From Heliocidaris erythrogramma (Eukaryota; Echinodermata; Echinoidea; Camarodonta; Echinometridae), in contig CM046870.1 of NCBI GenBank assembly GCA_025617745.1, positions 11,646,410 through 11,710,409 of the forward strand: 64,000 bases of DNA. Direction: 5' to 3'. A program made the position numbers and the translations under genes. The notes beneath the pieces were generated by a model. The model had not been told where the DNA came from, searched no databases, and worked only from the letters and a program-made list of their open reading frames with translations. Positions 1-64,000 of the stretch are shown here, one piece after another. Position 1 is the first letter of the stretch; every line of letters starts with the position of its first letter.

Positions 1-9
1 TTTATTTCT

Positions 10-300
10 TGTTATGACTAGTGTTTTGTCCAAGTCCGACCCTTCCGAGTCCAAGTCCGACATAGTGATTCAATTTAAATGTCATGCACTAAATTTCACA
101 CTTCTTTCTTAGGTATAAGATCCATCAATTATAATTTAGAAGGCATCAAGTCACTCAAAGCAAGCAATCAAGAAATAAAAATCCCACAATAAATAAACCA
201 ATCAGAAAAACCGTAACAAAGTAATTATGATCTATCAGTAACTGATTGAAAAGAAAAAAAAATCAAAAATTTGAAGAGAAAGAGAAGGACAGAGAAACAG
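10..300. repeat. Dispersed AT-rich repeat family A, copy 1
   Basis: This copy holds the phrase 'CAAGTCCGACCCTTCCGAG' followed by an AT-rich stretch ending near a run of A. The same sequence recurs at 9130-9319, again at 9612-9801, and is continued at 10769-10840. Copy 1 reads straight through the point where the other copies are split by a transposon, so it serves as a natural empty site ('AATAAACCAATCAGAA' at 191-206). No coding content is seen. Confidence 0.8.
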
Positions 301-354
301 GGGGAATAAGAGAGGAAATTGGTGAGAAGCTTCGGGGAGAGAGAAATAGAGAGA

Positions 355-389
<35 letters not shown>

Positions 390-411
390 TGTGAGAGAGA
401 GAGAGAGGGGG
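355..411. repeat. GA microsatellite
   Basis: Almost uninterrupted (GA)n with a short GTGTGT break. The Arg/Glu-rich open frame across it is an artefact of the repeat. Confidence 0.9.
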
Positions 412-850
412 GCATTCGTATATCGGGTGATGTTACATGTACCTAGGTTACAATAAAAAATTCCTTGTTCTTTTTAGGAAGTTCTCTTGTGATCCCTAAA
501 GTCGCAAGATCTTGGGGGGGGGGGGGGGGGGGAGATCATTTGCCCATGCATGTCCTAAATTATGGAATAGCCTTCCTGAAGACATCAAAAAGTGCATAAC
601 ATCTGCCCTGATAGCAGAAAGAGGAAAAAATGACGTGATATTTACGTCGTCGTTTACGTCTTTTTTACGTCCTTTGACGACAACTTGCACCAACGCAAGA
701 CGTCATGAGGACGTCTTATTTTGACGTCATCTCTACGTCTTGTACACTGTAAAAACTAAAGTGCTACTTTAGGGGCATGTATAGTGACTGCACCTGAAAT
801 TCTGTTTATAGCACTTGTAGTGTGCTAATTTACCAGCAAAAAAAAATTGT

Positions 851-921
851 GACCGTGGCGAGCCTCGAACCAGGTTCCGCTGATTGAGAGGCGCTGACAT
901 TACCGATGGACTACCGAATGC
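851..921 (-). ncRNA. tRNA-like Pol III unit (outward, left)
   Basis: On the minus strand an A-box-like TAGTCCATCGG and a B-box GGTTCGAGGCT are 42 nt apart, followed by a T run (842-848 read in reverse). The cloverleaf is poor, so this is a tRNA-derived promoter and not a working tRNA. The matching unit in copy 2 is at 10279-10345. Confidence 0.6.
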
Positions 922-1025
922 TTCTTGCAATCCAGTTTAGTCATGGGAGTCAAGTAGATAACATGAACTATGTGGTGTCGTACATTCACTATGTAACAAT
1001 ATGATCTGCTCTAAATCGTACGATG

Positions 1026-1098
1026 TGAGTTAGTTTAGCGGTAATGCCAGCAATTCTCGATCAGCGGACCCTGGTTCGAGGCTCGTAAAAATCTTTTT
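1026..1098 (+). ncRNA. tRNA-like Pol III unit (outward, right)
   Basis: A-box-like TAGTTTAGCGG at 1031 and B-box GGTTCGAGGCT at 1073 are again 42 nt apart, followed by a T run at 1092-1098. It resembles the left unit (about two thirds of positions by eye), so the pair looks like an old inverted duplication inside the element. Confidence 0.6.
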
Positions 1099-1516
1099 TT
1101 AATGAATGTTTAGCAGTTTCAGGAGCCGGTCCAGCTCCCGTGAAAGTGCTGAAATAGCACGTTGTGTGCATTCAATAGCACTCTGAGTTCAGTCCCTATG
1201 CGAGCCCTGAAAAAGTGCTATATACAGCACTTCAGTTTTTACAGGGTACAGATGACGTCAAAATAAGACGTCCTCTTGACGTCTTGCGTTGGTGCAAGTT
1301 GTCGTCTTTATTGACGTAATTACAGGAGGTAAAAAAGACGAAAACCACGACGTGAATATCATATTTTTAACACTTTCTGCTATCAGGGTGATTCTTTTAA
1401 AAATCATGTAAAAACATTTCTATTTAATTCTTAATTAATTTCTACATGCGCCTTGAGCACTCCACAGAGTGGATTTGGCGCTATATAAGTTACATTTATT
1501 ATTATTATTATTATTA

Positions 1517-2514
1517 ATCAGTGAGACACTTTATACGGATATTTAAATTTCATATTTTCATGATTTTTACAGAAAATTGTTTATTCTGTATTAGTGTATA
1601 CATGCGAAAACATATTACTATAAATATAAGTTAGTTCAAGTCATGAGGAAATCACATTCTTGGACAAAAAATTAAATTTGTATTATGAATATAAACAACA
1701 TAGTTGGTGAGTTGTGTACCCATGACATCACAGATTCATGACCGAGATGCCAATTTGTCTAGTGATTTCATGCCACTAAAGAATTCATAACTTTCTTATT
1801 AGTTGTCCGATTTTCCTCAAACCTTTTTTGATATGTTGGTCTGATTTTTCTGCTTCTATCAAAACCAAGTAATTTTTGGACCGGACTTCCCGTTTAATGT
1901 AATTCAGTGTAATTATGAAAGGTCTTGAATAATGTGAATTATATTGTACCAGATAGGCATTTATTTTCCATTGTTTTTGTAATACAGGCCCCCAAGGACA
2001 ACAGTACTTAAACTACTGACGGGGCTACAATGTTTGAAGAATGCTACATAAATAGTATTTGGGAAGGTTCCCCGCATTCTATGGACCATGGGTTCTCGTT
2101 GGTTGTCAACATGGATAAGAGATCAATAAAAGGATTTAAAACAGGATATAAAACAGTAATTTTGAAAACAGTAATTTTGAATCCTAATCTTTTGCAGAAA
2201 TCAATTTTGCAATGATTGTTAGTGAATGTCTTCAACCAAAGTATGGGCTTCTAAGATGTAGTGTATCATATCTATTTTTGTAGTAAATTATGTCATTATG
2301 CAAAAGAAGTGTGCTTATGTGTAGCTTTTACATTAGAATGCAAATATATAAAGAAATTGGACACGGGTTAAATTTATTTTGTGATAGTGGACAAGATCTG
2401 GGAAAAATATCTTTGAGGGTTGGAATCGATGTTTTCTCTAGGTTTAAGATGATGCAAATGTATTCACTTTTGTTTGCATTTTTTGTTATTAACAATGATT
2501 GTTACTGTAAATCT
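1517..2514. other. AT-rich intergenic DNA, no gene seen
   Basis: Short frames only, none with family resemblance or codon-like composition. A direct duplication 'AAAACAGTAATTTTGAA' occurs near 2150-2180. Confidence 0.6.
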
Positions 2515-2945
2515 AAAATGGGAACCCTGCGGTGAATATTGGAGCAAAATTTGGCAAAGTTTTAAGGTTCAATATTTCATCCAAGAAATCTAGTATGAAT
2601 AAATGGAATGGGAACGTTTGCATCATTCCAGAGAGATTTTCAAGAAATGATGTCGATACTCTTTTCCAGATTTTGTTCCTATTTACTGAGGTGTTCTTAT
2701 TCATTTTATTGTATATCTATGTAATGTAGATGTTGTTATTTTATCCCATACAAGATACATGCTTTTTTGTTGTGAAACAAAATGGATGAAAATGGTAGGT
2801 GTTTTTTTTTCAAAATGCAAAAAAAAAGGAACAATCTTTTACAATATATTCAATGAAAGTTTGTTTATCGGTTATGTAACTACAATATATCACTTCTGAT
2901 GTAAATTATGTACATGTATGTAAATTGCAAGCACTGTTGAAAATC
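2515..2945 (+). repeat. Dispersed repeat family B, copy 1
   Basis: About 430 bp that align by eye with 12762-13165 in the same orientation: shared phrases include 'GCAAAATTTGGCAAAGTTTTA', read in two parts, 'CTAGTATGAATAAATGGAA' and 'TTGTTCCTATTTACTG'. Small indels separate the copies. No coding content. Confidence 0.75.
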
Positions 2946-3717
2946 ATGTAAATAAAAAACAAAAATGCAACAGTTGCTAATGATTTTAAAGATTAAACTG
3001 TAAATAGCAAGGGGTCCATTAACTCCTTCAAAACAGAATCATGTACAAATCATCTACAAAAAGTGGACTCGTATTTATTATTGCAAAGTACTATTAAACC
3101 ATTGTGTTATACGATGTTTATATAGAAAGATATGAACTGTATATATTTTGGATTATTTTAAATGTTCATGGTCAGGGAAATGGAAGATCCCTGCTTTTGA
3201 TCCTCGTTCCATTTTACATTTCTTTTTAAATCTTATTATAATTATATTCCGATGAATATCTCCTCTTTTTAAACATTTATTATCAATTTTTATATTAATC
3301 ATTGCAGGAGTAATTAAATCTTTATTTGGTGACAAGATTTCTAATATCATTATGAAGATAACGATTAAAAAGTATTCATTTATGTTTGTCTCATTCATCG
3401 CCATAACTGCAAGATTTAGCAACTCTTTATATTGATATAAACCAACTCAAGGCTAAGTTATATGAAGGATTTGCAAAGTACAGATATATGTTTGTATTAG
3501 TAGAGTCAAGATGATAATGGCTCAATATTGGTTCCTGTCTTTTTGAAACAACATTTTGTGAACAACTCGACTCGACAACTAAATGCAGCATATCTTTTCA
3601 TTATCTCTTTTCAGTAGAGTTGTTGGTCTTTAACCTGTTGTCAACTGGAACCGGTTTGTCCTTGTATTATGCCTATGAGGATTTGAAAATTCACTAGTTA
3701 ATGGGTTAATTTACTTG
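2946..3717. other. AT-rich intergenic DNA, no gene seen
   Basis: No supported coding region, RNA gene or element end. The 89-residue minus-strand frame at 3153-3422 has no recognisable motif. Confidence 0.5.
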
Positions 3718-3722
3718 TAGCT

Positions 3723-4061
3723 CCCGGGGGGGGGGGGGGGGTACTCAGATTATAATCGGACGGGGGTGTGCGGCTGAGAACTCCAGACCCATACCCACTT
3801 TTTGCTGTAAATAGGCACCCATGTCTAACAATTTTTTGTGAAAAATGGACCCATGTCTAAGGATCTAAGGGAGAAAAGAGAGGAATGAAACAAATGATAA
3901 GAGCCGGGATAAGAGACCCATGTCTAAGGATTTTTTTGGGAAAAATGGGACCCATGTCTAAGGATCTTTTTAATGAAAAGGGGACCCATGTCTAAGGATC
4001 TTTCTTCAAAAAGTCACCCTTCCCAGCGGCACATCCCCGTATACCCAATATACGTGAGTAC

Positions 4062-4094
<33 letters not shown>

Positions 4095-4095
4095 G
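3723..4095. mobile_element. Inverted-repeat element with poly-G/poly-C termini
   Basis: The left end is CCC, a long G run and GTACTCA. The right end is TGAGTACT, a C run of about 30 and GGG. TAGCT flanks both sides (3718-3722 and 4096-4100), read as a 5-bp target duplication. Inside, the phrase 'ACCCATGTCTAAGGATC' is repeated about four times between 3848 and 4001. No transposase. Confidence 0.75.
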
Positions 4096-4420
4096 TAGCT
4101 CCAAGCGCCATATCATTTCATATCATGGACTACTGACTTCTCTCCTTCCCATAGGCTTAATACAGGGGCCATCTGGTTCCCGTAGGCAATGAGTTCACTC
4201 ATTTTTTGAAATTTGAATATCAATACCATCTTGCAGTTCTAGTTCTGCTCTTTTCAAATGATTTTCGTTCAAAACGTGTGTTTATCACGCTGGCTTATAG
4301 GACTTAGCTCATAATATATTGGACTAGAACATGAAATCAGGTGGAGAAACTGAATCGTAGGTTTAGTTTTTCAGGGTTACACCATGTAATCTCTCAAGAA
4401 TAGTTTTAAGTATTATTTTG

Positions 4421-4920
4421 NNNNNNNNNNNNNNNNNNNNNNNNNNNNNNNNNNNNNNNNNNNNNNNNNNNNNNNNNNNNNNNNNNNNNNNNNNNNNNNN
4501 NNNNNNNNNNNNNNNNNNNNNNNNNNNNNNNNNNNNNNNNNNNNNNNNNNNNNNNNNNNNNNNNNNNNNNNNNNNNNNNNNNNNNNNNNNNNNNNNNNNN
4601 NNNNNNNNNNNNNNNNNNNNNNNNNNNNNNNNNNNNNNNNNNNNNNNNNNNNNNNNNNNNNNNNNNNNNNNNNNNNNNNNNNNNNNNNNNNNNNNNNNNN
4701 NNNNNNNNNNNNNNNNNNNNNNNNNNNNNNNNNNNNNNNNNNNNNNNNNNNNNNNNNNNNNNNNNNNNNNNNNNNNNNNNNNNNNNNNNNNNNNNNNNNN
4801 NNNNNNNNNNNNNNNNNNNNNNNNNNNNNNNNNNNNNNNNNNNNNNNNNNNNNNNNNNNNNNNNNNNNNNNNNNNNNNNNNNNNNNNNNNNNNNNNNNNN
4901 NNNNNNNNNNNNNNNNNNNN
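4421..4920. other. Assembly gap
   Basis: Exactly 500 N, suggesting a fixed-size placeholder. It cuts TRIM copy A after its coiled coil. The long X-containing frames across it are meaningless. Confidence 0.99.
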
Positions 4921-5634
4921 CTCGACCTCTTCAGTGATGTTTTGAATGTCCGCATAAAGATCGCGTTGTTTATTGTCTATGGGGGTCTCGTCTTTTCTCT
5001 GCATCTGTGTGGTTAAGTTCAAGTCGTCTCTCTCTCTTATCATTGTTCGCTCGAATCTCACCATTCTTCCTTTGAATTTCATCTTTGAGTATTTGAATTT
5101 CATTTTGGAGTTTTCGATTCATGTCATCGATCTCTGGTTGATTTTTGTAGCATCCTCCTCTTCCCTGTCTTGGTCTGTTTTTGTAGCCTCTTGAATTGCC
5201 GAATCAACTTCGTGTTTTACGGCTTGTAGATGGGCGTCGGTATCTTTTCTACACTGAAGAATCTGGTCTCCATACACTCGACATGACTTCAACTTGTCCT
5301 TCGCCTTTCCTTTCAAAACGTTCAGCTTTGCTTTATTTTCCATGATAGCGCCCTCTATGTGCTGTCGCACGCAAGGCTTATCATGGTGTTCTATCATCGC
5401 GCATAAATAACACAAAGCTACCCCGTGAGTTTTACAATACATATCAATATCTTTATCATGTTCCTCACAGTATAAATTGGGCCCACTTGTTCTTGCTTTA
5501 CCAATGCATCCCTCTTTGGAGGCGCAGTCACCGCAGAGCTTCTTCTTCTCCTTCACGTAGTACGTCACATCTGTGATCGCCTTACAGTCGTCTCCTTCGC
5601 ACGTGCCTTCAGCAGGGCTGAATTCAGACGCCAT
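4921..5634 (-). pseudogene. TRIM-like B-box protein, copy A (frameshifted, 3' part in gap)
   Basis: Starting at ATG 5634 the protein begins MASEFSPAEG. Residues about 11-50 form a Cys-rich zinc module (C-x4-C ... C-x2-C ... C). Residues about 52-95 form a B-box 2 with its ligands intact: C-x2-H, C-x2-H, C-x2-C and a His pair. A coiled coil follows. There is no RING finger, as in many invertebrate B-box proteins. In frame, a TGA stops the protein at 5119. The next-but-one frame carries clear coiled-coil sequence (EIDDMNRKLQNEIQ...) from about 5135 to 5035, after which coding sense returns to the original frame (DDLNLTTQMQRKDE...) up to the gap. So one base was lost near 5136 and one gained in the GA run near 5030. 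It may be a pseudogene, or the errors may be in the assembly. TRIM proteins of this plan act in ubiquitin-linked or immune signalling, but function here is unproven. Confidence 0.85.
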
Positions 5635-6200
5635 GCTGATCAGAGTATTGACCTGTAGAATTCAAGGAGAGGGATGCAATACATAGAAAATGAGAGAGAG
5701 GGAGTATAGGAAGAGATTTACAGAGTAGCGAGACAGAGCCGATATACAGACAGACAAACAGAGACGGGGGGGGGGGGGGGATAGAAGGGGGACAGGGAAG
5801 GACAGAGTGAGAGGGAAGGCAAAAAACGGACTTTTGTAGAGCGGGATAGCCATCATAATAATATATAGAAAATACAGTTCCTTTCAGGTAGCAATCTTTC
5901 ATAATTATGTAAATAAAGAAAAAAAAAAGACTTATATTACTGTTCCATTCACATTAAAACATTTATAATTTGTGTTGTTAAAAAAACAAATGCTGAAGTC
6001 CAAGTGTTGTGCATTATCATCAGCGATATAATGCAAATGACAACATAAAAATAATTTTGGGGAAATGTCAAAAATTTGTACATTAACCCTGTCGTTTTTC
6101 TTTAGAATAACATTGATATCAACTTCATGCAATCTGCTGGGTTTCATCATAATAATATAATACTCATCATACTCATAATACTCATTATATTATAAGAGAG
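5635..6200. other. Upstream region of TRIM copy A; no further exon recognised
   Basis: Contains GA-rich low-complexity DNA (5670-5760) and a G run at 5766-5780, then AT-rich sequence. The noncoding first exon expected here could not be placed. Confidence 0.5.
5653..5658 (-). promoter_or_regulatory. Probable 3' splice site in the 5' UTR of TRIM copy A
   Basis: On the minus strand CTACAG is followed by GTCAATACTCTGATCAGC and then the ATG. Copy B has CTGCAG and GTCAATACTGATCAGC at the same place, and upstream sequence diverges at this point. That pattern fits an intron ending 18 nt before the start codon. Confidence 0.55.
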
Positions 6201-6359
6201 AGCAAGCGTAGCGAGCTAGTCTAGGGGAATTTTTCAGAAAATATTGCCCTTACTTGGTGTAAAGCATGGGCACATTAGAGCGAGCGGAATGTGAAATCGT
6301 TCGCTTGGGGAGGGAGGATGTGCATTGTGCTCGTCTTACCTGCAGCGCCACTGCCTTAG

Positions 6360-6462
6360 TGTCGGAACGTCGGGCTTGGGCAATGGATGGGGGATCTTTT
6401 GTCTGGCCGACAAAGATGCCCCCCCCCCCATCCATTGTCCGAGCCTGAGGTTCCGACGATTC
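6360..6462. repeat. Inverted repeat with C-run centre
   Basis: GTCGGAACGTCGGGCTTGGG and CAATGGATGGGGG are mirrored by CCCCCCATCCATTG and CCGAGCCTGAGGTTCCGAC. It is probably part of a miniature element lying in 6205-6470. Confidence 0.6.
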
Positions 6463-6539
6463 TTTTACATTGTATTGTAGTTGTAATAATATGAGTACAT
6501 GTTACTACATTAAGCCGCACTGATTCTTTGAAGCTAGAT

Positions 6540-7136
6540 AATGGCGCTTTTTGTAAGAAACAGTGGGAAGTGGGAAATATATATAAAGGGGGTACTTTAT
6601 ATCAGAAGAGGAAAGTTCGCTTATCAGAGTTGGGAAAGGATACTTATAAGAGGTGAAAACCGGCCACTTATGAAAAGACAAAAGTATACTAATTACTGAA
6701 TATTAAAAGGCGCTCATCAAAAGTAAAGAGGAGGCACTTATCAGATTGTAAAAGGGGCAATTTTCAGAAGGGGAAAATGGGTACCCATTAGAAGGGAACA
6801 GGTCACCTATCAGAAATAAAACCCACTTATCAAAGGAAAAAGGGGCAATTACTAGATTCAAAAGGGGCGCTTATCAGAAGGGGAAATAGGACAGAAAAGA
6901 AAAGGGCAACTTTGCAACTTCAAGTAAAATTGCACTTATCGGAAGTTGAATAGGGACACTTATCATCAGGAGAAAAAAGGGCATTTATCAAAATGGGAAA
7001 GGGCACTTATGAGAATGGAAAACGGCACTTCAGGTATAAAAGGGACAATTTCAGAAATAAAAAGGGCACTTCTTGGGTACTTGAATAAGTGCGGGGAGCC
7101 ACTGCCCCCCCCCCCCCCGGAGCGCCGCCTCTGCTC
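6540..7136 (+). mobile_element. hAT-like element with internal GGGCACTTATCAGAA repeats, truncated
   Basis: About 20 degenerate copies of 'GGGCACTTATCAGAAGG(A)AAA' precede a C run and the end GGAGCGCCGCCTCTG at 7122-7136. The full-length relative at 36953-38343 has the same interior and right end. The left end expected (CAGGGGCGGCGG) is not found here, so this copy is truncated on the left or diverged. Confidence 0.75.
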
Positions 7137-7189
7137 TCATCCAATAGAAAGGTACAAACATCGTACCTCATCCCAGGTACTCGTTCAAT

Positions 7190-7823
7190 GATACATTTTG
7201 ATTTCCGTGTTTTTATTCTGTCAAAGCGACCCTCAGCATAGCTCACCTTACCTACACGTAAGCTGCTCTTTTAAAAATATTTATATCAATTCCAAATGAG
7301 AGTTGACTGCCTTGAAACTCCTTCTATGATCATTAAAACGTTATTGGATGAAGAACAATGCACCAATCAACTTGTAAGCTAGTTATTTACCGTCCAACTT
7401 AGGACTACTAAGCCCTTTGTCACTGATGTGCCTTATAGCCGAGTCATACCGCAAAACCGAAAACATACCAACTCCAAAACGATCGATTCTTTTCTATTAG
7501 GGTTGAAGTTAGTTTTCGTTCGGCCTGTTGTCTGTCTGATATCGGTCTCGTTCGTGTGACTGGGGTATTAACAATTTCAATATCACCTTTCATGCATGCA
7601 TGCTTGTATTCAATGTAGAAATATGACAAGTAAGGGGGGAGAGACTAAAAAGAGATAGGCACCGCTGCTCTTTGTGAATGAAATGCTATGAATTTGAACA
7701 ACAGCCTGTTTTCGCCTAACTCGTGGGGTAAGAATGATTTTGCTTTTGTTGTTCACATTGGCACGCATTCATAAAAGCGGACTTTGTTAACTCTGGCTGA
7801 ACTTCATGATAGTGTATCTCTTT
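7190..7823. repeat. Segmental duplication, upstream-TRIM block, copy A
   Basis: Matches 36720-36952 joined to 38344-38785 over several hundred bases, including 'CAATCAACTTGTAAGCT', 'TTTACCGTCCAACT' and 'CGGCCTGTTGTCTGTCTGAT'. The match shows that copy B gained the 36953-38343 element. Both blocks lie on the 5' side of a TRIM copy, so the two loci look like one duplicated unit. Confidence 0.8.
7433..7565. mobile_element. Miniature element with GAGTCA(C)AC / GTGTGAC ends
   Basis: Bounded by 'AGCCGAGTCATACCGC' and 'GTTCGTGTGACTGGGG', with an 'ACTCCAAAACGATCGATTC' core. The copy at 38397-38523 is in the same duplicated block, and the array element at 26161-26771 has similar ends and core. Confidence 0.5.
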
Positions 7824-7930
7824 CAGTGGCGGATCCATAAAGGGGCCTAAAAAATGCTGGGGACCCTTTTTTGTCAGAAATGTTGTGAAAATTGAGCCCC
7901 CTCCCTCAAGAAATCCTGGATCCGCCACTG
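7824..7930. mobile_element. hAT-like MITE, 107 bp
   Basis: The ends are CAGTGGCGGATCCA and TGGATCCGCCACTG. The flanks ATCTCTTT (7816-7823) and ATCCCTTT (7931-7938) are an 8-bp duplication with one mismatch. The 8-bp duplication and the CAGTGGCGGATCC tip fit the hAT superfamily. Confidence 0.85.
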
Positions 7931-8094
7931 ATCCCTTTTGTGATGTATTTCAAATAGTTTTTGGTTTATGTCTTTTTGTGAAAAAAAGAAATTAATCCCA
8001 GGACGATTTTAGTAGACAAATCAAATGGTAAAACAGATTTCGGTGCAGAACAAATAATATTTTGCTACAGATCACAAATGTTAAAGGGCTGGTC

Positions 8095-8924
8095 ACCGTC
8101 TGTCCGATAACAATAACGATACCGAGATTTTCAATTAAAGGTATAACCTACTTTATGATGTGTACGTGTGAGTATGCTGGTTAATCTGTTAATCGCAAGG
8201 CAGCCCTACGGTGTACCTGTAATGAAAATATCGTGATTGTTATCGTTATCGGACAAATATGAAGCAATTTCAATGAATGGAGTAAGCCTGGTTTATTGTT
8301 GAAATTATCTTTATAAGTTTAATTTCTGAGTATGGATCAAAGCTCAATCGGGCATACGGAAGGCGGGGGAAGGTGGGGGAAGGTGGGGGAGGGAGGGGGA
8401 GGTTGAACGCGGAGGGACGAGATGTAGCCTGCGAAAAGTAGGGGGAGAGGGAGGTGTGGGAGCATGGCATTTAGGTATGGAGGTACAGGGTATCCTTAAG
8501 TTATAGGGTTTTTGTTTTGTTTTTCTTTCTTTTTCCATTCACTGAATCAGGGTTATTATATTTTTTCGGTTCTGTATACGTTATTGAATTTGTAGGTACT
8601 TTACAATTTGTATTATGTGTTGTAATATAATTTATATGTTTATATTGCGAATGTTCATAATTGTGATATGCATATAATGTAAATAAGTATGTTAATTAAG
8701 GATGCATATTATATATGGTATGTTATGTTTTTCTTTTGTTCATTGAATGGAAAATAAAAACTTCTTTAAAAAAAATGACTTAAACATAAAGATACACCCT
8801 AGAGCTGCCCTGCCATTAAAAGACACGAGTATACTCACACGTATTCACCTTAGAGTAGTGTGTACCTTTAGTTGAGAATCTCTTCTCGCTATCGTTATCA
8901 TTATCGGACAATGTGACCAGCCCT
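8095..8924. mobile_element. TAA-flanked inverted-repeat element with an internal insertion
   Basis: AGGGCTGGTCAC at the left is mirrored by GTGACCAGCCCT at the right, with TAA on both sides (8092-8094 and 8925-8927). A 3-bp TAA duplication suggests the PIF/Harbinger group. 'TCCGATAACAATAACGAT' and its mirror occur at 8102, 8231-8252 and 8890-8908, so the element may be compound. The middle (about 8265-8780) is unrelated sequence. Confidence 0.7.
8265..8780 (+). mobile_element. Probable retroposed insertion with poly-A end
   Basis: Foreign sequence within the TAA-flanked element. It contains a GGGGGAAGGT minisatellite (8361-8402), an AT-rich part, an AATAAA at 8753-8758 and an A run at 8769-8776, the layout of a retroposed 3' end. 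The source gene or element is not recognised. Confidence 0.45.
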
Positions 8925-8955
8925 TAACTTTGACGCTACATAGACAATACTTTAG

Positions 8956-9921
8956 GACCTGCCAAAAACAATATGAAATCGAACGTCGATTTTTCCACGG
9001 AAAGTTGTGTTTCTAGTTCCTATATTCGTAGAGAAGTGAAAGTGGTATTTTCTTTTATATACCACTGTATTCATACATTTCTATATTTTGAATGATTAAA
9101 TCTATCAAATTTTATATCTTGTAATAACCAGTGTTGTTTCCAAGTCCGACCCTTCCGAGTCCAAGTCCGACATAGTAATTCAATATAAATTTAATATACT
9201 AAATTTCACACACTTCTTTCTTCGCTCTAAGATCAATCAATTAGAATTTAGAAGGCATCAATCCATCAAGTCACTCAAGAAAGCAATGAATAACTAAAAA
9301 TCCCACAATCAATAAACCACCCTGATAGCAGAAAGTGGTAAAAATTACGTGATATTTACGTCGTGGTTTTCGTCTTTTTTACGTCCTGTAATTACGTCAA
9401 TAAGTCGACAACTTGCACCAACGCAAGACGTCAAGAGGACCTGCCAAACACAATATGAAATCGAACGTCGATTTTTCCACGGAAAGTTGTGTTTCTAGTT
9501 CCTATATTCGTAGAGAAGTGAAAGTGGTATTTTCTTTTATATACCACTGTATTCATACATTTCTATATTTTGAATGATTAAATCTATCAAATTTTATATC
9601 TTGTAATAACCAGTGTTGTTTCCAAGTCCGACCCTTCCGAGTCCAAGTCCGACATAGTAATTCAATATAAATTTAATATACTAAATTTCACACACTTCTT
9701 TCTTCGCTCTAAGATCAATCAATTAGAATTTAGAAGGCATCAATCCATCAAGTCACTCAAGAAAGCAATGAATAACTAAAAATCCCACAATCAATAAACC
9801 ACCTGATAGCAGAAAGTGGTAAAAATTACGTGATATTTACGTCGTGGTTTTCGTCTTTTTTACGTCCTGTAATTACGTCAATAAGTCGACAACTTGCACC
9901 AACGCAAGACGTCAAGAGGAC
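8956..9921. repeat. Tandem duplication, two units of about 482 bp
   Basis: 8956-9440 repeats as 9438-9921 with only a few differences, for example GCCAAAAACA against GCCAAACACA, and CACCCTGA against CACCTGA. The unit covers unique sequence, repeat A, and the left end of the tRNA-like fold-back element. Near identity means a recent event or an assembly duplication. Confidence 0.9.
9130..9319. repeat. Dispersed repeat family A, copy 2 (duplicated at 9612-9801)
   Basis: Aligns with 20-195 of copy 1. The fold-back element begins immediately after 'AATAAACCA'. The rest of this repeat lies beyond the element at 10769-10840. Confidence 0.8.
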
Positions 9922-10104
9922 GTCTTATTTTGACGTCATCTGTACACTGTAAAAACCGAAGTGCTGTATATAGCACTTTTTGAGGGCATGCATAGGGACT
10001 GCACTCAGAGTGCTATTGAATGCACACAGCGTGCTATTTCAGCACTTTCACGGGAGCTGGACCGGCTCCTTAAACTGCTAAACATTCATTAAAAAAAAAT
10101 GATT

Positions 10105-10175
10105 TGGGCGGCTTCGAACCAGGGCCCGCTGATCGAGAATTGCTTGCATTACCGCTAGACTAACTCACATTGTAC
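10105..10175 (-). ncRNA. tRNA-like Pol III unit, copy 2 (outward, left)
   Basis: The minus strand reads TAGTCTAGCGG (A-box-like), then GGTTCGAAGCC (B-box-like) 42 nt later, then a T run at 10092-10099 in reverse. It corresponds to the 1026-1098 unit of copy 1. Confidence 0.6.
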
Positions 10176-10278
10176 GATTTAGAGCAGATCATATTGTTAC
10201 ATAGTGAATTTACGACACCACATAGTTCATGTTATCTACTTGACTCCCATGACTAAACTGGATTGCAAGAAGCATTGG

Positions 10279-10362
10279 TTAGTCCATCGGTAACGTCAGC
10301 GCCTCTCAATCAGCGGAACCTGGTTCGAGTCTCGCCACCGTCACATTTTTTTTTTTTTTGCT
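10279..10362 (+). ncRNA. tRNA-like Pol III unit, copy 2 (outward, right)
   Basis: TAGTCCATCGG and GGTTCGAGTCT are spaced as in tRNA genes and followed by a long T run (10347-10360). The B box here is closest to the tRNA consensus of the four units. Confidence 0.6.
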
Positions 10363-10768
10363 GGTAAATTAGCATACTACAAGTGCTATAAACATATTTC
10401 AGGTGCAGTCACTATACATGCCCCTAAAAATAGCACTTTAGTTTTTACAGTGTACAAGACGTAGAGATGACGTCAAAATAAGACGTCCTCTTGACGTCTT
10501 GCGTTGGTGCAAGTTGTCGTCTTATTGACGTAATTACATGACGTAAAAAAGACGAAAACCGCGACGTAAATATCACGTCATTTTTAACACTTTCTGCTAT
10601 CAGGGAAGAGGAATGAAGACGTAGAGATGACGTCAAAATAAGACGTCCTCTTGACGTCTTGCGTTGGTGCAAGTTGTCGTCTTATTGACGTAATTACATG
10701 ACGTAAAAAAAAGACGAAAACCGCGACGTAAATATCACGTCATTTTTCAACACTTTCTGCTATCAGGG

Positions 10769-10960
10769 CAATCAGAATAACCTTAGCAAAGTAATTATGA
10801 TATATGAATCAGTAGTTGATTGAAAAGAAAAAAATCATAAATTTCACTATTAAATTGATCAATCAATTACAATTTAGATGGCATCAATCCATCAAGTAGC
10901 TCAAGAAAGCAATCAATAAATAAAAATCCTACAATCAATAATCCAATCATTTTTAATGAA
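10769..10960. repeat. Repeat family A, part beyond the insertion
   Basis: 10769-10840 continues copy 2 past the transposon ('CAATCAGAATAACC ... GATTGAAAAGAAAAAAATC'). 10848-10950 is a further partial copy of the family, so repeat A is locally tandem. Confidence 0.7.
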
Positions 10961-11337
10961 ATCACCGCTGACACACGTTAGGTTTTTATCTAATTTATGA
11001 AATGTTATAAATATGCCTTCAAAATGTCTTTTAAGTACAAAAGCAACGGAAAATATTACAAAAAACATTTTGATGCAAATGGTGATTTCTATTGAACTGG
11101 TGATTTATTTCATCTCATTCATATTTCAATCATTATGACGTAAGCCGAATCATGTAGGAAACAAATAATTCCCAAGGGAAATATGCTTTTGTAATGATAA
11201 TTACTTTTCGCTATCACTAGTCTGATAATATGAGCAGTTCACAATGCTTAACTCTACTGGGGGTAAGCGAAGCAAAACTGAGTGTAGGGCTGTTTAACAG
11301 ACTATAAAAGCACTGGCGTAGCACTGACGTAGACAAC

Positions 11338-11493
11338 TGGGCGTTGTGGCGTGCGCCTGTAATCCAGCTACAAGTGGAAGTTATAAACTGATTCAGCGGA
11401 CCCAGGTTCGAGACTGAGTCACGTCTTTCGGATGGTGACGTTAAAGGTCGGTCCCAGACGTAAATAATCATATCTGATTGATACACGTCTGTA

Positions 11494-11494
<1 letters not shown>
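11338..11494 (+). mobile_element. 7SL-like (Alu-domain-like) SINE, copy 1
   Basis: The start reads TGGGCGTTGTGGCG, then TGCGCCTGTAATCC and AGCTAC. This follows the 5' Alu domain of signal recognition particle RNA (GGGCG..GTGGCG.GTGCCTGTA.TCC.AGCTAC). A Pol III B-box-like GGTTCGAGAC lies at 11405-11414. The 3' part has a small hairpin (TTCGGATGGTGACG ... GGTCGGTCCC). A C run of about 31 follows. Copy 2 is at 56804-57060. Descent from 7SL is inferred from this similarity alone. Confidence 0.6.

Positions 11495-11525
<31 letters not shown>
11495..11525. repeat. Poly-C tract
   Basis: About 31 C in a row directly after the SINE-like sequence. A G run of about 18 lies nearby at 11651-11668. Confidence 0.95.
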
Positions 11526-12061
11526 ACAGAAAAAAAGAAGCGAGAGCGAAAAAGCGGGGAAAGTGAGAGAAAAAAGCCTAAAAAGGCGCTACAAGCCGTT
11601 ATCTGGCTCTCAAAATTGGCTATTTAAAAACGTCAAATTTTCGCGCTTCGGGGGGGGGGGGGGGGGGGATGACTCTCCTCTCCCTGCACTCACCCCTGTT
11701 ACCATAGGTGTCGATCCCTGGGGGATAGGGGTATATATCCCAAAAAATTGAGGTGGGGGATGGTCTGTATTATCACCCCCAATATTTTTTTCGATAAATT
11801 AAAGAAGAATTATGATACATTAACTTAAGTCTAATAATTATCCAAACTCATGATGTTTGATCTTGAAATACCATCACATTTTTTAATGATTAGAAGGAAG
11901 GAAAAAAGAAATGCCATAATTTCAAAATATCGAATGAAATTCGTTCGCTCGCATTGTTATTCTCCATTAAGGTCCGTCCATTGGCGTAGATCCGTTCTTC
12001 TTTTCATTAAAACCATTTTGGGAAGCTCTAAAATGCAAGTGTTATACCCCTGCTCTTCGTT

Positions 12062-12693
12062 CAGTGGTGTATCTAGGGTGAAGGGGGCACGTGCCCCTGG
12101 CAGTACTTGAAGGGAGCGCAAAAAATGCAAAGGAAAGAAAAATAGGGGGAAATGAAGAAAATCATAATCTTTACTGATCACGCGCCCCAAATCCGCAGGG
12201 TAAATGCCTTAGATATCTAGTTTTTGAAGGTTTGAAATGCGAAAATTTTCCAAAACTCGGTCGCTTTGCTCCCTCGCATAATTATTATCTTTCGGAAATA
12301 GCTTAAGTTTAAAATTTTGAAAAAAAAATTAATTCCTTAGCTAACTATATCATGTAACTTTCAAATGACTCCAGCTAAATATTGCGCCCTCAATATAGAA
12401 TAAAGTGTATAAAACAGCATTTGAAAAAAGGTTCAACTTTTGAAAGAAATCTCAACTTCAGATAGCCTTGCTGAATTTCTCGACTCTTTCTCAAGCCTAT
12501 ATGGTTTTCGTTACTTTTGCTCCCGATTGTAGAAGTGAGTGAATAGAAAATTGAGTTTTTTATGATTAAAAATTTCCAGTCGGTCTCTTTGCTCCCTCGC
12601 TTGTACAATAACGTAGATAAGTTTGGGTACTCAGGGGAAGGGCGTAACTTCATTGTTAGCCCCGGGGGCCATAATCCCTAGATACGCCTATGG
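12062..12693. mobile_element. hAT-like non-autonomous element, about 630 bp
   Basis: CAGTGGTGTATCTAGGG at the left and CCCTAGATACGCCTATGG at the right are imperfect inverted repeats. The flanks TCTTCGTT and ACTTCGCT agree at 6 of 8 positions, as expected for an old 8-bp duplication. No transposase sequence is seen inside. Confidence 0.65.
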
Positions 12694-12761
12694 ACTTCGC
12701 TCCCTCGTCGGTCATTCCCCAATCATGAACACGGATCGACACCCCTGCTAAATTGGAGCAC

Positions 12762-13165
12762 TGTGGTGAATAATGCAGCAAAATTTGGCAAAGTTTTAAG
12801 ATTAACTAGTTCATCCACGAAATCTAGTATGAATAAATGGAATTGAAACGTTTACGCCATTCCAGAGAGATTTAACGAAATTTATGCCAATACACTTTTC
12901 CAGTTTTTGTTCCTATTTACTGTGGAGTTCTTATTCACCTCATGTTATGTATGGTATGTCTATGTATTAAATGTAGATGTTTCTGGTGGTTTTTTTATCC
13001 TATACATAATTTTGTTCTGAAACAGAACGAATGGAAATGGTATATTTTTTTTACATGCAAAAACACTCGAACAATCTTTTACATGTAGAATATTTCAATC
13101 AAACTTTTCTAATACAATGTATCACTTCTGATGTCAATTATGTACATGTATGTATATACCTTAAT
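12762..13165 (+). repeat. Dispersed repeat family B, copy 2
   Basis: Same orientation as 2515-2945, with matching phrases across nearly the whole length. It sits directly before the recombinase remnant. Whether the two are linked cannot be told from one case. Confidence 0.75.
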
Positions 13166-13204
13166 ACCTCTTAACGCACGCAGTGGGTTAAACGAGTGGT
13201 TATC

Positions 13205-14105
13205 TTCAACTCCAGACAAGGCATCACCATATAGGGAAAGAGCATCTGCTGATCATCTGACGAGCGCCAAGCACACATCACACTTATAGGAAAGCCTGGG
13301 CGACATTTGAGCTGTTTAGGTTGCAATATCACTGTAATATAATTATGGGCCCGAATGTTGAGCAGGTCGCTCAGTTTATATCCTATCTCTCTTGGAAAGG
13401 GTACGCAGGAGCGACAATAAGTATTTATACTTCAGGTATAGATTTTGGCATGCAAACATTATAGGGTGGCCTGATGTGACAGGCTCTTTTATTATCCGTC
13501 GCCTCATGGACGGATGCAGGCGCAAACATGTTCGCCGCTATACAAGGTGTCCAATAATACTACCCATTCTTCAGCACTGATAGCTACGAACTAGCCTTAT
13601 TTCAGGCGGCTTTTCTCCTCGCCTTCTTTGGTTTTATTCGGGTGGGGAAATTCACAACTATATCTGGGCACGATCCCGTTTCCCTATCGGAGGGACACGT
13701 ACACATCAGGACAAAGGTCGTCTCGTGAAAATGCATGTAACGATTCAAAAGGCAAAAACGGATCCAACGGGGCGGGGGGTGCTGTACTGTCATCCCGCAA
13801 ATAATATGTTAAACATGTGCCCAATTCGCGCAGTAAGTGCATACCTAGCTCTCCATAGCCCACATGGCACTGCCTGTTTTCGATATTTTGACTCGCTGCC
13901 TTTGACGAGGCACCACTTCAGTGCGATGTTGAAACGGGCAAATAACCCTTTGCCGCCTACCGGTGGCTTGCTATTCGTCCCATTCCTTTCGTATTGGGGC
14001 AGCAACTTCTGCCGCTATGACAGGGGTGCCTGATGTTTGCATACAAAACATGGGTCGTTAGGCTTCCAATACTCACAGGCGGTATATTCGTACCAACCCC
14101 AATCC
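13205..14105 (+). pseudogene. Tyrosine recombinase remnant (DIRS/Ngaro-like or Crypton-like)
   Basis: The coding sense runs through several frames. An N-terminal SAM-like core-binding domain is at about 13290-13575 (VAQFISYLSWKGYAGATIS..., then GWPDVTGSFIIRRLMDGCRR). The catalytic domain follows: 'LALFQAAFLLAFFGFIRVGK' at about 13591-13650 holds the first Arg, a CPIRAVSAY segment is near 13820, and 'SFRIGAATSAAMTGVPD' at about 13986 is the His-x-x-Arg region. 'RRYIRT' near 14080 would supply the nucleophile Tyr. Defects: frameshifts near 13440, 13580, 13725 and 13980, and a TAG where the usual GRW motif needs Trp. The element is dead. No reverse transcriptase or terminal repeats were found, so the parent class is open. 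Confidence 0.8.
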
Positions 14106-14746
14106 TCTTCCCTGTACTAGTTAGTACCAATCACTAACTTTAATCATCAGTAAAGTTTAGGAATGGTGCTTTAATTCGTATTACACTGGATTCCCAATGT
14201 GTGTGCATTACAAACCCATATCATCGTTATTGCTATTATTAGGTAGTTAATAGTTAATTATGTTCAGTAGCGCTTACACAATTTCGACCATATTTACACC
14301 TATTGTTTGTTCTCATCTTATCACTTCTCAAGCCAAATTTATGGTCTCTTGGATATTTGGGCTATAATTATTGATTCTAATGGAGGCGTTATTCATCGAC
14401 GTGCGTGATGGGTTTGCTATATATGCACGTATGCATTACTTTCGTCCATCCTTTTGCTTGTTTCCACAATCCTCCTTCTGGCGCTCTTTTTTTTTCTTTT
14501 TGTCTTCCCCCAGTCATGTATCTAGTAGGTCGATGGTCCATATAACAATGCAATATGCAAGAAATGAAATTGAAATGGATGATTTTTCATGCTAAATGTT
14601 CATAAGAATGTATTACATCCATTTCGTCCATTTATCTACTCTGCAAAAGCTTTCTTTGACTGAGTATTAAGAAGGTGGTGCCCATAATACATTTCGCATC
14701 TATTGGAATATAACAATGGACAAAGGAAGCAGTCTTCAGCAAACGT
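14106..14746. other. Intergenic DNA, no gene seen
   Basis: Nothing recognisable. The 74-residue frame at 14371-14595 lacks any motif. Confidence 0.5.
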
Positions 14747-14845
14747 GATCATGCGATCTTGATTTTTATGGAGGCTAAATATCCAAGTGTGACCGCAATT
14801 GCGTAGCTTTTATATATATATATATATATGTGTGTGTGTATTTTC

Positions 14846-14991
14846 CTGGATTCCACATTTGGGAGACACGGCTTTGTCATTTCAATTGTTCCGCGTGTCT
14901 CCCAAATGTGGTTCGTGTCTCCCTAATGTGGTGGTCTCTATTATGACGGAATAAACTGCATTGTTATGTGTCTCCCAAACTTGGGATCCAG
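14846..14991. mobile_element. MITE with GGGAGACAC ends inside a TA microsatellite
   Basis: CTGGATTCCACATTTGGGAG at the left mirrors CTCCCAAACTTGGGATCCAG at the right. 'GTGTCTCCCAAATGTGG' is also repeated inside. TATATA runs lie on both sides, so the target duplication cannot be measured. Absent from the duplicate block at 19.6 kb. Confidence 0.75.
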
Positions 14992-15540
14992 TAAAAAACC
15001 AAAAAAAATATATATATATATGTATATAATACCTGTACTTTGACGTGCTGTGTTTATTTCAACCACATATTAGAAAACATCGCAGAGTCTCATGAGAAGG
15101 CGTTGAATTACATCATGGTACAGAGTAATATCAGTCAATATAACATACACAAATAGTTATACAATGTATGGTCAGTATGACAATACTCACAGTCTTATAG
15201 AGAAGAATTCTGTTCTAATGTTGAAGATTTAAGACGGGAAACGTCAAAGAAAATAGCTAGAGTGTTGTAAGTATAGAGGTGTATAAGCCGCTTCCGAGGT
15301 ATTGAAAATGAAAAAGGAGTTAACACGAAAATTCAATATTAAAACTGATTAAAATCAGTTCAAAGTATATATTTGTTCTCGATCATGTGCTTATTTGCTA
15401 ATATTGACACAATTTATAGGCAAAGTTCAGGCTGGGCACATTTATGTAGCGAGGATGTCAAATGTTGAATGAGAGATGGGGTGGGGGTTAATTAAAATCT
15501 TTGTAATCAGTTTCGGCTTTGTCAAGTTCCATCACTATAA

Positions 15541-15675
15541 TAATAATAATAATAATAATGGTGGCTTCTTGTATAGCGCTCATGTCCGTCACGTTGTGAC
15601 GCTCCTGGCGCTTCATTATTACCCCGGTCATAGCTTAGCAGCCAAATATGTAGCGCTCTAGCATATCGGGTAATA
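15541..15675 (-). mobile_element. LINE/SINE 3' tail insertion
   Basis: On the minus strand a GCGC-rich 3' end (GCGCCAGGAGCG ... GCGCTATACAAG) is followed by (ATT)n. The matching position in the second block reads 'CACTATAATATACC', so the insertion postdates the duplication or was lost there. An ATAAT-like duplication flanks it. Confidence 0.7.
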
Positions 15676-15870
15676 ATATACCTTTGATCCGAATATTAAC
15701 AAACAATGAAGATATAAATGGGATTACAACGTCATAGGCACTCTTATAATTAATTATAATTAATTAACATTTGAAACCCAACTGGCATATCTTATGTGCA
15801 CGATACAAAAAGTTGCCTCCTGAATTGTATACTTTTCCGGCTCCGGCCTCCACTTTTACAAAACCAAGGA

Positions 15871-16215
15871 TCCACCCCTGTTGAGTAATTTACTTACTAA
15901 TGATAGCGATTCTGCACCTCCAATTTTTAGGAGGAAAGTTATAATTCGACGCACCCGACTGCTTTTCAATTACTTGGACACAATATCGCACTGTAACAGG
16001 GGTGGGTGCAGGGAGGGGACGTTTTACAGCAAATATGAGAGAAAGATAACGGCTCATAACACCTTTTTTTAGGCGGAAAGTTATAGTTCGACGCCCTGAA
16101 TGATTTTCAATTACTTGGACGCAATATTGCTCTGTATGTAACAGGGATGGGGGCAGGGAGGGGGAGTTTACCCCCTCTCCTGCGCGAAGCGCGAAAGCTC
16201 CGACGTTTTACAGCA
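15871..16215. repeat. Tandem copies of a degenerate 'ACAGGGGTGGGTGCAGGGAG' element
   Basis: The sequence 'GGAAAGTTATAATTCGACGC ... CAATTACTTGGAC ... TGTAACAGGG' occurs at 15932 and again at 16074, about 145 bp apart. Related units lie at 53020-53400. The unit may derive from a hAT-like element end. Confidence 0.65.
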
Positions 16216-17559
16216 ACTTAATGTTGTAATTGACAGAATCTTTGGGTTTTCATATTGATTAAACAAATCTAATTTGTCACAGCTAACATGATAATGTTCC
16301 GCTGATTGCTGATCCTTCCAGGAATGATATTCGATGTTCTAATAACGATTCGCGCCTAGTTCTTTGCCATTTATCAAAATATGGCTACAAGCATTTGAAG
16401 GAGAACTTATGAGATCGGACCAAAATTCACTCTTATCACACACTCATGATGTATATCTCTGAATCAACAAGAAAATACGAACATGGTAAATTCGATACGT
16501 GGGAGCTTTTAGAATTTTGATATTCGCATTTGATATATATTTGATATTTGATTTATTTACAAAAAAAAAAAAGGATATCTGTCAGAGGGAAGACAGAGGT
16601 ATCATTTTTTTGTGAAATGTCCATCCAGGCGACGTTTAAATCGTCCTATACGTACTGTCATTTCAGTGTCACCACAAATCCACGTGGGACAAACAGACAA
16701 AATGTTTTCAACTAAATAACATGTAACAAAGGATGAATATAAATCTGTGTTTTTTTTTGTTTTTGCTTTTTGCTTTTTGCTTTTTTTTTGCTTTTTTTTT
16801 GCTTTTTTTGTACTTCTGATTTTTTTTTTCTGCGTAACTCCGTTACCAACTTACCATTAATACTTCCTTATGGAATAGCCCAAAAAGATTGTAAATTTCT
16901 TACTTTCCCGTATTTGAGTGAAGAGAATGGTTATGTTGTGAAAAAAGGGGTCAATTTATTAAGGAATACAGAATAAAGCACCATGCTTTTTTCTGGCCGA
17001 TCCCAATATACACTCATAAATATTATAAGTAGACATATTGAATCAAACACAGTATAATATAGTAAATTTGCTCATGCCACCCATTTTCAATTAAGTACAA
17101 ATCGTATAGAAACCCATAGGTGATAGCTAATTATTAAAATTCACATATATCTCCTTTTGACAAATACGATGCAGTGTGTTTGAACACAGAAATTAATACA
17201 GTAAACGTTACAAAGAAAGAGGCGAATATCAGAAAAGCGGACCTTGTGTTGTGATGTTACAGCATAAATGGGTTATAAAGTGATAGACAACTTGAGTGTT
17301 CAGTAGAGTATTGTGTGAGGTGTCATTGACTTGAAGGGTCACATCTCATTTTGAAAAGCGATTGACATTACTGTACGGATATGGAAACAGAATTATCCTT
17401 AAATTAATATATCCATATAGATGAATCATATGATTGTACTTATATTTTGCTACAGCTTGAGATTAATGCATTTATGTATGAATTTGTAATAAATATTCTA
17501 AAACGAAAATGAGGTAATTTGCTATGGACATTTATATATTATGTCCTCATTTTCTGTCT

Positions 17560-17613
<54 letters not shown>

Positions 17614-18550
17614 TCTTTCTCTAGTCTATCACTTCTTTCTCTCTATCGCTATCAATGTCCTCACTCCCATCTAACAATTCTATACAATATTTTAAGAGTT
17701 TCGATTTAATCTGATTTCTTCGACTTAATCTGATTTGGTTTCCAAATAGTTTTAATGTGTACATCAAATGGACACTAGAGAGAATCCCCTTGGTATGGTA
17801 TATATGTTTGAGACACAGATATTATTTCTGTTTGTGTATTCATATCAGGCACAGAGGCTTTCTTTTTGGAAGTCGAATATATCCACGAAAAATTATACTT
17901 TCTTATATTTAATTCAGTTATCGTTAATGCTAACTGATATATTAGAAAAATCCAGATATTTACATAATTTTTTTTCCCAACAGTTTTCCTTGGCCCTCCA
18001 CAGGGATTTTATCGATTTTCAGTCGCAACAAAATTAACAAACATATTCAAGGTAAATCATGTTTATAGTGTAAATGCATAAGACAATAATAATTTTAAAA
18101 ATTCAAAATACAAATGTTTCTTGAACTGTCTGGTTCACAGAAGACAAACATATTTTCAATAGTGTATTCATGGAATCCATGAAGAAAAAGCAAAACAATA
18201 CAAACACATACATGTATCATCTTTTGAATATTGGGGTATACAATACTTATTTCTGACCACTGCTATAGTTATCTGGACCTGCTCGCACCATTCAGCTTAG
18301 AATAACAAAAAATTGCTCCACCAATCACATTGTTCCGGCCGAACAGCGCGAACATGCCCACAAAGAAAGCCAACCGGCACTGTATATCTGAAATAGTCGA
18401 CACCAAGATGCATCGTCATGTAAACAAATTCCTGAATTGAAACCATTTTCTTGAAAAGTTATCATTGTACAATTCATATCTGCAATGTAATTTTCATTTT
18501 TTAAATAATTTATATGCGAAACTTTAATATTATCAAAATCGGGCAGTTGT
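16216..18550. other. AT-rich intergenic DNA with simple repeats
   Basis: A T-rich GCTTTTT microsatellite lies at 16742-16820 and a CT microsatellite at 17562-17625. No gene or element end was recognised. Confidence 0.6.
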
Positions 18551-18554
18551 TCTT

Positions 18555-19190
18555 TATTTTATATTTATACTATCTGTCCGACCACTATAGTATAGAATTC
18601 AGTTCATAATTATTCAAACTCTTAAACCAAATAATTTATCTGAGAATATCATTCTATTTCCGGTTCCAGTGTATATCCACTGTTCCAACCTATCCCAAAT
18701 AACATGTGTACATTCACATAGCAGATGGATAACTGTTTCACTATGTTCATTACAAAATGTACATTCTTTTCTTGGGACTAAAATCATTTTAAACAGTAAA
18801 TCATTCGTATATAATATACGTTGCAAAATCTTAAACTGGAACCATCGTAAGCTCACATCTATGGTACAATTAAATGCGATAGAACAATATGTTTCCCAAT
18901 TTTTGTCATTCAAGTAAAAAATACATTTCTATTTAAGAAAGCTTTTGCATTCTACTTTCCTTTTCTTCAATAAAATTGCATCGATGTGTGCGCATCCTTT
19001 AATACGTTTCATAACAAGTGCCATTTTATCTGGGAAAAGGAGTTGTTGCACCCTGTTAAAAGTAGTACATTTGTAACCTTCATAAGAGATAAGAGTGTAG
19101 TATAAGCCGTGAAAATTTTTTTCCAAAAAGGGTTCTCTGTTTTACTTGCCAGTTCTCGAAAATAATTTCCCATTTATGATTTCAAGTCTT
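18555..19190 (-). mobile_element. Non-LTR retrotransposon ORF2, C-terminal fragment
   Basis: The minus-strand frame 18913-18614 contains 'LRWFQFKILQRILYTND', then C-x2-C...H (CTFCNEHSETVIHLLCEC), the post-reverse-transcriptase region of many LINE ORF2 proteins. The frame at 19126-18929 ('LLFPDKMALVMKRIKGC') is probably the adjoining part in a shifted frame. Inactive. Confidence 0.7.
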
Positions 19191-19508
19191 GTAGTCCAGG
19201 CAAAAAAGATTGTAAAAGACAGAGGATATTACTATCTATTGAGCCATATATACCGATTTCTTAATCCAGGAAATGTTTAATGATTGGCAGTATATGTTTA
19301 TATCTACCATTCTGACCCCTCTGTCTCAGTAACTTTGCGACATTGATTTCTACTTATTTTATCAGGTTTCTCCCCCCAAATAAATACATAAAACTGAGCG
19401 TTTGTATCTTTCAAAAAATTACATAAATGCCAGATTAAAAAATGACAAAAGACTTTAAGAAATGAAGTAGTAACACATGTACTTTAAAAACTACATTGAT
19501 TTGATAAA

Positions 19509-20222
19509 ACATGCGATCTTGATTTTTACGGAAGGCTAAATATCCAAGTGTGACCGCAATATATTTTTTTTGCATGGGCCACGATGTCCCCCCCCCCCCC
19601 CCTTATTCTTTTGAACCTGAGACAAAGTTTTCACTTCTCAGGGCTATACCTGTACTTTGACGTGTTGTGTTTATTTCAACCACATATTAGAAAACATCGC
19701 ACAGTCTCATGAGAAGGCGTTGCATTACATCATGGTACAGAGTAATACCAGTCAATATAACATACACAAATAGTTATACAATGTATGGTCAGTATGACAA
19801 TACTCACAGTCTTATAGAGAAGAATTCTGTTCTAATGTTGAGGAGATTTAAGACGGGAAACGTCAAACAAAATAGCTAGAGTGTTGTAAGTATTAGAGGT
19901 GTATAAGCCGCTTCCGAGATATTGAAATGAAAAAGGAGTTAACACGAAAATTCAATTTTGAAACTGATTAAAATCAGTTCAAAGTATATATTTGTTCTCG
20001 ATCATGTGCTTATTTGCTAATATTGACACAATTTATAGGCAAAGTTCAGGCTGGCCACATTTATGTGGCGATGATGTCAAATGTTGAATGAGAGATGGGG
20101 TGGGGGTTAATTCAAATCTTTGTCAAGTACCATCACTATAATATACCTTTGATCCGAATATTAACAACAATGGAGATATAAATGGGATTACAACGTCATA
20201 GACACTCTTATAATACGGTGAT
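19509..20222. repeat. Duplicated block, copy 2
   Basis: Pairs with 14747-15735. It lacks the TA-associated MITE and the LINE tail but has its own interruption (C run at 19590-19602). At 20223 it meets 'AGGGGTGGATCCAGGGGG', a hAT-like end with no visible partner. Confidence 0.9.
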
Positions 20223-20639
20223 CAGGGGTGGATCCAGGGGGGGGGGGGGCGAATCGGCCCCTCTACAATGCACAGTACATGAAATTTGCACGATGACCGT
20301 AAATAATGTAAACATAAAAATCGTAGCCCGTAGCCACCTACGATGTCCCCCAAATCGCAAGGAAAATCGTAGACTAATCCATCGTATGATGACCGTAGCA
20401 AATGTAAACTAGGCATTAATGCTCAGTCTATTGAAACACGCATATATCATGATGTAAGCTGTATAGACGATTAAACTCAACCAAATTGTTTCCTTTCATT
20501 GTCACAGCGACATCTACTGGACAGATGTAAGCAGTGCTCCAAGATAAGGAAGGCATCCTCATCACATAAATTCCGAACTTTCCAAATAGAATTACTATCG
20601 ATCCTATAGGTAAACAGGGCATAACCATTTACCTTTTTT

Positions 20640-20980
20640 ATAACCATTGAGGGGGGGGGGGGGGGGGGGGAGGACTTCGGATTAGGAATTCATAGATTTG
20701 AAAGTGTTATCAATGTTCTGATCCACAGCAATGCCGGGATATTGATTTCAAGGATTTGATATCAATAAGGAAGTCAGGATTTGATATCAATAAGTTTGAA
20801 TTGTTTTAACATTTGTGTCTAACGACCCATTCCGACATCATTGTTACTATGTCATACCTCCCCCTCCCTCCATCACCCAGCCTCCCCACCCATGTAATTA
20901 TTAAGCTGTATCATTATCCATCTTAAAATATAGATATAGTCTAGTGGTTTATCACTACCTAACTGTACCTAACTCCAAAA
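20640..20980. other. G run and low-complexity DNA
   Basis: A G run of about 20 lies at 20650-20671. A short direct repeat 'AGGATTTGATATCAATAAG' occurs twice at 20752-20792. No gene. Confidence 0.6.
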
Positions 20981-21155
20981 CCATTTTCCCTTCCCCAATG
21001 TTTCCCTTTTAAACAAAGGGGCACGAATTCTTTACTGGTGCGACTCCAATCACTCTGACAAAGGAGTTATTATAGAAAGCTCCTTGCTCTGATAGACCAG
21101 GAGATAGGGGGCTTTAATCAGATTTTTTGCTGGGAAAGGCTGGAAATGCTGATTA

Positions 21156-21490
21156 ATGACCCTACTCACGACATTTGGGTCATTTTGGCCATTTTTTGCC
21201 AAATATGACCATTTTGGTCACTTCTGGTCAGAGGTATTTATCCAATTCGTTATTATCAGCGAAGAACATTGGATAGGCCTATCCTATGTAAAAAGGTGCC
21301 CTGGATCGAGGAAAGTGGTCTTATTGACCCTACTCACGACATTTTGGGTCATTTTGGCCATTTTTGCCAAAAATGACCATTTTGGTCACTTCTGGTTAGG
21401 GTTTTTTTTTATCCCTTTCGTTATTATCAGCGAAGAACAATGGATAGGCCTATCCTATGTAAAAAGGTGCCCTGGATCGAGAAAAAGTGG
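21156..21490. repeat. Two-unit tandem repeat, about 168 bp
   Basis: 'GACCCTACTCACGACATTT' with 'GGTCATTTTGGCCATTTTT' occurs at 21159 and 21327. Each unit ends with 'AGGTGCCCTGGATCGAG'. The motif vocabulary (TTGACC, GGTCA) is shared with the larger array at 24.2-25.5 kb. Confidence 0.85.
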
Positions 21491-21494
21491 TTTC

Positions 21495-22790
21495 ATTAAA
21501 GATAAAGATAAGATAAGATAACATTTTATTCACTCTATCGACCCCTCTCGGGGTATGAGAGCACAACGTATTTACAATAATATAAATGGTATATTGAATA
21601 CTTGTACATGGGTATACAGTTTACATAATTTATTAAACAACATTTCTCAACGAAACATTAAAAAAACAACCATAAATATATATACAGTGTAAATACAACT
21701 AAAGTACTAGACGTATAGGGTTTTTAACTATTCTACCACTACGTGTAACTACCTGACTTTGATTGTCATCTACAACGTCAACAACTGATCCTCTTTGGAT
21801 TTATAACTAAATTGCTGCATAATAATTTTAACAAATTTCACAAGCTTTTTAAGCTGGCAAGCATTTTTTGTAAGAAGAATTTCAGCCATTACTGCTGTAT
21901 TTGGTCTATGTATATTAAAATCAGACAAGTACAGTTTTCTCTCATTAATAAAAATGGGCAAAGAAGCAAATAGTGATATTCATCACCAATATCTAATAAT
22001 AATAATAATAATATGTCTTGTTCACCCAGGGTAGCCTCATCAGTATTATATACTGTTAAATTAGAGTTGAAACGATTAATTAATGTTTTCTGAAGCTCAT
22101 TTGGGTTTTCAGCAAAAATAAGAGTATCATCAGCATATAACAAACAATAAAGCCTGAAAAATGTTGAATATCTTCATCTGACAAACTATCACTATAAACA
22201 TCATCCATAATAGAAAGGCCCCCATAAAATTTACTGATATGACTTTCGAAATCATTCAGAAACATAGCAAACAACAACCTACATTACACATAAAATATTC
22301 TGATAACTGACCATTTAAGTTAACGCATGATTTGGCATGTTTATAGATATTATTTATAACTAAAAAAACTTTGCCCTTAACTCCGGAAGCCAAAATTTTC
22401 AACCATAAAGATGATCTATCAATCAGATCAAAAGCCTTTTTATAATCAATAAATGCACAATACATCCTTTTTTCATTTGCAAAAAGATATCAATAATACA
22501 TTTCAGTACAAAACTATGATCAGTTGTTGAATAGCCTGACCTGAATCCAGCCTGTTCCTTGCCTAAAATCTTATTACAATCCAAAAAAATGTTATATTCT
22601 ATTTTGTAAAAATTGAAGTAAACAGCTTCCCTAAACAGCTATGAAGTGTAATACCCCTATAATTATCTGGGTTTGTGTCCTCGCCTTTATTTGTAAAAAT
22701 TGGGACGATAATCCCTACACACCAGTCAGTTGGTATAATACCATTGTCTAGCACAACAACAACAAAAAAACATTATTTAATTTAAAATAC
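21495..22790 (-). mobile_element. Non-LTR retrotransposon, reverse transcriptase fragment
   Basis: Read on the minus strand: an RT segment 'GIIVPIFTNKGEDTNPDNYR' near 22700, then 'CAFIDYKKAFDLIDRSSLW' (motif A) at about 22465-22400, 'LFAMFLNDFESHI' near 22275, and 'YADDTLIFAENPNELQ' (catalytic YADD) at about 22140-22090. 'IGDEYHYLLLCPF' near 21990 belongs to the C-terminal zinc region. The frames are broken between these motifs. The 3' end carries a (TTATC)n tail at 21497-21520. Inactive remnant, same family type as 42460-43385. Confidence 0.9.
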
Positions 22791-22844
22791 TAATTGGGCA
22801 ATTTTTAAAATATTCATTTCTCGTCAACACCTTACATGGGGGCT

Positions 22845-23747
22845 GCCATTTTCTTGATGATATGGAGTTGTACATGAAGCACTGGTAACCGTTCCGGTCA
22901 GGAAGATATTTTTAATCCTCAAGCTAAATTGCTTCTCTTCATTATAAAAAAATCCTGATATATGGTGGGAAATACATACCAGGTGTATACATATATTCTA
23001 AATTTGAAATTTATAGATTTCTTTTTAAATTTTCTGGTTTTGCTAAATAGACATCAATAAGCCACTTCGGAGATGCAATCTGAGCATGAGCAGATAAAGG
23101 TCATCTGTACCAAATTCTAAAACCCACTGACACTAATATTCGATATGTGCTCATGAATGTCATGTAATCATTATTCAATTATGCACAATGGTGCATTCCA
23201 TGATATCCAGGTGGAAGTATTCTTTTTAAAGGGGGAAACAAAAGCTATTCATGAGGCACCTCTATCACTCCCAGAGTTATTTTTCTGAAGTGCACATAAA
23301 GGGACCCTCCATGTCTAAAATATCTGTGGATATTTGGGGTCATTTGTACCATGTGCTAACCCCGAACTGACTTATTTCTTGGGCTTGTCTGGCAGAGCAG
23401 AACATAATTTATTCAACGTGCATTCTGACTTTTGAAGTCCATTATCTCAAAGCAGGTGAATGCATACTTTGTCACTACTGACGCTCGGGAAAGTTATCAT
23501 CCATAAATTTGAGTTAATTCGCTCCGTCGCGTACGTCATAGTATCAAGAAAATAGATTTATATTGAGTAAAATCGTAATTATCAAAGAAATATAAAACAC
23601 ATTTTCGTTTTTAGAATATATGTATAAATCTGTTAAATACTTTAAATCTCAAATGGGATTTTATACCAGGAAGAAAGACAATTTTGCATTCGGATTAAAA
23701 ATATCTTCAATGACACATCAAAAAAATGGCAGCCCCCGTGTATCGCT
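22845..23747. mobile_element. Inverted-repeat element, about 900 bp
   Basis: 'GGGGGCTGCCATTTTCTTGA' at 22849 is mirrored by 'AAAAATGGCAGCCCCC' at 23722. Further in, 'GAAGATATTTTTAATCC' (22901) is mirrored by 'ATTAAAAATATCTTC' (23694). No transposase was seen; target duplication unclear. Confidence 0.65.
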
Positions 23748-23891
23748 AGCAGACGATAAATCTTTCTGAGAAAATCTTGCTTTATACCCATCTTGTATAT
23801 TTTAATGCAAAACTACGTAGGACAACAAGAAAGAATAGATTACATCTTTGAATATAGGCACATTTATATTTTGAGGTTAATTCCCCCTTAA

Positions 23892-24115
23892 AGGGATACG
23901 CCACCGGGCGGCCTTGGTTAAATCAGGATTGCGTAAGCGCCATTCACTCGTACACAAAGTTTGTGCGTCGAACGCGTCCGTTGGACTAAGTGGGATTACA
24001 TTTCGACTGCACGAAGCCGACCGAATCTCGCACGAGAGCTCGAGCTCAGGCGGAGCGTGCATGTTTGTGCGGCGACCAGACTATACGAGGTTTGCGGCTG
24101 CGATTGAGTATCCCT
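23892..24115. mobile_element. TTAA-flanked MITE, copy 1
   Basis: AGGGATACGCC at the left and GAGTATCCCT at the right are flanked by TTAA at 23888-23891 and 24116-24119. TTAA duplications fit the piggyBac or Kolobok groups. A related copy in reverse orientation is at 56209-56504, sharing 'CACAAAGTTTGTGCGTCGAA'. Confidence 0.75.
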
Positions 24116-24169
24116 TTAATGTAGAAATGTGCGCTGATTCCAGAACAAACAACTCATTGAATGAAGTTA

Positions 24170-25545
24170 TACCATTTTGGTCATTTTGGCCTCTTTAACT
24201 CTTTTTGACCATATGCATGATTTATATTAAAAACTCGGAAAAAAGTGATCACCAAGGTATCCATTGGGCTTCCCCACCCAAATATGAATTTCGATGGGGA
24301 AGGTTTGATAAGCTCATCACATGTAAAATTTTGCACCGTTTCCAAAAATGTTACTTTTACTGACCTCACTCATGACATTCCGGTCACAATGGCCACTTTG
24401 GGGCCAACAAAATGACCAACGATATCATTCCTTCTTTGTCTGAAACGTGTTCAAATTTTTAATCTGAACCATTTGTAGGTGAGTTTTAGCATCCAATTCT
24501 AATTAAAAATGTGTGTTGATTCCAGAACAATCTATCGAGTAGATGTATCCTGACATTTTGACCATATCGGTCATTTTAGTCACTTTGACCCACATTGACC
24601 ATTTGCACAATTTCTATGAGAAACTGGAAATTAGTAAGCTTCGAGGCTTCCATTGAGCTTCACCACCTAAATACGAATTTTGATGGGGAAGGTTTGATAA
24701 GCTCATCACATGTAAAATTTTGCACCGTTTCCAAAAATGTTACTCTTATTGACCTCACTCATGACATTCTGGTCACAATGGCCACATTTTGGCCAGAGAA
24801 ATGACCAACGAAATCATTCTGCTTTGTCTGAATCGAGATCATGCAGATTTGTATACTGAATCATTTTGTAGGTGGGTTCGGGCATAACAATTGTAATTAA
24901 AAAAATAATTTTAATTCTAGAACAATCTATTATTTGGATGTATCTAAATCATTTTGACAATTCGGTCATTTTGTTTTTTTTGACCCACATTGACCATTTT
25001 GAATAACTTCCATTAAAACTCGGAATTAGTGAGCATGAAGGTTTCCATTGGGCTTCATCACCAAATAAGAATTTAAATGGGGAAGTTTTAAGAAGATGTA
25101 AAATTTGGCGCTGATTCCAGAAATGTTATTCTCATTGACCTCACTCATTACATTCTGGTCATAACGGTTACACCTTGGCCCCAAAATGACCAACGATATC
25201 CTTCCTCTTTTTGTCCGAAATCAGGTCAAATTTAAAGGAGGGTTTATAGACACCCAAGTACTTTGGGGAAATATGTTATGGGTCCAGAAGAATCAATACA
25301 TCGTATGCATTAAAACCATTTTGAACATCTCGAACTTCGGTCATTAGCCACTCTGACCCAAAATGACCATGATTTCCAAAACAAACATTAATTTCTGTTA
25401 GCAGAGAGGTTTGCGTTGGATTTTAGGTCTAATCAGTACATTGGTGGGGAAGGTTTGGAAAGCTTTTCCTTCTTAAAACTTCAAACCGATTAAAATAATG
25501 TTAGTCTTGTTGACCTCACTCATGATATTCTGGTTACTTTTTGGC
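24170..25545. repeat. Decayed tandem array, period about 375-390 bp
   Basis: 'TTGACCTCACTCATGACATT' and close variants recur near 24360, 24749, 25135 and 25509. Between them the phrases 'GGGGAAGGTTTGATAAGCTC' and 'GGTCATTTT...GACC' recur in order. Four units are recognisable and none is coding. Confidence 0.85.
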
Positions 25546-25844
25546 AAAAATTAAACCATTTGTGTCATTTTTTGTTTTCTGTTCTTTCTTTCTTCTTTGT
25601 TCATGTTGGAGTGGTGGGGGCGGGTTAGGGTTAGGCTGATATCTCATGAGAAAAGATTGAAGAAGAATCGTTTGAATGGTGGGAAACGAGGATTTGATAT
25701 ACATATTTCTTGTAGAAATGTGCCTTGATTGTAGTAAAGGTGGTTTTCGTGACACCATTAACAACAATGTAGTAATTTAAGCACTTTAATGTCCCAGTTG
25801 ACCATTAATATATTAATATATATAACGGTACCTATGATTCATCT

Positions 25845-25945
25845 GTGCAGTCCCATAAACCATTTTTCCTTCCCCAATTTTTTCCTTTTAAACAAGGGGC
25901 GCGAATTCTTAAGGTGCAACTCCAAACACTCCGACCAAAGCACAA
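25845..25945. repeat. Copy of the segment at 20982-21085
   Basis: 'CCATTTTTCCTTCCCCAA', 'TTTTAAACAAGGGG' and 'CGAATTCTT...AACTCCAAACACTC' repeat the 21-kb sequence. It may be a further part of the dispersed TTGACC-rich repeat group. Confidence 0.7.
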
Positions 25946-26160
25946 TCGAGCAGTACAAATTGGTGACCAGTTAAAGAAGCATGAAACGAACGTTAACTCA
26001 AACGAAACTTTAATAGTGAACAAGAAGATTAAACAGTAATGTTTCATTTGAGGATCATGTTTTAACATAATAATAATTTTGAATATAAATTTTACTTCCA
26101 TATGAATGGTTACAAGATTTTAACCATTATGATTCTAACACATTTTTCGTTCTAAAGAGC

Positions 26161-26771
26161 TTATACCCCAGTCACACCAACAAGATCGATACCAGACCGA
26201 GCAAAACCTTATACCCCAAATGACAAAGAATCGGTCGGTTTGGAGTTTGTTGGCGTTGCCGAGAATCTGTCGGTTGAGAGTCGGTTTGGAGTTTGGTGGT
26301 GTTGCCGAGAATCGATCGGTTTAGAGTCGGTATGGAGTTTGGCAGTATGGCCAAGAACCAGTCTGTTTAGAGTATGTTTGGAGTTTGGTGGCGTTGCCGA
26401 GAATCTGTCGGTTGAGAGTCGGTTTGGAGTTTGGTGGTGTTGCCGAGAATCGATCGGTTTAGAGTCGGTATGGAGTTTGGCAGTATGGCCAAGAACCAGT
26501 CTGTTTAGAGTATGTTTGGAGTTTGGTGGTGTTGCCGAGAATCGATCGGTTTAGAGCCTGTTTGGAGTTGAAAGTGTTGCCGTGAATCGGTTGGTTTAGA
26601 CTCTGGAGTTTGGCGGTGTTGACGAGAATCGGTTGGTTTAGCGTCTGTTTGGAGTTTGGTGGTGTTGCCGAGAATCGATCGGTTTAGAGTCGGTTTGGGG
26701 TTTGACGGCGTTGCCGAGAATCGGTCGGTTTAGCGTTAGGTTGGAGTCTGGCAGTGTGACTAGGGTGTAAC
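26161..26771. mobile_element. Inverted-repeat element filled with a higher-order tandem array
   Basis: TTATACCCCAGTCACACC at the left is mirrored by GTGTGACTAGGGTGTAA at the right. Between them lie about ten units of roughly 50 bp built on 'TTTGGAGTTTGGTGGTGTTG' and 'CCGAGAATCGATCGGTTTAG'. Near the left three unit types form a higher-order repeat of about 150 bp, present twice. The open frame through it is a consequence of the repeat. Confidence 0.8.
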
Positions 26772-27839
26772 AGGATCTGTATTTTTCACATGAAAAATCA
26801 TAGTGCAATAGAACTCGCGTGTGTGCGTATTGCCAAATACTTAAGATTTTCGTCTTTATACTAGATCTGTATATATGTAACAAATCGAATGAGCGTATAC
26901 TGAGGATCATGTGTGGTATAATTATGTGAATACAAAAAACTCTGATGCCATTTGAGAGAGATGTAATAAAGTTGATTACTCATGCGTATTTTGCAAAAGC
27001 TGATTAAAAAACGAAGGATAAATGATGAAATCAGCATGCCCGTATCTGAAAATCAGGTTTTAGTTGCATTTTAGGTACAATTTTCAAGACCAGAAGGGTG
27101 TTTTTTGTGTCAAGCTGACGTCTAGTTATAATACGGGCCTTGATCAGGGTGTCACAGTATTGTACATATCAACTTAGTAAAAACTAGAGTTGTGTAAATT
27201 CTAGGGTAGGTTCATTTTGGTCAGAAATTCTTTTAAGAAGTGCATCTAAGCAAAAAAAATAATCCATTCAACTTCAAGTCTTGCTGACGTTCGTGAAAAC
27301 TGATGAATCTTTAATAGAACAGGTGGAAAATAGAATGGAAACAAGATGGAATATGGAGCTTGGGAGAGGGAGATAGAGAGAGAGAGAGAGAGAGAGAAGG
27401 GGGTGTCTAGAAGAGTCGTACTCCCATACTCCTTTGTTTAAGACATGTCGGTCTATTGTTTAAAAAGGAACGAAAGAAAAAGAAAGAGCAGAAAAAAAGA
27501 AACGAAAAAGAAAATGGAGAGGCTTACTCGTTACAATACTAAAAAGCCATAATGACGCACGAAATTACCAGTCTCATAGGATCTTTTAGAGGGGTGTCGA
27601 GTACTTTTATTTAGAATAAAAACTAACACATGAGCAAGATAACACCATGAAATAGATAAACACTGCAATGCATGGGCAAGAACATGAAGGTAAAAACCAA
27701 GTGCTGAAACCACTTAAAAATAAAGAAAGGCTGCTACGATCTGCGTTTGTAAAATAATTATTATGATGCAAACTGAAAAAATCTAAGATAAACGCAAATA
27801 CCATTGAATGAATAAAAGCAAGCCGATGCTATAATGTAT

Positions 27840-30800
27840 GTAGACCCTACTAATGAAAGAAAGTGCTGTCTCAAAATATCAAAATATTATGGCAGTATTT
27901 TTAGGTAGCAGTGTCTAAAAAGCTGTATGATTTTTAGTCCTTACGTTACAGCAAAAGAGATGATAATAGTTATTGTTCAAGATCATGTAACTACTATGAA
28001 CGCAAAAACAACATTTATTCATACGTGCTTTTTACTCGAACATATTTCACTTCAATCATTACCTCAATGAAATTATACCTAGAATTATCACGCTAAAAAT
28101 ACATTATTATACACTATATTTTTCACCACAATACTTAATATATTTTCCCCAATATGCACTGATTAATGTTGTATATTATATTTTTAAAAAGAACATAATA
28201 CTGTACAAAAAGAAAGATGGAAAATTAACCGTTTCATGGTAACAGTAATCTTGGAATTGGCAAGAGCACATCATGATTACTGCTTTTTGTCAACTTGCTC
28301 AATTTTGGTTTAAAATTGTGAATGTAATTACACAAAACCCCATCAAATAGATCAGTAGTAATTCTCATTAGATATTTGGGGACCAAGATACCATTATAAA
28401 CAAATTTTACAATCTAATTTTCCAAATACGCTTAGATTAAGGTTGTAGAAAAGGCAATAAATATTATTAGAAAATAGAACAGAATATCATGCAAAAAGAG
28501 AGAAAGAATTAACCGTTTTATGATATCAATAATCTTGGAATGAGCATGAACACAATGTACAAATAGATTTCTGCTTTTTGCCACCTTCCTCAATGTTGTT
28601 TTGAAATTGCGAATGTAATTACACAAAAACAATAAAAAAGGGTCATTTGTAATTCTCTCAAGATATTCGGGGCCAAGTGATCATTGTCTACGAAGAAATT
28701 TATACCTAGAATAATAACACTGAGAATATATGTCATATTATTAAGTATTCGGCGTCACCTGTGCCTGGGAGGGGAAAAGCGAACTGAATCACTGTAACCC
28801 TTAGGTCTCTCCTCCCGATATAACTGATTGGGATATACAGGTGTACCACTACACCGGGGTTTCCCCCTACTCTTATTCGAATAGTGCAGTGGGTTCTTAA
28901 CGTGCAAAGGTGGTGACTTTCCTCTACACGGGACCTCCAGTTAACGTCCTATCCGAGGGACGGAGTGTTTTCCACTGTAACATAGCATGTGTCTATGAAA
29001 CAAGGGAGGGGCACGTTAACACACAACGCAGGCTTCAGTCATCCGCCCGGGGTGGATTCGAACCCACGATCTTTGGTTCGACAGGCAGAAACGTTACCGA
29101 CTGAGCCAACTCGCCTCCTCAATACAATATAAATATTCACTTTAGTATGAATGGAAATTGTAATATATCTTTTCCGAATATGCATTGAAGAAAGCAATAA
29201 CTTTTATTTCAAAATAGAACAGAATAGGCTAGAAAATTGATCGTTTAATGATATCGGTGATCTTGGAATGAGCAAGAACACAAATGTACAGAAAGATTAC
29301 TGCTTTTTATCACCTTGCTCAATTTTGAAATTGTGAATGTGATTACACAATAAAACCATTAAATATGTAAGCAGGAATAATCTGACGAGATATTCGAGAC
29401 CCAGAGACCATTATCAATAATGAAATGAATTCCTAGAAAAATAACAGTGAATTATGATACAACATAAGACATAAGTTTTCACGCCAGTATTTGTGCAAAA
29501 AACATGTATTATTCATACATGTGAATTGAAGTATGAATATTATGAAAAAAATTGTAGTAATATACTATGTTCCAAATATACATTGACTTGATGTTGTAAA
29601 GAAAGGAATAGCTTTTATTCAAAAACAGAACATGGTATTGTATATACAAAAATAGCGATGAAAAAGTAACTGTTTCACGCTAACATTAGAATAAGCAAAA
29701 TATTAATTAATATTGTTGATAAATCAATGCCTTTTCACTCTTGCTCAATTTTTGTTTTGATTTTTTTTGTAAAATGTGAACTTAAAAATCATCAAATAAG
29801 CGATTTCTAATTCTCACGAGATATGCGGAGCCAAGTGATCATTATCTACAATGAAATTTTATACTCAGAAAAACAGATAAGTATTCACGACAGTATTAAT
29901 GGATAATAAAATGTACAATAAGAACATTTGTAATTCACTTTGTACAGAGGGAAAGTATAAAAATAACACCTTTTTGAAGTAATAATGTTTATCAAATAAC
30001 AGTCTGAAGACAACAAATAACTTTTATTTTGAAGTAGAAAAGAACAGATACTGAAAACTAACCGTCTCACTTCATCAATAATTTTGGAATGAACAAGAAC
30101 ATATCTTTTCACTTTTCACACTTTCTCAATGTTTGAAACTGTAAGATGTAAACGCAAAACCATCTACTAAGCCCTTAGTTATTCTCAGGAGATATTCGAA
30201 GCCAAGTGACCATTATCTGGAATGAAATTCATAAATAGAAAAAATAACAGAGAAAATATATATGATACAATATAAGTATTCCTGACAATATGTATGCATA
30301 ATTATAACAAGTATAACAAAACATAGATTGAAGGAAAATTGTTATAGTATAAGCTTTTTTCAATATGCAGTGATTAATGTTGTAAAGAAAGAATTAGCTT
30401 CATTTTGAAATAGAACACAATGATGTAGATATAGATTAGGCTATTTTGTCACCTTTCTCAATGTGGGTTTCAATTTGAAAATGTAACTGAATTAAGATCG
30501 TGAAATAAACCGTAAGTAATTCTCACGAGATATTCGGGACCAAGAGACATTATCTAAAATGAAATTTATTCTTAAAAAAATAAGAGTTGATATTTATTTC
30601 AATATAAACATTTACGACAATATAATATTCATAATACATGTGTTCAAGAACATGATTATGACTTTAGTGTGAATGAAATTGTTATAATACATCTATTCCA
30701 AATAATCATTGATTAATGTTGTAAAATAAAGCCGATATATTTTATTCTAAAAAGGAAAGGAGAACTTAATGAAAAGAAGAAATATTGAGGTATCAGTATT

Positions 30801-30990
30801 CTTTGAATGAAGAAAAACACAATGCAGATAGATTACTACTTATTACCACCTCGCTCAATATTGATTTGCAATCGTATTATATATATACATGTAAATGTAA
30901 TCAGATAAACACCATATATAGGCCATTATTAAAACTGCATTCTCATAAATAGGACCAAGTGACCAGATAGATATTTATATTATGTACAGT
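27840..30990. repeat. Heavily decayed tandem array, units about 300-430 bp
   Basis: The phrase 'ATTCTCACGAGATATTCGGG' with 'CCAAGTGACCATTATCTAC' recurs near 28355, 28655, 29385, 29815, 30183, 30520 and 30945. 'TTGTAAAGAAAGAATAGCTTTTATTTTGAA' variants and 'AATCTTGGAATGAGCAAGAAC' fall between them. Seven or eight units are recognisable. A SINE is inserted at 28735-29122. Confidence 0.8.
28735..29122 (-). mobile_element. tRNA-derived SINE
   Basis: On the minus strand the head reads GGCGAGTTGGCTCAGTCGG (A box) and GGTTCGAATCC (B box) at normal tRNA spacing (29117-29050). The body continues leftward through a GC-rich stretch unlike the AT-rich array around it and ends near 28735. It is a solitary copy in this window, inserted in the decayed array. 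Confidence 0.75.
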
Positions 30991-30999
30991 CCATAATTT

Positions 31000-32214
31000 G
31001 GTTTCATGCCAGATAAATCAAATAATTAGATCGACATACATATAGCTTAATAATAAACAGGCTATTTATTCCATATGGTTTCAAAGGTTTAACGTTGGTT
31101 CAAAATTTCACAACACATGTATCAAGGAATAACATGCCCATAGTCAAAAGAGTATCTGCTACCAACATGACTCGGGGAATTAGCTCATTGATGCTAAAAG
31201 CTCATTGTGTATCCTGTGTAATATAATATAAAAAAAGGATTTCTATACAAGAGTCATTCAAAAATGTAATAACAAGCAGATCTGGAATAAAACAAATTTT
31301 CCGGATAATATCTTCCTTTCAGATATATCGACTACCAAGTATATTATTTTAAATTTGTACAACAACATAACATTATACACTTTTTATACGATTGCAATAA
31401 CTGTCTTATTATTATTATTTTTATTTCAAATAATCAAGGCAGTATTAACGAGTGGTCAGATCCACATGTATTCCATCATAGATATGTGATTGTTCGAAAT
31501 AATTTTAAAGCCAGCACTGATCCTCTATGTATAGGCAACTCCAAGCTCTTTTGTCCCCAACGTTACCGACAACATCTACGATTTTAGTATATCTCATGAC
31601 TGTATCAAGCTGATAGCTCTACTAGAGCTATGATCAGACAAAATATCAATTAAAATGATATTTTTGGATGTCACGTCATGTTCGCGATAATGCAATTCAG
31701 TACTTGGTAACTTATATTTCTACCCTTCATATCATTATTTGTCTACTAATTCTGAGATCGTCCTCAAGAACAAGCGGGGGGTGATGCGGGGCTAAAATTC
31801 TGCCCAGGAATTTAGTTGTCCGGTTTCCTATAACTCAACCACAAATGGGTCGGCATACAAGCCCAAGTATCAACCGGCCCAATAATAAACCCTTATAACA
31901 ATCCTTATTTCCGATTCTTCCCTGTGCACAGGGCTTCGAAATCCTCTCACAGTCCCATCAAGATGTTCTTCTTCAACCCTATTCGTAAATATATGGAAAA
32001 ATAGTAGGAGAATGATAAACAATAAGAAATAGAAAGAGGATTAAGAGAAGTGGAGCAGGAAAATAGAAAAATGCTGACCATAATCTATTATGTTGTATGT
32101 TTTATGAAAATAATCATCTGTGGATTGTTATTAGGTTAGTCAAATTATATACTACAAATTATTCTTACACTTAAAGGTAAAGAAACGCAACTGTAAAAAA
32201 TCCTTTTCTATTGT
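31000..32214. other. AT-rich intergenic DNA downstream of TRIM copy B
   Basis: No feature recognised. A poly-A site for the pseudogene could not be placed with confidence. Confidence 0.5.
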
Positions 32215-32422
32215 TTAGAGGCTGAATAGCTTTTCGAATACTTTGATGTTGTCTCTATAGCTAGCAATCATATTCCCTGATGACGTCATCATCACGCTGG
32301 ATTCTAGAAGGTGAAGCCGCCTATCCGTCGGTGTGGTTGATAGAGGGAATGATGTCACTCTTTTCTTCATTACTCTTCCCCCACTCATCACCTGATCAAT
32401 CACACACGTCTTGCGTTCAGTA

Positions 32423-32789
32423 GGGACTTTTAGAATTGCACGTCCACTTAGTCGACTGGTACGCAAGGACATCATTCTACGCCACTGCGCATGTGCCACT
32501 CGCCCTCTCCCTGTCCTCCTCCCTGACTTGCAAAATCGAGAACGTGTTCATTTCGTTTTTGCGGTGCTCCGAAATCTTCGACGAGGTTCACGTATATGAC
32601 GTCATCAGAACAGCTCAACTATCATGCTCATCCGTTGAGTGTGTACTTCCGGCTGACGTCGACGGTACGTACACGTCGAGTGAAATCTAAAATGATCAGA
32701 ACTGTAGTCAACATGGGCAGTCGACGACGTTGACATGCGCGAATTAGTCGACTGGGACGAAGTACTAGTCCACTGCTTCTAAAAGTCCC
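32423..32789. mobile_element. TA-flanked element inside TRIM copy B
   Basis: GGGACTTTTAGAA at the left is mirrored by TTCTAAAAGTCCC at the right. TA lies on both sides (32421-32422 and 32790-32791). Inside are further mirrored 'GTCGAC' motifs. Removing it with one TA restores the TRIM reading frame, so the borders are secure. Confidence 0.85.
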
Positions 32790-32836
32790 TAGTATCTGAT
32801 GTCACGACGTAGAGGTTGCCCGTCATAGGATCAATG

Positions 32837-33023
32837 TAGTGTCCCTGTATTAGAGAGTTGCGACAACTGGGGATTTGGACGCCATTTTGTTTCCACTATT
32901 ACGTAACATTTCTATTCAATTTCGATGAGCACCTGGGTGTTCTCAATAAAAAGAATTCGAACGCCATTTCGTTTCCAGTAAAGTGGGACGTCCATGTCGC
33001 AACTCTTTAATACAGGGACACTA
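32837..33023. mobile_element. 187-bp MITE with 8-bp target duplication inside TRIM copy B
   Basis: TAGTGTCCCTGTATTA at the left is mirrored by TAATACAGGGACACTA at the right. GATCAATG flanks it exactly (32829-32836 and 33024-33031). The 8-bp size fits hAT or P groups. Removal with one GATCAATG restores the frame through 'VCIDPMTG'. Confidence 0.9.
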
Positions 33024-33138
33024 GATCAATGCAGACATTCCAGATTACATCACTGTAGGGGATTACCCTGAAAGCACCCTCTCTGTCGATGATCACACTC
33101 TGCGATGTACGCGGTGATTCTGACTGTGATCTATCGTA

Positions 33139-35148
33139 TGGGGCGCCAAGTGTAAAGTGGCTATTCCGTTACAATATTGCCTCATTTCGTGACAAAATTC
33201 ACTCAAAACTGTCTTCTGTTACAAAATTATTGAACAACGGTTCATTTTGTTACAAAATGAATTTGGAAAAGTAATTCTGTAACAAAATGGGGGGGGGGGG
33301 GGGGAGAAAGAAAAGGAAAAGGAAAAAATAGGGGAGGAAAACTTTAAAATATAAAACATATGAATATTATTTTTTTTTCTTAAAAAATTAAGTTTGATTA
33401 TGTTTGCCACTACTTCATTTTGTACTTGTACTTCCATACCCTTATGGTTATTGGTTAAAAAATAATATTAGTTACACCCTGCTTGTGGCCGAATGGAATA
33501 TGCAACCAGAACGTAGATATTTCCCGTATTCCGTGAGAACAAGCAGGGTGCAACGATTTTATCCCTTAAAGTGTACACCTATAATTTATTGGTCAAGAAT
33601 ACGGAATTATCTCTCAGACAAATTGACCAATCAGATTACGTATAATAATAATAATCGTATTAAAATATATATGAATCGATCACAACTTGTTCTTTGATTA
33701 TTTCGTGATTTTTAGGTCCTGAAATAATATTTTCTGGTCAATTTCTGATTGAAAATTACTGAAATAAGCCCTAGCAATCTTGAAAGTCCCTCTTTATTAT
33801 CTCTTGGCTGCTCTGGGATTTGTTTTCGGCTGTTGGCTGCTGTTGGCTGTTGTTGGCGGTTGTTGGCTGTTGTTGGCTGTTGTGGGTAACGATTACAAAA
33901 TAAAGAGTAACGATTACAAATGCAAGAGAAACGATTACAAAATGAAAATGGACAAAATGATTTTGTTAATTCTATTTTGTAACAGAATGATTTTGTTATA
34001 CGAAATGAAAATGGACAAAATCATTTGGTCCTATCCATTTTGTAACAGAATGATTTTGTCATACGAAATGAAAATGGACAAAATGATTTTGTTAATTCTA
34101 TTTTGTAACAGAATGATTCTGTTACAAAATGAAAATGAACAAAATCATTTTGTCCTGTCTATTTTGTAACAAAATCATTTTGTTACAAAATAGAATGGAC
34201 AAAATCATTTTGTCCTATCCATTTTGTAACAGAATGAGTTTGTCATACGAAATGAAAATGGACAAAATGATTTTGTTAATTCTATTTTGTAATCAGAATG
34301 ATTCTGTTACAAAATGAAAATGAACAAAATAATTTTGTCCTGTCTATTTTGTAACAAAATGATTTTGTTACAAAATAGAATGGACAAAATTATTTTGTCC
34401 TATCCATTTTGTAACAGAATGATTTTGTCATACGAAATGAAAATGGACAAAATGATTTTGTTAATTCTATTTTGTAACAGAATGATTTTGTTATACGAAA
34501 TGAAAATGGACAAAATCATTTTGTCCTATCCATTTTGTAACAGAATGATTTTGTCATACGAAATGAAAATGGACAAAATGATTTTGTTAATTCTATTTTG
34601 TAACAGAATGATTTTGTTATACGAAATGAAATACGACAAAATCACTTTGTCCTTTCAATTTTGTAACAGAATGATTCTGTTACAAAATGAAAATGAACAA
34701 AATCATTTTGTCCTGTCTATTTTGTAACAAAATGATTTTGTTACAAAATAGAATGGACAAAATTATTTTGTCCTATCCATTTTGTAACAGAATGATTTTG
34801 TCATACGAAATGAAATGGACAAAATTATTTTGTCCTGTCAATTTTGTAACAAAATGATTTTGTTACAAAATAGAATGGACAAAATTATTTTGTCCTGTCA
34901 ATTTTGTAACAGAATGATTTCGTTACAAAATAAAATGGAAGTGTGAATGATTTTGTCACGAAATAAATTTTTGTTACAGAATGGAAGTGGTCAGAATCAT
35001 TTTGTTACAGAATTACTTTTCCAAATTCATTTTGTAACAAAATGAACCGTTGTTCAATAATTTTGTAACAGAAGACAGTTTTGAGTGAATTTTGTCACGA
35101 AATGAGGCAATATTGTAACGGAATAGCCACTTTACACTTGGCGCCCCA
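33139..35148. mobile_element. 2-kb TA-flanked element with 150-bp terminal inverted repeats
   Basis: TGGGGCGCCAAGTGTAAAGT at 33139 is mirrored by ACTTTACACTTGGCGCCCCA ending at 35148. The arms match for about 150 bp. TA flanks both sides. The interior holds a G run (33289-33304), a short mirrored segment (CACCCTGCTTGT ... ACAAGCAGGGTG, 33475-33552) and a large palindromic tandem array. No transposase. A TA duplication suggests the Tc1/mariner group, but the end sequence is not one I recognise. Confidence 0.85.
33940..35000. repeat. Palindromic satellite array in the 2-kb element
   Basis: Units of about 61-63 bp built on 'ATTTTGTAACAGAATGATTT' and 'GGACAAAATGATTTTGT'. The marker 'GATTTTGTTAATTCTATTTT' recurs at spacings of about 127 and 184, which are two and three units: higher-order organisation. 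'GACAAAATCATTTTGTC' is itself a palindrome. The Met/Leu/Asn-rich frames here are repeat artefacts. Confidence 0.9.
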
Positions 35149-35150
35149 TA

Positions 35151-35394
35151 CTATCGATGCGCATAAATAACATAAAGCTACGCCATGTGTTTTCGAATAC
35201 AATTTGATTTCTTCATCGTGTATTTCACAATATAGATTGGGCCCACCCTTTCTTACTTTCCCGATGCATCCCTCTTTGGAGGCGCAGTTCGTGCAGAGCT
35301 TCTTCCTCTCCTTCACGTAGTACGTCACATCTGTAGTCGCCTTACAGTCGTCTCCTTCACATGTGCCTTCAGCAGAGCTGAATTCAGACGCCAT
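35151..35394 (-). pseudogene. TRIM-like protein copy B, N-terminal part
   Basis: Starts MASEFSSAEGTCEGDD at 35394, closely matching copy A (5634). The N-terminal zinc module is complete. In the B-box one zinc ligand is changed: copy A reads MYCKTH, copy B reads LYSKTH (Cys to Ser). Homology stops right after 'CYLCA', at the border of the 2-kb element. Beyond the element the sequence is the C-terminal part, so the rest of the B-box, the coiled coil and the middle of the protein are deleted. Confidence 0.85.
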
Positions 35395-36074
35395 GCTGAT
35401 CAGTATTGACCTGCAGAATATAACCAACATCATAATTACATTAATAGAAGGGAGGATGAAAGGGAAAGAAAAAACAGAGAGAGAGAGAGAGACGTATACA
35501 ACGGCGAGTGGCATAGAAACAGAATAAATGTTAAATAGAGGGGGAATTTCTCCATAACAATATCAAATACAAGCAAAATGAAAGAAAACGAAACATCATT
35601 TTCCCTATGCGACCCTACACCCTCCCTCGTAACGCAGCCCCTTAAACACAATGATCACTGTTAGGCGTATCATTACTTGGTACACGTTAGCAAAGAAAGT
35701 CGAGAGATTTTGTGAAATTATAGGTACTATTTAGTTCTGATTATGTTCACAGTGAACTAAAGAAACAGAAATATTCAGACGTTATCACTACTTCATAATT
35801 ATCATCGCATCATCGATGTCTAAATGATTTTTACTTTCGCTATCAGTGTCACTATCATTTTCTCATCATCATCGTTCCCGTCGTAGTGAACATCATAATT
35901 TTGACCATCGTCTGTTAATACAAGCATAACTCATATACAAGAAGAGAACAATGTAAACAGAGACAAGGTGTTTTAATATGTTTTTTTTCTTTGAAAGGAT
36001 GCGAAAGATAATGAAACTATGGAGGGGGGGGGGGGGGGTGTAAGAAAGGGTCGGTGAAGAGAAGACAGGGACTA

Positions 36075-36110
<36 letters not shown>

Positions 36111-36719
36111 AAGAGAGCGGGGTGCATAATACACGTGTTCCAGCGTTTGTGATTGTGCATCATTGAGAGATACATATCGAGATTTGATCACTCATAAATC
36201 AATAAATACATATCGTCCGATCCAGAAAGGGTGTAGGGGATGTACACCCCTCCTTTTTGCTGGTCAATTCCAATAACATTCACGAAAATACATTTGTGTC
36301 ATCGAGTATAATATAGTTGATTTCAAGTAATTTATTATATACCTGCGTGATAACCTGATGAGTGGAGGTCGAAAAGCTTCGTTATCATGTCTCTTTTTCG
36401 TGCCATATTGAAAATACATTTATAAGTAAACATATTGGATCAAGCATAGTAATTCGTTTTTTTAATTATAGGATTTTTTTTTTTGGGGGGGGGGGTGTCG
36501 ATTAAAAAAAAAGTTATCACTTTTGCCACTGAATATTATAAGCAGCAGTTGGTATCAAGTAGCACTAAATTCTTTGAATAGTTGTCATAAAATTGTCAAC
36601 ATACATTTGGAAAGATCAATGAAGTCTCGAAGAAAAAAATATTTGATTTCTATTTGAAAATTATTGGTCCGGATAACCAACCTGCCCGGACACACAACGT
36701 GTAGATTAATATGTCTTCC
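35395..36719. other. Upstream region of TRIM copy B
   Basis: The candidate 3' splice site CTGCAG (35411-35416, minus strand) matches that of copy A. Further up are GA microsatellites (35476-35492, 36080-36115), a G run (36026-36038) and T/G runs at 36475-36495. No exon recognised. Confidence 0.5.
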
Positions 36720-38785
36720 ATTTCCGTGTTTAAAACCCACCTTGTTTTTACTCTATAAAAGCGACCCTCATTATAGCTCACCTTAGCTACACGTTTGTTG
36801 CTGTTTAAACCGTCATAATATCAAGTCCAAAAGAAAGTTGACCACCTAGACACTCCTTAAATGACTGAAACTTTGTTGGAAGAACAATACATCAATCAAC
36901 TTGTAAGCTGCATGTGCGCTGTGCGTCAGGTGCAGTCAAGATGGCGTCTAGTCAGGGGCGGCGGAACGTCTTTCAAGGTGGGGGGGGGGGGGGCACCAAC
37001 AAAAAGGGGCACCTACAAAGGGTGAAAACAAGGCGGAAAATGTCACTTTGAGACATAAGTATACCGCTACATTCTGATTAATACACTATAGAGGATCATT
37101 TTCGACACATTATTGTTTATGTCTTAACATGGTTCTAGATTTAAAGAAAAATACTTTGCAGTTGAGTGTAATGGTCTGATTATTCGTTTGCAAGCGAGCG
37201 AAGCGAGCGAGCCAAATACTGAAGATATTTTGAATAGCAGCGATTTTCCTAATAATGATAAGAAGACAATGGTAAATGCGAGCGAGCGTAGCGAGCGAGC
37301 TTTGGAAAAAAATTAGAAAAACGTGTCCTCATTCTTGTTATGATTTAGGGGCACTGCTCATTCTTGTTTAACTTAGGGAATTGTGCCCCTCCTGCCTCCT
37401 ACTCCACTGCCTTTCATTGTGCTGATATCAGTTGGGGAATCTATTATTATGAAGCCTCTCTGATTTTATGAAGCTAGGTAGGCCTATGTGGCTATATTGT
37501 GGACTTTAGGGCACAGTTTGTAAGGCAGCGACAACGGAGTATATAGGTACAATACGTAAATGTGTATAGGTATATAGGTAGGGCACTTATCAGAAGACAA
37601 AAGGGGCACTTACCAAAAAGGGAAATAATATTATTAGAAAGGAAAAAAGGGGCACTGATCAGAGTTAAAAAGGGCACTTATCATAAGGAAAAATTGCACT
37701 ATTAGAACGGAAAATGGGCGCCAATCAGAAAAAAAAGAAACACTTGTCGGATTTCAAAGGGGACACCTTTCTGAGCTTAAAACGGGAACTTATCAGAAGG
37801 TGAAAAGGGCACTTATTAGAAAGAAAAAGGGGCAGTCATGTAAAGATAAAGGGTCACTTATCAGAATAGAAAGGGGGCATTTATAAGAAAGGAAAATTGT
37901 ACTATTAGAGCGGAAAATGGGCACTAAGTAGATGACAAACAAAGGCACACATTTCAAAAGGGGCAGTAATGTATGAAGTTAAAGGGGGCACCTATCAAAA
38001 GGTGAATAAGGGCATTTATCAGAAAGAAGAAGGGGCGCAGTTATACGAAAGAAAAGGGGCACTAACCAGAAGTGAAAAAGGACACTTATCAGAAGGAAAA
38101 ATTGCATTATTAGAAAAAAACAGAAAATGGGCACTAATTACACAAAAAAGGGCAATCATTAGATTTTATAAGGGGAAGTAATGTCTGATGTTAACGGGGG
38201 CACTTATCAGAAAGTAAAAGGGTACTTCTAAGAAAGAAAATGGGCACTTTTCATACATAAAAGGGGCACTTTGGGGTCACTTGAAAAAATTGTGCCCCCC
38301 GTCTCGACCCCCCCCCCCCCCCGCCCCGGGAGCGCCGCCTCTGCGTCTAGTTGTTTACCGTCCAACTATTCAGCAATTGGCATTAATGTGCCTCATAGCC
38401 GAGTCACACCGCAAAACCGACAACACATCGACTCCAAACCGACTGATTCTTTTCCATTGGGGATAATGTTGATATTTTTTGTTCGGCCTGTTGTCTGTCT
38501 GATATCGGTTTCTTTGGTGTGACAATTTCAATATCAACTTCCATGCATACATGTATTCAATGCAGAAATATGGCAAGTAAGGGGGGCGGGGGTGGGGGAA
38601 GACTGAAAAAGGCACTGCTTTGCTAAAAATGATAAAATGATATGAATATGAATAGCATGCAGGCTTTAAACATCGAAATGTATTTGCATGACTCATGAGG
38701 TAAGAATGATTTTGCTTTTCAATTTGTTGTTGGGTGTTCTCATTGGCCTGTATTAATAAAAGTTGACTTTGTTAACTCTGGCTTA
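36720..38785. repeat. Segmental duplication, upstream-TRIM block, copy B
   Basis: Aligns with 7190-7823 except for the element inserted at 36953-38343. Weaker matches continue to about 39380 ('TCGGTGCAGAAG', 'GACCCGCCTAAAGCAATTCGAAATG' variants of 8040-8990). Confidence 0.8.
36953..38343. mobile_element. hAT-like element, 1.39 kb, with internal tandem repeats
   Basis: CAGGGGCGGCGGAACG at the left and CGCCGCCTCTG at the right are flanked by CGTCTAGT (36945-36952 and 38344-38351), an exact 8-bp duplication. The empty counterpart is in the duplicate block near 7380. About 25 degenerate 'GGGCACTTATCAGAAGGAAAA' units fill 37570-38270. 'GCGAGCGAAGCGAGCGAGC' motifs occur at 37193-37212 and 37277-37300. 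No transposase found. Confidence 0.9.
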
Positions 38786-38935
38786 ACTTCATGTTTCGTA
38801 AAACTGTCATTGATGACAAGTTGCAATAACTGTTATAAGCTACTGAAATCCTTGCATCTGATTGGCTGAGAGCAAATTTGTCGGTAAAAATCACTGACAA
38901 GACACTTGATGAAATGCCCCACAGGATAGTGCCTA
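38786..38935. mobile_element. MITE, copy related to 41953-42097
   Basis: 'TATAAGCTACTGAAATCC', 'CATCTGATTGGCTGAGAGC' and 'AAATTTGTCGG' match the reverse complement of 41995-42065. The ends (TTTCGTAAAACTGTC and GACACTTGATGAAATGCCCC) are eroded. Confidence 0.7.
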
Positions 38936-39769
38936 TCCCTTTTGCCATGTATTCAGACCTGGACTTATTTCAAACATTCAGAATCAGCAAGAATCAGCAT
39001 TACACCATAAGAATATCATACGTGTGAAACCCTACATCCATACGTTCCGTTAATTAATCTACGTTCCGTTAGTTAATCTTTTTTGTTTACTTTTGTTTTA
39101 ATAAAAAGGGAAACCGTTAATGCAGATTACGGAGCGCTATAATGTGTAACTCCCTTAATCCTGTGCCAAAATCACTTTGTTACAGAATCAGCCTGACAAA
39201 ATTTGCTGTCTAGGACGAAATCAGTCCATTTCGGTGCAGAAGCATTTACTTTGCTACGGATCACCAGTATTATCTTTAATAGGCGACTGGTAAACATAAT
39301 AAAATATCTTCGGACCCGCCTAAAGCAATTCGAAATGTAATGTTCGATAGTTAATACTAAATCCTCACGCTATATATCCTGTACTACTATACCGGTGTTG
39401 GCACGATTTAAATCAACTTGAATGAAATCGCGATTGAAATCGCTTTGATATCTTTATTTTAAATCACTGATTTAAGGACGTTCCACAGTTAAAGTCAAAT
39501 CCATGTCATTTTCACAAAACTTTGCATGCAGTTACTTTGGTCCATGAGAAGCCCAAATACACATAGAAAAGTATAGGTCCATGTGCTTACTTTTTTTCTA
39601 TGGGACACTGAACTGTGCCATGATTGGGTGTCAGCTAGAATGACGTAATCGCAGGTTTTTGTCCATTGATAGGCCTCAGAATTCCCAATGTCATATACAA
39701 ATCCCCATTATTCTGTCAAAATCCATGTCAAATTCGTAATTTTTCCCTGATTTGTAGAGAATTATATAC

Positions 39770-40895
39770 TGCAGAAGGAGGAGGTTTAAATAAGGGAGGG
39801 GGGTCCATGTACTCGTTTTTGTGCTAGCAGCGACCTCAGGTGGCGGAAAAGTCCAAAACTAGCAAAAACTGCACATGGCTGGCTGGTTTACCTGTCTGGG
39901 AATTGGACGGGTTCGAAAAAACTCTACTGTACATTGAAAATCCATGTCATATTCGTAAATTTGTCCAGATTTGTAGAGAATTATATACTACAGAAGGAGA
40001 ACGTTTTAAAAAGGGGGGTCCATGCACTCGTTTTTGTGCTATAGCAGCGCCGTCATGTGACGGAAAAAGTCCAAAACTCGCAAAACTCGCAAAGCTCGCA
40101 AAAAACTGCACATGGCTGGCTGGGAACCTGTCTGGGAATGGGATGGGTTCGAAAACACTCTACTGTACACTCAAAATCCATGTGATGTCAGATTCGTAAA
40201 TATTTCCAGATTTGTAAATAATCATATACTACAGAAGAAGAAAGTTTTGAAAAGGGGGGTTAATGCACTCGTTTTTATGCTAACAGCGCCGTCATGTGAC
40301 GGAAAAAGTCCAAAACTCTCAAAACTCGCAAAAACTGCACATGGCTGGCTGGTTTACCTGTCTGGGAATGGGATGGGTTCGAAAAAACTCTACTGTACAT
40401 TGAAAATCCCCGTCAGATTCTTAAATTTGTCCAGATTTGTAGAGAATTATATACTGCAAAAAGAGAAAATTTTAAAAAGGGGGAGGGGGGGGGGCGGGCG
40501 GGCGTCCATGCACTCGTTTTGTGCTAACAGCGCTCTCAGTTGGTGGAAAAAGTAAAAAAATATATATATATTTTTTTTTTGAGAATATGTCTGGGAATGG
40601 GATGGGTTCGAAAAACTTTACTGTACATTCAAAATCCATGTCAGATTCGTAATTTTTTCCAGATTTGTAGAGAATTATATACTACAGAAGGAGAAAGTTT
40701 AAAAAAAAGGGGGGGGGGGGTCCATGCACTCGTTTATGTGCTATATAGCAGCGCCGTCATGTGACAGAAAAAGTCCAAAACTCGCAAAACTCGCAAAAAC
40801 TGCACATGGCTGGCTGGGAACCTGTCTGGGAATGGGATGGGTTCGAAAACACTCTACTGTACACTTAAAATCCATGTGATGTCAGATTATCTTCT
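39770..40895. repeat. Tandem array, five units of 214-249 bp
   Basis: 'GTCCATGCACTCGTTTTT' occurs near 39804, 40018, 40258, 40507 and 40728. Each unit also has 'AAACTGCACATGGCTGGCTG', 'TGTCTGGGAATGGGATGGG' and 'AGATTTGTAGAGAATTATA'. The frames crossing it (up to 147 residues) repeat with the units and look non-genic. Confidence 0.9.
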
Positions 40896-41125
40896 GAATT
40901 AGCACATTTTGATTATGACATTTCACGGTTAACGAAGGTGTCAACTTCTTTGGCTTGCTCTCTTTGCTCGCTCACTGAATTGAAAAACTAGAAAATTAAT
41001 ACACAATGTTTTCGGGCAAAATACGTCAGTCCCATACATTTATGTATGTATGTGTAATACTCAGTGGCCCGCGACGTATAATTTCAAGAATATTTCTGGC
41101 CCATCTGACAAAATAATTAAGAACC

Positions 41126-41339
41126 CAGGGGCGGTATTCTGAAAACTATGTTAATTGTCATAACAAATTGAAATTGCTAATCATTGGTGCTTGCGCAGAT
41201 GTCTTTGTTAACGTTATGATAGCACAGCCATCTTTGCGCAATCATTAACCAATGACTTGTCCTGATTTTGATTTGTTATGACAATTAACATCGTTTTACT
41301 AACATAAAAGTTAACATAGTTTTTAGAATACGGCCCCAG
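41126..41339. mobile_element. MITE, GGCGGTATTCTGAAAAC family, copy 1
   Basis: CAGGGGCGGTATTCTGAAAA is mirrored by TTTTTAGAATACGGCCCCAG. Inner mirrored parts: 'TTAATTGTCATAACAAAT' and 'TGTTATGACAATTAAC'. Confidence 0.85.
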
Positions 41340-41398
41340 GTCATAGACAAATGATTTTTTGGCATATAATTATTTGACTTTCTTTCTCCAGGGGCGGT

Positions 41399-41642
41399 AT
41401 TCTGAAAACTGTGTTATCTTTTGTGTTAAGGAAAATTGTGTTAATTGTCATAACAAATAGAAATTGCGCGCAATAAACACTAACCATTGGTGCTTGCGCA
41501 GATGTCTCTGTTAACTTTACGCGGGCACATCCATCTTTGCGCAATCATTAACCAATGACTTGTCCTGATTTTGATTTGTTATGGCAATTAACATCGTTTT
41601 AATAACATAAAAGATAACACCGTTTTCAGAATACGGCACCTG
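41399..41642. mobile_element. MITE, GGCGGTATTCTGAAAAC family, copy 2
   Basis: Same family and orientation as 41126-41339, separated by only 59 bp. It has an extra 'GTGTTATCTTTTGTGTTAAG' segment near the left end. Confidence 0.85.
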
Positions 41643-41952
41643 GTCTTTTTAGTTAGTGTACAAAAATGGGAGGTAGATGACCATGACTATGAATTCCAAA
41701 GGACATCTATCTTTATCTTTTTTTTCCTATACGACTAACTTTGCCTATAGAAAATTCATAAGGGTACATCGAATGTGTTCTTTCAGCTCAATTAAGCTAG
41801 TTAATATTTGGTATATTTTTCACAGGTACACAGAATTATTGATTTCATCTATTTTTACCGGGTTCGTCTTACTGCACACACTTGCGTATACCCATTAATT
41901 AAGCATTGTGTTAAATGTGCGTATACATTGTCTTAAGTGCGCACAATAGTCT

Positions 41953-42097
41953 CCCGGGGGGGGGGGGGGGGGCATTTCATGAAAGGACTTGTCAGATATT
42001 TTATCCGACAAATTTGCTCTCAGCCAATCAGATGCATGGATTTCAGTAGCTTATAAACTTCGACAACTTTCTTTCATGAAACGCTCCCCCGGTGTTG
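41953..42097. mobile_element. MITE with CCCGGGGG...GCATTTCATGAAAG ends
   Basis: A G run followed by GCATTTCATGAAAG is mirrored by CTTTCATGAAACGCTCCCCC. The internal sequence 'CTCAGCCAATCAGATGCATG' pairs with 38.8 kb. Confidence 0.8.
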
Positions 42098-42113
42098 TGA
42101 TGACACATCCAGC

Positions 42114-42288
42114 CAGGGGGGTGTTTCATAAAGCTGTTCGTAAATTTACGAATGACTTTACGAACGACTGGAACATGTTCTTGGGTGCTATACTGATTAG
42201 ATTCTCAATCATTTAGCACAAGAACTGATCACCAGTCGTTCGTAAAGTCGTGCGTAACTTACGAACAGCTTTATGAAACACCCCCCAG
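42114..42288. mobile_element. MITE with GGGGTGTTTCATAAAGC ends
   Basis: GGTGTTTCATAAAGCTGTTC is mirrored by GAACAGCTTTATGAAACACC. The arms of about 55 bp also include 'ACTTTACGAACGACTGG'. Confidence 0.85.
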
Positions 42289-42459
42289 TTGCGTTTAAGT
42301 TTTTGACTTGCGTTGAATCGCAGCTTTTTATGCACGAGGGTCTTAGTAGTCGGTCTGCCCCCTTTTCTGCTGCCACTGATTCTTCCTTCAAGATGGTGCA
42401 ATTTATGGTGCTTACCTATGGTGCTATGACAATTACAATGATTGACAATATGACCATGA

Positions 42460-43385
42460 TTTTATTGCACCCATGTCACCCTAATTTGGGTATTGGGGAC
42501 ACCAATCATAAAACATACCATATACAATACCATTTCACAATAAATTAAGTGTATTTACAAGGAATTTACAATTAGGTATTTACAGAATAATGGGATAAGA
42601 TATACAAATACTAAATAACAATGACAATGTCAATAACATGACAATGACATGTTTCTCATGTCACCCACAGAGAGGGTACTGGAATATACAATCATATGCA
42701 TGTACAAATCATTAGTATTTCATAAAATAATTTACAAAGCATTTAGAGTAACAATGTTTAAAAATACAACAAAAAGAAAACAAATTAACAAAAAAAAAAA
42801 GATTTGATAATTACAGTTGAAATAATAAATAAGTGCATGAAAGCTTAAAATATAATTAGAATGTACAAATATTCCAAAGAAGGCAAGTAATTGCATTAGC
42901 ATATCGTTGGCTGTTATGCCGCAATTAAATCTAAAGCTCAAATTTCGAGCGCCTTTAGAAACGAAGCATAATTTCCTGCAAAATTTTACAAGGTTGGATT
43001 GGATTTCTGGTTTTTCACAATTAAAGAGCTGATTCATTTTGAGTGTATTTGGCCGCTTAGTGTAATATTTTTGAAGATGAAATTTTCTTTCCTTATTAAA
43101 AGAAGGACAAATGAATAGATAGTGAAATTCGTCACCAATTGATTGCAGGTTGCATAGTGTACGAATTCTCATGTTTCTTTGAGGTTTTTCATATCTTCCC
43201 GAGACAACTGGAAGTCGATGGTTTCCACATGGGAATCTACAAAAAGTAATTCTATCTTTTTTATTCATATTGCTGAGGTAACTTTCTAGGCAAAGATTTT
43301 CTTTGAATATTCTATAGTTTACACAGTACACTGTGAAAGTGTGTAAATTGATGATTCCATGACATTCAAGTACTAGTTTATACAA
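42460..43385 (-). mobile_element. Non-LTR retrotransposon ORF2 C-terminal fragment
   Basis: The 217-residue minus-strand frame contains 'YRIFKENLCLESYLSNMN' and a Cys/His region (CNLQSIGDEFHYLFICPSF) matching the equivalent 'IGDEYHYLLLCPF' of the LINE at 21.9 kb. The frame is open to its natural end at 42732. The 3' UTR with repeated TCAT/CAATGA motifs extends to about 42460. 5'-truncated, as is usual for LINE insertions. It ends only about 130 bp from the putative TATA box of the divergent large gene. Confidence 0.85.
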
Positions 43386-43513
43386 GTACGCGATATATAT
43401 GCGCGCTAATTCAAGAGCGCAAACTTTGCGCAGCAGTGATTGCTATGTGATGAAAGTTCTGCGCGCGATTAACAATTTCCATGACAAAAAAAGGTAAACA
43501 AAGGTCTACGCTA

Positions 43514-43520
43514 TATAAAA
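43514..43520 (+). promoter_or_regulatory. Putative TATA box of the large gene
   Basis: TATAAAA, about 90 bp before the proposed start codon, placing the cap site near 43545. GCGC-rich palindromes (GCGCGC, TTTGCGCA) lie just upstream at 43400-43470. Inferred from position only. Confidence 0.45.
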
Positions 43521-43609
43521 CATGCAATGCGCAATGAGTCGACAAGTCTACGCTGGCTTTTATTATTGCATAGAAGTCTACTTTCACGGAATTTAATTTT
43601 CACGAGCCG

Positions 43610-43642
43610 ATGGACAAGCAAGAAGAATCATCACCGTCAACG
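43610..43642 (+). CDS. Large unknown gene, exon 1 (coding part)
   Basis: ATG in the context GAGCCGATGG, reading MDKQEESSPST, followed directly by the splice donor GTACGT. The exon ends in phase 0, and the exon 2 acceptor at 45904 is also phase 0. A TATA box lies at a fitting distance. Short first exons are hard to prove, so this is a model. The alternative start ATG at 45833 lies in what looks like the pyrimidine-rich end of intron 1. Confidence 0.55.
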
Positions 43643-44014
43643 GTACGTTGTTCATTTTAAAATTATTATTCTGATTTCGGATTTAAAAAAGCAATTTAAA
43701 ATACAAAACAAGATGTTTTAGTTTTACGCATGAATTGCGAAGAATGATTCGACAGCATTGACACGTGGATCTACAACATTCAAACTACCAGCTTCCAAAT
43801 CATACCACCCTCTTTGGTGCTCACATCTCCTACAGTTTCTGGAAGAAATTAGGAATTATATATTACCCATAAACGTCACCATGCTGCCCTTGAAGATGCA
43901 GCTTAAGGAAGTCATCTCTTTTTTTAAAGTCTTACTCTAGTCTTAGTCTTTGGGTTTGAAGGATTTTCGAGATAAGAGCAGCTGCTATCCGAAACGTCAA
44001 TCAAAATCACTTCT

Positions 44015-45292
44015 TAAGCCCGGCGCACACTGCACGATCTGACTACGATGCGATTTTGGGAAAAGTTGTTATAAAATTTGATATGAACCTTCAAACATGT
44101 AAAATCTTCGTGATCAAAGTTCTGAATAGTAGTATGAATACTAAAATCGAAATTCCTTAGACCTCCCTAACTAAAGAAAGATTATTTAATATTTACGTTG
44201 AATCAAATTAGGCCTAGACTACATCAATATCCTGTATGATCACTTCACCTAATACCGGCCAGGTCATAATACCGACCATTAAGCGTATCATGGCATCTAG
44301 CGCGCGTCTTGCAAATCAACCCATGGGACTACGCGTAGAATGCCTAGCAACGTTGAGAACAGCCAAAATAGAGCAAGACGAGGAATAAAAACGTAATTAT
44401 TATCAATTTATTGTTAATTTTTAATATTTTCATTAAAATAATTTCTTTTCATAAATTGCCATTGACTTATGTGCAGGGGTCGGAAATAAGACGCACTTCT
44501 CGACTATGCGTAAAATGAGATGACTCTATTGCGACGTCATTTCTACAAGAACGCGCAAGTATTATCGCTCGTCAGTACCTGGATCTTGTTCCCCAGTATT
44601 TGGGTAATAGTCTGATGAATTTTCATTAGGTTTCATGAAGAATCTTTCCCGTAGTCGTTGGAAACATCGTTAAGAGGTCGGTATTAGGTAAAGGCATCAT
44701 ATTTAATAAGACCTCGTCCTTTGCTTCCCACTTTGTTATGCGTCGTACCGAGTACGCCGAAATCACGGGTAGGATCGGTGTAATCCCTGCGTAGGTTATG
44801 CATAGGCTGCCGGACGATGGCGCATGGTTGCGTACCATGTGCATAGACACCGCGTACCAACGGCATATGCATTTGGCGTAGGGTTGCGTACGAATACGTA
44901 GGTCAGGTGTAAAGGGTACGTATACTACGTAGGCCTAGGTTTGCTTATAAATGCTGAACCCACGCTAATCAAAAGTACGCAACACTACGTCCTTCCATAG
45001 TAGGACTAGCGTAGGGTAGCGTACTATTGCGTAGGCATGGCTTACAGTAGCGTAGTGTTGCATAGACTTGCGTAAAATATGCATACTTTCTGCGTCCAGT
45101 GTTCTACGCTGAAAGTACGCGAAAAATTAAACATGTTTAATATTTTGCGTCCATCTCGCGTACCCCTTTGCATCCCTCGGTGTATTGCCACGTAGGGCAG
45201 CGTAGGGCAGCGTAGGGCAGCGTAAGCTCGGCGTAGTTGGTACGCCGCACTATGCAACTCTACGCAGGCCTGGTGTGAAAGGGGCTTAAGGG
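44015..45292. mobile_element. Intron 1: probable TTAAGCCC element with GCGTAG/TACGC repeats
   Basis: The left part starts TTAAGCCCGGCGCACACTGC and the right part ends GGTGTGAAAGGGGCTTAA. Both have TTAA and a CACAC motif just inside, so they may be the ends of one element or of two related ones. From about 44690 to 45260 short GCGTAG and TACGC words alternate densely, making many local hairpins. Confidence 0.5.
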
Positions 45293-45379
45293 ATGATGTT
45301 TCAGGACAGGAATTATTCAAGGGCTAATTTGGTCAGCTTTTCTTCTTCAAATTGGTTGCACTAATTTTTCATTTTCTTT

Positions 45380-45455
45380 TTCTTATCTGTTTTCTTTTCT
45401 TTTCTTTTTTTTCTTTTTTCTTTTTTTTTTTTTTTTTTTGGGGGGGGGGGGGCTA
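45380..45455. repeat. T-rich tract and G run
   Basis: (CTTTT)n passes into a T run of about 20 and then a G run of 12. It lies within intron 1. Confidence 0.85.
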
Positions 45456-45904
45456 TATTTTCAAATAAAAGGTCATGAAGATCTATATGAAATGAACATA
45501 GATAGGCCTACATTGATCGAAAGACTGTCGAAAAGTGACAAAATTGCCAATTTGCAAGGAAAGACAGCAATTCAATAGTTTTCATTATGTACACAGTAGA
45601 TCTATAGGTCTAGGCAGAAATTCTTGCCCTGTCGATGGCATATTTTTCAGGGCGCTAGCTCTGCAAAAAAGTTGTTGAGCCAAATCACAAAATGTTTTCA
45701 ATGGTCTCGAAAAATACCATACAGTACGGTGTACGTTTATTTAAAAAAAATCTTAATCGTTATCGTTATTGGACAAATGTGACATAGGCCTATGCTTAAA
45801 CCTTTGTGAATTTCCTACTTTCATAACATAACATGAATACGAATGAATCTTCTTATTGTGTTTTCGTTTTTACAACTGTCGTTTATCTATATAAAAAAGT
45901 ACAG

Positions 45905-46769
45905 TTCAGTCTTCTGGATGTCATCGGGAGTGAGGTTCTTAGCAGTGACACTACCCTATCATCAGATGACACCAGTCTCCGAGGAACCGATCCCCAAGAC
46001 TCCATTCCTGAGTCCGAACGAGATGGAATTCATTCTTGCACACCAAGCCTAAGTTCCGATCAGGTTTGTCCCAAATTGGTGGTGTTTCCTAAAGAATCCC
46101 TTGATCCGCAAAAAAGGCAAACTGGGTTGAATTCAAAAGCTTGTAGTGGCGATTTGAAAACACTTGAAGCATCTAAGACGGATGGCAATAAAATCATCAC
46201 ACCAATGGGCATTGGTGAAAAGCCACAAGAGACGCCCGTTGAAGACCACACAAAATCTTCTACCAATAAGTACTCTGACGAGATTGAGCTTGAGCGCATT
46301 TCTGGTCCACGTAGTACTGCTGGAAAAGATATAGCTAATTCGAGTATCGATCAACGAAACACCAAAGAGAAAATAGAGTCAAGATCCAATTTAAAAGAGG
46401 GAGCAGTTAATCAGCTGGAAGATCACTCGGGGCAAAAGTCAAAGAAGAGTACAGACCAGCAGAGTGAGGAATGCTGGCGTCAGGATCAAGGAGATGAAAC
46501 TAACGTAACGTTTTTGGAAAGCGCCTGCCGAAATAAGGATGACGGAAATCTTACCTCCTGCAACATGGAAGGGAAGGATAATCCGACTGCGTGCAGACGA
46601 CATGGCGACAAAGTGACTGATGTGAAAGATGAAAAGGGCGCCAAGCAGATGAAGGATGCAGATCAGACGGAAAAGGTGACGATGCCGTCATCACGCAGCA
46701 CTATCGGCCGTGTCATAATGATAGACGGCATCAAGTTTGTGGCAGTGACGTGTCTGCAGCCACCCAAGG
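45905..46769 (+). CDS. Large unknown gene, exon 2
   Basis: The acceptor is AAAAAAGTACAG at 45904. The donor is AAGG|GTAAGA at 46769/46770, a strong consensus, giving phase 1. Residues about 12-300 are rich in Ser, Thr, Asp, Glu and Lys and look disordered (for example LSSDTTLSSDDTSLRGTD). The exon ends in a more ordered segment, 'GRVIMIDGIKFVAVTCLQPP', leading into the Cys finger of exon 3. If the donor is not used, the frame runs on to TGA at 46802-46804, with AATAAA just after (46809-46814). So a short isoform of about 310 residues is possible by intron retention and early polyadenylation. Confidence 0.8.
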
Positions 46770-46808
46770 GTAAGAAGGAATTCCTGATTATAAACGAGGA
46801 ATGAATAT

Positions 46809-46814
46809 AATAAA
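46809..46814 (+). other. AATAAA after the exon 2 read-through stop
   Basis: It lies 5 bp past the TGA that ends the read-through frame. It could end a short transcript. Confidence 0.35.
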
Positions 46815-47147
46815 GACATTAACATGTTAATAACTACAAGACAATGGGACTACACAATTTAGTGTACGTGACCTATGGTGTATATGGTTTGCCCTCTGAT
46901 ATCATTGGAGACACTCTATATTTTAAGCTTGGTCAACAAGCAGGCTACAAAAAAAAATCCATGTAGGGTCTAAAATTATACTCTTGTTTTCATCATCAGA
47001 TAATCAACAGATATGGATGGTGCCGGCAAAGTCTAGTCATCCTATGTGTCAGATCATAAACAGGTGGAATAATTATTTAGTGCTTATTCGCTACAGAATT
47101 TGTATCAAACTCTTCGTTTTCTTTACACTCGTGTTACTCCTACTCAG

Positions 47148-47350
47148 GAAATTGCAGAACTTGCCACGCGTTTGGATCTCTGCTCTACTTCTCTGCTCGT
47201 TCATGCTACATGTACATCTTGGAAGCAGCGGAAAAATTCTGCTCGGTGCAGTGCGCTAGGAAGTTCATCAACGTGAAACGGTACCATCTGACCCCGTCTC
47301 GTCAACCGTCTGGAGATATTGGTAGCAACGTATCTTTCCCTATATCTAAT
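47148..47350 (+). CDS. Large unknown gene, exon 3 (Cys finger)
   Basis: The acceptor is TCCTACTCAG and the donor is TCTAAT|GTAAGT, a near-perfect consensus. The exon enters in phase 1 and leaves in phase 0, as exons 2 and 4 require. It encodes NCRTCHAFGSLLYFSARSC, then EAAEKFCSVQCARKF. Cys at about residues 302, 305, 331 and 335 (C-x2-C-x25-C-x3-C, with a further Cys at 319) resemble a treble-clef finger of the FCS/MYM/TRASH sort. Such fingers bind zinc in nuclear proteins. The family is not firmly identified. Confidence 0.8.
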
Positions 47351-47928
47351 GTAAGTCAGGTTATCTGGTGTATTCCAGACACTAAATCAGCAACATAGTA
47401 GCATGTTCACCGCGAACTGCAAATTCATGTTTGCATGTCATTATCATTAATAATGATTTTGACACCGTCAGCGGCGAGGGAAGGTTTTTAAATTTGATCA
47501 CGCGTCTCCCTTTTTACTAGCCATGTCTGCAATTTCTTTGTCTTGTTGACTTTTTTTAGGGGAAAGGGTGTAGGACATATTAATAATTTTTTTTTATCAT
47601 TATGGAGACCCATCCACTCACCCATTATGAGACCCCCTGCAGTCTTGTATCCAGATACACTGGCAAACGGGGGCGGGCTTTACAACGGGTCATGGGCAGA
47701 GGAGGCCCCTTGCCCATGACCCATTGCTATTTTTGTTGCAGCTTTGGGCATTGTTCAAAATATAAAATTTAATACTCTGAAGATCGAGGAGTACGCTCCC
47801 CATCGTTGAGGGGAGTTTCATTTTCGGATTACGTCAGTTACTGGTACGGTCTTTTTTTAAAGAATCATATGGTTTATATGTATAAAGTGATTGCAAAATG
47901 AATAATGCAAACTATTTTATTAATATCT

Positions 47929-48066
47929 GGGCCTGTCTTATAAAGAGTTGCGACTGATCCCAATCAATCGCATATTTACAATCTCCTATCTGTTCAGTAC
48001 AGACTTGCGTTGGATATCAGTTGCAAATTATTCGCAATCAATCGCAACTCTTTATAAGACAGGGCT
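47929..48066. mobile_element. MITE in intron 3 of the large gene
   Basis: GGCCTGTCTTATAAAGAGTT is mirrored by AACTCTTTATAAGACAGGGC, with inner mirrored GCGA...CAATCAATCGCAA. It resembles the element at 61140-61314 in its CAATCAATCGCAA motif. Confidence 0.85.
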
Positions 48067-48192
48067 CTGGTGTATGGGTTAATTATATCCACAGGGAGTG
48101 GCTCGACGTAATTAAAAGGACGCCTCGTATCAGCCGGGCTTATGATGTTGGAGTAAAGTGTCTGATCTTCTTTCACTTTTAATGACTTGCAG

Positions 48193-49974
48193 GCCCCAAG
48201 AGACCCAAGAGATGGGAGAGATGCCTGTGTTATGTCGAAAGTTACTTATTCAGGTGCAAGAGGTGTAAAGGGGGAAAACGTCACGAAATCTAAACCACCA
48301 TCCCGACATGTCGAGACACTCGAAAGCATTTATGTTGATAGTTTGGTCCTTACAAAGGTCGACAAATCATGGGATCCTAGAAAAATGGAAAATCTACGTA
48401 ACATCAAAAAACAAGGTACCTATCGGAGTCTGACCCCACCCCTTTACCGACAGCTTGGTGACTCTAAGCTCAGCATGTCGAAATCAGAAACGTTAGTTGT
48501 GGAAAAGTCTCAAAGATCCAACGAGCAACTGACGTCAACATCCTGTGACATGAAAACGATCAACTCGGAATGCACTCGAGAAGAGATGGCACATGTCGCG
48601 AGACAAAGTGGAAGAAGGAAGAAGAAAACTGATCGGAAAACATGGTCGAGTCAACGAGAAGGGTCTCCTGCGCAAGTTCACATAACTCCCACAGGCGATT
48701 TGACGAAAAAGAATAGAGAGGATTTATTCAAAGGACAGGGTAGAAGGTTTAGCTTTCCTCCTCTCTCTTCAACCGTTTGGAAACGAGATAATCTTAACAG
48801 TATGATCCGTACGATTGGAAATAAGGAAAGACTTGATGAAAGTGTGCAAAATATTTCGTCTTCAAGCGGGAAATCTCCCATCAAAAGATGCACGCTGCAG
48901 CAAGGTCATCAACATGAAGGACCCTCAAGACATTCAAACGGAGGGGAAGAAAAGGCAACAGTTAATGTCTCAAACAAACCTGTTCGCAACCATGATAAAT
49001 CGACAAGAAGCAGCTCATCTAGATCATATACAAAGCTGTGGAAAAAGTATGGGAATAAATACCATGAATACAACTCACCTGAGCCGTCGTCGAAGGGACT
49101 AGTAGGATCCAACAAAACGGACACCTCTAGACGAAGCGTGGATGCCGGAATGAATCTGAATCAGTTTCACGAACGCAGAAGATCTCTCTTCAAGACTATG
49201 TTCCCCTTTCAAGACACTCTCGGACAGTCCAAAGGTATTCCCGATTCCGGGAACTCTCCGGGAGAGGAGACCCCTTCTGAGACAAGTGTTGTCAGAGATT
49301 GCGGCGACCTCTCCAAGTCGGCCACTGACAGAGTGGCACCTGGGTCACAAACCCGGATCTTAGTCGTTTCCAAAACGGGTAGTGAAGCGAAGGTCAGTGG
49401 TCATTCCAGTAGCAAAGTGTCACACAGGATAAAGTACAACGACAAACAGAACGGAAATAAACCAAACTCGAACTGGACAAATCTATTTCAGTTCATGATG
49501 GAAGCAGCCGATCGGGAAGAATCAGAAAGAAGGAAAGAATCTAACAATTGCGATGAGCGCCAGAGAGCGACCGCAAAGAGATCTTCTGCCAACGATCACG
49601 AGGTCTCATGCAAGACAGAGGCCACCAGTATGGCATGTCCTGAAGCTAGACTGTCGGGGGATGCAACGGAGGTGGTGAGGACACAAGACAATCAAAACTG
49701 TCAGGAGAAAAGGAAGAAAAAGAAGAAAAAGAAGAAGAAACGGAAGAGGAAGAAAGAGAAAAAGTCACGTCAGAGCGATGTTCAAGATGTCGGCATAAAC
49801 AAAGACCTTGTCAAGCAGCACCATCATGACCATGACACCCCAATCCATGGCAGCCGGAAAGGGAAGGACAAGAAAAGACGGAGCAGACCGGAATTGGAAA
49901 GCCCCAGCTTCCCTGGAATCAAAGATGACCCTAATGTATGGCCTAAATGGAAAGGCGACGGCAAGAAAAGGGGG
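48193..49974 (+). CDS. Large unknown gene, exon 4 (basic, disordered)
   Basis: The acceptor TGACTTGCAG ends at 48192. 594 codons in phase 0 encode a strongly basic, Ser/Lys/Arg-rich chain without membrane segments or repeats: for example 'RQSGRRKKKTDRKTWSSQRE', 'FHERRRSLFKTMFPFQDTLG', and 'NWTNLFQFMMEAADREESER', which may be a short helix. A run of about 22 Lys/Arg lies at about residues 872-893 and could act as a nuclear signal. It ends at '...WPKWKGDGKKRG'. The proposed donor, GGGGG|GTCTGC, is weak. Coding sense is convincing over the full length; the function is unknown. With the finger in exon 3 a nuclear role is plausible but unproven. Confidence 0.85.
49951..49971 (+). repeat. 21-bp direct repeat, left copy
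   Basis: AAAGGCGACG, one base (G here, C in the partner), then CAAGAAAAGG. The partner lies at 54355-54375 across the fold-back element. It encodes KGDGKKR here and KGDAKKR there. Best read as a target-site duplication of coding sequence. Confidence 0.85.
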
Positions 49975-49983
49975 GTCTGCTCG

Positions 49984-50570
49984 CTAGTCATAAGGACCGC
50001 TATTCATAAAAAAAAATTATTCATAAGGACCGCTATTCATAATAAGACATAAGGGTTGCTATTCATAAGGGTAATTATTCATAAGGACTGCCATTCATAA
50101 TAAGACATAAGGATCGCTATTCATAATATGGAAAGAGGGTCGCTATTCATAATACCAAATCAGGGTCGTTAATCATAAGGGTCCCTATTCATAATACGAA
50201 AATAGGGTCGCTATTCATAAAGGTCGCTATTCATAAAGGTCGCTATTCATAAAGGTCAATATTCATAAGGGTCGCTATTCATAATCACAGAATAGGGTCG
50301 CTATTCATAATAACATAAGAGGGTCGCTATTCATAATCGGAGAAGAGGGTCGCTATTCATAATCACAAAAGAGGGTCGCTATTCATAATCACATAAGAGG
50401 GTCGCTATTCATAATCACAAAAGAGGGTCGCTATTCATAATCACAGAAGAGGGTCGCTATTCATAATCGGAGAAGAGGGTCGCTATTCATAATCACTAAA
50501 GAGGGTCGCTGTTCATAATCACAGAAGAGGGTCGCTATTCATAATCAAAGAAGAGGGTTGTCATTTAAAT
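49984..50570 (+). repeat. 26-bp satellite array, left arm
   Basis: The regular part (50270-50560) has a strict 26-bp period, with variable bases mainly in the AATCACAGAAGA part. The outer part is less regular. Confidence 0.95.
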
Positions 50571-52424
50571 CAAATAAGAAAGGGATATGGAGGAAGGACA
50601 ACCCAAGGCCCAACGGTATTTTATTTAAGAAAGCTCTATACAATGCATTTCCGGTTTTTGTCAAATATATCCCTATTTTCTAAAAAAGTGAACTATATTT
50701 ATCAATACTCCCCACACTTTGAAAGGCGCTTTGCCAGTGCCTTAATAATTAAAAAAACGATGTCTAATCCATACATCTACGTGGGAGGAGAGGACCCCCC
50801 CCCCCCCCCCCCCCCCATCCACACACCCAGATACACGCAGACATGTGCTTTGTTTTGAATATTGGAGTGTCATTGCCACGCCTATTTTAGAGTTAGGGGA
50901 AGTACTGGTTGTCTATTTATGTACCCTTTTCGTTCTTTCTTTTTTCTTTTTCCTCCTCTCTCTCTCTCTCTCTCTTCCTCTTTCCTTCCTTTTCCAGCTT
51001 CTTGTTTCTTTGTTTCTGCATGGTTTTCTGCAAGACATGGACCTCTTGCTTGTACTCTTATTTCCTTTTGTATACTGTTTACGTAGATTTATCATGGAAT
51101 AATTATTGTCATGCCTCTTTCTCAATGTGTTAATATATTTTTGATACATGTGCATTAATATATTTTTCTGTATTCATTCTTATCCATCACGTGCAATTTT
51201 TTATGCTTGAAATTGGGAAATCAGATTGTAACACAATTTGTATCCTTGTTGCATGACAATAAATGAATCACTGAATCATCCAGATCCTCCCGTTTCTCAA
51301 CTCCTGTGAAGACCTAATCCTTAGCCTTTATCTCAAGTTCCAGCAATCGTCCATTTGGGGGGAGATGAGGGGAAAGTTGGGCGGGGGGAGGGGGGGGGGG
51401 GGGGGGATTCTCGTAGGGGGTATTTGTCCTGGAGATTAGTTGTAGGGGTAGTTGTCCGGATACGGGCTTAGAAATTGCCGTGAAAAATTTGTTTTCGTTT
51501 TTATTTTGGGGTGGGATAGTAATATTTTCATAATACGTGATTTTAGTAACGTACAATTCATTGGCATCTACCGTTTTTACAGTGTGCCCCTGTTTATGGG
51601 CATGGATGGGAATGAAGTATGCCCTCCCACGGTTGGGACTTTCAAATTTCCCCGAGTTAAAAATCACCTCTCAGAGCATTTGAGTGCATGTTCTTTCATG
51701 GTAATTACTAACTTATTTATTTCATTATATTCTTTGAAATCTTTATTTCGGTCTCCCTTATCATAATCTTAACAAAAATCATGACAAAAATTATCACCAT
51801 GTTGATCGATCGTGATCCTATGAATAATAATCATCATGGTCATCCTCCTCCTCCTCCTGATCATATTATTTGATCATGTCATTTATTGAAGGTGAATTAT
51901 GGCGGGGGGATGATACAAGCCAATCCTACAGGCCACCCCCCCCCCCCCCCATTACAAGGGCATGCGCATCATGTATTTTCTATGTTTGTTTGATCTTCAT
52001 TCAATTCTATCAAATTTATTCCCATTTCTTTATACTGTAAAGCATATTGGTTGTATGTAAACAACCACAGGACCAACGGCTTTAACCCTAACAGAGCCGG
52101 GTTATTTTAGACCCATCTCACAGCCGGGGGTGGGGGGCTGATTCCGCCCCCTAAGATCTCGGCCGTCCACCGCGCATTCGCAACGAAAATCGGCACACAC
52201 GTCGCCGACCACGTAATCTACAAAACTGTATAGTCAATTTCTCCGAAAAATGTAATAACTAATTAATTATGCTAATTTATGCATGAAATTAATTTGCTCT
52301 AATTAATTAATTAAAGCCCCAAAACTGCTAATTTTTGGTATAGAGACTCTTTGTCAGATTCTGATCAAATAAACCGGTAAAAATCCTTTTTTTCTTATGT
52401 TTTTTATTGTTTTTTCGATGGAAT
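50571..52424. other. Core of the fold-back element, left part
   Basis: Includes a C run (50797-50815), a CT-rich stretch (50945-50995) and a LINE- or retroposon-like 3' end 'TGACAATAAATGAATCACTGAATC' in two phrases at 51255-51278. G runs at 51380-51407, a C run at 51937-51950. No gene recognised. Confidence 0.5.
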
Positions 52425-52465
52425 TTGTCGGCGACACTATTTTAATCCTAAACAACATAAAATTA

Positions 52466-52651
52466 AACGAAGAAGCTTGACTGGGGAGGAATTTTTAATT
52501 TGTAAACAAATCTTTCGGCATATTACTCCCAGTGTTTTTTCTGACTTGTGTTTTTCATTACAGATCGAGCATACGATCTTTAACACTGGGAGTAATATGC
52601 CGAAAGATTTGTTTACAAATTAAAAATTCCTCCCCAGTCAAGCTTCTTCGT
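52466..52651. repeat. Perfect 72-bp inverted repeat built from SINE sequence
   Basis: 52466-52537 and 52580-52651 are exact or nearly exact reverse complements ('GAAGCTTGACTGGGGAGGAA', 'GCATATTACTCCCAGTGTT'). The spacer is 'TTTTCTGACTTGTG...' of about 42 bp. The right arm and spacer match the body of the SINE at 52750-52912. Confidence 0.9.
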
Positions 52652-52749
52652 TTACTAACCATTGTCTACGGCGGACCGTTTGAATATTAATGAGTCAGAA
52701 AGAAGAGGATCTTGGGTATTTGATTCTAGTTCGTCGTGACTTGGCCGTG

Positions 52750-52912
52750 AACCAGAATAGCCTGGTGGTTAAGTCGCTGCCCGGCAAGCAGTAGATGACA
52801 GGTTCGAATCCCGCTGGTTCCAATTTTTTCTGACTTGTGTTTTTTCATTACAGATCGAGCATACGATCTTTAACACTGGGAGTAATATGCCGAAAGATTT
52901 GTTTACAAACAT
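52750..52912 (+). mobile_element. tRNA-derived SINE
   Basis: A tRNA-like head (52750-52822): GAACCAG pairs with CTGGTTC as an acceptor stem; A box TAGCCTGGTGG; B box GGTTCGAATCC. The expected T stem is broken (GACAGG against CCCGC), so it is not a working tRNA. The body 'TTTTCTGACTTGTG ... GATCGAGCATACGATCTT' ends near 52912. A second body copy without a head is at 52538-52620. Confidence 0.7.
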
Positions 52913-53019
52913 AAAATTAATTGTTTTTAAACAGTAAAAGTAAAAATAATGAAACATTTATGAATTTTAGCTGGAAAGCTTGCCAATTTGGTGATGAGAA
53001 CTCTTTGCGTGCTCCCCAG

Positions 53020-53400
53020 GGGGATGGATGCAGGGAGGGGGAGATTCCCCCATAGAGTTGTTAGGGGTATGTAACTATATGGTTTCCCCCCTCCCGTGCG
53101 AAAGCTCTGACGTTTTATAGCAAATCTGAGATAAAGATAATGGCTCGTCGCAATACTGCACTGTATGTAACAGGGGTGGGTGCATGGAGAGGGGAGGGGG
53201 GGGGGGGGGGGTCCCTCAGACGTTTTGTAGCAAATTTGAGAGAAAGATAAAGGCTCGTACATTTAGCACCTTCTTTTAGGCGGAAAGTTAGTTCGACACC
53301 CACGCAATGCTGCACTGCATGTATCAGGGGTGGATGCATGGATGGGGAATTACTTCCCCCTCCCCACGGGAAGCGCGAATACTGACGCAAATTTCGTAGC
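53020..53400. repeat. Tandem 'ACAGGGGTGGGTGCATGGAG' units
   Basis: Three degenerate units like those at 15.9-16.2 kb, with phrases 'GACGTTTTATAGCAAAT', 'GAGAAAGATAA' and 'GGCGGAAAGTTA'. G run at 53198-53211. Confidence 0.65.
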
Positions 53401-53624
53401 TTTTATCGTTCTCTTCCTCCGCTTCCTCATGCTTTTTCGCTCTCGCCTGTTTTTAAGGGGTGTATTTGTTTCATCGCCCGTCCCCATATTGGCTCGACAC
53501 AGCCGTGGGGTGTCTACATCCCATCCAATATTATTATTTTTGTTCTTTCATATTTGAGTGTTCATTGAACAATGAAAATCATATTATAATATTTGACAAA
53601 TAATCCTAACCCTAACCTATTCTT

Positions 53625-54354
53625 CGATTATGAACAGCGCCCCTCTTTCGTGATTGTGAATAGCGACCCTCTTCTTTGATTATGATTAGCGACCCTCATC
53701 TTCGATTATGAATAGCGACCCTCATCTGTGATTATGAATAGCGACCCTCTACTTCGATTATGAATAGCGACCCTCTTCTCTGATTATGAATAGCGACCCT
53801 CTTCTTTGATTATGAATAGCGACCCTCTTCTGTGATTATGAATAGCGACCCTCTTCTTCGATTATGAATAGCGACCCTCTTCTGTGATTATGAATAGCGA
53901 CCCTCTTCTTTGATTATGAATAGCGACCCTCTTCTGTGATTATGAATAGCGACCCTCTTCTCCGATTATGAATAGCGACCCTTATGAATATTGACCTTTA
54001 TGAATAGCGACCCTTATGAATATTGACCTTTATGAATAGCGACCCTTATGATTAACGACCCCGATTTGGTATTATGAATAGCGACCCTGTATCTGTATTA
54101 TGTATAGCGACCCTTATGACTTATTATGAATAGCGGCCCTTATGAGTAATGACCCTTTTCTTCGATTATGAATAGCGACCCTCTTCTCATATTATGAATA
54201 GCAATCCTTATGAATAATGCTCCTTATGAGTTTATGAATAGTGACCCCCTTTTCGCTTTATGAATAGCGACCCTACAGGTATAGGAAATTACATGTTATG
54301 ACTAGCGGTCCTTATGAGCCACTGATCCTTATGACTAGCGGTCCTTATGACTAG
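53625..54354 (-). repeat. 26-bp satellite array, right arm
   Basis: The plus strand reads 'GATTATGAATAGCGACCCTC' repeatedly, the reverse complement of the left arm, and ends in GACTAG directly before the right 21-bp repeat. Confidence 0.95.
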
Positions 54355-54504
54355 AAAGGCGACGCCAAGAAAAGGATGGACATGATGACAAGCATTGACA
54401 GTCTGATTTGGACCATGAAAAACGAGTTCGAGCCCAACATCGGACAGTCTCTCACTGCTAGAGCAAATGTCAACCTTTCTGCGAATTTGATTAATTCATC
54501 ATAA
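54355..54504 (+). CDS. Large unknown gene, exon 5 (C terminus)
   Basis: Begins with the right copy of the 21-bp repeat. Reads KGDAKKRMDMMTSIDSLIW..., then a polar tail ending NLSANLINSS and TAA (54502-54504): 49 residues in phase 0. The acceptor is GACTAG with no pyrimidine tract. If the 4.4-kb element is a simple insertion, the ancestral exon ran straight from exon 4 into this sequence with a single KGDxKKR. Confidence 0.75.
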   Translation, partial: KGDAKKRMDMMTSIDSLIWTMKNEFEPNIGQSLTARANVNLSANLINSS

Positions 54505-55552
54505 ACGAAAGATCTATTTCGCCTATTTCGCCTACCTAAAATTACGTCCTCTGGCAGACTGACTTGGCTGAGGACAACATTTGTGACATCATACAATGTA
54601 AATGAAAGGTCGTACATGACTTTGGTATAATACTATAGCATAGGGATCGAAATGTGTGACGTCATAATTTACAGAGATACGTCACATCGAACGTGAAAAA
54701 ATAGTAAAAGGATCACGGCATTTGTGACGTCATAAAAGTATCATCGGTGGACTGTACTGATGTTAACATGGACCGCCACTTTGTAACGTCATAAAGGAAA
54801 GTTCATTGGGCATATACTGGCTATTCGTTTGGGGGTAATGTAACGCGGGGTTTCTCACCCAACTAGAGAGGATACCAGGGTTGCATGGTGATCCGACATT
54901 TGCTACTGCGCCCTTTGCATTAGCCCTTATTTTATCAGAGATATATAGTACGGTTACCATTTGGGTTTGAGGTTGAAGTTTAGGTTTGTGTTTGGCCCGG
55001 GGTTGAAGCAACGAAAATGAGAAAATTCGGGAGTATAGGAAATTGTCTGCGGGGTAAGTGTCCCCGCCTCCCCGGAGAATGTGTCGTACAACTTCGGGGG
55101 TAGCAGACCTATGAAATCAAAACATGAATCTTTAGGGTACCTTAACCCTCTCCAAGAGTAGTGATTTGATTAACCAGTGACAGGAAAGACATTTTACATG
55201 TACTTTGTACTTGCATATTTATACTCTACATGTATTTCCATCCTCGATAATGACGTGAAATGAAGTTTAAAAAAAAAGAAAGAAGAAAATGAATAGATTT
55301 AAAAAAAATGTTTCAATGGTCTAAAAGTTTTAGATTTGTATGGCATTTGAGCGAAAACCATGCCTAATGGTTTCGAATAAAAGATGAAATTCAACTATTC
55401 GGCTCACCACGCATATTACTGGAGGCCTTCTTTTTAATTTTTTTTTTATTATTTTGGTTATTTTTTGCATGTAAGTACATCAACATCAACTGTATTCTTA
55501 GTTTTGATCGCAACCACGATATTCAAATTCCCCAGTATTTTTCATTTTTACC
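54505..55552. other. Probable 3' UTR and downstream DNA of the large gene
   Basis: No coding sense. AATAAA at 55376-55381 is a possible polyadenylation signal. An AT-rich stretch follows to 55470. Confidence 0.45.
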
Positions 55553-55560
55553 ATTTGGTC

Positions 55561-55885
55561 CATTGGCGGATCCGGGGGGGGGGGGGCAAAAAAAAAATCC
55601 GGCCCGTGCCCCCCCCCCCCCCCCTTTGGAAGAGAAGTATGCATTTTGACCATAGACGATCCGCCATTTTCTCGATTGTGCCCCCCCCCCTTTTAGAATG
55701 AAGACCCCCATAACCCCCTACTGAGCGAATTTTGAAGGTTTGGCGAAAAAAAAATTGTCGTCAACCCCCCACCCGCAGTGAGCGACTTTTCGAGAAGCTT
55801 GCGAGACCAAAAAAATACGGGTCTACCTTTTGATAAACTTTCATTTTTGTGCCCCCTCTTTTACTCAATCCTGGATCCGCCCCTG
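55561..55885. mobile_element. hAT-like MITE, 325 bp, G/C-run rich
   Basis: CATTGGCGGATCCGGGGG at the left and CCTGGATCCGCCCCTG at the right are flanked by ATTTGGTC exactly (55553-55560 and 55886-55893). Same tip type as 7824-7930. Contains G run 55574-55586 and C run 55609-55624. Confidence 0.9.
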
Positions 55886-56208
55886 ATTTGGTCGTATTAC
55901 TATTATTACTCTCAAAATGTAAAGGAGTGAATTTGCCGCTCGACATTCAGAGTGAAAGAACTTTCACTCCAAATTGGGTGGTAAAGCACTGCCTTTTGAG
56001 TGAGCATGCCGATATTCCTTCATCAACCGTCTCACTGACAGAGCGAGCCTGTGTTCCGCTCAATATCGTGTGCAGACTGAAGTATTTTTACTCATGAGCA
56101 ACGAGTGACGCAAGGCAACCAATGACAAGCCGCTTAAAATTCATTGTCAGTGTCATTTCTTTGGTGTGAACAAAACTACAGGCACCCCTCTTGAAAAAGA
56201 GTGCTTAA

Positions 56209-56504
56209 AAGGATACTCAACCGGAGACTGTGGGCATTTTTTATGCCGCCAGATTGGGCACTTTGATCGTTACCTGATCATGCCGTTGCCCCGCAGGGCG
56301 CAAACTTCGGCCAGACTGGTCGCCGCACAACATGCACGCTCCGCCTGAGATTGGGCTCTCGTGCGAGATTCGTTCGGCTTCGTGCAATCCGAAATGTAAT
56401 CCCAGCAGTCCGACGGACGCGTTCGACGCACAAACTTTGTGTACGAGTGAACGGGGCTTACGCAATCCTGACTTTCCCCACGGCCGCCTAATGGCGTATC
56501 CCTT
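56209..56504. mobile_element. TTAA-type MITE, copy 2
   Basis: AAGGATACTCAACCGG at the left and GGCGTATCCCTT at the right, with TTAA before and TTAC after. The interior is the reverse complement of the 23.9-kb copy over about 150 bp ('TTCGACGCACAAACTTTGTG'). Confidence 0.75.
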
Positions 56505-56803
56505 TTACTTTAACGAACCGAGCTAAATATTTTATAAGTGACGGCACATCGGTTACAACGTATCGGTACTGGTTGGGCTTCAGACAGGAAAATTAGCATA
56601 ATTCGCGTAATTAAATGATATGGGGGCTTTGTAATGATGCATTTTGATAGATTAATATTTGATAAAGTTGTCTTGCCGAGAATCAGTTGTTACATTTGAT
56701 AATTCAGTAGGGATTATGTTGTTTTAATGAAAGTGTTTGTTTACTAACTATTACGTCAGTGATTTGTTATATGGATAGATTGTGAAGTACATACCTAAGG
56801 GAT

Positions 56804-57060
56804 AGGGCGTTGTGACGTGCTCCTGTAATCCAACTACTTTGGAAGTTATAAACTGATTCAGCGGACCACACAGTTCTGTGATACCTCCTTGAGCGGACCC
56901 AGGTTCGAGACTTAGTAACGTCTTTCGGATGGTGACGTTAACGGTCGGTCCCCAGACGCAGTCATATCTGATTGATTACACGTCTGTAAAAATCCAATTA
57001 CACACACATAACTGACAGGAAAACCGTGTCAGCCGGCGTGGCTAACTGTGCACGTCAAAA
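56804..57060 (+). mobile_element. 7SL-like SINE, copy 2
   Basis: AGGGCGTTGTGACGTGCTCC, then TGTAATCC and AACTACTTTGGAAG, aligns with copy 1 (11338). It has an extra 34-bp piece before 'GAGCGGACCCAGGTTCGAGA', a partial repeat of GCGGACC. The shared tail 'TTTCGGATGGTGACGTTAA' and 'ATCTGATTGATTACACGTCTG' is followed by a further hairpin ending in TGCACGTC. Confidence 0.6.
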
Positions 57061-57095
57061 TACTCTTGAGGCCGAGTTTGATGATTTTACTCAGA

Positions 57096-57275
57096 ACACG
57101 ATCAAAACTACTTTCGAAAAATAAACTCAAGGGCAATTTCAAAGGCCTACTGTAGTGCCCATAGAAATCACGTTCGGATTATGTAATATGCGATTGTAAT
57201 GTTCGCACATTACTAAAGGTGACAGACAATTGAAATTGTCTTGAGTTTATTTTTCGAAAGTAGTTTTTATCGTGT
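57096..57275. mobile_element. MITE with 48-bp inverted repeats
   Basis: ACACGATCAAAACTACTTTC and GAAAAATAAACTCAAG are mirrored at 57228-57275. The central part is unique in the window. Confidence 0.85.
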
Positions 57276-57285
57276 TTAAGAAAGG

Positions 57286-57480
57286 AGTGAATTATCTCCA
57301 CTCTGTTCACATGAGTGATAAAATGTTTCACTCTTTAAAGGATTGGTGTTTCACTCTTTCCTGAGTGAAATAGTGACCACTCTATTTTCACTCGAAAAAG
57401 GTTGTCCCTCATTTAACTCCTTGTGAGAGTGGAATATAACTCTACTTTGAGTGCTTTTTCACTCTTTTACATTTAGAGAG
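57286..57480. repeat. Clustered TTTCACTC / GAGTGAAA motifs
   Basis: About ten copies of CACTC or GAGTG in 190 bp, in both orientations. A similar cluster is at 55920-56100. Possibly a miniature element of which GTAAAAGAGTGAAAAAG is one end. Confidence 0.45.
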
Positions 57481-57859
57481 TACTACATGTCAACTTCTTT
57501 TTCTTTTTATCATTCTCATTATCATTAAAATCACCATTATTATTGCTATTTATTATTATGGTTTGCTCTTTGTCCATCACAACTGGGTTCCATACTTTCC
57601 ACATGTAACACCATAGTATTTACTTCAAATATTTGAATAAAAAAGAAGTAATAATAAGAAACAGAAATGTTAAAACAATAACAAAGTTACTGCTGAATGC
57701 GTTACTTACGTAACGGTAAAAAAAATTGATATAACACCCAAAATATAAACTGCGGAAACGTATTTTTGCCACTTCTATTGTTTAAAATGTGATGAAACAT
57801 GTAGATAGCAAGAAAGGGGAGGAAATCGTACAAGACACTTTATTTATTCAGGTGCGTCG

Positions 57860-58300
57860 ATAGAACATTGTGAATGGGGGGGGGGGGATGGGGTGTCACC
57901 CAAATTTGCCGACAAAAATGCTGTACTATAATACCCTCACTTGGCTGCCCGAACTTAGTGGAGGTTGCCCGAATATCGGATCTTTAAAATCCTCGGAGGT
58001 GGGGGGGGGGGGGGGGGGGTGCAGCCTATTGCCGAAGGGGGTCGCCTTTTGCCCGAATATTAACTTTCTGTGCGAAGCGAGCGAGAAAAAAAATTAGCCA
58101 GTTTTTCCTTGTTTTTCTTTCCTTCCCTTTTCATTTCCTTTTTTTCTTTCTGTTTTTGTTTTCCTTTCCTTTCCCTTTTCTTTTTTCTCTTTTTTCCTTT
58201 TCCCTTTCCTCTTCCCCCTGTTTTTCGCCGACAGAGGTGGCGCATTTGCCTACAGCAATTTTGAGAAAGGGGGGGGGGGGGTGACACCCCTTCTAGCGAC
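57860..58300. other. G runs and pyrimidine-rich DNA
   Basis: G runs at 57876-57886, 58001-58019 and 58270-58281, with a C/T-rich strand between 58095 and 58220. No gene. Confidence 0.7.
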
Positions 58301-58499
58301 TCCCCATTTTTGTCTTATTTTATATTACCGGATTGGCTTAGTCATTTATGCAAAACCATTCTCCAAAGGCGCCCTACAGTTTAACACATCATTCTACATA
58401 GGCCAGGAGCCTGCGAAATAGTCGGCCCATATCCCACACTCATGTCGACTGGAACGCCATCCATCATTCGTCCAGAGCTCCCGGTTTTGTAGTCTAGTT

Positions 58500-58770
58500 C
58501 TGGACGTTTTTAATTATTTTGTCCGTAAAACCATGAAGCTATACAAACCCCGTGTGTGTGTGTGCACCCAGTGTAGTATGTGTAGAACGGTGCGAAGTCC
58601 ACTTGATTCACACTCCCCACAAATTCACCTTCCCCGAAAATTTGTGGGGGGCGTGAATGTGGACTTCGCACATTTCTACGCTGGGTGCACACTATAGGTG
58701 CACACACGCGGTTTTTTTTTTTTTGGTATAGCTTCATGGTGTTACGGACAAAATAATTAAAAACGTCCAG
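58500..58770. mobile_element. Inverted-repeat MITE, 271 bp
   Basis: CTGGACGTTTTTAATTATTT and CATGAAGCTATAC are mirrored by GTATAGCTTCATG and ATAATTAAAAACGTCCAG. Inner parts also mirror each other (GCGAAGTCCAC, CCCCACAAATT), so nearly the whole element folds on itself. Confidence 0.85.
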
Positions 58771-58899
58771 GATTAGCCTACTGGTTTTGTCGAAAGGGTG
58801 TGTTTACTTTCTCTAAATATTATTATCATTATTATTATTATTATCATCTTTGAACGAATGGTGGCATTCCAGTCAACGCGACGCAACGCTACCTACGCA

Positions 58900-60129
58900 T
58901 GCAATAAATTAAAGGCAGAATGCACTATTAAAATATACATCGTGTAAATATATAAAAGGAAGGATCATTAACATGACATGAATTGAAGAATATTTGAAAA
59001 GAAGCACAATTGAATTAATTTCAGAGCAACTTCAGGGATGCATCCGAAATCATTCGGCATTAAGGAAAAACTATGAACCATCAGAGAGAAGGCCGGAGAG
59101 AGAGAGAGAGAGAGAGAAAGTGAATAGAACATGAAATAAAGCTAAAAGAGAAACGATTTGCTGTTTTATAACTTATGAACAGTTGACACAATTCTCTATA
59201 TTTGGGGAGCCTACCATGTATACACATTTAAAAAGGCAAAAGATCTCATAATCATTATATTTTACATTGTAGCATTCATTCCCACATCTTCCCTCTTCAT
59301 AAACTTTGTACACTTCACCATTTTATATAGCCCCTCCCCAACCCCCATTTTTCTCTCTCCCCTCACTCTCTCCCTCCCATCTCTCACACTCTTTCTCTGC
59401 CCCTCTCACTCCCCCAGTCCTTATTACATTCCTACTTCTATCTTTCTCTTGCGCACTCTTGATCGAAGCAAATCACATAACAGGACAGCTTCACTTGACC
59501 AAAAGGATGTTCACAGGACATGACAATGGCATTAATAGGAATGCATTATATTACTGATCTGGGAATCCACAGAAGGTATTCATATGCTGGAAATCTAGAA
59601 AATGTGGGCACTTTCGTGACCAGGCCCGATATAAATACAAATTATGGGTGCTTCTAGAGCATACAGAATCCCATATATACAAAAATGGTAAATTAAGGAA
59701 TGGCTTTGAAAGATGGAAAACTGCATCTGTAAAATCAGAACTGGTAGGCCGGCCGACCGACCTATCAAACACCTTCAAAATGTTATAGAAAGGTTTGTTT
59801 TACAGCCCAATTTTTTTTATTTATCCTTTTTTTCGCAAGATATGGCACATTTTGAAATCCGGGAGCAATCGTGTGTTCCACGATACAAAGTAAACACCAA
59901 CATTCTTGGCCTAATAATCATGTCATTCCATACCCGAAGTAGACAAAAGTCAAGGACTCCTTATAAAAGGTACACAAAATGATAACTTTTGAAATTTTAT
60001 TTAAAAATATTTCATTCTTTACATATCAAAAGCATCTGCCCTTTCAACATACAGAATGTACTTTTTGAAGAAGTATATGCACATGCACATTTACTGTACA
60101 TAAAAAGTATATACAGCCCCTGGAAAAAT
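58900..60129. other. Intergenic DNA, no gene seen
   Basis: GA microsatellite at 59096-59118; C/T-rich at 59330-59440. The frames here show no family motif. Confidence 0.5.
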
Positions 60130-60138
60130 TATTAGACC

Positions 60139-60692
60139 TAGCCTTTTGACAAGGCCCTCGTGACTTGGCTATTTTTCTCGGCAAGTAAGATGGTAGTGGC
60201 TGCATAACAAGACTAGCCGCCCAGCCCGGTGAATGCGCGATCGAGCGACGTGAGTCCGAGGGCCTTTTGGAACCTGGCCTGTATTTCTTATGCTATCCTT
60301 TGTTCCTAGCGAGGATCTGCTACCTTATAGGTAGGAGCCACAATCAGCGAACGTATCTTCGCATGACGTCAGCATAAATTTGGTATGCAAATTCGCCTTC
60401 ATCTCGAGCTAGCCCGCTCGGCACCCGGCGCTGCGACCCGTGCAAGCTACATCAATCATGGGAAGCAAGCCCCGCAGATACCGTTGTGATTGGTCGATAA
60501 TCCTCGGTAGGCGAATGTCAACTCGTGAATATCGGACGATGGAAACCCAGGTTCCAAAAGGCCTCGCGACTAAAGTCGCTCGATCGCGCGTTCACCAGGG
60601 CCGTGTTGATTCTTTTTGTCGCCGGCTAGTCTCATCTCAGGCACAACATGACGAGGAAAATAGCCAAGTCACGAGGCCTTGTCAAAAGGCTA
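60139..60692. mobile_element. Mutator-like (MULE-type) non-autonomous element
   Basis: TAGCCTTTTGACAAGG at the left is mirrored by CCTTGTCAAAAGGCTA at the right. The arms include 'CGTGACTTGGCTATTTT' and inner 'GCGATCGAGCGAC'. TATTAGACC flanks both sides (60130-60138 and 60693-60701). Long arms and a 9-bp duplication fit the Mutator superfamily. No transposase. GC-rich relative to its surroundings. Confidence 0.85.
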
Positions 60693-61139
60693 TATTAGAC
60701 CAAGCTTCTGTAACAAGGGTACAATAGTATGCAAACAAAATTATAACAAATATTTGTCTTTGATTTCATTGAATGAATACCAAATTCCAGCAATTATACC
60801 TTGCTTTTATGATATTTTATTTCTTTCTTACCACAAAAATAACACCATCAGTAATAATAATTATATAATAATAATTTTTTCCATGGCTGTACTTATTTTT
60901 ATTTTTTTAAAGAGGACAATATACATGTATACCTTCCTCTTCACCTTTAACCCACTTTCCGCGTTGCCCATTTTATTTTCATACATGCAGTTAATTCTTG
61001 TTAGATGAAATATCACCTTGCTTTAATATGTGTTGTACTCACTCACCTTCTTCTCAAATGTTAGTTTTTGCAAGTGCTACCTGATTTTCGATATTTAGGT
61101 TATCTTGACCTATGGAAAAAGTGGATATGAATAGACTTA

Positions 61140-61314
61140 TGGGGTGTTGCAAGAAAGTTGCAATCAATTGCAATTGTAAAGCAAATGAAAACAACCATTC
61201 TGAATGGTTCAGGGTCTGCCCATTCAAGAAGATGTGCTTGCAACAATGATTTTGATTGGTCAGTACCGATCAGTTGCAACTTGCAATCAATCGCAACTTT
61301 CTTGCAACACCCCA
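61140..61314. mobile_element. MITE with TTA target duplication
   Basis: TGGGGTGTTGCAAGAAAGTT is mirrored by AACTTTCTTGCAACACCCCA. TTA flanks both sides (61137-61139 and 61315-61317), fitting PIF/Harbinger. Confidence 0.85.
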
Positions 61315-62104
61315 TTAGAGTACCAGCACAAGTTTTTCACTCAAAATAAGTGTATGTGGCCCTTAATATATACTTGATTAAAAATACATAAAAAATTAAA
61401 TAAATCATAATAAATTTCCTCCTTCAAACTCTTTCATTGGCAAGGATGTGAATGCCTAATACAGTTTTGTGGGCTGATCTTATGTCTTCTAAATATATAC
61501 AAATGATTGCTGTGTTTAAAAAAAACCCTGGTTCTCTTTAAACTACATGTTATGTACTGCTCTTTAAAGGTGGATAGTGCAGTTCATAAACAAGTGAAAT
61601 ATTTGTCAAATTACATGTACTGCAAGGGATTTTGTTACTACCTCAATAGCCCTTAATATGTTTATTGACATCTGGTATAGAGGAGACTACATTGTTTAAT
61701 GTACTTGGAGATCATTACCCATTCATAAATGCAACAAAACAAAATTATACATACCCAAATCTTCCTATATCTGTTAAAACTTCATTGGTTTCAAGGTATT
61801 CCTGCACTAGTGCAATTACAACATAGAACGACATAAAGAACCCCCCCCCCCCCCATTGTGCACAAAAAAGAAGACAGAATACACGATTTGATTTCTTTTT
61901 GCTGCTGCTATGGTTGGCTTTCATTTCTTATTCTTTACTGATAAATCTATCATTGATTCTTCAAATAGTCAAATGAAAGTTTTAGTAAACTGATTTCATT
62001 TTACTTTGGCTAATCATATTAAAAGGGATTCGGTAACTTTGTAAGTCTTGATTTAATAAATTTTTGACTTTCGATATAATGCTATTATTAAGATATCTAT
62101 AAAT

Positions 62105-63048
62105 GAATACTCCCATTTACGAAAGCGTATGGCCATACGCTTTAGTCTAACACCGAGTTTACGGGGGAAAATGAGTCTGGCATTTCCGGTCACTTGCATA
62201 TGTTTACTTTTGTGAAGGAAATGATGATTTTGAAGTGCTTTTTCCCCCTGGGCTTCATTTGTACACCATATTACATACACTGATGGCATAAGGCCAGGAA
62301 GCTCAGATTTCTTCAAGCCTCTACAAAGTTTCTTTAAGGAAGAATTACTACCAGGGCAAGTGCAATGTATTTGGTCATGTTGAATTCCCATATATTACCA
62401 ATTGTTATACAATCATGTTATAAACGTATATGTATATTATAGATGTTATGAACATATATTAACATCAAATGTATCATACTACTTCCTATTTGATAGAGAA
62501 CCCAGCGTCAGGAGGGCTATTTGCTCACTACAATCATCAGAAATACAGTGGAACCTCGTTATAAAGAACATTGTTATAACAAACTCTTGTTATGGTTATG
62601 ACAAGGTCATTTTGCTGGTCAAACTTCTTTGTATTTTATTATTTTCTAGACCCGATAAAACAAGGCTTCCATATAGAGAGGTAATTTCCTTGGTCCAAAG
62701 AAGTGTGTTTATAACAAAGTTCCACTGTACTAAATTATCTTAGATGCGGTCAGTAACGCATGGGACAAAATAGCTTGGAATTGCCCACCGATCAAAACCA
62801 TTAAAGTGATTTCAAATGGTAACTTTGTAGAGGCCTGATAAAATCTGAGCTGCCTGGCCTTGCATGCTATCATTGTACGTAATATGGTGTAAAATTGAAG
62901 CCCAGGGGGAAAAAAGCACTTCAAAATCATCATATCCTTCAAAAAAGTAAAAATATGCAAGTGACAGGAAATGCCAGACTCATTTCCCCCATAGACTCAG
63001 TGTTAGACTAAAGCGTATGGCCATACGCTTTTGTAAATGGGAGTATTC
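62105..63048. mobile_element. Fold-back element with about 270-bp arms
   Basis: GAATACTCCCATTTAC at the left is mirrored at 63033-63048. The arms contain the self-palindrome AAAGCGTATGG plus its mirror, and 'GAAGTGCTTTTTCCCCCTGG'. Arms differ by scattered changes. A Tigger-like MITE sits in the loop. Confidence 0.8.
62546..62727. mobile_element. Tigger/pogo-like MITE
   Basis: CAGTGGAACCTCGTTATAA at the left and TTATAACAAAGTTCCACTG at the right, flanked by TA (62544-62545 and 62728-62729). This tip is characteristic of the pogo/Tigger group. Confidence 0.9.
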
Positions 63049-63615
63049 AGTCATAGTAATACCATTATATATTTGAAACCTTTCTATGCCTGGCTATTTA
63101 TTTATCCTTCTGAACATCATTACACAAGACAGATATCAAAATTCAACTATTTATTAAATCAAGCCTCCACAAAGTTACCAAAGCCCTTTAATACAAGCAA
63201 GGTTTTTCATAAATATTTTATGAAATATACACTGTAGACAATTATCTTTCAACAAATATTTGAGCTTAGACAAGAAAGACTCATTGCATTTCAGGAAGAT
63301 TATCAATGTACATGTACATTTCTGCAATGTAAAGCTGAATGTTAAACACTTGTAAGTATGTATTAAATACAACTGACATTTATATTAATCTGCAAAGTGC
63401 AATACCCAGAGACAATTAACCCAATGCTTACGGGAGCCACATGGTTCCTGTGTTAAGTCAATGGGAATGAGTGAACTTAGCAGTCAACGGGTGAACACCT
63501 TTGGCATGGATTTCTGAAAACAAAATTACTGTTTATATTTGCATTTAGTAAGAGGTAAAGTAGGACATGTATTTGGTAAATGTTTGGGCAAAGTGAAGAC
63601 AGAGAGACATCACAG
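63049..63615. other. AT-rich intergenic DNA
   Basis: 63420-63495 ('GGAGCCACATGGTTCC', 'GAATGAGTGAACTTAGCAG') resembles the reverse complement of 4125-4200, probably an old dispersed repeat. No gene. Confidence 0.5.
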
Positions 63616-63620
63616 CACAT

Positions 63621-63908
63621 TCCATTATTCTTTTATTCCGCACAATTTCAATTCATCATGACAATTAACATACATGTCTTCCTAACATAAAGGATTACAT
63701 GTATGTTGAAAACACCTTTTCAGGTAAAAGTGAAGTTTACCAAAAATATAATTCTCTATTATTTATCCATTTGAAAATTAATGACATTATGCATGGGCTG
63801 TTTAAAGCCCCTTATCAAAAAATTCAAATAATGACAAACTTGGCAGTATCATCAAAGAAGATTATCAGCCTAAACTTGGTTTTATGACACCACTACAATC
63901 CGTCGGTT
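63621..63908 (-). other. 3' UTR of the mu-crystallin-like gene
   Basis: AT-rich sequence between the stop codon and the polyadenylation signal. No other feature in it. Confidence 0.5.
63632..63637 (-). other. Polyadenylation signal of the mu-crystallin-like gene
   Basis: AATAAA on the minus strand, 272 bp past the stop codon. Confidence 0.6.
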
Positions 63909-63988
63909 TCATAAGCTTTGATTCAACATTGAACTGCTGACTTTATCATAGACCAGTTTAGCTGCCACAGCATCCTCAATAGCTACAC
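63909..63988 (-). CDS. Mu-crystallin / ornithine cyclodeaminase family protein, last exon (partial gene)
   Basis: On the minus strand TTTATACAG is followed by an exon that reads (G)VAIEDAVAAKLVYDKVSSS, a short tail and TGA at 63911-63909. 'GxAxEDxVAAKLxYD' is the C-terminal signature of ketimine reductase mu-crystallin and related NAD(P)-dependent enzymes of the ornithine cyclodeaminase family. These reduce cyclic ketimines, and the vertebrate protein also binds thyroid hormone in the cytosol. The exon starts with two bases of a split Gly codon. The rest of the gene lies beyond the right edge of the window. Confidence rests on a 26-residue match, so the exact paralogue is open. Confidence 0.7.
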
Positions 63989-64000
63989 CTGTATAAAGGT

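Follow-up and report, generated by a model that had tools for sequence, protein, structure and literature searches.

What becomes of a gene when a transposon of several kilobases enters its coding sequence, and can the transposon be removed from the transcript as a new intron? This question arises in Heliocidaris erythrogramma, where an element of about 4.4 kb splits an open reading frame and the same stretch of coding sequence stands at both of its borders. The earlier note on the window, the whole stretch of 64,000 nt analysed here, had placed a fold-back element inside a coding exon, and this is borne out for an exon of coding appearance: the frame is divided, and the two arms are complementary and built of repeats. 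The inverted repeats extend over 355 bp at 93% identity, and the arms are made up of tandem units of 26 bp and 16 bp. The start of the element, at about 49972, was placed by comparison with other copies. The parts of the locus are these:

48166..49971, + strand: stop-free coding frame, 602 codons up to the insertion, lysine-rich
49951..49962, + strand: the 12 nt of left flank AAAGGCGACGGC, identical to the altered right tip except at one of the 12 positions
49963..49971, + strand: target duplication on the left side of the element, AAGAAAAGG, of 8 or 9 bp
49972..50565, + strand: left arm, inner edge approximate, beginning with the family left tip GGGGTCTGCTCGCTAGTCATAAGGACCGC, followed by 16- and 26-bp units
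50050..50052, + strand: in-frame TAA, reached if the transcript retains the element
50566..53609, no strand assigned: middle domain, between the arms
53610..54354, + strand: right arm, inner edge approximate, of 26- and 16-bp units, terminating in TTATGACTAG
54355..54366, + strand: altered right tip, AAAGGCGACGCC instead of the family's CGAGGTTACCCC
54367..54375, + strand: target duplication on the right side of the element, AAGAAAAGG, flanking the altered tip
54376..54504, + strand: downstream part of the frame, 42 codons and TAA, coding-like
55376..55381, + strand: AATAAA downstream of the interrupted frame

Just before the element is entered the frame reads ...WKGDGKKRG; together with its element-derived end, the same open frame runs from 48166 to 50049, 628 codons before the TAA. 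Downstream of the element, the 42 codons are matched by only 41 of 5,480 background windows that are equally open and equally high-scoring. The gene looks like a single-copy gene, with the insertion in its apparent last coding exon, and the AATAAA at 55376-55381 is likely its original 3' end. The exon protein has a single match in the genome, itself (1 match among 20 candidates), and paralogs or an empty site elsewhere in the same genome were rejected on this ground. A search with the 3' flank returned itself and five partial matches (71-82%), all confined to query positions 532-662, beyond the coding part. Neither the exon at 48166..49971 nor the downstream part has a Pfam match; an upstream frame (45827-46801) has one sub-threshold match (E 0.089), and scanning the window for Rfam families and tRNAs yielded nothing.

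The element belongs to a large family. Allowing up to 2 mismatches, we find the left tip 1,592 times and the right tip 4,840 times in the genome, and a reversed-pattern control gives 0. Among the tip sequences of the family are GGGGTCTGC and GGGGTAACC. The left tip is identical across 34 nt in all 19 full copies. The right ends that were read share GACTAG, and the 12-nt tip just outside it reads CGAGGTTACCCC, with at most one mismatch, in 39 other copies (19 of the 20 copies L009-L028, the canonical tip not being found in L023, and 20 of 20 further right ends). Five of these further ends are 100% identical to the window throughout the 105 nt leading to GACTAG, and all five carry exactly CGAGGTTACCCC. 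The largest aligned piece of the middle domain is 94.8-98.4% identical to 17 of the 19 other copies, and divergence from the majority of 14 copies amounts to 5 of 1,087 columns, or 0.46%. Judged by its sequence, the insertion is most likely very young, and the insertion allele is probably still polymorphic; heterozygosity in other sea urchins is reported at 2.1-5%.

Fold-back elements are characterised by long terminal inverted arms of short tandem repeats and by scattered copies whose tips are constant and whose target duplications are short, and both features are found here. The element appears to be a TU-like fold-back transposon. TU fold-back elements of the sea urchin were reportedly described by Liebermann et al. 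in 1983; they make an 8-bp target duplication, and their outer-domain units measure about 15 bp. Compared with TU by this description, the present element shares a sea-urchin host, long inverted arms of short tandem repeats, a variable middle without evident coding capacity and the 8-bp duplication, whereas its units are of 16 and 26 bp. The 8-bp duplication is a feature of hAT elements, yet fits the P and Merlin types as well. No recognisable transposase was found among the ORFs of at least 90 aa of the longer copies L010, L013, L016 and L020 or those of at least 80 aa of L057 and L058, and the seven ORFs compared with Pfam, from L010 and L013, gave only weak matches (E 0.09-0.1). Sea-urchin fold-backs are among the elements cited in PMC4079207. 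Tetris of Drosophila virilis is described as containing tandem repeats, apparently lacking coding capacity and making duplications of 8-10 bp, and Galileo, of the P superfamily, as bearing long inverted repeats that are themselves internally repetitive; by description, both share the fold-back structure with the present element and differ in host.

How does such an element come to be flanked by 21 bp? The segments 49951-49971 (AAAGGCGACGGCAAGAAAAGG) and 54355-54375 (AAAGGCGACGCCAAGAAAAGG) differ at a single one of their 21 positions, just as the earlier note had seen (as a pair of 22 nt they match at 95%). That note took the 21 bp for a target duplication and pointed to other genomic copies with their flanking duplications as a check; this family comparison speaks against it. 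Duplications of about 8 bp flank 18 of the 19 copies read at both ends: with the 8-bp register fixed, 14 match with no more than one mismatch, compared with 0 of 342 random pairings, and 4 additional copies match once shifted by 1 nt. The apparent 21 bp then most plausibly consist of a duplication of 8-9 bp, AAGAAAAGG, and the element's terminal 12 nt in altered form; a G run at the border makes the edge of the duplication ambiguous between 8 and 9 bp. An element that makes target duplications of 21-22 bp, or transposes by an unusual mechanism, would account for both 21-bp borders, but the right tip would then have to lack 12 nt and the family's duplications are of the wrong length, so that we give this explanation practically no credence.

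The bases of the altered tip indicate where it may have come from. The left flank and the canonical tip are alike at 6 of 12 positions; at five of the six that differ the altered tip carries the flank base, and at position 11 it carries the transposon's C. GACTAG and the duplication still lie 12 nt apart (positions and spacing were counted by hand from the sequences). In the 19 other copies, left flank and tip agree in the same register at merely 0-5 of 12 positions. Independent point mutation was rejected, five substitutions in 12 nt having a P of about 4e-9 at a divergence rate of 0.46%. A subfamily with the tip AGAGGTTACCCC (L035/L036; longer stretches in L055/L056) was set aside as donor of the first tip base, being overall less like the window copy than, for example, L026 and L021. 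We read the altered tip as a short patch templated during end repair. A non-autonomous TU-like fold-back element would have entered the apparent last coding exon, the target being cut with a stagger of about 8 bp, as comparison with the other copies indicates. When the right end was repaired, either as the element inserted or following a one-ended cut, the 12-nt tip would have been overwritten from the left flank, with the identical AAGAAAAGG duplication and the 6/12 similarity of flank and tip as guides, and the apparent 21-bp duplication would be the product of this patch. The ancestral sequence of the locus before insertion we infer. Taken as a whole, this account of a young TU-like insertion with an 8-bp stagger, a right tip patched from the left flank and a truncated C-terminus is probably correct.

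Several observations weigh against a patch. Straight copying outward from the duplication should also have altered position 11, and no comparable patched copy is found among those read. Of 15 exact left tips listed on C1 up to 47.96 Mb, 13 have a correctly oriented exact right tip no more than 6.3 kb away among the matches listed. The two exceptions show no flank patch: in L059 the tip apparently lacks its final 4 nt and the duplication about 2 nt, and L060 has no right end within 6 kb. A K-G-x-x-K-K-R-type unit, 77% alike, lies 93 nt upstream of the border repeat in this lysine-rich region, which fits a native tandem repeat. The element, duplicating 8 bp, might have entered at the border of an in-frame 21-bp tandem repeat that predates it, a deletion of about 20 bp then taking both the right tip and the target duplication beside it. 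Small right-end deletions such as that of L059 make the deletion step plausible, and the G/C difference between the units would need no special cause. Yet a near-perfect repeat is required precisely where the element inserted, the deletion must by chance preserve the 12-nt spacing from GACTAG to AAGAAAAGG, and Tandem Repeats Finder gives no second 21-bp repeat in the exon. We regard this history as a serious but unlikely alternative to the patch.

A question remains, is the element spliced out? The sites concerned are these:

49936..49937, + strand: alternative GT (AAT/GTATGG), better scoring and in frame with the AG at 54353
49975..49976, + strand: proposed donor GT (GGG/GTCTGC), within the family left tip
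54353..54354, + strand: proposed acceptor AG, in the sub-terminal GACTAG of the family, predicted to be paired at the hairpin base

The earlier note had proposed a new, introner-like intron from GT 49975 to AG 54353-54354. The two do join in phase 0, adding 24 nt and leading to the stop that ends at 54504, and the weakness that it had conceded is borne out by generic weights, which give donor and acceptor -3.1 and -3.7 bits, both below neutral; 36% of the window's GTs equal or exceed the donor's score, and 27% of its AGs that of the acceptor. Near the edges 6 of 45 GT/AG pairs keep the frame, and the proposed pair is not the best of those in frame; a second AG lies 16 nt upstream of the acceptor, both sites are predicted to be paired at the stem base, and both are stock family sequence. 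An ordinary copy, whose duplication is 8 bp and whose tips are unpatched, would add 23 nt by the same splice and shift the frame, which argues against any built-in intron design. Splicing from 49974 or 49935 to 54355, with translation through 54504, is favoured by the phase and by the coding-like downstream codons. It is opposed by the sites themselves, by a sense AATAAA at 51258 in the middle domain, and by the surroundings of the 19 other copies, none of which lies within a convincing coding exon (judged by frame length and by eye in this small sample of the family); the insertion is also too young to reveal purifying selection on the frame.

Precedents exist. Maize Ds1, described as about 400 bp long, has an 8-bp duplication and potential splice signals in its tip, features that the present exon-located element resembles; splicing of Ds1 is demonstrated, whereas here it is putative and would span 4.4 kb. 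Reference titles in PMC3260210 describe Ds1 as spliced as an intron. According to PMC9860276, an Aureococcus Introner adds 12 bp to the transcript, 4 bp and an 8-bp duplication, and Introners likewise are DNA elements in exons with an in-frame GT...AG; the element here differs in its 4.4 kb, its long hairpin, the lack of recurrence among the coding exons sampled and the frameshift expected of an ordinary copy. Removal of the element as an intron seems unlikely. There is a slighter chance still that an intron is in the making, in which splicing out 49936-54354 or 49975-54354 would yield a near-normal protein, the patch providing the exon-side sequence of the acceptor; the copied flank would then have set a second in-frame KGDxKKR right after the element's AG.

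Disruption of the gene, which the earlier note had kept as its alternative, is the better reading. The transcript would most likely retain the element or end at its internal poly(A) signal, and the most likely outcome, as far as the sequence tells, is that a young non-autonomous TU-like insertion replaces the final 42 residues of the protein with 26 encoded by the element. On this reading, the locus illustrates how patching during repair of a transposon end can imitate an overly long target duplication and bring coding sequence beside an AG carried by the transposon. With its thousands of tips, the very young sea-urchin fold-back family now identified is useful for gauging how often an insertion into an exon is tolerated, shortens the protein or turns into an intron.

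The 4.4-kb element works like the fold-back transposons, with which it is grouped on the structural features tested. Its arms are built of tandem 16- and 26-bp units (tandem repeat search of the window) and are complementary over 355 bp at 93% (inverted repeat search). The TU elements of sea urchins are the natural comparison, by description and not by sequence; the few copies inspected yielded no recognisable transposase. When the genome (1.06 Gb, 26 contigs) was searched, matches at the 39 other best-scoring places started at window positions 49961-49972, most often at 49972. The mitochondrial contig of this genome encodes a COI that gives a sensible translation under the echinoderm code (table 9) and resembles that of echinoids. 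Twenty copies were fetched, 19 of them with both ends, the left reading GGGGTCTGCTCGCTAGTCATAAGG and the right ...TTATGACTAGCGAGGTTACCCC; in the other, L023, no right end turned up within the fetched 10 kb. Over the largest aligned interior piece 17 of the 19 are 94.8-98.4% identical to the window copy, and L010 and L013 align in short pieces only, at 78-90%. With up to two mismatches the genome holds 1,592 left and 4,840 right tips (reversed control patterns, 0 each), which makes tips of the right type (GGGGTAACC) three times as frequent as those of the left type (GGGGTCTGC). Two pairs of extra right tips bound short elements, L057 and L058 (about 1.6 and 2.1 kb), with the right-type tip at both ends.

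The middle domain contains a nested repeat block (52440-52960; a 78-nt unit recurring 290 nt apart); of the 17 close copies, 8 do not align over it. The block lies around a stretch with what we take to be box-A/B-like tRNA-SINE features; a tRNA scan of the window reported nothing there. Elsewhere in the window lie a 1-kb tandem array of 63-bp units (33935-34939) and two similar minus-strand open frames (5122-5661 and 35098-35562) with B-box zinc-finger matches below the Pfam cut-off.

Target duplications, which the earlier note had proposed to seek beside other genome copies, do flank 18 of the 19 two-ended ones, at about 8 bp; 14 of the 18 agree in a fixed register with 0-1 mismatch, and the other 4 agree when the register is moved by 1 nt. 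Randomly paired flanks matched in 0 of 342 cases. This length fits that of hAT and P types. L027, with both tips intact and no target duplication on flank comparison, is possibly a recombinant between two insertions. The 21-bp target duplication claimed for the window copy is not borne out. Its right arm is family-normal up to GACTAG (54354), after which 39 other copies read CGAGGTTACCCC with at most one mismatch (the 19, plus 20 from among the best right-arm matches, 40 scored of 939 candidates, not a random sample). The window copy instead has AAAGGCGACGCC and then AAGAAAAGG, the expected duplication of left flank 49963-49971. Of the 12 replaced bases, 11 are those of the left flank; flank and family tip differ at six of the 12, and there the window has the flank base at five and the transposon base at one. 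GACTAG and the duplication stand as far apart as in the rest of the family. The 21-bp repeat is therefore best read, from sequence, as a target duplication of 8-9 bp combined with a tip derived from the flank.

The simplest mechanism would be a short templated patch in end repair, anchored on the two AAGAAAAGG copies and replacing the right tip with flank sequence. Such a patch would fit a one-ended cut better than insertion itself, since one study of rice transposons describes insertions as generally precise and excisions as often leaving filler DNA (PMC4423477). Alternatively, an original 21-bp tandem repeat may have suffered a 20-bp deletion. This account keeps some plausibility because end deletions occur in the family, L059 apparently being without the tip's CCCC and about two duplication bases; we nevertheless prefer the patch and hold the deletion to be the less probable course.

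The features of the interrupted gene are as follows.
48166-50049, plus strand, stop-free frame of 628 codons (ORF listing)
51258, sense of the gene, AATAAA inside the element (motif position)
52368, sense of the gene, AATAAA inside the element (motif position)
55376, plus strand, AATAAA (motif position)

The frame has a single match in the genome (genome-wide protein search), is without a match in the Pfam search, and runs into the element at about 49972; were the element retained in the transcript, the frame would take in 26 element codons and meet a stop at 50050-50052. By this gene's codon usage, the 42 codons 3' of the right border are coding-like (5.3 bits, a score reached by 41 of the 554 open windows among 5,480 overlapping background ones), and the AATAAA at 55376 is likely the original end of the gene. 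Given these codons and the AATAAA positions inside and after the element, it probably sits in the last exon, and the likeliest product of the insertion would be an exchanged C-terminus together with a new 3' end. Four spaced TGTGACGTCATAA-like motif copies (direct repeat family D11) lie in the 3' flank at 54579-54794.

The earlier note saw the element as a new intron, spliced from GT 49975 to AG 54353-54354. That this pair joins the two parts in phase is correct: it adds 24 nt and is one of 6 frame-keeping pairs, open to the stop at 54504, among 45 (3 GT in 49900-50052 by 15 AG in 54200-54420), second to a pair using GT 49936. Both sites are also as weak as supposed, at -3.1 bits for the donor and -3.7 for the acceptor under generic weights; equal or better scores are reached by 36% of the window's 3,363 GT and 27% of its 3,354 AG. 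Both are family tip sequence and therefore no adaptation of the window copy; the same splice in an ordinary copy adds 3+12+8 = 23 nt and shifts the frame, an extra G or a 9-bp duplication in the window copy making 24. Both are paired in the stem base of a predicted fold of the two edges joined via a short linker, and no convincing coding frame is split by any of the 19 other copies, whose longest stop-free joins (169 codons in L018, 151 in L019) look non-coding by eye. Splicing is thus unlikely, and we allow it a small probability because exon insertions that are spliced out, and can add residues, are described (PMC9860276; Ds1, cited in PMC3260210).

The insertion appears recent. In an alignment of 13 of the 19 copies with the window over part of the middle domain (50560-52440; 1,087 columns, gap columns and those within 3 of a gap removed), 5 columns (0.46%) set the window copy apart from the majority, the range across copies being 0.09-1.20%. 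Heterozygosity is quoted as 2.11% for the Diadema setosum genome and about 3-5% for Lytechinus variegatus, Arbacia lixula and Strongylocentrotus purpuratus. Judged against these other sea urchins, 0.46% suggests that the insertion probably postdates typical allelic divergence, and it may be polymorphic in Heliocidaris erythrogramma.
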